Shown here: positions 1 through 64,000 of the stretch, piece by piece | Position numbering within the stretch: the stretch's first letter is position 1 | Layout: each line of letters begins with the position of its first letter | NCBI GenBank assembly: GCA_025617745.1 | Contig: CM046863.1 | Location: forward strand, 13,644,875-13,708,874 | Source of the DNA: Heliocidaris erythrogramma | Lineage: Eukaryota > Echinodermata > Echinoidea > Camarodonta > Echinometridae | DNA: 64,000 nt | Reading direction: 5' to 3' | Made by a program: the position numbers and the translations under genes | Notes under the pieces: model-generated | Databases searched by the model: none | Told to the model about the DNA's origin: nothing | The model's input: the letters and a program-made list of their open reading frames with translations, nothing else

Positions 1-1362
1 GTTTCTACTGGAACCAATAGAAAATAGTAGAAAAACCTACTAGGACCATTCGGAGACCAGAAGGAATCACTTCTAAAACCATTAGGATTCCAGTAGAAAT
101 TTCTAATGGTTTCCAAGAAATTTCTAATGGTTTAAAAGAAATTTCTAATGGTTTCAATAGAAATTTCTAATGGTATCATCCAGGAATTCTACTGTAAACC
201 TACTAGAACCATTAGGAGACCAGTAGGAATCACTTCTAAAACCATTAGGATTCCAGTAGAAATTTCTAATGGTTTCAGCCAGGATTTCTACTGGATTTCT
301 ACTTATCTCATAATGGTTCCAGTAGAAAATCCTACTGGTCTGCTATTGGTTTCAATACAATTTCCTACTGGTTTGTACTGTTTTTTACTGGTTTGACTTA
401 GTTTTTTTAACACCCTGCTGAAACCATTAGACTTGACTGGTTTCTAATGGTATTTAATGGTCTTCAGAACGATTAGACTTTACTGGTTTCTAGTGGTTTA
501 TACTGGTTTGACTTAGTGTTTTTAACACCCTGTTTAAACCATTAGTCTTGACTGGTTTCTAATGGTATTTACTGGTCTTTAGAACCATTAGACTTTACTG
601 TTTTCTACTGGTTTGACTTAGTTTTTTTTAACACCCTGCTGAAACCATTAGACTTGACTGGTTTCTAATGGTATTTACTGGTCTTCAGAACGATTAGAGT
701 TTACTGGTTTATAGTGGTTTATACTGGTTTGACTTAGTGTTTTTAACACCCTGTTTAAACAATTAGTCTTGACTGGTTTCTAATGGTATTTACTGGTCTT
801 TAGAACCATTAGACTTTACTGTTTTCTACTGGTATTTAATGGTCTTCAGAACCGTTAGTTTTATCACCCTGCTGAAACCATTAGACTTGACTGGTTTCTA
901 ATGGTATTTAATGGTCTTCAGAACGATTAGACTTTACTGGTTTCTAGTGGTTTATACTGGTTGGACTTGACCAACTTGCTGAAAACCATTAATCTACATT
1001 TGCCACTCTCCACCCAGGTGTTAAATGGGTACCCGGTAGGATGGCGAAAGGTAATGTCCTTTGCTTAGCATGTGTGCGCTTAACAGACGCCTGGCTGGAA
1101 TGCTCCCCAGGGAGTGGAGAATGTGCATACACTGTGTGCGGGCGTGCCAGAATCCAATGACCGGGGATAATAATAATATCTGCGCCATGAGCATCTCTCA
1201 TGATGGATACCGGCGCAATACAAATGTTCATATTATTATTATTATTATTAATTATCAACTTGTTTTTATTGGTCTTTACTTTCACCAATTGTCTCTACTG
1301 GTCTTTAAAAACACAATAGAAACCAGTAGACGGTCACTACTGGTTTCTACTGGCTTCTATGG
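1..1362. repeat. Higher-order tandem repeat of ACTGGTTTCTAATGG-type words
   Basis: The region is built from variants of ACTGGTTTCTAATGG and its complement. A larger order is visible: the word CACCCTG recurs at 411, 526, 632, 747 and 865, spaced about 106-117 bp. It alternates between CACCCTGCTGAAACC (411, 632, 865) and CACCCTGTTTAAAC (526, 747), so the true period is about 220 bp made of two subunits. The array runs off the left edge and is interrupted at about 1005-1262 by a SINE-like repeat, then resumes briefly to 1362. No coding potential is evident. Confidence 0.85.
1005..1262 (+). mobile_element. SINE-like dispersed repeat with (ATT)n tail
   Basis: A GC-richer insert interrupts the tandem array and ends in an ATT microsatellite. 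Its 3' half, around CGGGCGTGCCAGAATCCAAT, recurs inverted at about 38150-38215 with the same triplet-repeat end. Two copies plus a simple-repeat tail fit a short non-autonomous retroelement. No clear Pol III A/B boxes were confirmed, so the class is inferred. Confidence 0.6.
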
Positions 1363-1825
1363 GAATTTGAATCTGGGTGGCATGGCAAGCCTACATTAAG
1401 GCAAGAGACAAGACCCAAATCATACTAGTAGTAATAGCATGGAGCTACAATTTGTAGCTTCATGGTAATAGTAAACTTCAACGGGTTCAAGAATGTAGAC
1501 ATCCTGATTGGTCAGATAACACCACGTGATCGTGCAAAACAGGTGATAACGCACGGCAAGGGGTCTAATGCACATGTAAACATGTAAACATGTAAAAATA
1601 AACATGTAAACATGTATGTAGCGCAGACGATACAACTCGATTTTGCTATATGTTTTTACACGCTACCGTATACGCTATCGATATCGCGATATCGATCGTC
1701 GCGCTAATGTCAACAAATCAACAAAATTACAGATGTAGCGCTTATAGCCGCGGTCGGATCGGTGCAGTTCAGTACCGTAAATGAAAGTTTAAGTTTAATT
1801 TTTGACGACAGCATCGTGTAAAAAA
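1363..1825. other. Non-coding stretch with a perfect 20-bp palindrome
   Basis: No gene is seen. It holds short tandem ACATGTAA words (about 1568-1620) and a perfect palindrome ATCGATATCGCGATATCGAT at 1677-1696. The palindrome lies about 130 bp upstream of the small reading frame that starts at 1826, so a promoter role is possible but unproven. Confidence 0.5.
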
Positions 1826-1978
1826 ATGGCTGTATCTTTGAATCTCAGTTTTGCACTTCTCACGGAGGAAGAACTCGACGATCTACTGAATGGGAAGGAT
1901 TCAAACAGTAGGAAAAGAGCACTGAAGTTTGGGTTTTCAAAGCTTGAAAGTTTCGCTAAACTCAGTAGCAGTTGTTAA
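1826..1978 (+). CDS. Short possible first exon, N-terminus resembling Crypton/ZMYM/QRICH1-like proteins
   Basis: A 50-residue frame starts at an ATG with A at -3 and ends at TAA 1976-1978. It reads MAVSLNLSFALLTEEELDD and continues with a KDSNSRKRALKFGFSKLESF segment. The pattern acidic helix, then KDS-N-x-x-KR-A-x-K, is what I recall from N-termini of Crypton-derived tyrosine-recombinase-like (DUF3504) proteins, where a catalytic C-terminal domain follows. None is present here, so the piece would be a first exon or a relic. A possible splice donor lies inside the last codons (CTCA|GTAGCA). The family link is from memory and could be wrong; the frame could also be chance. Confidence 0.35.
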   Translation: MAVSLNLSFALLTEEELDDLLNGKDSNSRKRALKFGFSKLESFAKLSSSC

Positions 1979-2451
1979 AAATGAAGAGATAAAGGCAAAT
2001 ATTTACTATGAAACACAGGAATGATGTTTTTATTGAAAGAATAGAAAATAACCTCTTTGGATTAATGAAAAAATATCCACGGGAAGATTTTCAGATGTCA
2101 CTTATTTTGCTAGTTTATAAAGCTAGTATTAAGACCTTTCACAACAGGAACAAATGGGGAGGGGGCACACAAAAAAAACCCCACTCATTCAAATTCAATA
2201 ATAAACATGGGCTATAAGGATATTCATGTAAACATTTGCAGAACTTGATGATTTGAACAAACTGTATGCATACAAATTTCAACACTATACACGCATGGTT
2301 CATTCACCAAAAACCAAATTGACAAGATGGCATAATATATATTTTATGAACAATATTACCCTAAGCCTTTTGGGATGTTTATATTTCTTGGAGTTGTGAT
2401 ATACATGTACATGTGATAAATTAAAGATAATTTCTCCACTTTATGACATAA
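1979..2451. other. Non-coding, nothing recognised
   Basis: AT-rich sequence with only short open frames of unbiased composition. No repeat or RNA was recognised. Confidence 0.5.
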
Positions 2452-3864
2452 GATCAATACTATGTATTTTTTAAAGCAAAATTTGAAACACATGATCATC
2501 ATTTTTTACTCTAGCTACAAGAATCATATATACTCAATTAATGATGAAATAAAAGAAAACATGCTAAGCATTACACTCCTATGGCAGAACTATGTTGAAT
2601 GATGACAAGAAAATGGTCTGTACCAGGGGTGTCGATCCGTGTTCACGACTTACCAACCACCTCACCTTCCTCAAACGCTGCCGTGACTCTAACATCATCC
2701 CCGTCGACTCACCTAAGGCCAAGCGCATCCTCCACCAAGCTAGCATCTCCGTCAACAGAGAACGCATCACCCACACCCGGCACCAACTCCACAGCACCAA
2801 TACACTCATCTCTTCTACCCAATCCAATCTTGACCGACAACTCAATCCGGAAGACCTACACAAGATCAACACCTTCAGCAAGGACACCGCCGACTTAAGC
2901 ACATCAACAAATTCAACCAACTCTCCACACCCAAGACCACTCCCACCGACAACTCACGCCACCCTAGACATAAGGACACCGTCATCAACCTCAGCAAGCA
3001 CCAACTCACCGAAACCTGCGATATCATCAGACGACTCCTCACCGACTTCAGACCTTGCCTAAATGATTACGCGAGGGAGCAAAGCGACCGAGCTATGGAA
3101 AATTTTCGCATTTCAGACCTTCAAAAACTAGATTTCTAGTATCCCCCTCCCACTCCAGGGACCTTTTTCAAAAATCTGTCTATAAAACTTGCATTTTAGA
3201 GCATCCCAAAATGAGAAGAAGAAGTGGACGGACCCCTCAATTGAGAATAACAATCCGACTCGCGGAGGAATTTTCTTCGATATTTTGGCATTGAAATTAT
3301 GGCATTTCTTATATCCTTACATCTAATCGTTCAAAAATGTGATGGTATCTCAGAATCAAACATAATAAGTTTTAATAATTATTGGTTTTAAGTTAAAAAT
3401 ATATAATAATTCTTATTTAATCCATCAAAAAATATTGGGGGATGATAATACAGGCCATCCCCCCACCTCAGTTTTTTTTTTTTTTTTGGTCTGTACCATG
3501 GTTGATAAATACCCCTACATACTTGCCGTATACATGGAGAAATACTTGCAGTACTTAGTTTATTAGTTTATCAAAAGTCTCATACATGTACATGTTTCAA
3601 CAGATATACATGTATATATTTTTCCCCCAAATGTCATAAAAACAATCGCTACACTCTATTACATTACAATAATACTATTCTTTTTATTTCACCAAAATTT
3701 GAATCAGATCATCATTTTGTACACTTCAAACTAGCTTTAATGTACAAGAATCATATATATTCTATTAATGATGAAATGGGCAAATTACATGTTAGGAATG
3801 CACTTCTATGGCAAAATCTTTGTGGAATGATGACAGGAAAATGGTCTGTACCACGGTTGATACA
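2452..3864 (+). repeat. Diverged direct duplication with an insertion in the first copy
   Basis: The stretch 2452-2630 aligns by eye with 3661-3864. Both contain GAATCATATATA, a TAATGATGAAAT word, TCTATGGCA and AAAATGGTCTGTACCA. In copy one the sequence after TCTGTACCA is displaced to 3487 by the Penelope-like block, and the text following it (TTATCAAAAGTCT region) again matches 4412-4470 after copy two. So an older tandem duplication was later split by separate insertions in each copy. Confidence 0.65.
2631..3076 (+). pseudogene. Penelope-like retroelement fragment, N-terminal region, frameshifted
   Basis: This GC-richer island reads SRLTNHLTFLKRCRDSNIIP, then a helical segment with RILHQASISVNRERITHTRH up to about 2880. 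It continues in a different frame from 2882 as RRLKHINKFNQLSTPKT and later VINLSKHQLTETCDIIRRLL. In my knowledge of Penelope-like polyproteins this order (NHLxFLxRCR, RERI, KFNxL, VxNLSxxxL) precedes the reverse transcriptase domain. The RT itself is absent, so the copy is truncated and dead. The abrupt start right after TCTGTACCA of the surrounding duplication marks the insertion edge. A different retroelement class is the main alternative. Confidence 0.6.
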
Positions 3865-5742
3865 TACATGCAAAAACACTTACTGTACTCCCGCCCCCCC
3901 CCCCCACTCAGTATTATTTAGGGTACGCGTATGCTTGTTCCCTCCTATCTCAGGGCTCCCAAAATTTCTGAACCCCCTATCGCGGGCTTTGCGCGGGCTT
4001 TTCCTGCCTTGGAGACCCCCCCCCCCCCCCTAAATTCAGAACTATATATATATCGAGTCGAGGGAGGACTGGGTGGGACTGGGGGCCAGTGTTTCTACTT
4101 TTCAAAATGAAATAATCCTGGCTGAATGAGCTATCAAAACTAGCAGGAATTTTCAGGAATTTGATCATGGGATTGGATCAATTTTTCGAGATATTTCATA
4201 ACCCCCCTTTTTTAATTTCTCAGGTGTCGAAGAGAGAGAGACAGAACGAAAACCACCCCTTTTTTAATGAAATCTCCGGGTGAAAGATAAAAACACCCCC
4301 TTTTGTTACAATTCACGGGCCGGATTGTGTCGCCAATAAAATACCCCTTTACCGGAGATTTTGGGAACACGCATGCGGTCCCTTCGACCTCCGAGTGGGG
4401 GGCCGGGACTGTACTTAGTTAATCAAAAGTCTTATACATAGGTTTCAACATTTTCTTTCATATTCGGCATAGAATTACATGCTTTATGAGAAATTTTTAT
4501 ATAATACAGTACGTACCTACTATGTACATGTACAATAATGAACTTTGAAAATAATAGCTAGCTTTATAGCGCGATAATTATATAATGTATAATTATTCGG
4601 GATCGAACAGTACAGCTACGTTTTACCATGTTTGTTATGCGATTTCAATATTCCCCCCCCCCTTTTTCCTTCTTATTTCCTGGTCCAGTCTGCCTTGATT
4701 TTGCCTCATTACATGGATAAATGTTCTTACAAAGTCAAATAACCAGTTTGTGGACGGCAGAAGGGTAATATGAAATATGTCGGCTATCGTATGTTCGTTC
4801 ACAAAACCATAGCACAAAACCCCAAACCGCGAAAATCTCGCCAAAACCGGGGCGAAAACCTGCGTAAAAACAGAAATATTTCATGGAATTCGAGTGAAAA
4901 AAACCCAATCCCGCGGAAAATAGACCAAAAAGACTACTAATAATGCAGCTTCCCGAGATTATTGACAGCCGACAGCCGGTTAAGCATAAATCATGCAGAT
5001 GTTTGTTGGGCTCCTTACCGGCTCACGAATACTATCAAATTTAAATTTTCTACCCTTTTCGAGGATCTTTTCTCATCACTCGTGAATTTGATATCCTTTT
5101 TTCAGAATTTTGCTGTTTTTGATACCCTAAACGAGATACCCGCGTTACCCGTCTGGTGTTGAAAAAACAACAATTTTTACTCGTTTTCATGGACGCTGAT
5201 GCCGTACAGGCCTCAATGAGACATACCGCCTCTCCCCCCCCCCCCCCCCCCGCGCAGGTTCCCTGTGAATTCATATTTGTTGTAAGTTTCTAAGCTAAAT
5301 CCTGACTGTCCATTCTTGTGGCAGAGACCTACAGTTGCAGTGCCTCAGATGGAGAATGAGCCATTGTAGTTCAACATGCCACTAGGTGTCAATACAATTG
5401 CTAACAAAGTTAAAGACATTGCAAAGAAAGCTGGATGCACTAGAAGCTATACTAACCATTCTATTCGAGACACTTCACTTGACAGTGCCGGTTTTGAGAC
5501 GAGGGATATAATGTCCGTGAGCGGGTTATGGGGGTCCAGTTTCCCTCCATAATTCCCATTTTTTGTTGGTCTGGAGGGGGGTGCGTTCGCACCCCCCCCC
5601 CCCCCCTGGCGACGCCCATGCAATATAAGGTCAAATTCGAACATGCTCAGCCAAGCTCAAGGAAGTGAAAATACATCGGTGAACCAGATTCATTACCACT
5701 TCCATAATTGTCAGGTTCACAGTACTAACAAATAGGTCTAAA
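3077..5742. other. Repeat-rich non-coding stretch with poly(C) tracts
   Basis: No gene is seen. It holds a widespread repeat phrase (GCGAGGGAGCAAAGCGACCG at about 3070, related forms at 25490 and inverted near 62670). Homopolymer C/G tracts occur near 3892, 4017, 4653, 5225 and 5589. At 5530-5625 there is a MITE-like piece sharing GGGTCCAGTTTCCCTCCATA with 31205-31235. The open frames here overlap homopolymers and look spurious. Confidence 0.55.
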
Positions 5743-5870
5743 TAAAGACGAGGCCTACACATTGTAAATAAACATTGTATATACGTTCGCAACCGTCTAC
5801 TGTATGAAGACTAGGCCTAAACATTGTAAATAAACATTGTATATACGTTCGCAACAGTCTACTATATGAG
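5743..5870 (+). repeat. Two-copy tandem repeat of about 62 bp
   Basis: Two adjacent copies of about 62 bp share AAATAAACATTGTATATACG and TTCGCAAC(C/A)GTCTACT(G/A)TATGA. Differences are a few substitutions, so the duplication is fairly recent. No function is apparent. Confidence 0.85.
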
Positions 5871-5949
5871 TTTTGCTGAGCAGGATTCACGCATGGGGCA
5901 TGACAGTTTGAAGTAAGTGAAAACACTAAGATTGTAGACCCGTTTTATA

Positions 5950-6135
5950 AAATTATTAATACATGGTTGTGAGGTCGTGCGTTAGTGCGATCCGGCAACA
6001 CGCAGGTTTTTATCGTGGTGTCTAAAACACTCGGCTACGCCTCGTGCGTTAGTAGGCCCTACAGTACACCACGATAAAAACCTTTGTGTTGCCGGATCGC
6101 ACTAACGCACTCCCAATCATGTATTAATAGTATAC
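5950..6135. mobile_element. Short foldback element with arms of about 85 bp
   Basis: The left arm ATTAATACATGGTTG..GTGCGTTAGTGCGATCCGGC is matched by its reverse complement at the right end (GCCGGATCGCACTAACGCAC..CAATCATGTATTAAT). Only a short loop separates them. The structure fits a MITE that would form a long cruciform or hairpin. No open reading frame is present and target duplications are unclear. Confidence 0.75.
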
Positions 6136-6196
6136 TAGACCACATATATATTATTATATATTGAATATATCATAAAGAAATGTGAAATAATTACAA

Positions 6197-6268
6197 GGCC
6201 CCGACTGGGATTCGAAACCGGGACCCTGGATTACATGACCAGTGCTCTACCAGCTGAGCTATCCGGGC
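6197..6268 (-). tRNA. tRNA-like sequence, probably not functional (left arm)
   Basis: Read on the minus strand it shows an A-box-like TAGCTCAGCTGGTAGAGC and a B-box-like GGTTTCGAATCCC. The D arm GCTC/GAGC and T arm are recognisable. The loop after CTGGT reads CATGTAA, so position 33 is A instead of the invariant T and the stem has a T-T mismatch. These defects and its place in a foldback arm argue for a tRNA-derived relic rather than a working tRNA. Confidence 0.5.
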
Positions 6269-6415
6269 TCCCGTCGAAGCAAAGTAACAATCTCACATAT
6301 AGCCCCTCTCTTTCCATCGAGCGTAGGGGGTACATCCATACCAATTCCATCGTACGCAATAATGGCCTACCAATGAGACAGGTCTTCCCTCTTAAGTTAT
6401 TTTGCTTCGACGGGA

Positions 6416-6487
6416 GCCCGGATAGCTCAGTTGGTAGAGCACTGGTCATGTAATCCAGAGTCCCGGGTTCGAATCCCAGTCGGGGCA
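6416..6487 (+). tRNA. tRNA-like sequence, probably not functional (right arm)
   Basis: GCCCGGATAGCTCAGTTGG starts a tRNA-like fold, with B box GGTTCGAATCCC and 3' end TCGGGGCA. The acceptor stem pairs imperfectly. The anticodon loop reads CATGTAA, lacking T33, so the formal anticodon TGT is doubtful. It is the mirror image of the copy at 6197-6268. A tRNA-derived promoter head of a SINE captured in a foldback is the simplest reading. Confidence 0.5.
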
Positions 6488-6525
6488 TTGTAATTTTCTC
6501 ACATTTCTTTATGATATATTCAATT

Positions 6526-7039
6526 TACTTCAGTCCTATCAATTATGATATTTAATTATTATATATCTTATCAGAATGTAAGCAAAAATGCGAATGTATT
6601 GTATTGTCCCAGGAACTTTTATTTCATAATATTCAAGACAACTAGTTAACAGACAAGAGCATCAAAAAGAAGAAAAAATACATAAATTTCAGTATGCGGG
6701 ACTGGAACAGTGGAAGTACAATAAAAAAGGAATAAGGAGGAAATGGCTGGAAAAACTACTTTATAGTTTACTGTTAGTGTTATTTAAGATTGCAAAAGTA
6801 CAATGACATAGGAATCAGGAACAAGTTATTCAAGATCATACTTACTTTTTTTCAAACGTGCAGAATAGCTCAAACTTGATGCATTTCCACCATCAATTTT
6901 TCGGAATTGTGTGCAAATATCATATCTCCTGATCGCGCGATAATTTTAAGTATATGTCGGTCGAGATGTTAATGAATATTAATGACGTCTCGGAGAATGA
7001 TCATGTGCGCATGCGCCAGGGACAAAAAGTTCGTAGGAA
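6526..7039. other. Non-coding, nothing recognised
   Basis: AT-rich unique-looking sequence without long open frames or repeats. Confidence 0.5.
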
Positions 7040-8425
7040 AAAAAAATTCGCGACCCGGACGCGTCTTTTTTTTTGTTGTAACCAAGCCTAGGCAGATTTC
7101 GCATTTTTTCATGAATATTCATGACGCAGGGTCGGGAAACGGTTCCGATTGGTCTTCATGAAAGCACGGTCGGTGGGGGAAAAAAGTCCCTGGCCTGCAC
7201 GTACGTACGCATATTACGTGCAGCGCTATATTTCGATCGTGTGTGTTCAACGTGTAGGCGCCTAGCCTACGTTCATGTATGTATTGTTTAATTCTCAACA
7301 TATTCACCCCACCTATGCAATGTGACACGTAAAAAATTGGATTGAGCAGTCAATTTCAAAATCAAGTTTTGCATTAATTTATTGCATGTGCGTAGATCTA
7401 ATTTAGTAATTAGCTCTTTTGAGGACACCCTCCTTTTCCGACCAAAATTGACACTGCCACTGGCATTACTCTGAAAATAGGTCTAGGCCTAGGCTATGCG
7501 TATATTGACAATTGCCCATCGTAATGTTCTCCACAAATGAACTTTACAACAATATGCAGAATCAAGACACAGACTCTAGGCTAGGTCTAACAACGTTAGA
7601 GTCTTACTGTTCACGTTAGAAATTAAATTTCCTTGCATGCACACTGTAATTAGCACTTGCACCCTGCTCCTGTAACGCACATTGCCCTGAGTTAGAAGAA
7701 CTGCAAGAGTCTTCAGGACTGAAAGAAGCAGACTACTACTAACGTTCCAATAGTACTAACGTTAGTACCAAGAAAACAAATTATTTTGGTGACCTTTTAG
7801 CTGATGAAAACAAAGTGCGTAACTAGTTATTGTAGGGTAGACCTAAAATCATCTAGGCCTAGGCCCTAGATGTAGATTTACCCCCATCATCAATCATTTA
7901 CTAGTACTGATTAGATCTAGGTCTAACTCATCATGCTCATTGACCTTAAAATAACATTCACTTAATCTAAACTTAACTGAAATTGAAAATTGTAACAAAA
8001 TTGGTCTAGTTAGAGTAGCCTAGATCTAGGCCTATAGTAGTTAGAGTCTTGGCTAGACATACCTGCAAATTTGATGATATCACACAATCACATTCCGATT
8101 CCATTTTGAAGTTGGGTCTACCACACGTCTATTATTAGGCCAGCATTTTGAGGGATACGTGGAGGCAATTCTAACTCTTATATTAAGATCTAACTTAGAT
8201 CGATAATAGATTCAGTGCAAAAACGTAGGCGAGGCGCCTACACGTTGAACACATACGATCATAATATGCGTACGTGCGTGCAGGCCAGGGACTTTTTTCC
8301 CCCACCGGCGACCGTGCTTTCATGAAGACCAATCGGAACCGTTTCCCGACCCTGCGTCATGAATATTCATGAAAAATGCGAAATCTGCCTAGGCTTGGTT
8401 ACAAAAAAAAAATACGCGACCCGGA
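7040..8425. mobile_element. Foldback element with terminal inverted repeats of about 210 bp
   Basis: Left arm (about 7060-7268) and right arm (about 8222-8410) are reverse complements sharing GTAACCAAGCCTAGGCAGAT, CATGAATATTCATGACGCAG, GAAACGGTTCCGATTGG and CTTCATGAAAGCACGGTCG. Both ends carry a T-rich tract, and the direct word CGCGACCCGGAC lies just outside each arm; it may be a target duplication of unusual length. The 950-bp interior is rich in CTAGGCCTAG-like words and has no long open frame. This is a non-autonomous DNA element. Confidence 0.8.
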
Positions 8426-8454
8426 CGGATTGGTTTATGCACGCTTGGGCTAAA

Positions 8455-8925
8455 ACCACTTGGTCTAATTTCCATATGGGCTACCTTCATTCGGGCTAAA
8501 CCCTTATGGTCCACTCTTCATTTGGTCTAATTTTCACTTGGTCTAATAACCAGAAGGTCTAATGACCACTTGGGCTAATTATCACTTGGTCTAATTATAA
8601 TTTGGTCTAAATACCATTTCGTCTACTTTATTTTGGTGTTACTTGGTCTACTACCAATTCGTCTAGTGTCAGTTTCTCTAATTCCCAGTCAGTCTAAAAC
8701 TAGTTGGTCTACAGGCATTTCGTCTAAAGTCCACTTGGTCTAGTATCCATTTGGTCTACATGGCATTTATATGGTCTAATATGCAGTTGGTCTAACTTTC
8801 ATTTAGTCCATTTTCCATTAAGTCTAATTGTCAATTGGTCTAAATGCCAGTTTGTTTAAACATCACTTTTTCTAATTATCACTAAGGCTAATTGCCTGTT
8901 GGGCTATTCCCTTTTCGTCTACGCA
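8455..8925 (+). repeat. Degenerate 17-bp tandem array, CACTTGGTCTAATTATC type
   Basis: About 25 successive units of roughly 16-18 bp share the core TTGGTCTAA with variants TTCGTCTA, TTGGGCTAA and TTAGTCTAA. The same units reappear in reverse complement at 23180-23515, on the far side of the palindrome arrays. The units are too degenerate for a young satellite and resemble subterminal repeats of large DNA transposons. No coding function is likely. Confidence 0.85.
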
Positions 8926-9059
8926 CCCACCATCAACACTGTGCGTCATTTTGTTGGCCGTCCCAGAAATGACAGTAAGAAAAAAAAATCAGCTAAATTT
9001 AAAAGTCAATTACCAAGGTTTGAAAAACTTTTGACAGCTATCAAAACATATTATGTGAG

Positions 9060-9965
9060 CAATATGTGGGTAAAATATGGGCTATCCCAAATGGATCGCA
9101 CACGCGAATGCCCATATGGGTCCCATAAGATTTTGCACCCAAGGCCCATGTGGGTTCCATATGGGCCATCCCAGATGGCCAATATGGGTTCGTTCTGGGG
9201 CCCATCTGGTATAAATATGGGCAATATGTGGGTAAAATATGGGCTCGCCCATATGGGTCGCACACGGGAATGCCCATATGGGTCCCATAAGATTTTGCAC
9301 CCAAGGCCCATGTGGGTTCCATATGGGCCATCCAAGATGGCCAATATGGGTTCGGTCTGGGGCCCATCTGGGTATAAATATGGGAAAGAAGTGGGTAAAA
9401 TATGGGCTATCCCATATGAGTATTATCTGTGGGTTCCCATATGGGTCCCACATGGGAATGCCCATATGGGCCCCATAAGATTTTGCACCCAATTCCCATG
9501 TGGGTCCCATATGGGCCATCCCAGATGGCCTATACGGGTTCAGCCTGGGGCCCATCTGGGTATAAATGTGGGCAATATGTGGGTAAAATATGGGCTCGCC
9601 CATATGGGTCGCACACGGGAATGCCCATATGGGTCCCACATGGGAATGCCCATATAAGCCCCATAAGATTTTGCACCCAAGGCACATATGGGGCCCATAA
9701 GGGCCGTCCAATATGGCTAATATGGGTTAAGCCTGGGTCCAATTTGGGTATAAATGTGGGCAATACGTTGGCAAAATATGGGCTATCCCATATGGGTCCC
9801 ACACTGGAATGCCCATATGGGGCCCCATAATATTTTGCACACAGGGCCCATAGGGGACCCATATGGGTTTAATCTGGGGCCCATCTGGGTAATATGTGGG
9901 AACAGTATGATTGATCCCATATATTGCGTTCCCCCATGGGCCCCTCATGGGCCCGACATAATTTA
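9060..9965. repeat. Palindrome array I: CCCATATGGG words in units of about 180 bp
   Basis: Dense self-complementary decamers CCCATATGGG, with CCCACATGGG, CCCAGATGGG and GGGCCCAT variants, are spaced mostly 10-25 bp. The phrase AAGATTTTGCACCC recurs near 9127, 9289, 9478, 9666 and (diverged) 9830, giving a unit of about 160-190 bp. Because the words are palindromic and multiples of the frame stay open, long open frames appear on both strands with Met-Gly-Pro-Tyr-like repeats; they are by-products. The array would form many hairpins as single strand. Confidence 0.9.
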
Positions 9966-11032
9966 GCAACTGAGATTTACAATATGCCTATATTGGTCTA
10001 TTCAATCGATACAAGGGGACAACTCCTAAATCGTTTTTAAGGAAAGACATGGGACACAAAGACTACTTGATCATCATGCAATCATCATCAGCCTCTCACC
10101 ACAGCTGTGCCAGTACAAAAAACAACAACATTAAAAAGAAAAATGGGGGTACTTGAAATATAAGTTGCCGGTGACCTGCCATGCAACCTGTGTACATACA
10201 TGTATGTCACAAATAATGAGCATTGCCTGTGGAATTTTGTCTTGAAAACAGACCTGTTTGCGCGGTCAACAAATATCTGAGCATGCCTATATATGAATTC
10301 CCCCCACCAAACTCATTCACGCTGACATGTATTCACTTATTGCTACATACCTAATAAATTTACTCCAGAGTGGTAATTAGATTATGAAAGTAAACCTTCT
10401 TTATTATAAATATGCATCTATAAATGATATTTTCATCAAAAATCACTGGGGAATTTTACTTTTAAGTTGGGAATAGGCAACGACATACATGTATTTTATA
10501 TTGATCTGCAAATATATTTTCACTTATTCGTACATGCCCATGAAATTTACTCCATAGCAGTAATTAGATTTCCATGAATCTAATTCATGCAAACATGTAT
10601 TCACTTTGGTGTTACTTGGTCTACTACCAATTCGTCTAGTGTCAGTTTCTCTAATTCCCAGTCAGTCTAAAACTAGTTGGTCTACAGGCATTTCGTCTAA
10701 AGTCCACTTGGTCTAGTATCCATTTGGTCTACATGGCATTTATATGGTCTAATATGCAGTTGGTCTAACTTTCATTTAGTCCATTTTCCATTAAGTCTAA
10801 TTGTCAATTGGTCTAAATGCCAGTTTGTTTAAACATCACTTTTTCTAATTATCACTAAGGCTAATTGCCTGTTGGGCTATTCCCTTTTCGTCTACGCACC
10901 CACCATCAACACGGTGCGTCATTTTGTTGGCCGTCCCAGAAATGTCAGTAAGGAAAAAAAATCAGCTAAATTTAAAAGTCAATTACCAAGGTTTGAAAAA
11001 GTTTTGACAGCTATCAAAACATATTATGTGAG

Positions 11033-11938
11033 CAATATGTGGGTAAAATATGGGCTATCCCAAATGGATCGCACACGCGAATGCCCATATGGGTCCCATA
11101 AGATTTTGCACCCAAGGCCCATGTGGGTTCCATATGGGCCATCCCAGATGGCCAATATGGGTTCGTTCTGGGGCCCATCTGGTATAAATATGGGCAATAT
11201 GTGGGTAAAATATGGGCTCGCCCATATGGGTCGCACACGGGAATGCCCATATGGGTCCCATAAGATTTTGCACCCAAGGCCCATGTGGGTTCCATATGGG
11301 CCATCCAAGATGGCCAATATGGGTTCGGTCTGGGGCCCATCTAGGTATAAATATGGGAAAGAAGTGGGTAAAATATGGGCTATCCCATATGAGTATTATC
11401 TGTGGGTTCCCATATGGGTCCCACATGGGAATGCCCATATGGGCCCCATAAGATTTTGCACCCAATTCCCATGTGGGTCCCATATGGGCCATCCCAGATG
11501 GCCTATACGGGTTCAGCCTGGGGCCCATCTGGGTATAAATGTGGGCAATATGTGGGTAAAATATGGGCTCGCCCATATGGGTCGCACACGGGAATGCCCA
11601 TATGGGTCCCACATGGGAATGCCCATATAAGCCCCATAAGATTTTGCACCCAAGGCACATATGGGGCCCATAAGGGCCGTCCCATATGGCTAATATGGGT
11701 TAAGCCTGGGTCCAATTTGGGTATAAATGTGGGAAATACGTTGGAAAAATATGGGCTATCCCATATGGGTCCCACCCTGGAATGCCCATATGGGGCCCCA
11801 TAATATTTTGCACACGGGGCCCATAGGGGACCCATATGGGTTTAATCTGGGGCCCATCTGGGTAATATGTGGGAACAGTATGATTGATCCCATATATTGC
11901 GTTCCCCATGGGCCCCTCATGGGCCCGACATAATTTAG
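11033..11938. repeat. Palindrome array I, second copy
   Basis: Copy of 9060-9965 in the second 1973-bp unit, with scattered substitutions such as ATCTAGG for ATCTGGG near 11341. Same internal organisation. It is followed by an AT-rich tail (11940-12577) matching 9967-10604. Confidence 0.9.
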
Positions 11939-12577
11939 CAACTGAGATTTACAATATGCCTATATTGGTCTATTCAATCGATACAAGGGGACAACTCCTA
12001 AATCGTTTTTAAGACATGGGACACAAAGACTACTTGATCATCATGCAGTCATCATCAGCCTCTCACCACAGCTGTGCCAGTACAAAAAACAACAACATTA
12101 AAAAGAAAAATGGGGGTACTTGAAATATAAGTTGCCGGTGACCTGCCATGCAACCTGTGTACATACATGTATGTCACAAATAATGAGCATTGCCTGTGGA
12201 ATTTTGTCTTGAAAACAGACCTGTTTGCGCGGTCAACAAATATCTGAGCATGCCTATATATGAAGTACCCCCACCAAACTCATTCACGCTGACATGTATT
12301 CACTTATTGCTACATACCTAATAAATTTACTCCAGAGTGGTAATTAGATTATGAAAGTAAACCTTCTTTATTATAAATATGCATCTATAAATGATATTTT
12401 CATCAAACGAAAATCACTGGGGAATTTTACTTTTAAGTTGGGAATAGGCAACGACATACATGTATTTTATATTGATCTGCAAATATATTTTCACTTATTC
12501 GTACATGCCCATGAAATTTACTCCATAGCAGTAATTAGATTTCCATGAAGTACCCCATCAATCCCATTCATGCAAAC

Positions 12578-13013
12578 ATGTATTCACTTATTTCTACATA
12601 GTTTTACCCATTAAATAGTAAGTAATCATATTTCAAAGTAAACCATTTTAATATTAGAAATTAATACTGTGTAGTTGGTAAGGAATTAATCCAAGTCCTC
12701 GAGAATAGGACAAAAAGCTTTCTTTCCCCGGTTGCTTGCTTACAAAAATACGCTAACTTGCTTTCTTAGCTGTCAGGTAAACTATCAATCAATTAACCAC
12801 CATAATATTCATCTTACAAAAAGAACTGGAGATTTGTCATTTTAAGCTTGTGGATATGCAACGACATACATTATTGAAGTAAATTAAGCTTAGGAGTCTA
12901 GCATTAAAAATGATAATGGAATTTTGATGGAATCATTTCTCATACAATTCATTTTGTGACACATCGCATGGTATTGGAAGTGTGTTTATATACTGTAAGT
13001 ACAATTTGTAAAG
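12578..13013. other. Non-coding, nothing recognised
   Basis: AT-rich sequence after the tandem duplication; no open frame, RNA or repeat stands out. Confidence 0.45.
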
Positions 13014-13585
13014 AACAGCCTCGGCAACTCAAAAAAAAAAAAACATTGTGAAAATAATAAATAATGGAATATTGTATTGGTTAGGTAGTTTATATTACGG
13101 CTCCTTCTCACTACTGAAAAAATATGGATCTGTTGGGAAGGGTCGACTCCGGATCTATAGCTTGCCACTACATGTGTCATGGTTAAGGCGATACCCCGAA
13201 ACAATTTCACAATATCTATTTTTAGCCATTAGTTTCTTTCGTAACGTGCTGGCTAGTGGGGTTCAATGTCAAGCCGCATGAGTTTAGAAATGCATATATC
13301 AATATCCTTGGCAACTCTCTTAAAACAAACTTAAAAGAAAACACATTGTGAAAATAATAAATAATGGAATATTGTATTGGTTAGGTAGTTTATATCACGG
13401 CTCCTTCTCACTATTGAAAACAGATATGCATCTGTTGGGAAGGGTCGACTCCGCATCTATAGCTTGCCGCTACCAGTGGCATGGTTAAGGCGATACCCCG
13501 AAACATTTCACAATATCCATTTTTCGCCATTAGTTCCTTCGTAACGTGCATTTCAGTGTCAAGTCGCATGAGTTCAGATTGTTCT
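13014..13585 (+). repeat. Two-copy tandem repeat of about 300 bp
   Basis: 13040-13290 matches 13345-13585: both carry ATAATAAATAATGGAATATT, TTGGTTAGGTAGTTTATAT, GGGAAGGGTCGACTCCG and TGGTTAAGGCGATACCCCG. Several substitutions and indels separate them. Open frames in the copies are not conserved, so it is not coding. Confidence 0.85.
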
Positions 13586-15620
13586 TTCAGAAATGCATGT
13601 ATCAAATCACAAAGAGCTGAGTAAGTAATATTTTAATACCCAAAAGCCCAGTTGGCGAATTCATCAAATAACAGAACGGCGGTCAGAAGTAGAATGAATT
13701 GAAATACAATAGACTTTCTCCTCCAGTTGTAATCTCTAGGCCATCACTGTATATAAATTAGCCTCCTCCTGCACCATGCATACATTAAATATGATTAATA
13801 TGCAGTATTTGTTATTACAATGACATCATGCTATGCAAAAGATAAGGTTGTTTCCATCTGTCACTTCCTTATAATTATTCAAATTACTGGTCATTATCTA
13901 ATGAAGCTGCGGCTTTTGTTCATCAGTTGATTATGCATTCCCCCATAGTTGAGATGCATACACGACCAGGGCATATTGAAAGGAGTCCTCCCGGCCTTCA
14001 TAGTATTCATAGTAAAAATTTATTCAGTTCCGAGTACTGGAAACATTTTTCCTGCAGGTACTACTTATGGTGCCACCTTAACAGCTTCATCCAATTTGGA
14101 TATAATCTTAAAACGTGCCAGAAGTCTTCTTCATTTTGTCCATCTAAAAAAAAAATACGTTTCTTTTTTTTTAGTTTTTTATACTGCTTATGCTGTTTCC
14201 TAGTACCGTTGTTGTTTTTCTCGTCTATTTGCTGGATCTGAAACGACAGAGTGAGATATATGTACATATAACAAATTTCACAGAAAAATATTACACTAGC
14301 ATATTTACAATATTAAACTTTTGTAGATAGTGAAATTTGCAAATATGCTACAATATTTTATTACCAATGCAGATATTTAAAAAAAAGCAAATCTAAATGT
14401 TAGCTCTTTCTCTCTCTTTCTCTCTCCCCTCCCCTCCCCTTCCCCCTCTCTCACTCTCTCTCTCTCTATATATACATGTATATATAAACCACATATACGA
14501 GACATCATTCATGCCGTTTCCATAAAATTTAAAAAAAATCAAAGAGAGTCGGGTCCCCCCTCAAAAAAAATAAATAAATAAAAATAAAAGGAAAAGGAAA
14601 AAAGAAAACATATAGAAATATGGACAATATTGACCCATGCAAAGTAAGGGAAATAACAAGAAAAAAAGCAGAAAATGAAATGGTGTATGGAATAAAGCTA
14701 CAACACTGATACAGAAATAAGGGGAGGGGAGAGAAATAGAGTGCAAGAAAAGCAACTTTATAAACATATCAAGATCATCTGTATATTTTGAGAATGGTAG
14801 TAATATGGCACATCAGTTATTCATTTATGGCAGTTGCTCCTCACATGAAGCCAACAATAACATTATTATGACATAATAAACTATGACATTTATCTTGTCT
14901 TGAAATTGAAGCTGCATAATTATGTGCTCGATACACACTTGCCTAGTGAAATGATTTTGATTTCTTAGCCCATATACATGGAAAGCCAGACCACATAGTT
15001 AAACCAAGGAGTTATAAACAGACCAGTACGGAATGTATACTATCACGCGGTAGGTGAACGATATGACCCAGGCATACTTCTTTCCTCTTGGGCCTTGCAA
15101 CTTAAACAATGGAGTATTAAGATAAGGTAAACGGGTAACTCAACTAAATTAACATTTCTCTAACAATTCACTGATAATAATCCCACAAAAGACAGTCATG
15201 CATCAGAACGTTTCACTGGATGGTACATCTCAGGCTATACATGTACTTTTAAATTAATAAACAATATCAGAGAGAAAATGGAATTTAGAAAGAATCGATA
15301 AGATATAATGCAGCTTACCTTCAAAGCAGGAAGGTGGACATGTAGTGCTTCCTTCGTAGGTAGTAGCAATGGAATGCCGTTTCCTCAAAAGATGGTGCAG
15401 GTTTTGAAAAGTGGACTCAACCATTTGTACTAGGGGTCAGTGCACATGGGGGTTGGGAGGTGCTTTCATTTTCTCTTATGTACTACTCACATTCTTTAGG
15501 TCTGCATTGATTAATTACCGTTTGATAAGTTAGGGCCAGTATAATGACAACAAAATATGAATTCAGTTCGCAAATGTGTACAATATAGATCTTTAATAGT
15601 ATGCTGATCAGTTTTTGTCA
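13586..15620. other. Non-coding stretch with CT microsatellite
   Basis: No gene seen. A (CT)n/(CCCCT)n tract lies at about 14405-14470, followed by a (TA)n stretch. Open frames around 14000-14260 and 14561-14767 are low-complexity by-products of A- and T-rich sequence. Confidence 0.5.
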
Positions 15621-15624
15621 GAAG

Positions 15625-15990
15625 AATTTACCCCTCAAGAATTTGGGTTTACCCAACTTATGATTTACACCTCTAACCCATATGGTTTCGCCCAGATTAT
15701 TCCAATAATGATACCCACATTGGGGTTTACATATTTTAAAATATGGGTTTGCCCAGTTCATATCAAAATGACGTCCACTTTGACTTTGGAATGTCATACT
15801 CATATGGACTTGCCCAGCTTACTCCCATATGGGCATTGACTTTTGTTTCCCAGACGGGTTTGCCCAGCTTATTCCCATATGATACCCATATAGGTATTGA
15901 TATATGTTTCCCCAGATGGAATTGCCCATGCAGCTTATTTACCATGTGATATCCATATGGGCATTCATATGACTTTCCCATAGGGTTTGC
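15625..15990. repeat. Palindrome array II, left part
   Basis: Units of about 60 bp carry GGGTTTGCCCAGCTTATTCC, CCCATATGATACCCATATGG and related words. The left edge is degenerate (CCCATATGGTTTCGCCCAG). The array breaks off at about 15990 in GGGTTTGCCCTGCTTGATTG and resumes at about 20160, so 4.2 kb of retroelement sequence was inserted into it. Confidence 0.85.
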
Positions 15991-16204
15991 CCTGCTTGAT
16001 TGATTGATTTGATTTATTTACCACCAACAACGTTTAATTACAATACATTTTTTTTACATACAATGATATTTACATATAATGAAGAAAATCATTGGTTGGT
16101 AAAAGGGGCCAGATAATAGCACATGTGCTGGTCGAGCCTGACCCACAACAACAACCAAAAAACAAACAAGTATTTTGGTAAAGTTCAATTAATACCCAAA
16201 TTAA
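15991..16204 (-). mobile_element. Probable retroelement 3' tail remnant
   Basis: Read on the minus strand, the segment ends in AAATAAATCAAATCAATCAA, a simple-repeat tail of the kind seen at the 3' ends of many CR1/L2-type LINEs. A similar string occurs near 32265. No coding part remains. The assignment rests on the tail only. Confidence 0.4.
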
Positions 16205-17095
16205 AAATAATAATAGTTAACAATGGAGTCAAAAGGGGCCTGAGCTTTCGATCCTAGCAGAATCTTCGTCAGAGGCAAAAAGACAAACATAAAAAGCAAG
16301 ACAAGCATATATATAGACTACAGACACAAAACAGTATACATGTAACAGGAACTGTAAGGGAGGGGATGGGGACACAAAACAATGGGAACAAAAGGGGAGT
16401 GTGGGGAGTCAAAAGCCATGAGTCAAGTAGGTGTGGAGGGGGATTAAAGCAAACACAAAGGCGTGGAGATGCAAGGACAGTAATGAGCCCCAAGCTCAAG
16501 TGTGGGTAACCTGTGGAAGCAAAGGATAAATGGGGAGGCAACATCAAACAGGATAAGGAACAATGCAAAGACAAGAGAAAGGAATAAGTACTGCACAAGT
16601 CCAGTACAGAGGAGTAGTAGGGCAGAAAATAAAGAGGGAGTCGAGTTCTCAAACACCATGTGCATAATATATGGCATAATTATAAAGTAAAGTGTGGTGA
16701 AAAAATATATATTTGCTATCTACTGTATACAAGACTATAAGATGTAAGGCATAATATATACTGAAGAATACATACATGTGCATATAAAGTCTGTAATAAA
16801 TGTGTCTAAACCCAACGAGCAGGTAAAATGCAAATAAAATATATGTGTATATATATATGCATGGGAGGTGTAAGGGTGCTTACAGTGAGAAATATGTAAT
16901 AATGTAAGGAAGGTGAGTAAAAAGATGTATTAATCATTTCCCTCCTGGATGTTGAGTCCATGAGGTTGGATGGTGCGAAGTCGTCTCATCCAGTACTTCT
17001 CTCTGCTGGTTCGGACTATGTCGGGACGGGTTCCTAAAGATTCAATGCCCTGTAGAATCATATCGGTGATGGAATGGTTAGGAATGGTTAGTTAA
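16205..17095 (-). mobile_element. Penelope-like element, 3' end with GIY-YIG-type C-terminus
   Basis: On the minus strand a short coding tail (16930-17079) is followed by a 3' untranslated region ending near 16205. That end carries the phrase GACGAAGATTCTGCTAGGAT then GAAAGCTCAGGCCCC, which I associate with Penelope-like 3' ends. The copy is severely 5'-truncated, as is usual for retroelements. It sits back to back with the LINE and inside the palindrome array. Confidence 0.6.
16930..17079 (-). pseudogene. C-terminal piece of a Penelope-like GIY-YIG endonuclease
   Basis: About 49 codons end at a stop at 16930-16932. The readable motifs are NHSITDMILQGIESL, then REKYWMRRLRTIQPHGLN before the stop. 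The pattern (R/S)REKYWM.RL.TI.P.GLN is typical of the C-terminus of Penelope-like GIY-YIG endonucleases, which nick target DNA. The catalytic GIY and YIG motifs themselves are missing, so the fragment is inactive. Confidence 0.65.
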
Positions 17096-17236
17096 CAATG
17101 AAGTACAAAAAGTAAAAAGTAATGATGTTAAATACATTTCTTGTACATATACAGACTATTTACATAAACGTTTTTATTTATGATTTACTCAGCAAGTGTG
17201 TCGTAACAGAATTCCGAAACCTACATCTAGACCTGG

Positions 17237-18660
17237 TTAATTTGATTTTAAAAGGTAATCTAATTTCAAAAATTCACTACCAATGAAAGACAATGAAAAT
17301 TGACCTTGCGTCGTTCTGAATTTTGGTAGACGCAACTGTCCACTTTCCTTTTGCCTTGTGGAGTGCCTATACTGTATAGTGTCACAGTAATTTACTAAAG
17401 TATGAGGCAAGTTGTTATTATACAAATCAAACATGAAAGTAGAAATTGACAAGTCATGCAAATCATATACATTAAGGATTCGCAAACTTTGGAACAAAGG
17501 AGTCGTATGAGTTCTCCATTCACTGAATGTTATAGCACGGACCGCCATTTTCTGTGAATACAATATGCTTCTTAGGCTAGTCTTATAAGTGCTTCCCCAC
17601 ACTTCTATTCCGTAGGTAATGTGTGGTTGTATAAAGGCTTTATATAGCAGTATTAAAGTGCGCCTGGGTACAAAATGTCGCAACCTAAATATCACTCCAA
17701 CTTTCTTTCTTATGCACTGATTTACAAAACAAATGTGATTATTCCAAGACAGATGTTTATCAATGTTGATTCCAACAAAAGTGGCAACATCAACTTCTTT
17801 GATTTCCTCACCAGCTATTTTCAATTTACCATTCATACCTATTTTTTCCCTCCTGCTACTTATTAGCATGAAATTAGTTTTCATTGAGTTTATTGTAAGT
17901 TTATTGGCTATGCACCAGTTTCGTATCTTCTGTATGTTGTCATTCACTTCATCTGCATCAATTTCGACCTGGTCAGCTTTAAAAGTATGGAAAAGGTTCG
18001 AATCGTCGGCAAACAACCGAAACTTGAAATAATCAGTTACTGAAGGCAAATCATTTATGTAGATCAAAAATAAAGCTGGCCCTAGTACTGATCCTTGTGG
18101 AACACCACATTTTATCTCTTTCTTTTTGGATAATGTTTGTCCACATTGAACAAACTGAAATCTGTTACTAAGATAGTTTTTTTTTAATTCAAGTGGTAAC
18201 CCTCGAATGCCGTAATTGGAGAGTTTACCTAAAAGTATATCATGATTAATGGTGTCGAAAGCTTTCTTTAAATCAATGAAAACACCAAGGGTAACTTTCC
18301 CCTCATCTATAGACTTCAAAATTGCATTTATCAAATTGATTAATGACAATTTGGTACTATATTTCTTCTGAAAACCGTACTGATGGTAATAGAAAGCATC
18401 ATTTGTTTATAAAAACTGTATTAATCTGATATTTATTATTTTTTGAAATATTTTACCTAAGACAGGTAGAACCGATATGGGTCTATAGTTACCTGGATCC
18501 TCTCTCGAGCCTTTTTTATGAAGAAGAGTAACCTTTGCAATTTTCATTTCATCCGGAACCTTCCCAGTCTCTAATGATAAGTTAAAAATATATGCCAGTG
18601 GATGTGATATATGAGGAACACTATCTTTAATTAATTTTCCTGGAATATTATCGTGACCAC
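17237..18660 (-). pseudogene. LINE reverse transcriptase domain with an in-frame stop
   Basis: Motifs in order: NYRPISVLPVLGKIFQ, then a TAA stop at 18407-18409, then YGFQKKYST, FIDLKKAFDTINHD, CGVPQGSVLGPALF, the catalytic FADDSNLFH and TINSMKTNFML. A C-terminal segment with LLYKAFIQPHITYGIEVWG follows to the stop at 17237. It would copy its RNA at a nicked chromosomal site. 370 codons are open downstream of the stop, so inactivation is moderately recent. Confidence 0.88.
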
Positions 18661-19110
18661 AAGCTTTTTTGTATCTAGTAACAATAATTGAGTTCTAACT
18701 TCGACCGCAGTTATTGGTTTCCAAAATAGAGAATGCTCAGTATTCTGTCCCAAATATTCACCATATGTTATAGCTCCATTTGGCAATTCATCAGCTAAAT
18801 TTGGTCCAATGTTCACAAAGAAGTCATTAAATTCATTAACAATGTCAGACACAGATGTCAGTTGCTCACATTTTCCATGAACCTGCTTGACAAGTCTGTC
18901 CACCTCAACACTTCCACCTGATCTATTTTTACCAGCTAACAACTCATTGATTATAGCCCATGTCTTATTTGTGTCATTCTTATTATTATTTAACAAATTG
19001 CAGTAGTAATTCCTTTTCGCATTTTTTAGTATAGTGGTCAGTACATTTCTATACTTTTTTGTACTTATCCACAAGATCCTGACGATGATCTGATTTAATA
19101 ACTTTGACAT
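18661..19110 (-). pseudogene. LINE linker between endonuclease and RT, frameshifted
   Basis: This piece reads LKNAKRNYYCNLLNNNKND and TWAIINELL, then NDFFVNIGPNLA, the usual region between endonuclease and RT in LINE ORF2 proteins. It overlaps the endonuclease frame near 19050-19110 and loses frame again at an A-rich run near 18672, after which the RT continues in another frame. Confidence 0.7.
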
Positions 19111-20066
19111 ACATTGTGTGTTTCACACGAATCGATCTCATGATCCCTCGAGATATCCATGGCTTCTTAGCAGCCTTTCTCTTTCCTAACTGCTTAGTAA
19201 CCAACGGTGCATGTTTATTACATATGTTCGAGAAAGAAATGCAAAAATTAGAATAAGCTGTGTTGATATCTTTTGATTTAAATACTGTTACCCAGTTAAA
19301 AGTACCAAGATCTTCTTTGAAAGTTCCTATATCATATCTTTTATAACATCTATACCGAATTACTTTTTTATTAGACTTCACTTTCGATATGTTCTTGAAA
19401 ATTGCAAAAACTGGGAAATGATCAGACACATCCGATTGTATTATACCTGAGTGAATTTCAGATGTGTTGATATTTGAATATATGTGATCTAATAATGTAG
19501 AGGAATCTTTTGTTACCCTTGTTGGTGATTGAATCAATTGATCCAATCCTATGCATTGCAATGATGTGAGAAACTCCTCGACAGTGTCATCTTTACCCAA
19601 AGAATTAATATTGAAGTCGCCCAGAAGAGCACACTTATGTTGATCTACTTTATATTTTTCTAACACACTCAACACACCATTTTGAAATTCCTTCACATTA
19701 GTATTAGGTTTTCTATAGATTATCCCAACTGTAACTTTTATATCATCTGTAATATTGATTTCTAACCAAAAGGGATTCTGCATGATTAATGCTATATTCC
19801 AAACACCTGTACTTTAGTGATGTACTGACGTATGCTCCAACTCCCCCTCCTCTTGAATCGCTGGGGCGACAATTTACTTCAAGAGAATATCCTTCTATAC
19901 CGAATATTGACTTGTTGGTCACATTACATACCTCAGACATACCAATAACATCAAACCTTGTATGAATACAATCTTCAAACAATAATTTAAAAGCTTCAAA
20001 CTTTTTAGACAAAGATCGAACATTAATGTGAGATAACTTTAAGGAATTCGTTCTATCAAATTTAAG
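19049..20066 (-). pseudogene. LINE endonuclease domain, frameshifted
   Basis: The first part (about 19743-20066) reads FDVIGMSEVC and RGGGVGAYVS. After a frame change near 19760 the second part (to 19049) reads VGIIYRKPNTN, LLGDFNIN, STLLDHIYSN and SDHFPVFAIF. These are the catalytic Glu, GDFN and SDH boxes of the APE endonuclease that nicks target DNA to prime reverse transcription. The catalytic residues survive, but the frame change prevents a joined protein. Confidence 0.8.
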
Positions 20067-20159
20067 AACATTATCGAATTAATTTGGGGTCAATTTATGA
20101 TAAAAATGTGTATTATTCATTTTAAGGAGGCTTTAAAAAAAGCCTCCACACGGGGAGGT

Positions 20160-23150
20160 GGAATGATACATTATTCCCACATGATACCCATATGGGTATT
20201 TACATATGTTTCCCAGATGGGTTTGCCCAGCATATTCCCATATGATACCCATGTGGCATTTGCATGTCTTTCCCATATTGGTTTTCCCAGTTTATTCCCA
20301 TGTAATACCAATATGGGCATTTACATGTCATTTCCATATCGGTTTGCCCAGTTTATTCCCATGTAATACCCATATGGGCATTTACATGTCAAACCAATAT
20401 CGGTTTCCCCAGCTTATTCCAATTATGATATGGGCATTTACATATGTTTCCCAGAAGGGTTTGCCCAGCATACTCCCATATGATACCCATATGGGTATTG
20501 AAATGTGTTTCCCAGATGGGTTTGCCCAGCTTATTCCGACATGATACCCATATGGGCGCTTACATATGTTTCCCAGATGGGTTTGCCCAGCTTATTCCCA
20601 TATGATACCCATATGGGCATTTGAATATGTTTCACAAATGGGCTTGCCCAGCTTATTTCCATATGATACCCATATGGGCATTTACATGTCATTCCGAAAT
20701 CGGTTTGCCCAGTTTATTCCCATGTAATACCCATATGGGCATTTACATGTCATTTCCATATCGGTTTGCCCAGTTTATTCCCATATAATACCCATATGGG
20801 CATTTACATGTCATTCCCATATCGGTTTGCCCAGTTTATTCCCATATGATACCCATTTGGGCAAATATATATGTTTCCCAGATGGGTTTGCCCAGCTTAC
20901 TCCCATGTGATACCCATATGGGCATTTACATGTCATTCCCATATCGGTTTGCCCAGTTTATTCCCATATAATACCCATATGGGCATTTACATGTCATTCC
21001 CATATCGGTTTGCCCATTTTATTCCCATATGATACCCATTTGGGCAAATATATATGTTTCCCAGATGGGTTTGCCCAGTTTATTCCCATATGATACCCAT
21101 TTGGGCAAAAATATATGTTTCCCAGAGGGGTTTGCCCAGCTTATTGCCATATGATACCCATTTGGGCATATATATATATATATGTTTCCCAGATGGGTAT
21201 GCCCAACTTACCCTCATGTGATACCCATATGGGCATTTACATGTCTTTCCCTTTTGTGTTTGCCTAGCATATTCCCATATGATAACCATTTGGGCAAATA
21301 TATATGTTTCCCAGATGGGTTTGCCCAGCTTACTCCCATGTGATACCCATATGGGCATTTACATGTCATTCCCATATCGGTTTGCCCAGTTTATTCCCAT
21401 GTAATACCCATATGGGCATTTACATGTCTTTCCCATATTGGTTTGCCCAGTTTATTCCCATGTAATACCCATATGGGCATTTACATGTCATTCCCATATC
21501 GGTTTACCCAGTTTATTCCAAAGTAATACCCATATCGGCATTAACAGATGTTTCCCAGATGGGTTTGCCCAGCTTATTTCCATATGATACCCATTCGGGC
21601 AAATATATATGTTTCCAAGATGGGTCTGCCCAGCTTATTTCCATATGATACCCTATGGGCAAATATATATGTTTCCCAGATGGGTTTGCGCAGCTTACTC
21701 CCATGTGATACCCATTTGGGCATTTACAAATATTTCCCATATGGTTTTGCCCATTTTATTCCCATAGGATGCCCATTTGGGCAAATATATATGTTTCCCA
21801 GATGGGTTTGCCCAGCTTATTTCCATATGATACCCATATGGGCATTTACATGTCATTCCGAAATCGGTTTGCCCAGCTTATTCCCATGTAATACCCATAT
21901 GGGCATTTGCATGTTATTACCATACCAGTTTGCCCAGTTTATTCCCATATGATAACCATTTGGGCAAATATATGTTTCCCAGATGGGTTTGCCCAGCTTA
22001 TTCCCATGTGATACCCATATGGGCATTTACATGTCATTCCCATATCGGTTTGCCCAGTTTATTCCCATATAATACCCATATGGGCATTTACATGTCATTC
22101 CCATATCGGTTTGCCCAGTTTATTCCCATATGATACCCATTTGGGCAAATATATATGTTTCCCAGATGGGTTTGCCCAGCTTATTCCCATATGATACCCA
22201 TTTGGGCAAAAATATATGTTTCCCAGAGGGGTTTGCCCAGCTTATTGCCATATGATACCCATTTGGGCATATATATATATATATATATGTTTCCCAGATG
22301 GGTATGCCCAGCTTACCCTCATGTGATACCCATATGGGCATTTACATGTCTTTCCCTTTTGTGTTTGCCTAGCATATTCCCATATGATACCCATTTGGGC
22401 AAATATATATGTTTCCCAGATGGGTTTGCCCAGCTTACTCCCATGTGATACCCATATGGGCATTTACATGTCATTCCCATATCGGTTTGCCCAGTTTATT
22501 CCCATGTAATACCCATATGGGCATTTACATGTCTTTCCCATATTGGTTTGCCCAGTTTATTCCCATGTAATACCCATATGGGCATTTACATGTCATTCCC
22601 ATATAGGTTTACCCAGTTTATTCCAAAGTAATACCCATATCGGCATTAACAGATGTTTCCCAGATGGGTTTGCCCAGCTTATTTCCATATGATACCCATT
22701 CGGGCAAATATATATGTTTCCAAGATGGGTCTGCCCAGCTTATTTCCATATGATACCCTATGGGCAAATATATATGTTTCCCAGATGGGTTTGCGCAGCT
22801 TATTCCCATATGATACCCATATGGGCATTTGAATATGTTTCACAGATGGGCTTGCCTAGCTTATTCCCATATGATACCCATATGGGCATTAACAGATGTT
22901 TCCCAGATGGGTTTGCCCAGCTTATTTCCATATGATACCCATATGGGCATTTACATTTCATTCCCATATGGGTTTTCCCAGTCTTGTCCCATATGGTTCC
23001 CATATGGGCTGGCCCAAGTAGATCACAAAATGGGTTAACCCATATGGGTCCCACAAGGGATACATATGGGATTTATATGGGTTCCCTTTTGCCCAGATGG
23101 CCCGGATGGGCCGGATGATGCCCATATGGGCCCCACATGGGCCTGTTACG
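20160..23150. repeat. Palindrome array II, main part (unit about 62 bp)
   Basis: About 47 units, each roughly TTTGCCCAG, TTATTCCCAT, ATGATACCCATATGGGCATT, TACATGTCATTCC or ATGTTTCCCAGATGGG. Words are built on C-C-C-A-N-N-T-G-G-G. The last 180 bp (22970-23150) change character to CCCATATGGGTCCC, GGGCCCCACATGGGCC and CCCAGATGGCCCGGATGGGC, which resembles array I rather than the 62-bp unit. Open frames on both strands are by-products of the repeat period. Confidence 0.9.
20826..22800 (+). repeat. 1.1-kb higher-order duplication inside palindrome array II
   Basis: Sequence 20826 to about 21700 recurs at about 21927-22800 with an offset near 1101 bp. The rare variants TTTCCCAGAGGGGTTTGCCC, the (TA)n-containing unit near 21170/22270, and CCAAGATGGGTCTGCCC are shared by both. 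This marks a segmental duplication within the array, not independent drift of units. Confidence 0.85.
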
Positions 23151-23179
23151 ATACTTGCCAGAAGAATAAATATTAATTG

Positions 23180-23515
23180 CACCAAATGGTCATTGGACTA
23201 TAATAAAATTAGGATAAGTAGCCTAACTGGTTATTAGACGAATTGGATATAAGACCAAATGGTCATTAGACCATATGACAGTTAGACTAAATGATAAGTA
23301 GCCCAACTGGTTACTAGACTAAAGGGAATTGGACCAAATGATAGGTAGACCAAATGGTATTAGCCAAAGCAGGTGTAGGCCGAATGGATACGAGACTATG
23401 TGGCTTGTAGACAAAATGACTGTTAGAGTATTTGGAAATAGACGAAGTGAAAATTAGCCGAAGCTAAAATTAGCCCAAATGGGTTTTAGACTAAATGGGG
23501 TTAGCCAAACTGTGT
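23180..23515 (-). repeat. Degenerate 17-bp array in inverted orientation
   Basis: Units such as CATTAGACCAAATGG, GACTAAATGATAAGTAGCCC and TTAGACGAATTGG are reverse complements of the TTGGTCTAA family at 8455-8925. Orientation is opposite, and both arrays lie on the outer side of the palindrome arrays. The coiled-coil exon starts only about 25 bp beyond its right end. Confidence 0.88.
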
Positions 23516-23538
23516 ATTATTGACAGAATTTTTGACAG

Positions 23539-24087
23539 AAGAATTAAAGGGAAAAGAGCAGAGAGAGAAGGCTGCAATGCAGCAAGTAGAAGAACTGAAA
23601 GATAGAAAGGAGGAAGCAAGACATAAAGATGAAATGCGTAAAATTGGAGCAGATACGGTTCACATTGCGGGTGCATCATCTGACGATGATAGGAAACAAA
23701 ACCACGCAGATGAGGTGTACAAACAACGAGAGCTGGAATTGAATAATGAATTGAAAACAAAATATGAGCACATTCAAACATTGAAAGAACGACTAGGACA
23801 GGTAGAGCAGGAAACTGAACAACTTAAAAGCGAAATGGAGATACAACAAAGAAGATTAGAAGCAAAACAGCAGAGTGAGAAGGCTGCAATGCAGCAAGTA
23901 GAAGAACTGAAAAAGGAAAAGGAGGAGGCAAGACTTAGAGAGGGTAAACTTATACGGGAATTGGTAAAAGAGAACTGGAAACTGAGGGAAATGATTCAAT
24001 TAGAAAGCGAGATACGATCAGAGGAGCTGAAAAGGAATGCAGCACAGAGGCATCCCTTGATACAAAGGATAAGACAGGCCACCAAAG
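23539..24087 (+). CDS. Coiled-coil exon of a Death-domain gene
   Basis: About 182 codons rich in Glu, Lys, Gln and Arg with heptad spacing, for example EKAAMQQVEELK and LEIQ-type turns, predict a long coiled coil for oligomerisation. The heptad block AMQQVEELK occurs twice (DNA words at about 23572 and 23884 nearly identical), so the exon grew by internal duplication. A acidic break (GASSDDDRKQNHADE) lies between. The acceptor is probably TTGACAG|AA at 23538 and the donor is AAAG|GTAATA at 24087, giving phase 1 at both ends. Upstream exons are not visible; the left neighbour is the 17-bp array. No ATG start is evident, so the gene's 5' end is outside this view or lost. Confidence 0.7.
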
Positions 24088-24269
24088 GTAATAACAATTA
24101 TTATTACTGTTTTTCTTTTTTTTTTAATTGTACTTGAAGTCCAACAAATCTGGGCTTAGGTTGTCACTACCTTGTGGGAAACAAAGTACTTATAATGTTA
24201 TTCTCTTAGTATAAGTTGTAAATAGGCCTACAGAACAATAGGTGCTTAAATATAGGATGTACTAGTATA

Positions 24270-25625
24270 CAGTGTGTCCAGAAAAAAACGAAACCGAAAT
24301 ATATCGCTGTTTAATCATATCTTAATTCCAATTATTAATCAATGACACATAAAGATTGGTTCCTCTTCTTTCATTTGATGCCACTCATATGATGTATACT
24401 TCGCGCCATGGGCGTAGACGCGCATAATTATCCATTGTTAGGGGGGGGGGGGGTGATCTATTCATCTCCCCCCCCCCCCCCCCCTCCACTAACCATGGAA
24501 AGTGTGTTCGTGTCTACGCCACTGCTTCACGCATGAGTGAATAAAGACAATATGAAGCAGGGCTACCAAAAATTCGTTTGGCCAACGATATCTGAATCTC
24601 AAAGAGATAACGACATTTCTAGAGAGTTCATTTCTGACCTTTCACAATGACACTTCAATCAGGAAAAATGAGCCAGGGACGACAAAGATCTGTTGGTGAA
24701 GTGATCAGAGGTTCCGTGTTCATGATTGGGGGGATGACCGGTGTAGCGGCAGATACGGGGATCGGCAGATACCGTTCTAAAAACGGCCAAGAACACTATC
24801 TGCCGGCGGATCATGTTCCAACCCCGGCAGATGATACCGTACCTAGACATAGCAACAAATAATGTATGCAAAGTGATTCCAAGTATTGTAACTCATTCAT
24901 TAATAACAGGTTAATGAAATACCTCGTTACTAGCAGAGGCGTATCCAGGATTTCCCAATAGGTGGGGGGGGGGGGGGGGGGCATTATTGATCGCCGTCCT
25001 GGGGGGGGGGGGGGGGTCTAAGGGGAGGGGCCTCCCCTTTGGAAATTTTTGCTTCTGAAGAAGGGCTGAGATGCAAAATAACCCTATATGTGACCAATTT
25101 TGAAGCCTATTTAATGAACAACTTTTTTTTTGCGCCACCCCTGGATACGCCACTGACTAGGTCCCCAGGAAAGAAACATCCATAAATTTGAATCACTTAG
25201 TAAACAAGTCTATTAGGCACGAGAGTGTCTCGTACAAATCTGCCAATATACAATACACCTTATCTGCAGCGCCGTGGAACCAAATCTGCAAACGTCAAAT
25301 CCGGCAGATATGGTTCCGAGGTAGAACGGTATCTGCCGGCGGATACGGTATCTGCCGGAGAACCGTATGTGCCGCTACACCGGCGAGGGAGTGAAGCCAG
25401 TGGCGTATCTAGGGATTATGACGCCGGGGGCAAAACATGAAGTTACACCCCCCCCCCCCCCGAGTGCCCCAACTTATCTACGTTAGCGAGGGAGCAAAGG
25501 GACCGAGCGGCAAATTTATCAATTTTTAACCCTAAAAACGCAATAAAATACCTATAATTTTGATTAAGTTATGATTAAACATCGATAAATCTCGGTTTTG
25601 TTTTGTTTTTTTCTGGGACGCACTG
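24270..25625. mobile_element. Mariner-like foldback element in an intron, TA target sites
   Basis: The termini CAGTGTGTCCAGAAAAAAAC (left) and the complement of GTTTTTTTCTGGGACGCACTG (right) are flanked by TA at 24268-24269 and 25626-25627, as in Tc1/mariner insertions. Inverted homology continues inward for at least 55 bp (TGTTTAATCATA words) and again at the GGCAGATACCGT words near 24770 and 25330. There is no transposase frame. Nested G/C-tract elements lie inside. Confidence 0.8.
24934..25155. mobile_element. Small CAG(A/T)GGCGTATCCAGG-ended MITE with poly(G)
   Basis: The ends CAGAGGCGTATCCAGG and CCTGGATACGCCACTG are inverted copies and ACTAG is repeated immediately outside both. Two long G tracts lie inside. 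It belongs to the same terminal family as 35212-35319 and 62079-62370. It is nested in the mariner-like foldback. Confidence 0.75.
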
Positions 25626-26771
25626 TATAGGAGTTAGCAAATCAAGCTTTTTACGAAAGAGTATTTGATATTATTAACCATATCAGACATCTCACCAATG
25701 TAATTTTTACATTTTACTGTCCTGCATTGAGAAGCCAACAAAATTGCGAGCCAATAAAATGTTTTATTGCCCGGTTTCGAAATCCATAGGATTTGTGCTT
25801 GTTAAATAGCTGGCAATAAACTGTACTTTTTACAAGATTTTCGAGTTCGCTCTAAATGTCTGATTGTGTTAATAATAATGATATGGACTGGCTACTTTCG
25901 GGGGATACAACATTAACTGCCCTCACTCTCTAATTCAGGCAATAAATGTCGTATCCCCCTCAAGCCCAGTCCATAATTGATAAATATAGTCCATTGAGCT
26001 GCAGAGATTTTTTTTTTCTAAACCAGATGATTATTAAAATTCAGGCACACTTGTTGGTTTCTGATATAAAATTATCACAAATTGTCTGAGGGGCTCGATT
26101 TGGGAGGGCCACGGAGTGAAATAATGGATTACAGACAGCAATGGAAATGACGGCCAAATTGAAGCCTCATTTATCCGAAGTTGTCTGCGTGAGTATGTGC
26201 TTCTCACTGTGTGCACAAAAAAGGATTTATCCTGTCTTTAAAAAACATATGTCAATAAAACCTATACATTTGGAAATTACTATCAGGAGAGTGCACCTAT
26301 GCGCGTTATTAAACTTCTGTAATCTTCTTTTTAATAAATAAAATTAAAAGGCGGAAAGTTCTTGTGTCCTGGCAGGCCTTATCTGGTACATCCCAGTCAG
26401 TAATGTCTGGAGAAGAGGCCTGAGGGGTTTTAGTGATTTTTCGTCAACATTTCCATCTCTCGGTCAAATTTGAGCACTGTTCCAAATAACTTACATGAAT
26501 ATTGATCATAATGATACTAATAAATATTAAGAGAGAGCGTTTTTTAGTTTGAAATGCTGCATGTTTGGTTTGATTTTCAACGGGAATTACGTCCACGAGG
26601 TTTTACTCATGACATGTAAGTCATTTTGAACGATGATGTCACTCAGATATTATTATTCATAAAAACAGATAATTATTATCTATAAATACGGATTTTATAA
26701 TAAATAAAGTACATCTTCTTTAATACAATTGCCATGGAGGGGAAAAAGCAATTTACATCTTATACTTGCAG
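25626..26771 (+). other. Intronic sequence without recognised features
   Basis: Rest of the intron between the coiled-coil exon and the first linker exon. AT-rich and unique-looking, with no open frame of note. A MITE-like start CAGTGGCGTATCTAGGG at about 25396 lies just before it, within the foldback. Confidence 0.45.
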
Positions 26772-26850
26772 GTATAAAGGGTACAACTTCATCCGATGAT
26801 AATTTCGAAGACAACTATGTGTCAGATACGAGCGATCCACAACAAGTAGG
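26772..26850 (+). CDS. Linker exon 1 of the Death-domain gene
   Basis: A 79-bp exon bounded by CTTGCAG|GT and GG|GTGAGT. Entered in phase 1 from the coiled-coil exon it reads GIKGTTSSDDNFEDNYVSDT and on to SDPQQVG, a polar acidic spacer. It exits in phase 2, which matches the entry phase of the next Death-domain exon. Support is splice sites, phase and context; the peptide itself has no domain. Confidence 0.65.
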
Positions 26851-26891
26851 GTGAGTGAAGCCTATTCTAACCATTTTTGAGAGCTTATATT

Positions 26892-26928
<37 letters not shown>

Positions 26929-28006
26929 CATTTATAACCACATCCCCTCTCCTCAATTATCTCTATCACAAAAGGTATGATCAACGTGAAATTCTGTATG
27001 GACATCTAGGCACGTACAAAGAGGACCGCTGCTCATTTCTTTTCTTTTTACGAAAAATTTCACTTTTATTTTGTTATTATAATTCATACAAATTAGATGT
27101 CTATTTTTTTACATATTCATTAATATATACTTTTAAATGAGGTATGAAGTCAATCTGGTTAAGAAAGTCTTTAAATATAAGCATATTCAATAGTATTGCA
27201 TTTGTAAACCTCCACATTTCAAATCGATTCTTTCGTATTTTATCAGTATGATTTTTTTTTAATGTATTCTAATGTCTGTTTTTTTTTTTTACTTTATTTT
27301 TTTTTTCTTTTCCAGAAATATATCTCGATAAATTCGAAGACATGTAATTCTAAGCAAAAGGCCAATGAGCTATTTACAATTACAATTAACAATAAAATAA
27401 CAATAAAAACTACTTTCGAAAAATCAACTGAAGGCAATTTCAATAGCCCTGTCTATCACCTTTAGAAATGTGCGAACATTACAATGGTGTATTATGTAAT
27501 CCGAACCTGATTTCTATGGAGAGTACAATAGGCCTTTGAAATTGCCCTTGAGTTTATTTTTCGAAAGTAGTTTTTATCGTGTTATTAGCAGTGTTTGAGG
27601 GCAACAATATTTTGTAAACACAAAACATTTCGTGACTTTTCGTCTTCTTTTTCATTAATTTTGTCCTGTCATGAGACAGCAAAATATAACGTGGTCTCGC
27701 CTTGAATTTTACGATTTGCGCAAACCCGGTGTCAACAGTTGTGTAAAAAGATCATAAAACACCGTAAGGACAGGGTAAAACGTTACTGTTTTCATGTTAT
27801 ATCAGCCAATTTACAACCCTCTCTCATTTAAAACATTTGAGTTCGCTATCACCTATTTCCTAAGCAAATGCCTATGCAGTGCACGGTGTTAAAATTGTAA
27901 CACAATGTTTAGCAAAATTAGACTTCATATATTGTACATAGCAATGAGAAATGGGTAGTATTATTTCAATTAACAATTTATTTCCTTCACATACCATGGT
28001 TGCCAG
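26851..28006 (+). other. Intron with a 32-base G tract and a foldback
   Basis: A pure G tract of 32 bases spans 26896-26927. At 27380-27592 a MITE-like hairpin pairs AAAACTACTTTCGAAAAATC with its complement near 27570 (arms about 50 bp). Nothing coding is seen. Confidence 0.6.
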
Positions 28007-28286
28007 CATGAAGGACGGTTTTGATGATATACTCAAGAAAGTTGCCAGGATGGTCGTCCAGAACAATGACATCGACGACCTAGGCAAGGCACTTGGGTTT
28101 GAGCCACAAGACATATATCGCTTCATTGCAATGAACGCCATGTATCAGATTATATCTTACATGGGCACACTAAAAATGCTGAGAGACTGGTGTAAGAAGC
28201 AAACAAATGCTGGGAAGCGGTCAGCTCTCACGGGGCCTTAAAAGAGGCAAAATTGCATCACCTCGCGGACGACATATTTGGGGAAG
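28007..28286 (+). pseudogene. Death-domain exon 1, one base short (frameshift)
   Basis: Entered in phase 2 it reads GMKDGFDDILKKVARMVV, then NNDIDDLGKALGFEPQDI and GTLKMLRDWCKK. This is the helix pattern of a Death domain, including the conserved Trp of the fifth helix. It hits TAA at 28239-28241. Immediately after, another frame continues the expected last helix (LKEAKLHHLADDIFGE) to the donor GAAG|GTAATT. The exon is 280 bp; 281 would satisfy phase 2 in, phase 1 out. The likely site is the GGGG run at 28232-28235. It may be a real null allele or an assembly error. Death domains mediate adaptor contacts in apoptosis and innate immunity. Confidence 0.8.
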
Positions 28287-28633
28287 GTAATTTTAATTTA
28301 TCACATCATCCTGATAAATAATGCATTTCGATGAAATAAATAGTACCACCGTAACAACTCTTCTTTAATGTCCCATGAATATGAACAAATATGAAGGTTC
28401 AAAACAATATTGAAAAATCTTATATCGTTGAAAATGCTAAACTTGTAACGTTTTTATAAACTATGTATTCACTATTCAAAATATCAGTTGTATTTATCTG
28501 GTGAAAATTTGCAATATTCAGTATTCACTGAATATGCATGTGAGTCACCTTATTCACTTCAAACTATGAATACGCAGAATCAATGTTTTACGTCGTTAAC
28601 ACATTTTAAAAAAGCAACTTTCTTAACATTTAG

Positions 28634-28751
28634 GAAAAGAGCACACACCAGGAGAAATGGTTTCTGCACCACCGGCACCATCGGCATCAGGTGGCAATCT
28701 GCCTCAACTTGCATCACCAGAAGACGGAGAGATTACTACTTCCCAAGCAAG
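28634..28751 (+). CDS. Linker exon 2 of the Death-domain gene
   Basis: A 118-bp exon between ACATTTAG|GA and GCAAG|GTCGGA. In phase 1 it reads GKEHTPGEMVSAPPAPSASG and ends in EDGEITTSQA, a Pro/Ser/Ala-rich disordered spacer. It exits in phase 2, matching the next Death-domain exon. The donor GTCGGA is weak but resembles the donor GTCAGA of the similar linker at 55399-55522. A foldback element starts about 20 bp after the donor. Confidence 0.65.
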
Positions 28752-28772
28752 GTCGGATTCTTTCCTAGTTAA

Positions 28773-29500
28773 AGGGGAAGTCCAGTTCAAAAATAACTTG
28801 GTTTTATTAGAAGCAGAAAATCAGGCCTACAGATCAAAACAAGTTTGAGGAAAATCGGACAACTAATAATTTTTTAGTGGCATGAAAAACTAGAGAAACA
28901 CTGAAAATCACTAGACAAATTGGCAACTCAGTCATGGGTTTGTGATGTCATAGCTTCACAACTCACCAATTCTTTTTATATTCATAATACAAATTCTCAA
29001 ATTTGGTCCAAGAATATGAGTTTTCTCATAACTTGAACCAAGTTACATCTATAGTAATATGTTTTTGCATGTATAAACCTTTACAAAATATTTCAAGAAC
29101 TTCAAAATATAAATATTTTTTTCCGAATATTACTCTTCCATAATCACTCATTTTTTATGTATATTGTATAAAATATTCATATTTTCATGATTTTTACGGA
29201 AACTTATTTACTCTGTATTAGTGGATACATGCAATACATATTACTTTAAATGTAAGTGGGTTCAAGTCATGAGGAAATCATATTGTTGGACAAAAAATTA
29301 AAATTTGTATTATGAATATTAACAAAATAGTTGGTGAGTTGTGTACCTATGACATCACAAACTGATGACTTAGTTGCCAATTTGTCTAGTGATTTTCATT
29401 GATTCCCCAGTTTTTCATGCCACTAAAATATTCATAAATTCCTTATTAGTTGTCCGACTTTCCTCAAACTTTTTTTGATGTGTTGGTCTGATATAAGTCT
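28773..29500. mobile_element. Foldback element just behind a splice donor
   Basis: Long inverted arms share AAGTTTGAGGAAA, TCGGACAACTAATAA, AGTGGCATGAAAAAC and ACTAGACAAATTGGC; left about 28825-29040, right about 29260-29497. The left side begins AGGGGAAGTCCAG directly after TTAA at 28769-28772. The right outer end is not a clear match, so it may be truncated. No open frame. Confidence 0.7.
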
Positions 29501-29976
29501 CGAAAAATCAATGAGTACTAGTAAATTGCGTCACTTGCGTGTGTTTTCAATGCATGCGGCGCGCCTAGCCAGTAGCTCTCACTATGTTGCCAAGCGCCAC
29601 TCCACGGAGGACTGCTGAAGGCAGAAAATCTGGATCTAACAAATACCATTTTTGAAAGATGATTACTGCGGGCCCCAAACATATCTTCACCAGGGAAGTT
29701 GTTATACCTAATCAGTAAATCTTCCCTTCGTAGTGATATGAATTTTGCAGCATTCAAAACACTTTTAACTGTTCGGGTGACTACTATAAGGGCGGAATAC
29801 ATTAAACATATATATATATCAAGAACAAAAAAGCAACAGTAAAACAAAAACCAAAAAGAAAAGTAAAAAAAAAAAAAGTTATATTCAATCATTTCTGTAA
29901 CATACACAAATATAAACATAATTTGCAGAATTAGAACTATTATGTATGTAATTCTGGTTTTTGTACCTGAATACAG

Positions 29977-30269
29977 CCTGGAGCCATCTAAGGACGGGTT
30001 TGCAGATATCTTAAAACAGCTAGCCGACGACTTACGCGCTGAGGCCAATATCGACAGCTTAGGAGGTCAGCTGGGCATCTTACAGAGTGACATAAAACGA
30101 GCTATACGGGCCAACAAGAGATCCTCCGTCAATAGTATTGGGTCTCTTGGCATGCTGAAACAATGGAGGAAGGATTCGTCTAGAGAAAATGAGCGGAGAG
30201 AACTAAGGAGGGCACTCATAGCTGCGAATATGTTCGATTTAGCACGAAAATATTTCGATGAACTTGAAG
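29977..30269 (+). CDS. Death-domain exon 2
   Basis: A 293-bp exon from AATACAG|C to GAAG|GTAAGC, phase 2 in and phase 1 out. It reads LEPSKDGFADILKQLADDL, then IDSLGGQLGILQSDIKRAI, SIGSLGMLKQWRKDSS and a C-terminal LRRALIAANMFDLARKYFDE. The six-helix pattern with the LGMLKQW core is a clear Death domain. The start SKDGFADIL parallels MKDGFDDIL of exon 1, so the two arose by duplication. The long frame on the opposite strand (29518-30048) is a shadow. Confidence 0.85.
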
Positions 30270-30749
30270 GTAAGCAGGCCTGAAATACGTTTTGGAATTT
30301 TAAATAGCCACTTGAAGGCCCAAAACATCTACAATGGTCATTGTCTTATAGGATAAATTCTTTTATTTTCTAAAAAATGAAAATATAAAGAAATATAAAC
30401 GCAACGCTTATACACACAGAAACGCCTGGTGTTAAAAATGTTCCATGTAAATCATTTTTCGTGTATCATCGGATTAGTTCACCAGGGATTTGCTAATTAC
30501 ATTAGAGAAGATGCGCTTTAAATAACCAGGCAACGGGGTAAAAATTACCAGATTTGTGCTGGCTACTACCAGTCAACCTGGAACTCTGGTAAAGTTGAAC
30601 ACTTTTTTTGTGTCAAAATTTTGCAAGGAGTTTGTTCAGTGAGTCATTATACTCCATACATGTAGGCCTATGCCAATTTGACTTGTACTCAAATTAAGTC
30701 AGTAATACCGTCCTTCCTACTAACTGACTGTTCCTGCAACACTAAATAG

Positions 30750-31066
30750 GTGGACCAAGTTATGTCAAGGAAGATACACATTCGCCAAAGTTAAAAACCG
30801 AAGACGACACTAGAAGAAGCACTTCTCCACAAACATGTCAAAGGCAAGGATTGACAGACGAGGAAACTCATCACTCAGGTAAGGCTACATCCTCTGTCGA
30901 CCATAGCCATGAAAGCGAGCAAAGTACTAAAGAAATATGTCAGCATTCTGAACAAAGGTCTGACCAAATTCCAGATGACATAACTGGTACACCAACTACT
31001 GAGGACAACGTGATAAACAGCGTGATCACCAATATCAGCCATACTCTTTGTTGCTCTCTGGTCTGA
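30750..31066 (+). CDS. Linker exon 3 / possible C-terminal exon of the first DD gene
   Basis: Acceptor AAATAG|GT; phase 1 entry gives GPSYVKEDTHSPKLKTEDD and TSPQTCQRQGLTDEETHHS. A good donor CTCAG|GTAAGG at 30878 would leave phase 1. Without splicing there, the frame stays open through a Ser/Thr/Glu-rich tail (ESEQSTKEICQHSEQRSD) to a TGA at 31064-31066. Either the gene ends here or it splices on. No poly(A) signal is seen before the foldback element that begins 28 bp later. The composition suggests a disordered tail. Confidence 0.55.
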
Positions 31067-31094
31067 AATACTTGATGATTTCATTGCTCACATA

Positions 31095-32491
31095 CAGTCA
31101 GACCAAACTTCAGAAAACCGAGCACAGGTATATACTCCGAAAATAGACATTTTTTTTTTGCCAGACCTCCAAAATTCGCTCAGTGGGGGAGGGGGGGGGG
31201 GGGGGGGGGTTATGGGGTCCAGTTTCCCTCCATAATTCTCTGACAATCAAAAAAAAAAATTGATCTCTATGGTGAAAATGCAAACTTTTCTTCCAAAGGG
31301 AGAGGGGCACGGGCCGGAAGTGCCCCTCCCCCTTGGATCCGCAAATGGCTAAGAGTGACTAATCCTCGGAGAAAATTACTATTCTGCTCCTGCTAAAAGT
31401 ATACCAAAGCGCCTCAAAGACGTATTTCAGTATACTTCATGGCTACTTTGGGCTTTAAGGGTTATCACTTATGCGGCCCACCATGATTAATACTTGAGTG
31501 CCTTACTTGCAGATCCCTGCGTAGACGTACCCTCCCCCCCCCCCCCCCCCCCCCCAAACAAAACAAAAAACAAAACAAAACAAAATACACGGATTTTGGC
31601 TGTAAAGATTCAAGTTCTTATTCTAGCCTTTATCTAGAACCACTACCAGTGGCGTTGACGGGGGGGGGGGGGGGGGGGGGACGGGCAGCACATGATCGAC
31701 TTAAAAATTTATGTTATTTAAATTTGTCCTTCGTCATTTCCTCAGGGATTTGTAGAGCCAAGATATGTAAAGGAAATTCGCATAGATAATTGCAAGAAAA
31801 TGACCTTTAGCCGCTGGAAAGAAAGTGTGTTGTTTCAGCCCCCCCCCCCCATACTATATTTGTTATGCATTTGTTTCTTTATTATGTCAAACCCAACGAC
31901 GGAAAAAACGAAGATACTTTTTTTTTAATAGTGGTGTGTTTCTATTACCTTCAAAATCGTTGAATGATTCGTCATATAGTATTCTGTATATAGTTTTTTC
32001 CGTTGAGTAAGTCTTGTTTTCACATTTATGTAATCTTCGCCTACTTTATAAAAATGTTATGTTTTATTTTGCTACTTTAGTACATTCTTATTACTTGTCG
32101 TACTTGTACGATAGTCTTGTAGCCGTACTAATGTGTTTTCTTAGTGTATTTTTGTATCAGTTATTTAGGTAAGGACCCCATTGGAAATAAGCCATTTCGG
32201 CTTTCATGGGCTATCCTGTCATGGTACCTCGATGTGTTTGTATTGCAATATACCTGACGAATACAATCAAATAAAATCAAATCATATGAAATAACTTTCA
32301 AACGACCAACATTTGAAATAAATATATCCGCAGCATTATCAACATAAAATCAACAGCACGTCGACTTTGCACGATTTTCCCATGCCTGCTTATGTACACA
32401 CTGCTTCACACTGAACGATAAGGGTTCTGTCTTCATTGTGCTTTATACTCCGTTTTCCGAGTGCTCGGTTTTCCGAAGTTGGGTCTGACTG
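31095..32491. mobile_element. Foldback/pogo-like MITE with TA target sites
   Basis: Left end CAGTCAGACCAAACTTC..AAAACCGAGCAC and the complement of GTGCTCGGTTTTCCGAAGTT..GGTCTGACTG match over about 31 bp. TA lies outside each end (31093-31094, 32492-32493). The TIR style resembles Tc1/pogo-group elements. The interior contains poly(G)/poly(C) MITE pieces near 31187, 31530 and 31660 but no transposase. Confidence 0.75.
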
Positions 32492-32493
32492 TA

Positions 32494-33178
32494 AGCCATA
32501 GTACCCAATGGAAGAACAGTGGTACACTGAAATGTGCTATCCGTCATAGCTAATTACCTATACATATATTTTGATTTTTACTTTTAAATTTGTTATGGAA
32601 ATTTTAAAAATTATGTTGTACGTAGCAACCGATGTTATACTATGATTTTAATGTAAGGTGTATAAGGCTATTAAATGTCCGATTGTCCTTGTGTTCTTTT
32701 GATGTGTTGTACCGTTCCGTGGTGTGTTGTATCGTCTGTCAGGTTTATATCCTTTTATCACTTTCTTTATTATAAAATGATACTGATATTTATGTTAAGG
32801 AACCTGAATTACAAGCTTTGCTTTCCAAGTTTTTCTCACAATACAGCTAGCATTGAATGGTAAATATTTGTTTTAGTGAATTTATGTGCCAGATTTTGTA
32901 TCATTCTTACTTGTTGATTATTTGTATGTTCATAATGATTTTGTGATATCAAAGGTTTTATGCATTTATTTGCTGTTATTGTGGATATTAGTGAAATGAA
33001 AAGTAGAAATTATGAAAAACGCTTTAATATTCCAAAATCAAAATTGACGCAACTGCTTTGTATTGTGTTGTATATGTTGTTATTGAGAATTACACATTCT
33101 AAATGCATATTCCTAAACATATATGCAATAGTGCCTGTTAAAATGCAGGATTAACACAGCTCTAAGACGCGGTGTGAA
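32494..33178. other. Non-coding, nothing recognised
   Basis: AT-rich sequence with short unbiased open frames; no repeat recognised. Confidence 0.45.
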
Positions 33179-33547
33179 ACAAGTTGCCCTGTCGGAAAGA
33201 ACACAGTGTCCCACAGTGTGAAATCATCTTCACACTGTTAAATTTGAGGGTTTTAACATTGTGAATCACATCTTCACATTGTGAGCGAGTAAATTCACAC
33301 TGTGAAATCGAACATCAGTATGTAAACAGTCTGTGGTAAAACATACTGAGGAGGTGTCCACAGTGTGAAATCATATTCACACTTTGAAATTCAAGCGCTA
33401 TAAAAATACCCAATATTATTATCATTAATAGCAGTCGAGCAACCTATCACACAGCAGTTGCGTGTGTTACCACCTTCTGGTGGCCGTAGGAGACAATTGA
33501 ATACTTAACTTCATTATTTCTTGTTACCTAACGGATTAATTCTATAC

Positions 33548-33599
<52 letters not shown>

Positions 33600-33660
33600 A
33601 TTGTGCATATCACATCTTCACACTGTAGACCATTGTGCTCTGTCCGGCTGGGTGGCTTTT
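33179..33660. mobile_element. Imperfect foldback with repeated CACAGTGTGAAATC words
   Basis: CACAGTGTGAAATCATCTTC and its complement TTCACACTGTG recur at least six times between 33208 and 33630. Imperfect inverted ends are AAGTTGCCCTGTCGG on the left and CCGGCTGGGTGGC on the right. An (ATT)n run lies at 33551-33597. A MITE with internal iterations is the best guess. Confidence 0.55.
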
Positions 33661-35211
33661 TTACAGGAACTTGTTACTGGCGGATGAAATAAGTTCCGCT
33701 GAGTCGCGCTGCCAGGATTTATAATTTATTTATTAATTTTTATCATTTTGTTTAATTTTATTTTTCTATTAGTGACTGACCTGTAAAATAACGGACGCTC
33801 CTGGAGTACCGGCTCTCATAAAAGTTCCTTAAAATAATTGTTTCTTTCTTCGTCTTTTTTTACATTTTACTATGTCCGAAGATTTCATATCATAACACAG
33901 AGGTAGACAACGATTCACATATGCAAATAAAATTAATTTTTTGTAAATAAAGTCTACAAACCATTGTGTTGTATTCTTTCTGGGGGGGGGGGGGGGGGCT
34001 GGATAAACTGTACATTGACCGAACTACAAGTAATTCATCTGACAATATTGGTTTGAACTGTAGGTTTAGTCTTTCAGGGTTACACCTTTCAGGGTTCTTA
34101 TTCCTTGAAAGATTACATGGTAACCTGAAAAACTAAATCTACAATTCAGTTTCTCCACCATGAAAGTATCGCTGTTACTTAAGTTTTTTAAAAAGGGTTT
34201 ATATGATCGAAGTGGAAAATCAGAACAATCTTATAAGTATCTGACTACCTTTTCAGAAGGAAAAAATGCCTATATGCCATAAAGTTAATGCATTGAAATT
34301 TATAGACAGTTCTGACAAAGTTTAGTTCCTGAGATGCATGGACAAGCCCGTCGAAAAGGTGTGTGATTTTTATGTCTTTTTTTTGCGTGTGAGAAAAGCC
34401 TGGAGGTAGAACTTGCACGAAATAATTCTACTCATGCTCACATATGACATGTCAGTGAATACCCCCCCCCCCCCCCTTCAAAAAGCTTCTTATGGAACTG
34501 ATGGAGTGAAATAGAGCCAACTTTATATCCCAATATGGAGAAAAGGCATGTTTTGTTTACGTCACAAGAGGGAGCTATATCAAAATCTTGCTTAGAGCCA
34601 TGGATGGCTCTAATCTTGCGAATGGTTACGAAGGGTGTTTTCCTTCCCTACATCAATTTATTTTAATAATAATAATAATAATCCAATTAAAGTCCACTCC
34701 AAATTTTATTGACCGAAATGGAAATTCTTTTTGCCCAATTAATCATGGGCCCGGCAGCCACTGTGCAGCGCCAGATCGACATTGCTCTATCCCTTCAATT
34801 CTCGCTACCTCAAATGTGCAATTTTCGACGTAGAGGGCAATATTATGCATGGAAATAGTCCGCATCTTCGTTAACTTCACTTCCGGTCCGTATTGAAATA
34901 CTACGGCTTATGAATAAAATGAGTGCTAAAATGCTTAATTTTTGGATCGCATGACATAAACCACTCAAATTTTGAAAATGCAACCAATTGTCTGAATTAA
35001 TCACGATGGTATCTTTTCAAACATGTCGGTTAAACTCAAACTCGAGGATTTTTGTAATACCTGTGTACATCTTCAATGCAAAAAAGACAAACACTTATCG
35101 ACCCAATCGGGATATTATCAGCACTGCGCATGCGTGGTTTTCATGACATACGCCAAATTGGCGTATTTGGGGTAGCGAAAATTGTTGAACGCCAAACAAG
35201 GTAGCAGCAGC

Positions 35212-35319
35212 CAGTGGCGGCACCAAGGGGGGGGGGGGGTGGCATGGGGGGAAAAGGGTGGAAAATTTTTTTGTCTGCCCTTGCCCACCCCCACTTTAAA
35301 AATCCTGGTGCCGCCACTG
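35212..35319. mobile_element. 108-bp hAT-like MITE with 8-bp target duplication
   Basis: Perfect ends CAGTGGCGGCACCA and TGGTGCCGCCACTG enclose a G-tract interior. The octamer GCAGCAGC is present on both sides (35204-35211 and 35320-35327). CAG-type termini with 8-bp duplications are the signature of hAT transposons. Confidence 0.85.
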
Positions 35320-35354
35320 GCAGCAGCTCCCATCTGTTAACGTCTTTTGCTATG

Positions 35355-35430
35355 ACGCGGCCGAGGTTCGAACCCACGTCCTCCCGATTGTGAGGCAGAC
35401 GCTCTACTGACTGAGCCAACACATCGGTTA
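35355..35430 (-). ncRNA. tRNA-like SINE head (Val-CAC-like loop)
   Basis: On the minus strand TGGCTCAGTCAGTAGAGC (A box) is followed by the loop CTCACAA and GGTTCGAACC (B box). The acceptor stem does not close and the anticodon stem mismatches, so it is a Pol III promoter-like relic rather than a tRNA gene. The adjoining body is split by the hAT-like MITE. Confidence 0.5.
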
Positions 35431-35472
35431 CAAAAAAAGTCGGCGTGTACGGAGCGCGAGTTGGTTGGGCAG

Positions 35473-35657
35473 AGTGTCCCTGTATTAGAGAGTTAAGATA
35501 ACTGGGGATTTGAACGCCATTTTGTTTCCACTATTACGTAACATTTCTATTCAATTCCGATGAGCACCTGGGTGTTTTCAATAGAAAGAATTCGAACGCC
35601 ATTTTGTTTCCAGAAAAGTGGGACGTCCATGTCGCAACTCTTTAATACAGGGACACT
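35473..35657. mobile_element. 185-bp MITE with 9-bp target duplication
   Basis: The ends AGTGTCCCTGTATTA and TAATACAGGGACACT are inverted copies. GTTGGGCAG occurs on both sides (35464-35472 and 35659-35667, one extra A at the right). Nine-base duplications are typical of Mutator-like elements, but the class is only inferred. The words CGAACGCCATTTTGTTTCC repeat inside. Confidence 0.75.
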
Positions 35658-36463
35658 AGTTGGGCAGTCGATATAGCGCCAAGTTAGCCGCGGTCCCTCG
35701 ATCAGTATACACAGCTAGCGTACAGTGTAGAGTGTAGGTCCAGGGTAGCGGTCTCGTGGTGGTGGTGGGAGGAGTGTGTTGGGATGGTATCATATCGTCT
35801 CGTTTTCACGTTGCCTTTCTTTTTCCTCTCTCTCTTTCTTGATCCCCCTCTCTTTCTCTCTCCTTTAGAGACATTCAATGATAGACCCCTGTGCTCCCCA
35901 TAGCTATGCCATGGTATTGATACCACATTTTCCCAATTTTACATTGATTCCTCTAAACTAATGTATGTTTTAATTCAAACTACTTTATTTTCACATCAAA
36001 CACTGCTCATTCGAGAAAAATAGGACTCTTCTGATTGACAATGGCGCAAAAATTAAATCTAGCTGACCTGGCACATTGCTCAGTTGAATGTTGTGAATTC
36101 TGAATTTTTTCAAAGAAACAGATTTAGAAAAAAATGTTGGAGAAACTCTTTGTTTGCAATGTTAGGAATGCTTTCCACTTTTAGAAAATCCAAAAGCCAT
36201 AAGATGTGTTTGTGTGTGTGTGTGTGTGTATCATTTAAGGCCTTAATATTATCAGAAAATAAATTATGTATGATCAGGAATTTTTTAGGGTGTTCCTATT
36301 TGTCATGCTTACCAGGAGTGGCTCCAAGATTTCGAGAGACAGACAGAATTCTTTCTTTATGTTTTCACAGTTAAGAACTTCTGACAAGCAAGTAAATAAA
36401 TATTTAGTAAGAAAAGAAGAAATACAAGACACAATGTTTAATTATGACAGACTGAATTCTCTC

Positions 36464-36473
36464 TTTATTTATT
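36464..36473 (-). other. Candidate minus-strand poly(A) signal, copy A
   Basis: The minus strand reads GTGAATAAATAAAGAGAG. The same string lies at the matching place in copy B (about 43905-43914). If a minus-strand transcript exists, its 3' end would be near here in both copies; no coding region upstream was recognised. Confidence 0.3.
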
Positions 36474-38057
36474 CACAATTGTAATTCCAGAAAGACAATG
36501 CACTGGAAATATTTGTACAAGTCAAATACACAATTACCATGGAAACGAAAAAAAAAAAATAAAATACTCCCTACATTCTCGTCCACCTCAACCAGAATCT
36601 GAAAGCAAATGACAAAAGGGACAAATTTAAACAATCCTCTTCTTTAATTTAAAGTTTTGAATGGTTCCCTCTACATAACCTTGGAAGTAACGTTTGGTAC
36701 CTCAGATAAGGTGTGCAGTGATACACAAATTCCTTTTTGCACCTTCAAGATACATATGTTTCCCCCTCTTTATACGTGTTTGTCATTTATTACTTTCCAA
36801 AAGTGAAACAAGAGTCTTCATTTGTACTCTTACTTCTTAAAGAAAACGTATTCACCAGTGCTTTTCATTAAAAAACAAAATTTCTGTCAAGCTTATGCAG
36901 CAGCTGCTCTTAGCCATATTTCACATAGGATTATGACTAAATATTCCCTAAAAAACCCAGACATGGTATCTGGTTTAGCTAAAAGCCTTTTGTTTTTTCA
37001 GTTTCTGGTAAAAATTTAAGAAATGTTGAAAATGAATTCAAATACAGTATGCTTAAAGCCCCAAGATTTAAATATTAAAGAGAAAGGTATTGTAATAAAA
37101 CATCCCAGTGTATATTTTCTTACACGTCAAATATAGAATGAGGATAAATGGTGAGATTTGTAGGTGATTACATACCAGTGATTACATACCAGGGTATTAC
37201 ACTGACAATGGTATACTGCTACACTTCACAGTAACTTATGAGCTTGATCATTCTTAATACGTCACTGCAGAAGATCATAAAAGACATGTCCCCTGAAAAG
37301 GACTGCTCTTCAGATTCCTTAATATTATCAGACATATGACAGAAAAAACTGAAAATTTAAAACAAACTTTAATGCCAAATGCTATCGTCTAGTCCCATTC
37401 ACCCAAAATATAGCAACCATCTGCTAGATATATCATCAACTGGGGGATTCCATTAAAGTCAAGTTTTATTTATCAACATGTGATGGCCAGTTCATTTGAA
37501 ATCTACATAGGGAATGATTTGGACAAGATATGCACAGTGGTGTCATAAGAAACAAAACAAGAAATAAAGAAAAAAATATGAAGAAATGCATAATACAGAA
37601 CTTTACATTCAAAACCACAAAAAACAAACAAAATGAATTCATATCGTGAGATGTAACAATTCTTTTCTTTTTAAATCATATCTTCTGAAATATATAAGAA
37701 GAGAAGAAAACGTACTGCATTGCAAAAATCACATGCTCGCTCTTTCAATTTTTTTTCATAAAAATTTGTACAGCCAATACATAACCCCATGTTTGTTCCA
37801 ACAGAAAAAATTAAAATATCATATTATTTTTTCTTTTCTTTGTACAGCTCTTGCAAGTCAGTATTACGTTAATAAATATACAGTCATAAAGAGATATATT
37901 GTTTCACAATATAAAAATTAACAATTCACATTGGAATTAACATTAATGACATTTCAATTCAAAATACATTGATCCATAGTACTGACTATACCTTATAACA
38001 CAACTTGAAAAAGGAGGGTTTGAAATATGAAAGTTCCCCATTGGTGGGCAATATTAA

Positions 38058-38059
38058 AT

Positions 38060-38095
<36 letters not shown>

Positions 38096-38222
38096 GTGCC
38101 TACTTGTATAGCGCGCAGGTCCGCCTTTCGACGCTCATGGCGCTGTATAGATAGGTATATATTATTACCCCCGGTCATTGGATTCTGGCACGCCCGCACA
38201 CAGTGTATGCACATCATGCTCT
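38058..38222 (-). mobile_element. SINE-like repeat, present only in copy A
   Basis: It starts in an (AAT)n run and contains CCGGTCATTGGATTCTGGCA and CACGCCCGCACACAGTGTAT, inverted relative to 1130-1170. In copy B the flanks meet directly (AAATTTAATCCATGATGCTC near 45095), so B shows the empty site. This supports insertion after the duplication. Confidence 0.75.
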
Positions 38223-38779
38223 CCAATTTCAATTTTTAATTTTATCATTCATGACCACCATATCTATTTTGTAAAAAAAATTGCTTTCCAAATTAGCAAT
38301 CCATAACTTCTCAACAAAATCTTTGCTGATGTATTTTGTTTACAGGTACTTGACTTCTTAATGGAAAACATTTTGCAAAGGAAGGGAAACATCAGTATTG
38401 CCAATTTGATAAATAAAACCTGTCCCTTGGTAAATTAAGGATCTTTGGGTTCTAAAAACATGGGTACCTCTCAGTACGGAGTAAGTTCTTGCGGCCTTTT
38501 TCTCCAATGCACTTTTGATGATTGTGCAATTCATATACTTCTTATTTCTTTTTTTTATGAGGCTACATCTATAGAACCACTAGTTTCAAAGTGGGTATTT
38601 TTTTATAATTTGGAGTATACAAGCATTGATCTGGGAATGGAAAAAAAAAGAAAGAAACATGACAAATCAAACATGCCCCAAAAATGCATCTCAAAAAGAA
38701 TGGTGGTTCATCACTCAATCAATTTACAATCTTTAACATGCATTCTTGACCTCAAAATAGTGGGATTTGGTTCAATTCA

Positions 38780-41110
38780 TTACAAAACGAATCGAGTAAA
38801 TTGCATATAATTTCCTCACCATTATAGAATATAGTAAAACCCTAAAAATAAGTATAACCCTGCCACCGTTTTAGAAGAGGCTAGTGAAAAAATTGTTAGT
38901 AAGCAAAGACGTTTACGATGGTCTATCCATGGATTATCATAATAGAACAAAATGATTGTAACAGTCCCACCTATAAGAATACATGTGCAGGTCAGAATAC
39001 AAATTGTTCAAGGTATATATCATCATTATGCTATTGACAGTTATCTAGTCTATACCTTTTTCAGGGGTACCAGTCACCCAAAAATATCATAAGTATAAAA
39101 GCGAGTAAAATCAACACAAAAAACCTTTACTCGACATATGTTTCGAGTATACCGGTAAAGGAAATAACATGAAAACCTGTGTACAGGACTACAGTAAGAC
39201 ATATTGCATGAGTGTGTGCATGCACATATGGGAGTCCATATTTGCTTTCACCTACATTTAAAGTGTATGGGAACTTGCCATTTTTTTCTCTACAGAAGTA
39301 ATATTAAAAGCTGATATTTTTTTTAATTACACCGGGACAGAAACCAAAGCATTCAGAGAAAGATATTTTGGGGTAATTGGTCTCCATAAAGTTATTAAGT
39401 ACTAAGTTATTAAGTTATTAAGTCTACATTTTTGAATGGTTGCTGTCATATTTCATTAAAAGAAAGATAAAGTAGGAAGCAAAGCTGGATTTCATTCAAT
39501 TGTAATAAAATATCACTATTAAGAAGAATGAGTAATGTATAGAAAATAGAAATGAATTCAAATGTGTTGCACACCACTTCACCCCCTACAAAACTAAATG
39601 GACTCTCCTACAAGTGCATTCACACCATATTCATCATGGACTCAACCATTATTCAGGAAGGTAGGATATACACGCTTTGGAAGCACAAATTTAGAGTTCC
39701 TAAGTGATATGTGTACTCTACATTGCAAGTTTAACAATATTCTCTCTTCTATAATTAATTATGACATACAAAAAAAAAGACATTTGCAAACAAATCTGAC
39801 AGCAAAAAGATACATAAAGTTTGGCATATATAAATACAAAATCAGAGCAAAAAAAAAATAATAGTATTCAGACCAAGAGATGTATAATATAGATGTCGTA
39901 TTAAAAAAAAATCAATTCTTATAGCATCAAGTTTTTACATAACAAAAGTGCAATAATATATTCTTATGTACAAATGTACAAAATAGTCATTCAAAATATT
40001 ATTTTCTTACAAGTTACAAATGCAAGTTGATCAAAACATTGAGAGCTCGACGGACATGTTGCATGTCTGTTCTCTCTCTCTCATACAATAATAATCCTCC
40101 AAAAAAATTGCAGCTTTTTCGGGAAGGATACATATTTAAGTATAAAACATTATTTCTTTTAAGTACAAATGTGACTCGTTGTTCAAGGAGAGTCGTTGCA
40201 TTTATGACAAAAAGTTGTCATCAAATGCAGTTTTTCTTTTTTTCAGCAAGTAAGGCTTGGAAATCGTATATAGTCATCTAAGTAATAATGTCACAGTGCA
40301 ATTACTTTGTTAGTAGTACTAATATTCAATCCTCTTTGCTCTATTTGAAGTACAAAATTTCCCCTATGGACTACAGTCATTTTCAGTATCTTTCTGTTGC
40401 TATATACATAGAATATCCATTGAAGATGCATTCTGGGGTGAAACGATGACGTATTTAAATAGGATGCTGGGATAATTTCCTTGACAATTTGTCAAAGCAG
40501 CAAGGTTGAAGAAACTGAGGGTTGGGAAAATAGTATTCATCAGTGCAATATACTAGTACATGTAAATGCTGAAGAGCTGGTCACATTTCAGAGATAACGA
40601 TAATGCCTAAATTGGTCTTGTGTAGTAAGTGGGGTGCTGTTCACACATGGGTGCATCTTACGAAACAATATAATTTGGAAATCTCAAGAAGACAGCATTG
40701 TGATGTCTTGAATCGAGAGATTTTCTGTATTTTGGTCGACTGATGGAAGACTTAAGTTAATATCTTTTAGGAATTAATTTTCAACTGAGTGAGTAAAGAA
40801 GCAGTTAGCTTTTGATTTCATCAAACCATGAATTTCCCCAAGTTTTGTTGATGATCGTAAAGTAAATTGTTTCCATTATCAGTTTGTTTCAAAAGAGTGG
40901 ATTTACCAAAACCCTAATGGCAAATGGGTACTTTTCAAAATTTTCATTGATGGATGTGAGAATTAGAACTGATCTACACTTTGGGCTAGTTGCATGTCAA
41001 AACTCGCTTGCCCGGGTCACAACTGGAATATTGAGGGTGCGATTTAGGGGAACCCCACCCACCCTTACATTCCTGATGAGAAACCGCCAATCTTTTGCAG
41101 GATTGACGGA
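38780..41110. other. Copy-A-only non-coding stretch
   Basis: No gene seen. Copy B jumps from the equivalent of 38740 to that of 41115; both edges carry an AATGCAT/CATGCAT word, so a microhomology deletion in B is plausible. Open frames such as 40884-41144 show no domain. Confidence 0.5.
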
Positions 41111-41395
41111 GGCAGACCCAAGAGCCCCCAGAATGCATCTCTAATTAGGTAGTTTAGTGAAACGCAGTGGAACAAAAAGATGCATCCCATCCAGAACACA
41201 AAATGTACACTTGTTGGTGACATCGGTGAATTGTAAGTTCCAATTTGACATATCTGAATGAAAGTCTTGGTACTATTTAGCCTAATCAAGGTTGCAGAGG
41301 TATTATTAGAAACTCCATGTCCTCAGGAAGAATGGTATTATACTTCTGAGGCTTCCCAAGGTTGTTATTATATGGTTCTACCTCCGTGCCAATGC

Positions 41396-42091
41396 GACGC
41401 CAAATCGTAATAACAATAAAAAAAAAAATAATAATAATAATAATAAAATACTAAAAGAAAAAAGTAAAACTATGAAGAAGAAAAATGTTGGTGTAAGTGT
41501 GCATTTTGTTGTAAAGCACTCTTTTAGTGATAACTTTTGATTTTTTGACTCTCACTCAATGTGCCAACATATTTTCAAATAAATAATGAAATTATTATTA
41601 AATTATATAATATTTTATTACATTTTATCATATTTTATTATATTTTATCATATTGTTTAACATTATAATGAATACTATGCCACTAATTTATTATATTTTT
41701 TCCTTATATATAATTTAATGCAAGTACACTGCATCGCTCCTTACCACGTACACTGTCGGAAACAGTCCTAGAGCAGAATCCAATTATCGTAAAGGGCGTA
41801 TAAAATAAGATATGAATAAAAACCTATATTAACATATTTTCTACATTATTTTTTTCACGAAAGCTCTAATGTCATTTCTATACAAACAGTGAGAATTCAT
41901 ATCCATATTGCAATTAAGGGTATTAAAAAATAATTCGAAAATCATAAATTTGACCAAAATCAGCATTCTAAAAATACCTGAAAACTAACTTTAGACACAT
42001 TTTAAAATTTGAAAACAAGTTTTAAAAATGTATTTTTCCAAAAATCTTCACCAAATTTCCCACGGTTGACCAATTGACAACGGATAGAACT
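41396..42091. other. AT-rich stretch between duplication copies
   Basis: ATTTTATTATATTTTATCAT-like iterations near 41600-41660 and (AAT)n at 41430. Nothing coding. Confidence 0.5.
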
Positions 42092-45000
42092 TGTGATGTG
42101 ACTGACAGATGAAATAGGTTCCGCTGAGTCGCGCTGGCAGGAAAATTCTCTTGGAAATAATTTTATCATTTATTTATTATTTTTTATAAGTTTGTTTAAT
42201 TTTATTTTTGTATTTTACTGACCTGTAAAATAACGGATGCTCCTGGAGTACCGGCTGCCATAAAAGTTCCTTTCAATAATTGTTTCTTTCTTCTACTTTT
42301 ATTTTACTATGTCCAAAGATTTCATATCATAACACAGAGGTAGACAACGATTCACGTATGCAAATAAAATTACTTTTTTGTAAATAAAGTCTACAAACCA
42401 TTGTGTTGTATTGATGTGGGGAGGGGGGGGGGGGGGGGGGGCTGGGCAAACTGTACATTGACAGTGTACAGTGTACAGTGTTACACCATGTAATCTTTCA
42501 GGGTTCTTATTCCTTGAAAGATTACATGGTAACATGAAAAACTAAATCTACAATTCAGTTTCTCCACCATGAAAAGTATCGCTGATATCGCTCAAAAATG
42601 GTTTATATGATCGATATGGAAAACCAGAACAATCTTATAAGCATCTGACTACCCTTTTCAGAAGGAAAAAAATGCCTAAATGCCATAAAGATAATGCATT
42701 GAAATTTATAGACAGTTTTGACAAAGTTTAGTTCCTGGGATGCATGGACAAGCCCGTCGAAAAGGTGGGTGATTTTTATGTTTTTTGATTTTATTTTGTT
42801 TGCGTGTGAGAAATGCCTGGAGGTAGAACTTGCACGAAATATGATTCTGCTCATGCTCACATATGATATTTCGGTGAATACCCGCCCCCCCCCCCCCCCC
42901 CTCCCCTTCCAAAAGCTTCTTACGGAACTGATGGAGTGAAATAGAGCCAACTTTATATCCCCACTTTGGAGAAAAATCATGTTTTGTTTACGTCACAAGA
43001 GGGAGCTATATCGAAATCTTGCGCAGAGCCATGGATGGCTCTGATCTTGCGATCGGTTACGAAGGGCGTTTTCCTTCCCTACATCAATTTATTTTACCGA
43101 AGGCGGAGCGTACGTAGGTCCAGGGTATCGGTGTCGTAGTGGTGGTGGGAGGAGAGTATTGGAATGGTATCATATCGTCTTTTCACGTTGTCACGTTTTT
43201 TTCCCCTCCGCTCTCTCTCTCTCTCTTTTGACCCCCCCCCCCTCTCTTTCTCTCTCCTTTTCTATCTTCCTCTGTGTCTCTTTAGAGTCATTCAATAATA
43301 GGGGAGGGGACACGTGACCCCTGTGCTCCCCATAGCTATGCCATGGTATTGATACCACATTTTCCCAATTTTACCACATTGATTCCTCTAAACTAATTTA
43401 TGTTTTAATTCAAACTACTTTATTTCAACATCAAACACTGTTCATTCGAGAAGAATAGGACTCTTCTGATTGACAATGGCGCAAATATTACATCTAGCTG
43501 ACCTGCCATATTGCTCAGTTGAATGTTGTGAATTCTGAATTTTTTCAAAGAAACAGATTTAGAAAAAAATGTTGGAGAAACTCTTTGTTTGCAATGTTAG
43601 GAATGCTTTCCACTTTTAGAAAATTCATAAGCCATAAGATGTGTGTGTGTGTGTGTGTGTGTGTGTATCATTTAAGGCCTTAATATTATCAGAAAATAAA
43701 TTATGTATGATCAGGAATTTTTTAGGGTGTTCCTATTTGTCATGCTTACCAGGAGTGGCTCCAAGATTTCGAAAGAGAGACATACAGAATTCTTCCTTTA
43801 TGTTTTCACAGGTAAGAACTTCTCACAAGCAAGGAAATAAAAATCTAGTAAGGAAAGAAGAAATACAAGACACAATGTTTAATTATGACAGACAGAATTC
43901 TCTCTTTATTTATTCACAATTGTAATTCCAGAAAGACAATGCACTGGAAATATTTGTACAAGTCAAATACACAATTACCATGGAAACGAAAAAAAAAATA
44001 TAAAATACTCCCTACATTCTCGTCCACCTCAACCAGAATCTAAAAGCAAATGACAAAGGGGCAAATTTAAACAATCCTCTTCTTTAATTTAAAGTTTTGA
44101 ATGGTTTCCTCTACATAACCTTGGAAGTAACGTTTGGTACCTCAGATAAGGTGTGCAGTGATACACAAATTCCTTTTTGCACCTTCAAAATACATAAGTG
44201 TTATAAATGGTGAGATTTGTAGGTGATTACATACCAGGGTATTACACTGACAATGGTATACTGCTACACTTCACAGTAACTTATGAGCTTGATCATTCTT
44301 AATACGTCACTGCAGAAGATCATAAAAGACATGTCCCCTGAAAAGGACTGCTCTTCAGATTCCTTAATATTGTCAGACATATGACAGAAAAAAGCTGAAA
44401 ATTTAAAACAAACTTTAATGCCAAATGCGATCGTGTAGTCCCATTCATCCAAAAATATAGCAACCATCTGCTAGATATATCAACCCGGGGATTCCATGAA
44501 AGTCAAGTTTTATTTCTGAACATGTGATGGCCAGTTCATTTGAAATCCACATAGGGATTGATTTGGACAAGATATGCACATTGGTGTCATAAGAAACAAG
44601 AAATAAAGAAAAAAATATGAAGAAATGCATAATACAGAACTTTACATTCAAAACCACAAAAAACAAACAAAAGGAATTCATATCGTGAGATGTAACAATT
44701 TTTTTTGTTAAATCATATCTTCTGAAATATATAAGAGAAGAAAACGTACTGCATTGCAAAAATCACATGCTTGCTCTTTCAATTGTTTGTTATAAAAATT
44801 TGTACAGCCAATACATAACCCCATGTTTGTTCCAACAGAAAAAATGAAAAATATCATATTATTTTTTCTTTTCTTTGTACAGCTCTTGCAAGTCAGTATT
44901 ACGTTAATAAATATACAGTCATAAAGAGATATATTGTTTCACAATATAAAAATTAACAATTCACATTGGAATTAAGATTAATGACATTTCAATTCAAAAT

Positions 45001-46405
45001 ACATTGATCCATAGTACTGACTATACCTTATAACACAACTTGAAAAAGGAGGGTTTGAAATATGAAAGTGCCCCATTGGTGGGCAATATTAAATTTAATC
45101 CATGATGCTCTCTAATTTCATTTTTTTATTTTATCATTCATGACCACCATATCTATTTTGTGCAAAAAAATTCTTTCCAAATTAGCAATCTATAACTTCT
45201 CAACAAAATCTTTGCTGATGTATTTCCTTTTCAGATACTTGACTTCTTAATGGAAAAATGTTGCAAAGGAAGGAAAACATCAGTATTGCCAATTTGATGA
45301 ATAAAACCTGTCCCTTGGTAAATTAAGGATCTTTGGGTTCTAAAAACATTGGTACCTCTCAGTACGGAGTAAGTTCTTGTGGCCTTTTCTCCAATGCACT
45401 TTAGATGATTGTGCAATTCATATACTTCTTATTTCTTTTTTTTTTATGAGGCTACATCTATAGAACCACTAGTTTCAAGGTGGGTATATATTTTTTAAAA
45501 TTTATAGTATACAAGCCTTGATCTGGGAATAGAAAAAAAAAAGGAAACATGACAAATCAAGCATGCCCCAAAAATGCATCTCGAAAAGAATGGTGGTTCG
45601 TCATTCAATAATCAATTAACAATCTTTAAAATGCATAGCCCCCGGAATGCATCTCCAGTTAGACCCCTTTTACATCTAAAGTCGCGAGGCCTGGCCGTGG
45701 CTCGGCCGCGGCCAGGCCCCAACCGACACAGTGGGTGGTACTCGCCTCACCCAAACGATTCACCCTTTTACATTACACGGCTTGGTCGCGGCCAAGCCTG
45801 GCCCCGCTTCCGTGAATGCGCCGTTTGTGGCGCTCTACTTGTAAACAAATAATATTGACGATGATAAAACTATGTCGGGCGTGCGGGGAAAGAATGAAGT
45901 CATCGCTCAAAATGTGACGTTGCACGCACCTCATTAGCATAAACGGCCACGGCCAGGCCCCGTTTGCTTTTACACTACCTCGGGTCGTGGCCGAGCCGCG
46001 GCTCAGCCCGGGCTCAGACTACCTCCTGAGCTGGTCCGAAAACTGGCCGCGGCCTGGCCTCGGGCCTGGCCCCTTTTGCTTTTACATCACCCAAAAGTCG
46101 CGGCCAGGCCGTGGCTGAGTCGCGGCCTGGCCGCGACTTTTGGGTGATGTAAAAGGGGTCTTAGATAGCTAAAGCGAAATGCAGTAGCACGAAAAGATGC
46201 ATCCCATCCAGAACAAAAAATGTACACTTGTTGGTGTTTTAGGTGAATTGTAAGTTGCCATTTGACATATCTGAATGACAGTTTTGGTACTATTTATCGC
46301 AATCAAGGTCGCAGAGGTATTTTACCAACTCCATGTCCGAAAGAATGGTATTTGTGTTGGTGAGACTTCCCAAGGTTGTTATTATGTGATTCTACCTCTA
46401 TGCCA
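42092..46405 (+). repeat. Segmental duplication, copy B
   Basis: Direct-oriented partner of 33676-41395, shortened by three gaps and enlarged by a PIF/Harbinger-like MITE at 45662-46160. Sequence agreement by eye is high in the shared segments, with small indels mostly in homopolymers and the (TG)n tract at 43640-43667. Confidence 0.88.
45662..46160. mobile_element. 499-bp PIF/Harbinger-like MITE, GC-rich
   Basis: Termini GACCCCTTTTACATC and GATGTAAAAGGGGTC with TTA on both sides (45659-45661, 46161-46163) fit the PIF/Harbinger TWA target rule. The interior is built of CGCGGCCAGGCC/GGCCTGGCCGCG palindromes, and the right 75 bp form a nearly perfect hairpin alone. Copy A has the uninterrupted site near 41140. 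Open frames inside are meaningless. Confidence 0.85.
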
Positions 46406-47690
46406 TGAATCAACAATGATGCATTTCGTGTTCAGGACTTGTCTTTTCATGCCACTACATTTCGTTAATTTGGTAGCTTATCGAAACGTCGTGGCGCGTA
46501 ACAACGCGGGAAAGGCTCACATGACAAAATTATTCAATATCAACATTTTATTTTATAGAGGCAGAACAAACAAATTATAATGAATTAGTGTTTACCTCTT
46601 TGAACACTTTCAAGCAAAATAAAATGAAAACTTTTATTCAGATATTTATGATTCTAATGTTAGCACACATAACACTACACGTTTTCCTCTTTTGGTCTTT
46701 CCCGCGTCTTTATGCGCCCTTCCGTTTCGCTAGGCTACCTTATTCAGACTCACTTACTCTTTTTACATATGCAAACACAAAGTACACACTAGAGGTTACA
46801 GATTTCAAAGTTCAAGGGTCACGGATGGAGCCATCTGACGACCGCCACGAGCAACGAGAAGGGTCGTGGAAACGTGTCTTCTGTTTCCTGCTCCTCGGGT
46901 CATGTCATGGGATATTTTATTCACGTTGGTTGTTTCTGGCTCTCCTGCTGAAGTAGGGAAATTAAAAAGAGACAAAGAAGGAAATCAATACATTTTATTT
47001 TAAAATATTAAATTCAGTCTCAAGTCCGGTGCATGAGCACAGAAAGTGCATTGCTACGTCTTATAAAACAAAGATGATTGTTCGATGTCAACTTCTTCCA
47101 CTAGTTGAGTTCCCAGCTATCCACTTGACATGCCCCTACCCCTAAGCCCTACCCTTAACCCTAAACCAAACCCTACATCTCACCTAAAACCCAATTACAA
47201 AACAAACCTAAACCTAAATAGGAATGTGTATTTCTATGATACTATATAATTTTATAGAAGATATTTTCTCAATAACAATTTGATCAACATAATTATCATG
47301 GTGGAACTTCATGCATTATTTGTTTTCAATTACTTTGTACTATTTCAAAAAGAATACATTTGGTTTTATCTCAATTAAGTGACAGTTTGTTGAATTTAAC
47401 CCACAACGGTATTTTCTTTTTATTTTGTTCACTAATAACTGATAACTGCCAACAGTAATATATTACTGAACAGTAACACATTATACAGGAAATATTCTTT
47501 GTAACTGTCTAAATACAAGGGACCAGACTCGACTAGCATTCATGCTATTTTCTGGTTCCTATTACCTTTGCACTCTTATGTAACGAGATATCACTGTGAA
47601 CATGTACAATGATGATTATTCATTGGATAAAACATTCATTCATTCATTCATTCATAATAAATTCATTCATTCATTAAACTGATGTACAAT
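46406..47690. other. Non-coding stretch with telomere-like and ATTC repeats
   Basis: At about 47130-47200 degenerate CCCTAA words occur (CCCTACCCCTAAGCCCTACC, CTTAACCCTAAACC). (ATTC)n lies at 47634-47675. The open frame 46588-46956 has no domain and no coding bias that I can see. Confidence 0.5.
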
Positions 47691-48348
47691 TGAGTATAAG
47701 TTACTATGGCTTAAAACAAAGAAGTGTCATCAGCGAATTGTACAAATTTATAAGAAGCAGCAGAATTGCATATAAGAACAAGAGAGGACCTAAATTAATT
47801 TTTTGTGTTCCACATTTCATCAGTAATTTGGAGGAAGGACATCCATCATATTCTGTAAATCGGTATCTACGTGAAAAGTAAGTCCTAATGCAAATTAAAG
47901 CAATCCCTTATTAAAACACCATAATTGCCCAATTTCTCAAAAAGTATAGAAAAATCAATAGTATCGAAGGCCCTACTTTGGTCCATAAAGACACCAGATA
48001 TAAATTGGTTTGAATAAAAAGCAAAAACAATCCTATGGTGAACAGATATAAAGGCAAAGTTTTTAGAAAATTAGTTCTAAATCCAAATTGATTATCATGT
48101 AATACATGATGTTTAGTTACAAATTCATAAATATATTGTATAATACTAGGTGTTACAAAAAAACATTTCCCACTTTATAGTTCAAAAACTATATATCAGA
48201 TAACCCTGTCATTGATATGAGAAATAGCTGAAAAGTGTACAATTTTGTTGGAGGTAATGAAAGCATAAATCAGTTTCATTAAGTTCAAGATTAATTTTAA
48301 GTTAGGATTCAGATTTTGCTTTTTTTTCAACCCTCTGTACAAAACTAA

Positions 48349-49063
48349 AAGGCCCGGTCACACCGCCAGAACTTTGCTGGAGCGTTCCTGGAGCGGTGAA
48401 AAAAAATCATCACCGCTCTAACCGTTCACCACCGTTTAACAGAAGTTGGCCCCCGTTAAGGCAACGCCGTATACGCTCGGCCACCGCTGATGGTCCCTCC
48501 TACCGCTCCGAAAGTTTTGAGCTGCACAAAAATATTGCGAGCGGTGAGGAGCGGGCAATTTTCCGCTCCGGCAAAGTTCACCACCGCTCCAACAACGCCC
48601 AGTCAAAGTTTGGCACCGCTAGACGCAAGTTCGTGGACGCTTGGGTCCGCTAGGCCAACGCAGAAATCTTGAACGCTGGACCACCGCTGCTTCGCCAGCT
48701 TTGCCCGGGCGGTGATTAAACGTTGCACAAACTTTGGTGGAGCGGTTGTAAGCGTTTTACGAGCGGACACGGGATTGCTGGAACGGTGTCGGGCGTTGAA
48801 GCAGCGATCCATTGCGGTGATGAACTTTGGTTTGGCGTTGGTATGGAGGTGTCGGAGCGGGACCAACGCTCGCTACCGCTCGCTACCGTTAAACCAACGC
48901 TAAAGCAACGCCGGCTTCAGCGGTGCACCGCTAAGGCAACGCCCGTGTTTTCGATTTTTTTTCCCCATTTTGTGCGCGGTGACGAGCGTTGTCGAAATTC
49001 GGCCCCCTCTCCCTACCGTTCAAGGAACGCTCCAACAAAGTTCTGGCGGTGTGACCGGGCCTT
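48349..49063. mobile_element. 715-bp PIF/Harbinger-like MITE with AGCGGTG/AACGC iterations
   Basis: Inverted ends AAGGCCCGGTCACACCGCCA and its complement match for about 38 bp and are flanked by TAA on both sides. The interior is GC-rich and consists of scattered AGCGGTG, CCACCGCT, GAGCGTT and CAACGCC words. Several open frames of 60-144 codons inside are artefacts of this composition. It is nested in the left arm of the 1.9-kb foldback. Confidence 0.85.
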
Positions 49064-49316
49064 TAACTTTGCACAGGGGTCAATTGGTGTGTATGGGAGT
49101 GTGTGGTTAACACCCAGACAATGGCCAGGGTTTGAATGCTTTATTATTTATTCATGAGGAATTCCACTATCACAGCTAGTCTTTATTCATCCTCTGGCAT
49201 TAACTGTGTAAAGTCATTTCACTGAGATGTCATTTTAATGGATTTTGAAGCAATCAAAGTAATGCGAAGTGATTTAAGTCATTCAAAGGATAGGAATATT
49301 GATGTTGTCCTTGACG

Positions 49317-49590
49317 ATGATGATGATGATGATGATTATGACGAAGATTATGGTGATGATGATAATGATGATGACAATGATAATGATGACAATGATGACA
49401 ATGATATACCGATGATTATGATGATGATAATGATAACAATGATGATAATTATGATCGAGATGATAATGCTGCTGCTAATAATAATGATGGTCATGGTAGT
49501 GACATTGATGATGATGATAATAATAATGATAACGACAACGATGATGATATTAATGGTGATGATGATGATGATGATAGTGATGATGATGTT
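49317..49590 (+). repeat. (GAT)n-rich microsatellite
   Basis: Imperfect GAT/AAT triplets fill about 270 bp. They create a 141-codon frame of Asp/Asn/Met on one strand and Ile-rich frames on the other; these are not protein genes. It forms the loop region of the foldback. Confidence 0.9.
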
Positions 49591-50930
49591 GCAAGCACAT
49601 GTAAAGATGTGCTTACTGTTTTCAAGTGCATGCATTTTACCCTTTACCATGAATTCAGACTAGTGCCCAGGGCAATCCATCATGAATTATTAATAAAGCA
49701 TTCATGTGCCTTGGAGCAAGAGACCAGAAGCCTGGTCAGCAGAAATCTGAAAAGGTGGTATTCATGTCCACTGTTCAGGGTCATTGTAAGCATACACTCA
49801 CATACACATCATTGGTTCCTGTGTAAAGTCCAAGATTTGTAGAGGGTTAAATTTTGACCAAAATCTGGAACCTAACTTTAAAATTAATCACGGATTTAAT
49901 GAAACTTATGCTTTCATATTCAAATCACCTCCAACTAAATTGTACACTATTCAGCTATTACTCTAATCAATGACAGTGTTATCTGATATGTAGTTTTCGA
50001 ACTATTAAGGATGAAAAGTGGGAAATGTTTTTTGTAACACCTAGTATTTTCTCTATGATTTTTGAAAAAAAAAAACATGAAAGATAATTATCAATAATGT
50101 GTTCATCCTTTTTTTTTTAAATTGGGATGTTTTTTTTAATATTTTTAGTGTAAAGGTAATATCCCCATTTGAAGGGAGAGATTAATTACAGGAGTTAGTG
50201 GTTTTGCTATTATATATCTAATATATTTAACAACATCGGGACTAATATCATCCCATCCACAAGACTTTCCATTTTAAATGAACATAATTATTTTCACAAT
50301 TTCATCGTCATTAGTAGGTTAAAGATATAAACAGTCCTTTAGTGGAAAAATCATGAAAGAATAAAGATAATTTTCTCCATAAGCATTTGCATCTATGGAA
50401 TATGCTGATTGTCGTCAATATTATTAAAATGATTGTTGAAATTGTTAGATACTAATTGAGGATCACTCAGAGTCTGTCCCTCATGTAAAAATGCTTTGGT
50501 AAAACAGACTTTTGTTCATAAAACATTATTTATCAACTGCCACGTTTTTTTCAGATCAATTATGCTCTACAATCATTAAACTTTTCATAAAAATACTTCT
50601 ACTTAGCTTTTCTCAGTTCTGATGGCACATGGTTTCTAATTATCTTGTATTCCTTCCATTCTCTTGCGTAGGGTTACAGCGAAACTTGTTATACAGTTTG
50701 ATTGTCATGTTTTTTTCTCAAAAGCTTAGGTGTTCATATCCATGGCTTCTTTAATTCATTTTTCTTATTCCTCTTAGGAAATATAAATGAGTCATTATGC
50801 TGTCATTGAAAGTTAGAATAAAAGATCATTAGCATCATTGAGATCTTTACTTTCGGGCGAATTTTTAAATCAGCAGTATATTTACCAATTACATTCCCCT
50901 ATTATAACAAGTTTCAATTTTCGCTTACAG

Positions 50931-51384
50931 TTTTTGATTCACACGCAGGTAAAACGTTAAAAATGGAAAGTTTATACTCAAGTGAATGACGTCAGCCCCC
51001 TCTCATCACCGCCTTAAAAAATGTAACTATACGCCTAAATGTGTGTGTATACAAATATAACAAAATAAAAATACATGGAACAGCCTCAGTTGTGAGAACT
51101 TAAATAGAACGAAGAAGGGGAGATAGAAGAGAGAGAGAGAGAGTGTGTGTGTGGGTGTGTATGGGTGAGTTTACATAGATTCATTTGTGGGGTACAGAGA
51201 ACAATAGAGCACAATGATGGCGTTTATTCCGTCATGCTTGTGGGGTACAAAATACAATAGGAGAAAACAATACAGGTCCCGACAAATCAATGTGTGTAGA
51301 GGTGTGTGTGCGTGTATGTGTGTTTGCGTGAGAGAGAGAGAGAGAGAGAGAGAGCTGAGTGAATGTGAAATCTAGATACATGTA
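50931..51384. other. Non-coding stretch with GA and GT microsatellites
   Basis: (GA)n at 51131-51144 and 51331-51353, with GT-rich stretches. No gene. Confidence 0.55.
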
Positions 51385-52058
51385 TAGGCCAGAATCCTGT
51401 CCCGAAATAGTCAAACCATTTTTCCTATCAGATTTGACCCCTTAAAGTTACTTGGACCATCCATATCATTCACAAAAAAAAAAAAAAAAATGCCCCCAAG
51501 ACAGGTCGATCTAAACCCATCTAACATATGTACAAATTTTCCGTTGGGATAATTGGCTTGTCAGACGACCCCTAAAAAGCGCGGTAAATTTATGGACCAA
51601 ATTATGTCAGAAGGAAGAGGTATGGCTGTACATTAAAAAATATAAACACTTCGTAAAAATTTCCACTAGCTCCCTTGTATAAAACACCAAAGTGCCCCTT
51701 GACCAAACTCTGCTGCCCCAAACCATTCTCTTACACTCAAAACTAAATAACTCACAATTTGCTTATTCCATGCATATCAAATATATATATTACAATCTTG
51801 AGTATTGTCCATCGTCCTTAATAAGTGGAAGATTTTACCCCAATCTTGGTCATTTATAGTCATACAACTTCCTTCTGACAGAGTTTGGAGCATATTATAT
51901 AGGTTGATAACGATCCGACTTGGTAACCCTCTTAAGGGGCACTAGTCCCAAACCCGGCGGCTATAGTTATGCTGACAAGCTTTTGGTAAATGGTCTGAAT
52001 TTAAGGGGCATTCGATAAAGAAAAACGGTTGACTATTTCGGGATAGACAGGCTCCTGG
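51385..52058. mobile_element. Foldback-type repeat with CCCGAAATAGTC ends
   Basis: GGCCAGAATCCTGTCCCGAA on the left pairs with TTCGGGATAGACAGGCTCCT on the right, and the inner AAACCATTTTTC region also pairs. Part of the interior (51560-51730) recurs inverted at 58795-59010. No coding frame. Confidence 0.65.
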
Positions 52059-52319
52059 GGGTCGTTTCATCAAGTGTCTTTTTTTGACAAATTTGCTCTC
52101 AGCCGATCAGATTCAAGGATTTCAGTAGCTTATAACAGTTATTGCAACTAGTCATTGATGCATGACAAGTTTTTGAAACAGGGCCCTGGTCTGTACATTG
52201 TGCCAATGATGTCTTTGAAATTGGCAGATCTTAGGTGTTGCATTGTTTCTGGGCACCTGTATACGATTTTGATTCTGTTGTCAAAATTCCAGGGCGAGGA
52301 TAGTGTATGGAACTCCAAA

Positions 52320-53020
52320 ACATGTATCATTCTTTCAAATGCTAATTGTTCATCGTATTTATTTCAAAACTTATATCCTGTCGTTCATTTTTTTTTTTTT
52401 TTTTTTGGGGGGGGGGGAGGGGGAATGTACATTGATTGTACATGTTTGTGCACATGATCTTGTCCGAAAAAGAAATACATTTTTTTGAAGTCTGCAATAT
52501 TAATTCTATTATGCTCAAGCCCCAAAATTAGAGTCTAATTGTCTTGTCACTGAAAACCAGTCGGTTGTACTAACGTCTGCAATAGACCTGCCTACATGTA
52601 CATGCATGTTCATCACTGTACAATGTACCCGTAGCCAGAGGAGGTCGGAGGGGTCGGACCCCCCCCCCCCCTTCTTGGGCTGAGGTCCGCTTTTTCATGA
52701 AAAAAAACACACACACACCTTTAATCTTTGTTACCAGAATTACCCACATGCTGTCAGTTGTATTGATTATGACAAAAAGGTACACTTTTGCCAAAAACGA
52801 CCCATCCGTTTAGAAACCCTGGCTACGGACCTGTACATCCATATTCAATGAATATAAGTTGAAATCATATCAACACGATATGCCTGAGACATTCCCCCGT
52901 TTTGTCCCACATAGCTTTTCATGTCTGCTCTCTTTAGTGTTACCGTGTTATTATAATGCCGAAATGCCAATTGTTTTGCAGAGATGAAACGTTCACAAAG
53001 GAATATCACTCTGAATGACC
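52320..53020 (+). repeat. Upstream region of DD cluster 2, copy 1 of a dispersed duplication
   Basis: Matches 61680-62450 in order: AATCGGTTGTACTAAC-like word, TATCAACACGATATGCC, CACATAGCTTTTC and TCTCTTTAGTG, GATGAAACGTT. Copy 1 carries a MITE at about 52630-52827 that copy 2 lacks; copy 2 carries the hAT-like MITE that copy 1 lacks. The first DD exon of cluster 2 follows 150 bp downstream of copy 1. Confidence 0.75.
52630..52827. mobile_element. CCGTAGCCAG-ended MITE with poly(C)
   Basis: CCGTAGCCAG and CTGGCTACGG are inverted ends. A C tract and a CA tract lie inside. The related segment at 61.9 kb shows the site without it. Target duplication is unclear. Confidence 0.6.
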
Positions 53021-53170
53021 TTTGTAGTGACAGAGTCGGGGATTCCCAGATTAGATCAATGGTAATACTATAGTACACTCGTAATATACATGTGTATAAT
53101 AAAATTAACGGCAGTGCAGTTATAAAGTGCGTTAGGCATATCGTTATTTCAGTGGTTACAAATAGCAAAA

Positions 53171-53426
53171 ATGTCCCTCTCTCCACTTGAGGTTGCTCTG
53201 ATTGCTAAGCAGATATCTGATATATCTGTACTGGGTCTATTACTGAAGTTCACTCAGACCCAAGTGGAGGAATTTGAGGAGGAGAATGGCGAGGATTTAA
53301 CGAAAAACAAGGGAACTAAAAATATGCTAAAGATGTGGTGTGGTAAGGATGGCTCTACCAAGGAAAAGCTTGTGGAAGCTTTACGGTTGTCAGAAATGGG
53401 AGTACTCGCTGAACTTGTTGAACAAG
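53171..53426 (+). CDS. Death-domain exon 3 (possible first coding exon of cluster 2)
   Basis: An ATG at 53171 (context CAAAAATGT) opens MSLSPLEVALIAKQISDISV, then LLLKFTQTQVEEFEEENGED, KNMLKMWCGKDG and LRLSEMGVLAELVEQ. The length and helix pattern, with the conserved Trp in KMWCG, fit a Death domain. The exon leaves in phase 1 at CAAG|GTAGGT. An acceptor TTTCAG|TGG lies at 53152 and keeps the frame open, so it could also be an internal exon in phase 0. I favour a separate gene start because 22 kb of repeats separate it from cluster 1. Confidence 0.8.
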
Positions 53427-53913
53427 GTAGGTTCATATAATATGGTGATAATGATTGAAGAATTTGGTCAAGTACACCAGAATAATTCCTTTTCTTTTAG
53501 CGTTGCACTCGATCCCAGTACACATGAGAATAGTCTCCATTGTGTATGTGTGTGTCTGACGACACAGTCAAGATTCATGAGACAGACCCTATTGTACCGT
53601 CCTGAGACGCTGTCTATTGCAGAGCATTAATCAGTGATATCTTAAATTTATTCAATGAAGTAGAATAGGTCTATACGATTCCGTTTTTAAAGCGTAAAGA
53701 TTGCAGTTTTGCAGCATATGTTTTGGTACACTTTTGCCCCCCCCCCCCCCAAAAAAAAAAGAAAACAAGACAAAAACAAAAGACATAACACAGAAAGCAA
53801 GATAAAACTGCACATTTAAAAGTTTCTATGTTCCAAACCATATTATGTAACACAGAAAACAAAAACAAATTGTGAAATGATCTAAACATGTCATTCTTCT
53901 TTCAAACTTTTAG

Positions 53914-53977
53914 GTATTGTGTCAGATGAACAGAATAGATTCTTGGAGCCAGATGTAACATCACCTAACGCAGCATC
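53914..53977 (+). CDS. Linker exon 4
   Basis: A 64-bp exon from ACTTTTAG|GT to GCATC|GTAAGT with strong splice sites. In phase 1 it reads GIVSDEQNRFLEPDVTSPNA and exits in phase 2. It joins in frame directly to the Death-domain exon at 55954 but not to the linker at 55399. Confidence 0.7.
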
Positions 53978-53997
53978 GTAAGTGTTAAGCAGCTTAT

Positions 53998-54041
<44 letters not shown>

Positions 54042-55226
54042 GTCGCATTACGCAGAAAAGAAGTAGTCACAGAATGTTGTCTGTAGGTGGGTGGTTTGCC
54101 CAAGTTTATCTGGTTTATGATCAATAGCGTTGAAACAAACCCTGCAAATCAGGCAGAATAATAAACATATTTGAATCATAAAGCAAAACATGACAATCAC
54201 ATTGAAAATACACGTAATTGCTTTCCTTCTTTACAAGTAGTAACAACTTATTTTCTTTACTTATTTTCTTTTACATGAATATGCATCTAGATAATTATGA
54301 CTCACAATATAACTGAGATACACCAGGTTTACGACTGACAATACATGTACATCGCTCTCTTATATCTTTTTAAGTGCTGAACTACACTTCTAAATCAATG
54401 CCATTCTGTCAAGTTAAATCTTTCAGATCATAGAAAGAACCAGTTTAGAAGGAACATTGTAAGTACATGAGAACTTGTTGAAATATATTATTTATTATTT
54501 ACTTATTAATAAACAACAATCTTGTATAAGTACAGTATAGTATCAAAAATCAAACTGACCTTCGGCCGGAAACAAACAATACCAAACGTTTATATGCACT
54601 TTATTCTTTTACCAGTATGCTACAGTATATGTATTTTGAATTATATTTGACCAAGGATAAACTGACAGAATAAATGGAATTAATGAAAATTCCTATTAGT
54701 ATTAGTATAACAATTCATTGCCTACCCGAGGTCTCCGTCAACCAGCAACTAACTGCCTTTGGCACCCATCGCATCGGTAGCCACTACCCCAGAACATCTC
54801 TATGGACTTATTGTTCCACCATCAAACAACTCATGACATGAGTAACCCTAGCTCAGCTGCTGAAGTTCTCTACCAGTTCTCAACCAGTCTCTACCAGTCG
54901 CTACCTGATACATCTACAATAAAACAGGACAATTTGAGTTACTACAACTCTAACACCTCAGTGAAACAAGAATGGTACACTTCCATGGGTAGCCAGGATT
55001 GGCTTCGTGAATGTAAAAAAAAAAAAATGGCTATACGCCTTCTACATCACGAAGGCAGGCGTTCTTACCCAGCAATCTAATTGCGCACGGGTTAGCAGGA
55101 CTGGAAAATGCCCTGAAATAACACTTTTCTGATAACTCCCGCGACCGACAGCTCCTTCGCCACAGCGTTTCCTCCTAAGAAAACGTTTAGAATTAGAATG
55201 TCTTTTTGATCGTACGTAATTTTACA
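53978..55226 (+). other. Intron with an ATT repeat and one unexplained frame
   Basis: (ATT)n at about 54005-54042. The frame 54802-55080 begins MDLLFHHQTTHDMSNPSSAA and has a Tyr/Ser-rich middle; I do not recognise it. By splice phase an extra Death-domain exon would be expected here if both linkers were used in one transcript; none is visible. Confidence 0.45.
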
Positions 55227-55395
55227 AAAAAATCCAAAAAAGATCATCAGAAATTTCTGAGAACTCGCCAGTGTTTGTGTGTATCCATTGTCATGCCATT
55301 GTCATGCCATATCTGCATGACAAGAGGAGGCATGGATACACACAAACACTGGCGAGTTCTCGGAAATTTCTGATGATCTTTTTTTGATTTTTATT
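55227..55395. mobile_element. Foldback MITE touching a splice acceptor
   Basis: Arms of about 65 bp pair AAGATCATCAGAAATTTCTG and ACTCGCCAGTGTTTGTGTGT with their complements; a loop with repeated CATTGTCATGCCAT lies between. The right arm supplies the T-rich tract directly before TTATTCAG|GA, the acceptor of the next exon. Confidence 0.8.
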
Positions 55396-55398
55396 CAG

Positions 55399-55522
55399 GA
55401 TCAGTCGAAACAACATCTCAAAACTTGGTACCTGCACGCCCTTCGGAACCTTCAACATCTGCTTCAGTTGGCATCCCTCTTGTGGGGGCTGAAGGCTTGA
55501 CCGTCTCTACTTCGAAGACCAG
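55399..55522 (+). CDS. Linker exon 5 (probable alternative to linker 4)
   Basis: A 124-bp exon between ATTCAG|GA and ACCAG|GTCAGA. In phase 1 it reads SVETTSQNLVPARPSEPSTS and on to GLTVSTSKTR, a Ser/Thr/Pro-rich spacer. Phase 1 in, phase 2 out. It can follow DD exon 3 and precede the terminal DD exon, but cannot be joined after linker 4 without meeting a stop. Its donor resembles that of linker exon 2. Confidence 0.6.
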
Positions 55523-55953
55523 GTCAGAGTTTTCAATCGGAAGATCCTTATAAAAATAAAAGACAAAATCCATGTCTATGAGAGAAAAGATCGACGGAAC
55601 TTCCTTTTTGTAAGCTTTGATCGATCAAACAACTGTATGATTTTCCTTGCGAGGAACTACCGCGTGGTTTATACTGATCTTAATAAAACATCCTCTTGCC
55701 GAAATGTCTCTCCTGTAAAGGAGGACGCACAAAAACATTCTCCTTGTTCTGACATTTGTGTTGTTACAATTTTTGGGTAATGATTACTCGTAATCTTTGT
55801 AAAATGAAATGGAATTCATTTGCAATTGATTTACGACACAAGTTCAACAGTGCACATCAACGGGACCAAAGTAACCCTGGATACAAGATGAGTTGAGATT
55901 CATTTCAAGTATAGTCTTGCTCTAATTTTCTTTATCCTCATTATACACAACAG

Positions 55954-56212
55954 TGATGCCGTACCAAATGGAAAACTGAACACTCTGGCAACCCATGTCC
56001 CACATGGGAAATACAGCACCCTTTCCGAAAAGCTCGGCATCGAGTACAACGAAGCATGTGGCATTCTCGCCAAGTACGGCAATGGCAATAGGAAAGCGAT
56101 AAGAGAGTGTCTGGCTATCTGGAAGAACAGGACTGGTGGTAGCTCGGCTAAACTGAAGGAGATACTTTACAGTGCCGATGTAGGAGGAACCTTGGTGCAG
56201 TATATAGAATGA
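55954..56212 (+). CDS. Death-domain exon 4, terminal exon with stop
   Basis: Acceptor ACAACAG|T; phase 2 entry gives SDAVPNGKLNTLATHV, then YSTLSEKLGIEYNEACGILA, KAIRECLAIWKNRTGG and LKEILYSADVGGTLVQYIE before TGA at 56210-56212. The helix pattern with the LAIWK Trp core is a Death domain. Both linkers 4 and 5 join to it in frame. A poly(A) signal follows at 56408. Confidence 0.85.
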
Positions 56213-56407
56213 AGACAATGCTGCAAAGACAATCTACGGCATTGTTAAATGTACTATCGACTCCTGTCTTATAAGGTCTTAAAGTAGATATTCAAAGAAA
56301 ATCACAAATATGGCAATTAATGTATCACTAGAAACTGGGAAGCTTACAGATGGCAATCGTATAAGTTTTATGTCAACTGCGTATCTGGTGATTATAAAAA
56401 CAACACA

Positions 56408-56413
56408 AATAAA
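56408..56413 (+). other. Poly(A) signal AATAAA
   Basis: Canonical AATAAA about 196 bp after the stop codon of the terminal Death-domain exon, on the same strand. It marks the likely end of the cluster-2 gene. Confidence 0.6.
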
Positions 56414-56424
56414 AGCTCTTCTCA

Positions 56425-57075
56425 GCATCTGGAATATCCGAGGATTCGCCAGAAATATAGCGATGTTTTGATGTCGTCACACACGGGATCGATCCTGCTT
56501 AAGCAGACGACGTCCTATAATGAATGAACGTAATTGCAATGCAATTATTTATGAAATTATAAAGAGTTTGGTGTATTTAAACATGACCTTATTTCACACC
56601 ATTATAAAGGGAAAGTGAAACTGATTCTGATAGCTAAAACCGTTTGATTGTAAATACATAGGAGAAGGGTCAATGATCAATGAAATAAACCCCACTTTCA
56701 AATTGAAAAGCCCTCCGAATAATAGCAGGATGGTATTCGTTCCCTCTTGAAACGCCGAACATGGCCCGGTGCAAGCAGCTGAAAATACAATGGCGTCTTA
56801 TTTTGTTTACAAGTGACTGATTCCTTTATTTTTTTAACGCTGCATTTTTCATCAAAATAATACCATACACGAAGTTAAGTGTGAGGCAACAGACTAACAT
56901 TAAGACTGACCCTAGTGAAGGAAGAGAAATAAGTGAAGAGGAGATGACAAAATAGGCTCTGAAAAATGTGTAAGATGTTATGGGACATCGTCTGCTTAGA
57001 CAGGACTGGTCCAGGGTGTGTCGTCACATATCTCAGCAGCGTTCGAGGAGCTCTTCAGCTGCTATATCGGGGGCT
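56425..57075. mobile_element. Foldback element downstream of cluster 2
   Basis: The left arm with GATGTCGTCACACACGGGAT and TGCTTAAGCAGACGACGTCC pairs imperfectly with the right arm GGACATCGTCTGCTTAGACA..GGTGTGTCGTCACATATCTC. No open frame in between. Confidence 0.65.
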
Positions 57076-57530
57076 GTATTTTACCGTTTTATAATTGATA
57101 ATAATCATTACTTCAAATGTTTCCAAGCGTTGAATTTGGATAACCTTGTTTAATTTATGCCATCTATGCAATAATAAGTATTAAGCCAATATTTAAAATC
57201 ATTAACGTTCTACTTTAATGTTTTAAATGTTGTTATCGTCGTTGCGTAGTTGATTTCTACAAGCTGCCACTTTTCTCATACCATTTCTCAATACGTTTCA
57301 GCTACCCTGAGTTTCCTAGTGCTATACTCGTATCTAGAACTTTGTGTAGGCTTATTTCCATCGTTCTTTGAGTCCAGTAACCATAAAACGACAAATATAT
57401 ATCATTAAGGTTTACATAAAGAGCTAGATGTTAAGAAACCAAACTCAAGATTGCCATATTTGGGTTTTTATTTTACTAGTTTTAGGTTATTCATGTCATT
57501 GAAATAAAAATGTATGACTATGTACATCTA

Positions 57531-58580
57531 CCGTGCGTCTCAAAAAAAAAACTTTACACTTTTGAAATGGCTGCCAAATAAATAATATATGATTCTGGGG
57601 GAAAGGGTTTATATGTATGGTTAGCTCATGGACTCATCTTTCATATGACACCAAAAAAGACCGAAGATAATTCATGCTTGGGTGAGCACTGCTAACTTTT
57701 GTAAAGGGTATGAAAATTAGGTTGCGCAGGAATTAGCCTTCCAATTTGTAAGAGGCGAGTCCTTTGGAGCTTACAAAATTGAGGGTGATATGATAAATTC
57801 ATGATCAATTGCGATCAGTTTGGGTTTGCTGAGTGAATTTTATGGTTTATTGAATGAAAATTGTATGCATGAGTGAACAGGAATTGGATTTATTATTGTA
57901 GCAGTTTAACTAGACTCGGTGGTATGTTCATGGGAGTCAGGATGGGGTGATGGTACATGGTGCAGGGGAGGTGAGATAGGGTAGGACTTTGTTGGGTGGA
58001 TGGATAAGGGTCAAGAGGACATTATGCCAGCCCCTCTCTCTCTCTCTCGCTTCCTGGGTGTGCTGGTGCATATATTGACAATTCATATGCATTGATCTCC
58101 ACTCCAAAATATCCAGACCATGTACCATCACCCCATCCTGACTCCCATGAACACACCACTGAATCTACCAGGGAAAGTTACACTGCTACAATAATAAATG
58201 CAATTCATGTTCACTCATGCAATTCATGTTCACTCATGCATAAAATGTTAATCACATAAACCACAAATTTCACTCATCACACCCAAAATCATCACAATTG
58301 ATTAAAAAAAATCATATTATCTTCAATTCTGTAAGCTCCAAAGGATTTTCCTCTCGCAAACTGGAAGGCTAATTCATGTGCAATCTAATTTTCCATACCC
58401 TGTACAAACGTGAGCAGTGCTCACCCAAGCATGAATTATTTTCGGACAGTTTGGTCTCAAATGAAAGTTGAGTCTATGAGCTCTCCATACATATAAACCA
58501 CCCCCCCCCCCCCCCAGAATCATAATATTATTTATTTGGCAGCCATTTCAATAGTGTAAAGATTTTTTGGAGACGCACGG
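57531..58580. mobile_element. 1050-bp foldback element with TA target sites
   Basis: Ends CCGTGCGTCTC and GAGACGCACGG are flanked by TA. Almost the full length pairs with itself: TTCATGCTTGGGTGAGCA/TGCTCACCCAAGCATGAATT, and a perfect 35-bp pair around GGGAGTCAGGATGGGGTGAT near the centre. No transposase. It would extrude a hairpin of about 500 bp. Confidence 0.85.
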
Positions 58581-58794
58581 TATATAGAATTGCGTGTGGG
58601 TGACTTATTGGTATTTTCTTTTCTTTATATCAGTTGGATGTTTCGGTAATTAATCAATAAAGTCTAGGAGAATCTTATTTAAACTAAGAAAATAAGAGGA
58701 TGAATGCTCATGTTTGCAACTAAATTATTGTTATGTCATAGGATATTCATTATAAGTCAAGGAATACGTCGATATGAAGAACAAATCCGGTCAA

Positions 58795-59010
58795 TCTAGA
58801 GCAACTGCGGGCAACAAAGCTTGGTCAAAGGGCACTTTGGTGTTGTTTTTTTCAGGGGAGTGTTACACCCTTTTCCCGATGGTTTTTCCCCTTCAGTTTG
58901 TATATTCTTGTAATGTATAGCCATATCTCCATCTTGTCACATAATTTAGTCCATCGGCGTGAGGGAACTTTTACGCTAATTGTAGGGGCCGTCTGACAAA
59001 TTTTTGTCAG
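58795..59010 (-). repeat. Inverted copy of the 51.5-51.7 kb repeat
   Basis: Read on the minus strand it follows 51560-51730: TGTCAGACGGCCCCTA, GGACTAAATTATGTGACA, GAGATATGGCTATACATTA and CACCAAAGTGCCCTTTGACC all have close partners there. Confidence 0.7.
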
Positions 59011-60363
59011 TGTTTTATTTTTTTGGTGTGTTTTGTAATGTCGAGACATACTATTTCTACTGACAAAGTTTGATGCAAATACATGGGGTGAAGTCGACCA
59101 GACTTTAAGATCTTTTTTTCAAGGGCTGTGAGGGCTGAAGCCGACAGTTTTCATGTAAAAAGGTAGATTTTTGTGCTCGTACGTTTTGCACACTCGCAAG
59201 TATACAGAATTTGGGCCCCGCGTGCCTATGGGCAACCCCCTCAAATGTGTGGCTCATTAGACCACTGGTTCTTACTCATGCACAATTACGTTTCATGTTG
59301 GCTTATTATGAAATATAATCATGCTTAATTCTATCCCCTCTTAAACCACTGTGGATTACAATCTTTCTTATTTGTGCTCATATTGTAAATATTTTTCAAT
59401 AAAATAATACAAAGTACATTGCAAATGATTTATTTCAAATATTGTCGTAACGAGAGGTGGCAGATTAAACAAGGGAAATAAAGGGTAAACATACTACTGC
59501 ATAGGAGAGGCAGTGGCGGATCCAGGATTTTTGTGTTTTTTTTTTTGTTTACGCGAGGGGAAAGGGGACAGGAATAATCAAAATTTCCAAAACTTTTTAA
59601 GTATAAACAGATTTTGTTTGGGTGGAGTACACGTAACCATAGGTCCTGGACTCTGCCACCCCCCGATCCGTTAATGAGAGAGCGTGAAAGAGGGAATGAA
59701 ATAAAGATGGTATAGAGAAGAAGAGAGGGCAAGGGGGGGGGGGGGGGTAGACTAAAGACTGAAAGAGGGAGGGAGAGAAAAGAGGAGGCATCAAGATGGA
59801 AATGGTGATAAATCTGATAAACGCTTACATAAATCACAGGGAGTGAGAGAGGACGGCGAAGAATTGGGAGAGAGTGGGATACACGCAGTCACGATCACCA
59901 AACAAACACACTACACACAAACCCACGTGTGTTCGCTAACTGCAAAGTGAATGGACACTTCCCCCGAGCGGGTATTTTGAATTTACCATTGAGAAGTAAA
60001 TACTGGTTAATAAAAAAAAATAAAATTGAAGAGTGCACAAAGAGGGCAACTGAAAAAACCCAACTTTTTGAGACTTCTTTCCATATTTACTAGCAAAATA
60101 TCAGTAAATGTCCTCGATTATTTCGAGATCATTAAATGATATTGCAACTTGGTGAAGGCAAAGACACATGACTGTGAACTATTAAAAAATTTTTTTTTTT
60201 ATTTTATGACCACTTGAAGACTTTACCCTGAAAGTTCCCGCCACTAACCGCATTGAATGATAAAAATACCCTCTTTTCCAGTACCTTTGGTTAATTCGAA
60301 ATGTATTGGTATCTTTGTAACAAGTCTGGGGTTGTTGAGGTATGTGGATGAAAGTCAGTGTAA
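59011..60363. other. Non-coding stretch with a MITE fragment
   Basis: CAGTGGCGGATCCAGGATTT at about 59512 is one terminus of the hAT-like MITE family; the other end is not clear. A G tract lies at 59734. Proline-rich frames on the minus strand are low-complexity. Confidence 0.5.
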
Positions 60364-60660
60364 GCTTCAACGTTCAACGTTTCTTCCACGACGAGTGATG
60401 ACGATATTTGTAAGAGCTTAGAATATGCCGCTAGAATGTTGAAGATTGACAGATTCAAAGATTTGCAAGTTGATGCAATCAAATCTGCACTTAAAGGACA
60501 AGATGTTTTTGTGAATCTGCCTACTGGCTATGGAAAAAGTGTTATTTTTCACGCGCTACCGCTCTGTGCTGATTACCTCCGTGGGCCAGGGATGGAGAGT
60601 GAGACTACTGCTTCGCGAGCAGTGAAGTTGCTGGGAACTCCTTGGTTACATCAGAATTGA
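60364..60660 (+). pseudogene. RecQ-like helicase fragment (motifs 0 and I only)
   Basis: The frame is open from just after a TAA at 60361 and reads KIDRFKDLQVDAIKSALKGQ, then DVFVNLPTGYGKSVIFHALP. F-x-x-(L)Q-x-x-A-I followed by LPTGYGKS is the Q-like motif and Walker A of RecQ-type superfamily 2 helicases, which bind and hydrolyse ATP to unwind DNA. After HALPLCADYLRG the sequence departs from the family and stops at 60658, so motifs Ia-VI are absent. An internal ATG is at 60436. It may be a first exon (a donor search is needed), a pseudogene or a fragment carried by a transposon. Confidence 0.6.
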
Positions 60661-61679
60661 TGGAGATGCATCTATTGTTGAACGGTGACTTTTATTGCCC
60701 ATTCTTCATTATTTGTAGAAATATGATGATTTCTTGAGAAATATGTACATTTGTCTTATTTCAAATTACCATGGTTTGTAAGCTAGAGATCGAATTCTTC
60801 ATAATGTGCTTGTCTGTGAATGTATTTTGAGCAAGAGATTTACGTAATCTCCCCCCCCCCCCCCCAAAAAAAAAAAAAAAAAAAAAAAATAATAATAATA
60901 GACTAGTCCAGAACTGAAGTAAGAAATCCTTGAGATTTCATTGGCCAATTTGCTGGGCGATCGCCGCGGTTATCTAACTATTCACGTTTTCATGCATAAT
61001 TCAGTAGGAAATCGTGCCTCATGAATATATAATTCAGGTCGGGTGTCAAGAGGCCCTCGGCGCAAGCGCCTCGGTTTTTCTGGCTCGCTTCGCTCGCCAG
61101 AAATTTTGCCTCCATATCGCCAAGGATTTCAACAGCGCCAGGGCCTCGACAAGAGGCTAGTGTAATTATTTAATTTAATTATTAATTATTAATTATTGGG
61201 GAAGGTGAATTTGTGGGGAGAGTGAATCAGTGGACTTCGCACCGTTCTACGCTGGGTGCGCACACACACGGGGTTTGTATGGCTCATAGCTTCATGGTTT
61301 TACGGACAAAATAATTAAAAACGTCCAGAACTAGACTAGGCTGAATCATGTTGAGGTGGTTAATCAATGAGGTATATGTTGGAAAACAAACGTGCCTGGA
61401 GCGTCTCAATACATTACATGCTGAAGGTATTGTTAAACCATGATCATCGACATTCTCCGATGAGACAAGTTTTGTTCTCTTTCTGTCTATCACTATATTG
61501 GCCTGTCAGTGTCCGGTCTCAGTCCTTTAAAAAGAGAGAGAGCGAATGGCCACAAACGGACACACCCTTCTCCGGAAAACACCATGCACCGATATCATAG
61601 CTCTACGATGCACTCTAAAGCAATTCTGAAAAATATTCTGAAGTTCCTACTTTAAACCAGGAAATGTATTTCTGGACTC
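60661..61679. other. Non-coding stretch with GC hairpin
   Basis: A C tract followed by an A tract at about 60850-60890. At 61088-61114 TTTCTGGC..GCCAGAAA forms a hairpin with GCTCGCTTCGCTCGC in its loop. No gene recognised. Confidence 0.5.
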
Positions 61680-62225
61680 TGGAGAACCAAATTATGTAAG
61701 GTAACACTGTAAATTTATCCGAACTTTCGCATTACATTCAGAAGGTTTGTGCATTGATTGCACATGTATGTCCATTTGATTTTGAAAAGGATGTAATTAT
61801 ATAAACACTTTTAAAATCTGAAATCTCATTCTAAAAAATAGTCTTGTCAATGAAATCCAATCGGTTGTACTAACAGCGGCAATATAGGCTGACACACAGA
61901 CATATATAACTGGTTACATGCACATTCGTCACTGCACACACGTGTATATGTACATTATTCATTGTACTTTATTAATATCCTGTATGTACTGTGAGTTGAA
62001 CATTATCAACACGATATGCCCAGGACATTTTTGCCTGGGTTCGTCTCACATAGCTTTTCCTGTCAGGTCTCTTTAGTGCAGGCGCGGATCCAGGGGGGGG
62101 GGGCACAGCCGGCCCGTGCCCCCCCCTTTTGTAAGAGAAGTATGAATTTTTACCATAGACGATCGCCCATTTCCTCGATTGTGCCCCCCCCCCTTTTAGA
62201 ATGAAAACCTTTTTTTTTCGTCCCT

Positions 62226-62261
<36 letters not shown>

Positions 62262-62460
62262 ACTGAGCGACTTTTCGAGAAGCTGGCGAGACCAAAAAAA
62301 TACGGGTCTACCTTTTCACAAACTTTCATTTTTGTGCCCCCTCTTTTACTCAATCCTGGATCCGCGCCTGCTTTAGTGTATCCGTAAGTTGTATTTACTG
62401 CCGAAGCTTCAGCCTTTGCTTTGATGAAACGTTTACAACTGGACAACAACAATACAAAGA
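61680..62460 (+). repeat. Copy 2 of the region upstream of DD cluster 2
   Basis: Diverged partner of 52320-53020 (see there), interrupted by the hAT-like MITE at 62079-62370. No Death-domain exon follows it, so only the upstream part was copied or the exon was lost. Confidence 0.7.
62079..62370. mobile_element. 292-bp hAT-like MITE with 8-bp target duplication
   Basis: Ends CAGGCGCGGATCCAGG and CCTGGATCCGCGCCTG; CTTTAGTG on both sides (62071-62078, 62371-62378). A 35-base C tract lies inside. Copy 1 of the host sequence (TCTCTTTAGTGTTACCG near 52940) shows the uninterrupted target. Confidence 0.88.
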
Positions 62461-63407
62461 CAGTGGAATATCTAGGGGGTGGGGGAGACACGTGCCCCGG
62501 GTGGCACTTGGAGGGGGAGGGGGCAAAAAACGCAAAAGAGAGAAAAAAGGGGTAAATGAAGAAAAATCATAATCCTTACGGATTATGCGCCCCCCGCCCC
62601 CATCCGCAGGGTAAATGCAATCGAAATACAGTTTTGAGGATTTGAAATGCGAAAATTTTCTAAAGCTCGGTCGCTTTGCTCTCTTACACAGTTACCTGCT
62701 TTAGGATCTCGTAATTTCGCCCCCCCGTTATATAGTTCTTAAATAGCTCAAAGGGTTCAAACTTTGAAAAATGAAGATGTAAATGTCGTTAGTTTGCTCT
62801 CTATCATATAAGTTTCATCTGACTCTTGCTAAATACTGCACCCACAATATAGCACAAAGTGCATAAAACAGCAATGCAAAAGTTCAGCATTTGAAAGAAA
62901 TCTCAACTTTCGGTCATCTTGCTGAATTTCTATATGAATATCTCGGTTGAATTTGTTCAGCGCATTTTGCACCGGGTCCCATTACATGTGAAAACACGCC
63001 TCAGTTTGAGAGACCGTCCATAAAATTACACGAAGGCCTTAAAACTAATTTGCATGCGTACCCTGATCCGCCAGATAAATAACCTAATATTTCCTATTAT
63101 TTAGCATTTATGAAATGTAGGTTACTTGCGAGGAAAATACTGGCTTTTTTGCGTTTTAAAAAGTGTTCAACACTCAACTCAGCCCTTTCCCCATGGCAGT
63201 GAGAGAAATATCCCCCAACATCGCCCCATTCAATCAAGTGGGAATTCTGAACAAGGTGATGCATTGTACCAGATCGCATACCAAACTCTTGCTCATGACG
63301 TTTTCTATAAGTGGAGTGAAATCTATTCTGATTGGCCTATCGGAAATTGGTGCTTTTTTGCTGTTCATTGCTGGGTTTTTTTTACTTCAGGAAAGAAAGA
63401 TGTTAAA
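62461..63407. other. Repeat fragments, no gene
   Basis: Begins with a MITE-like AGTGGAATATCTAGGGGG and contains, inverted near 62645-62690, the GAGCAAAGCGACCGAGC repeat of 3080 and 25495. Open frames at 63126-63446 show no domain. Confidence 0.5.
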
Positions 63408-63848
63408 GACCTCAGCCTGACCCAAAACAACCATATATTGACGTAAAGCTTAGTAAACAAAGAATATAATTACCCTGGGTATTCATAAATTTTCGTCTCC
63501 GTTTATCCATAAAAAATAAAAAAGATTAATTTTTTTTGGTCCGCCCCCTCCCTATGGCGTAACAACAGAGGAAACTGCAGGGGTCGCTAGACGTGTGACG
63601 ACATGTCATGTATACAGCTCCGAGTGCGTCTACACGATATGTCGTCATCAATTTTCACCCCCGCAAAGTAGCGTTCCTCAGAGACGGGGCCCTCGTCAGA
63701 AAAACCACCGGGGCTCAACATTCGGGACGCTGTTACTCATTCCACAGGAAACGGAATCTCATGAAGTTGGTTTCAATTTGTTCAGAAAATATATAGCTCC
63801 CCGTGGATGAATAAAGTGTATATTTCAAAATTCGGTCAGGCTGAGGTC
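63408..63848. mobile_element. 441-bp MITE flanked by TTAAA
   Basis: GACCTCAGCCTGACC and GGTCAGGCTGAGGTC are inverted ends; TTAAA is present on both sides (63403-63407, 63849-63853). A TTAA-type target would suggest piggyBac or Kolobok, but the class is uncertain. Small frames inside are not genes. Confidence 0.7.
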
Positions 63849-63853
63849 TTAAA

Positions 63854-64000
63854 GGTTGGAATTATGTATAGGCCACCCCATCGTAACTTGGGTCCGGTTA
63901 TAAATGAAATGCACATGCTTTTGGCAAATTAATTATTACTTATTAAATCGCTGTATCTAATGGAAGATTGTAATGTAAATTTGCTGCAATGCGATACAAA
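63854..64000. other. Window end, nothing recognised
   Basis: AT-rich sequence without features. Confidence 0.4.

Follow-up and report, generated by a model that had tools for sequence, protein, structure and literature searches.

The block at positions 8432 to 23519 of the window (the whole 64,000-nucleotide stretch of Heliocidaris erythrogramma DNA analysed here) is an ordinary nesting of two mobile families and no new giant element. It is very probably one copy of a family we call F17 in which an unrelated and nearly complete CACTA-like element stands in place of the middle, with the addition of a retrotransposon and a tandem duplication.

Organization of the block

Units of the TTGGTCTAA type run forward on the plus strand at 8445–8922 (27 matches with two or fewer mismatches and one reverse match) and as the reverse complement at 23177–23509 (16 reverse, four forward). 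These counts exceed those in 200 first-order Markov random sequences, which gave a forward mean of 2.0 and maximum of 8 for the left array and, for the right array, a reverse mean of 1.0 and maximum of 4 with a forward maximum of 3. The opposed orientation of the outer arrays reported in the initial annotation is thus borne out, while the 17-bp unit given there has to be corrected: autocorrelation peaks at 16 bp, followed by its multiples. Blocks of 88–92 nt in the left and right outer arrays are complementary at 73–74%. Directly inside both outer arrays lie, as was also described at first, arrays of the CCCATATGGG type, the left at ~9059–9960 with a higher order of 162/188 bp and the right at 20171–23009 with a period of 61 bp and 46.4 copies (TRF), its onset being placed by eye at ~15640. 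A search for phage records resembling the array found none.

At approximately 15997–20165 a non-LTR retrotransposon on the minus strand interrupts the right inner array, the unit of which resumes across it. Its reading frames are of endonuclease-like and reverse-transcriptase type (PF00078, E 3.5e-25; an Exo_endo_phos_2 match falls below the curated cut-off). This insert had been left out of the initial annotation. On the left, the sequence at 8632–10604 recurs on the plus strand at 10605–12577. This tandem duplicate, offset by 1,973 bp, includes a portion of each of the two left arrays. Of the 40 window ORFs of at least 110 aa, 17 were scanned, including 15 that lie within the block or at its margin, and none showed a DNA-transposase domain, in agreement with the earlier remark that no transposase is seen there.

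The outer arrays are the ends of F17

The left F17 end (8432–9055, plus strand) comprises the terminus GGTTTATGCACGCTTGG, the 16-bp array and a short non-array spacer; flanking sequences diverge at 8432 and the family match stops at ~9055. The right end, with terminus GGTACACTGTCGCTTGG when read inwards, occupies 23150–23519 (minus strand) and consists of 16-bp units in reverse complement. In fuller copies the right-end array runs on to CCAAGCGACAGTGTACC, and alignment with these copies indicates that the window copy is without ~127–143 bp there; 38 other scored places begin at position 173–179 of the 581-position query and stop at 534 or 540. The terminal consensus of the family is GGTTTATG / GGTACACT, with 5'-GG termini, and its left (~620 bp) and right (~500 bp) ends are ~65–80% alike in local alignments.

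Genome-wide, the exact left terminus occurs 369 times and the right terminus, matched exactly to a pattern that allows two bases at each of two positions, 433 times; reversed control patterns gave 0 in both searches. The left terminus is present within three mismatches in 28 of 30 F17 left-end loci. Between C1 and the start of C5 there are 83 left termini, of which 58 have a properly ordered and oriented right terminus no more than 40 kb away and 25 are partnerless in the compared lists; the paired copies measure 1.0–9.8 kb with a median of 2.9 kb; aberrant pairs over the same range comprise two on opposite strands and one in the wrong order. Twelve end pairs were read for target duplications, and of these five have a perfect duplication of 8 bp, one a perfect duplication of 9 bp and two a duplication equal at 7/8, the remaining four being imperfect (two) or unreadable (two). 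One of the perfect 8-bp duplications adjoins a truncated left end. Sharp common edges and target duplications uphold the earlier proposal that the outer arrays are transposon ends, and they rule out a pair of satellites without mobility.

Apart from the window and C10 pair, all 54 of the other end loci sampled match part of a 1.7-kb F17 middle, the reference for which was taken from loci L028 and L062; none of the four window and C10 loci does. This middle is dispensable, since a 1,043-bp copy on C2 (L106) that is without it has a perfect 8-bp duplication. F17 is abundant and is an apparently non-autonomous cut-and-paste DNA transposon with imperfect long terminal inverted repeats of 16-bp tandem units, and it behaves like a foldback transposon, having inverted tandem-repeat ends, target duplications and a replaceable middle.

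Larger F17 copies were considered as autonomous partners and rejected. Four copies on C1–C4 exceed 7 kb, and 3-kb parts read in three of them gave no F17-tied transposase gene: one copy contains a retrotransposon whose Pfam domains include RNase H and integrase, another a microsatellite-rich tract (by eye), and the third the F17 middle plus DNA of no assigned identity.

The inner arrays belong to a second, CACTA-like family

The inner family has termini of the CCCAGGTA type (left CCCAGGTAGCAAG, right CTGTTACCTGGG, with single-base variants in two of ten copies). The left terminus occurs 127 times exactly in the genome (control 0), and a 2-bp A/T target duplication is present at all ten pairs read. 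Judged from these CCC-starting termini and 2-bp duplications, the family resembles animal CACTA elements; no transposase gene was linked to it.

In the window the left part of the inner element, including its array, lies at 9056–10604 (plus strand) and is 5'-truncated: copies at C20 and C21, where the family occurs without F17 arrays, align with it, and the left-terminus core CAGGTAGCAAGCCC is absent from the window at two or fewer mismatches. Its non-coding middle and the beginning of the right array follow the tandem duplicate at 12578–15996 (plus strand), of which 12600–14800 is high-copy genome-wide (346 first-look candidates, the best 40 of which were scored). Past the retrotransposon, the right array continues over 20166–22986 (plus strand) and leads into a conserved right terminal domain at 22987–23149 (plus strand) that, compared with the right ends read at ten copies, stops short of its final five bases (CTGGG) and recurs at 98–99% in 38 other places among the best 40 scored. 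By coordinate arithmetic, ~7.95 kb of inner element remains in the window once the retrotransposon and the duplicated segment are subtracted, which fits the size of the family: of 34 right ends, 25 have a left terminus as partner, at a median of 7.8 kb, and nine are partnerless in the compared lists.

Origin of the composite

A locus on C10 has the same left flank as the window (99.3% of ungapped columns) and is therefore a sister of the window block and no independent insertion. It retains both F17 ends, is without the 1,973-bp tandem duplicate, and has the entire block between one imperfectly duplicated target, the left copy of which in the window, GACGGATT (8424–8431), is equal at 7/8 positions to AACGGATT directly past the right terminus at C10. 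An assembly error may lie behind the tandem duplication or the duplicated locus. The left junction between F17 and the inner element is spanned at three of 40 scored places and the right junction at two of 40, all in the window or C10. Scoring was limited to the 40 best candidates of each DNA search, so more junction copies are possible. No sign of movement of the composite as one unit was found.

We infer that a trans-acting transposase would bind the repeated units at both F17 ends, synapse them and insert the element with an 8-bp stagger. In place of the usual 1.7-kb middle stands the nearly complete inner CACTA-like copy, which may have arrived through repair of a break or gap, or through an insertion with later deletions, since the junctions lack both inner termini and the entire F17 middle. 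The non-LTR retrotransposon inserted into the right inner array, and the tandem duplication arose on the left side.

That the inner element simply transposed into an F17 copy is conceivable and, in our estimate, somewhat improbable. Both families are mobile and make target duplications, and the C2 copy shows that F17 without its middle exists; however, the inner copy in the window has neither its left terminus nor the last five bases of its right terminus, no 2-bp duplication is readable at the junctions, and the F17 middle is absent on both sides. Nested transposition would thus need an insertion and two deletions, or a middle-less target and two losses of element ends. That the block is one giant transposon with two nested pairs of arrays, as the initial annotation proposed from their mirror order, is highly improbable even though a single target duplication surrounds the whole block at C10: each pair of arrays has its own termini, its own duplication length and more than 100 separate copies, none of the 37 inner left termini on C1–C5 lies within 30 kb of any of the 97 F17 left termini there, and the junctions are confined, among scored places, to the window and C10. 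The initial annotation itself took independent occurrence of the two repeat families as a refutation, and on C1–C5 they do occur independently. What stands of that proposal is that the outer arrays are the inverted repetitive ends of one family; the inner arrays come from another.

Candidate transposases for F17

No transposase gene tied to F17 was found, and our analysis indicates that a Merlin or a Mutator transposase probably mobilises the family. A Merlin (IS1595-type) enzyme is a plausible mover, at a confidence a little short of an even balance. Merlin elements share with F17 their conserved 5'-GG termini and target duplications of 8 or 9 bp (excerpt of PMC8101967), and the genome contains 52 IS1595-type DDE matches, many within long open frames. 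Against this, none of the 19 such matches on C1–C5 has an exact F17 left terminus within 40 kb, and stretches of 601 and 801 bases 3' of the domain at two Merlin loci contain no F17-like terminus (the best candidate had six mismatches in 17, and shuffles of one stretch gave four to eight).

A Mutator-like (MULE) transposase, as in the foldback element Muta1, is a possibility that we hold more tentatively. Muta1 has 8- or 9-bp duplications, 145-bp inverted repeats and derivatives with foreign middles (excerpt of PMC5225508), and there are 31 MULE-domain matches in the genome; however, none of the nine on C1–C5 has an exact F17 left terminus within that distance of 40 kb, and three loci read for 1.5 kb on each side of the domain are without F17 termini. 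Duplication length, 8 bp in seven of eight clear F17 cases, fails to discriminate. Apparent 15-bp arrays at one MULE locus, L083, were on reading taken as chance repeats.

The KDZ-type transposons named in the initial annotation have five domain matches in the genome. For two of these, at one locus on C1, the closest exact F17 left terminus is 1.6 Mb away, and those on C15 and C9 lie beyond the F17 positions compared, which reach into C6. The target duplication of Zisupton is 8 bp long, as in F17 (excerpt of PMC12730594).

Relation to known elements

The foldback-type systems closest to F17 include Muta1, Tm1, Tetris and the sea urchin TU elements. Inverted ends built of tandem units are described for Muta1 of Aedes, a MULE with 12-bp units and 3–4-bp spacers (PMC5225508), Tm1 of Meloidogyne with ~14-bp units (PMC3169594) and Tetris of Drosophila virilis with ~220-bp units (PMC4079207, which also cites a sea urchin foldback report), each source being used in excerpt. 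Like these elements, F17 has 8–10-bp duplications, variable or replaceable middles and many non-autonomous copies; unlike them, it has 16-bp units of another sequence and ends of unequal length. It differs from Merlin in that its inverted ends are tandem arrays, which do not figure in the excerpted Merlin description (PMC8101967).

The inner family shares its CCC-starting termini and 2-bp duplications with SmTRC1 and the Tribolium and Aedes TRC elements of the animal CACTA/TRC group, and its left terminus resembles the Tribolium TRC terminus CCCTAGTAGCACC (excerpt of PMC1636069). Unlike that group it carries kilobase-long CCCATATGGG arrays at both ends. Neither family is named in the literature searched; since the search did not extend to Repbase or Dfam, we do not claim the families as unpublished.

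Implications

The four-array mirror looks designed and arises from two unrelated mobile families with tandem-array ends, which is a warning that such symmetry need not mean one giant element. Both families are abundant and apparently belong to different superfamilies, as their 8-bp and 2-bp duplications indicate, and both have tandem arrays at their ends. This agrees with the proposal, made for Galileo, that repeated binding sites confer transposase specificity (excerpt of PMC3688188). F17 could be a Merlin-superfamily element with independently evolved foldback ends that is able to carry foreign middle DNA, a reading we consider rather unlikely; if it is true, Merlin would join Mutator and P/Galileo as lineages convergent on multi-site ends. 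Tandem-ended families of this kind could also seed satellite DNA, as has been demonstrated for Tetris (excerpt of PMC4079207).

Layout of the block

Two arrays of 16-bp units face each other at 8445–8922 and 23177–23509, with 27 forward units on the left and 16 reverse units on the right, where random sequences reached at most 8 and 4. The initial annotation had placed these outer arrays in opposite orientation, which holds, with a 17-bp unit, which does not. It had also set a second pair inside them, and CCCATATGGG-type arrays do lie at about 9059–9960 and, interrupted, at about 15640–23009. The right inner array is split by a minus-strand non-LTR retrotransposon (RVT_1, E 3.5e-25), and 8632–10604 is tandemly repeated at 10605–12577. 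In agreement with the lack of a transposase noted earlier, no DNA-transposase domain was found in the 17 scanned ORFs of the 40 listed for the window. Separately, positions 1–1400 (tandem part 366–968) carry a third array type, with ACTGGTTT/CTAATGGTTT units in both orientations and a 115/221-bp higher order; this may be one end of a further transposon family that bears arrays.

F17, the outer repeat family

Searching the genome (1.06 Gb, 26 contigs) with 8455–9060 gave 1,875 first-look candidates, and all of the best 40, which were scored, span nearly the whole query at 91–100% identity. The right-end query gave 1,844 candidates, and the best 40 scored include further short array pieces. With up to three mismatches allowed, the left terminus GGTTTATGCACGCTTGG is present in 28 of 30 left-end loci (L021 and L022 have changed left termini) and the right terminus CCAAGCGACAGTGTACC in 27 of 30 right-end loci (missing from L039 in the window, L040 on C10, and L041). 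Flanks beyond the left terminus differ, except at a few loci sharing them (L009/L010, L018/L019, L025/L026). Across the genome the exact left terminus occurs 369 times and the right terminus 433 times (pattern with two two-fold positions); reversed control patterns gave 0 for each. The terminal 60-base consensuses of both ends have in common a GGT start and a CGCTTGG core, followed by the 16-bp units. Pairing covered C1 up to the beginning of C5, where 83 left termini are listed; 58 of these have a right terminus within 40 kb in correct order and strand, giving sizes of 1,043 to 9,802 bp (median 2,909), and 25 have no partner. Two neighbours on the opposite strand and one in the wrong order also turned up. 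At L079 (C12:40976300-40977400) two right ends face each other, with about 230 bp between termini.

Target duplications were read at 12 end pairs, leaving out the window copy, whose right end is lost, and L019/L049, whose flank is the same as that of L018/L048. Perfect 8-bp duplications occur at five (L016/L074, L077/L066, L022/L052, L106, and L075/L044, where it adjoins a truncated left end) and a perfect 9-bp duplication at L028/L062. L012/L073 and the C10 copy show 7/8 matches, L018/L048 (differing T-run lengths) and L029/L054 imperfect duplications, and L076/L061 and L078/L079 were unreadable, having no left terminus in the stretch read. The outer-array idea of the initial annotation, with the common edges and target-site duplications it proposed to look for, is thus borne out by a family of hundreds of copies.

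Leaving aside the window/C10 pair, each of the 54 other end loci sampled matches some or all of the 1.7-kb F17 middle (reference L028/L062), which has no match in the four end loci of that pair. The longest open frame in this middle, of 149 codons, is of low complexity. L106, a 1,043-bp copy, lacks the middle yet has its perfect duplication.

Candidate transposases for F17

The many short units at both F17 ends would serve as transposase sites; in Galileo, transposase-domain sites were found within such tandem repeats and binding specificity was suggested (PMC3688188). A Merlin transposase fits, since Merlin elements have 5'-GG ends and 8–9-bp duplications, as F17 does (PMC8101967), and the genome holds 52 Merlin domain matches; however, the 19 on C1–C5 are all more than 40 kb from any exact F17 left terminus, and stretches behind two Merlin domains have no F17 terminus. 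A Mutator-like transposase fits as well, the architecture of Mutator-like foldback elements being similar to that of F17 (PMC5225508, PMC3169594), but of 31 MULE matches in the genome the nine on C1–C5 all lie beyond 40 kb, and three MULE loci read lack an F17 terminus. KDZ domains number five, with neither of two on C1–C5 within that distance; Zisupton makes 8-bp duplications, as F17 does (PMC12730594). Because the scan used the exact 22-base left terminus and an autonomous partner may differ in those bases, MULE, Merlin and KDZ are all possible sources. Among the Merlin-type domains on C1, C3, C7, C10, C11, C13 and C15, several loci score identically and the open frames are long, which suggests recently active families.

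The inner family

The block middle (12600–14800) is high-copy (346 candidates, best 40 scored), and copies of it on C20 and C21 are flanked by CCCATATGGG arrays, have no F17 arrays and show a left terminus, CCCAGGTAGCAAG. CCCAGGTAGCAAG followed by CCCATATGGG occurs exactly 127 times in the genome (control 0). A search with the last 163 bases of the inner element in the window gave 189 candidates, and 38 further places among those scored match at 98–99%. Pairing covered the 34 of these right ends on C1–C16; four on C18 and C21 were dropped, the left-terminus list ending in C16. A same-strand left terminus lies upstream of 25 and is absent from nine, and the 25 paired copies measure 4.1–11.0 kb (median 7.8 kb). 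Among 32 listed middle copies (C1–C15), 16 have the exact same-strand left terminus upstream and one has that terminus nearby in the opposite orientation. In ten copies, selected because both ends are present, a 2-bp A/T duplication lies outside CCCAGGTAGCAAG...CTGTTACCTGGG every time (AT, TT, TT, TT, TT, AT, TA, AT, AA, AA); the right end of two of these copies differs by one base. In animals, CACTA relatives carry CCC-starting inverted ends and, like the inner family, 2-bp target duplications, and a Tribolium end, CCCTAGTAGCACC, resembles CCCAGGTAGCAAG (PMC1636069); by its ends and duplications the family appears CACTA-like. At L071 (reverse strand, about 8300–8670 of the reversed locus), GCTCCGCCGACAATT-type units of about 15 bp form an array that directly abuts an inner-family copy on C20.

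The sister locus on C10

C10:54179000-54200435 (minus strand) matches 6938–23519 at 90–98.5% in separate pieces, apart from indels. With gapped columns set aside, the flanks to the left of 8432 are 99.3% identical, so this is either a misplaced allele or a duplicated copy of the window locus and does not represent a separate insertion. Neither the tandem duplication nor window 16084–17518 is present there, and at the site of window 14804 it has an extra 7.6-kb insert that the window lacks, with (T)CCCTTACAAAAAT as inverted ends. It keeps the F17 right terminus GACCAAGCTAGTACC, a few bases shorter, and the bases after it read AACGGATT, compared with GACGGATT on the left side of 8432; the outer element therefore most likely inserted as a single unit at a single target, and the window copy was cut at 23519 afterwards. 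A coiled-coil-like open frame (23505–24137, 210 codons, no Pfam match) starts about where the F17 right end breaks off. In the C10 right flank (about 54179800-54180400; L069), an array of GATCTCATCATGTCGACATCC-containing units, another array family, lies beside the F17 right end.

Nesting of the two families

The initial annotation suggested that the four arrays might form one giant element, or a paired satellite system, and named independence of the families as a test of the single element, on which that reading fails: on C1–C5, the 37 inner left termini are all more than 30 kb away from each of the 97 F17 left termini. Among the best 40 scored places each, the left junction (9055) is spanned at three (two window tandem copies and C10) and the right junction at two (window and C10).

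The inner left-terminus core was not found in the window (up to two mismatches), the inner copy lacks the last five bases of its right terminus, and no F17 middle remains on either side of it. Insertion of the inner element followed by deletion of its ends is possible. The missing inner termini and missing F17 middle fit repair of a break in F17, which would have copied in the inner element; for other elements with terminal repeats, gap filling has been discussed as a model (PMC8277862). The block is an ordinary nesting of two transposons that also contains a retrotransposon, the mirror-like order of its four arrays is incidental, and F17 and the inner family are new members, each of a known kind of transposon.
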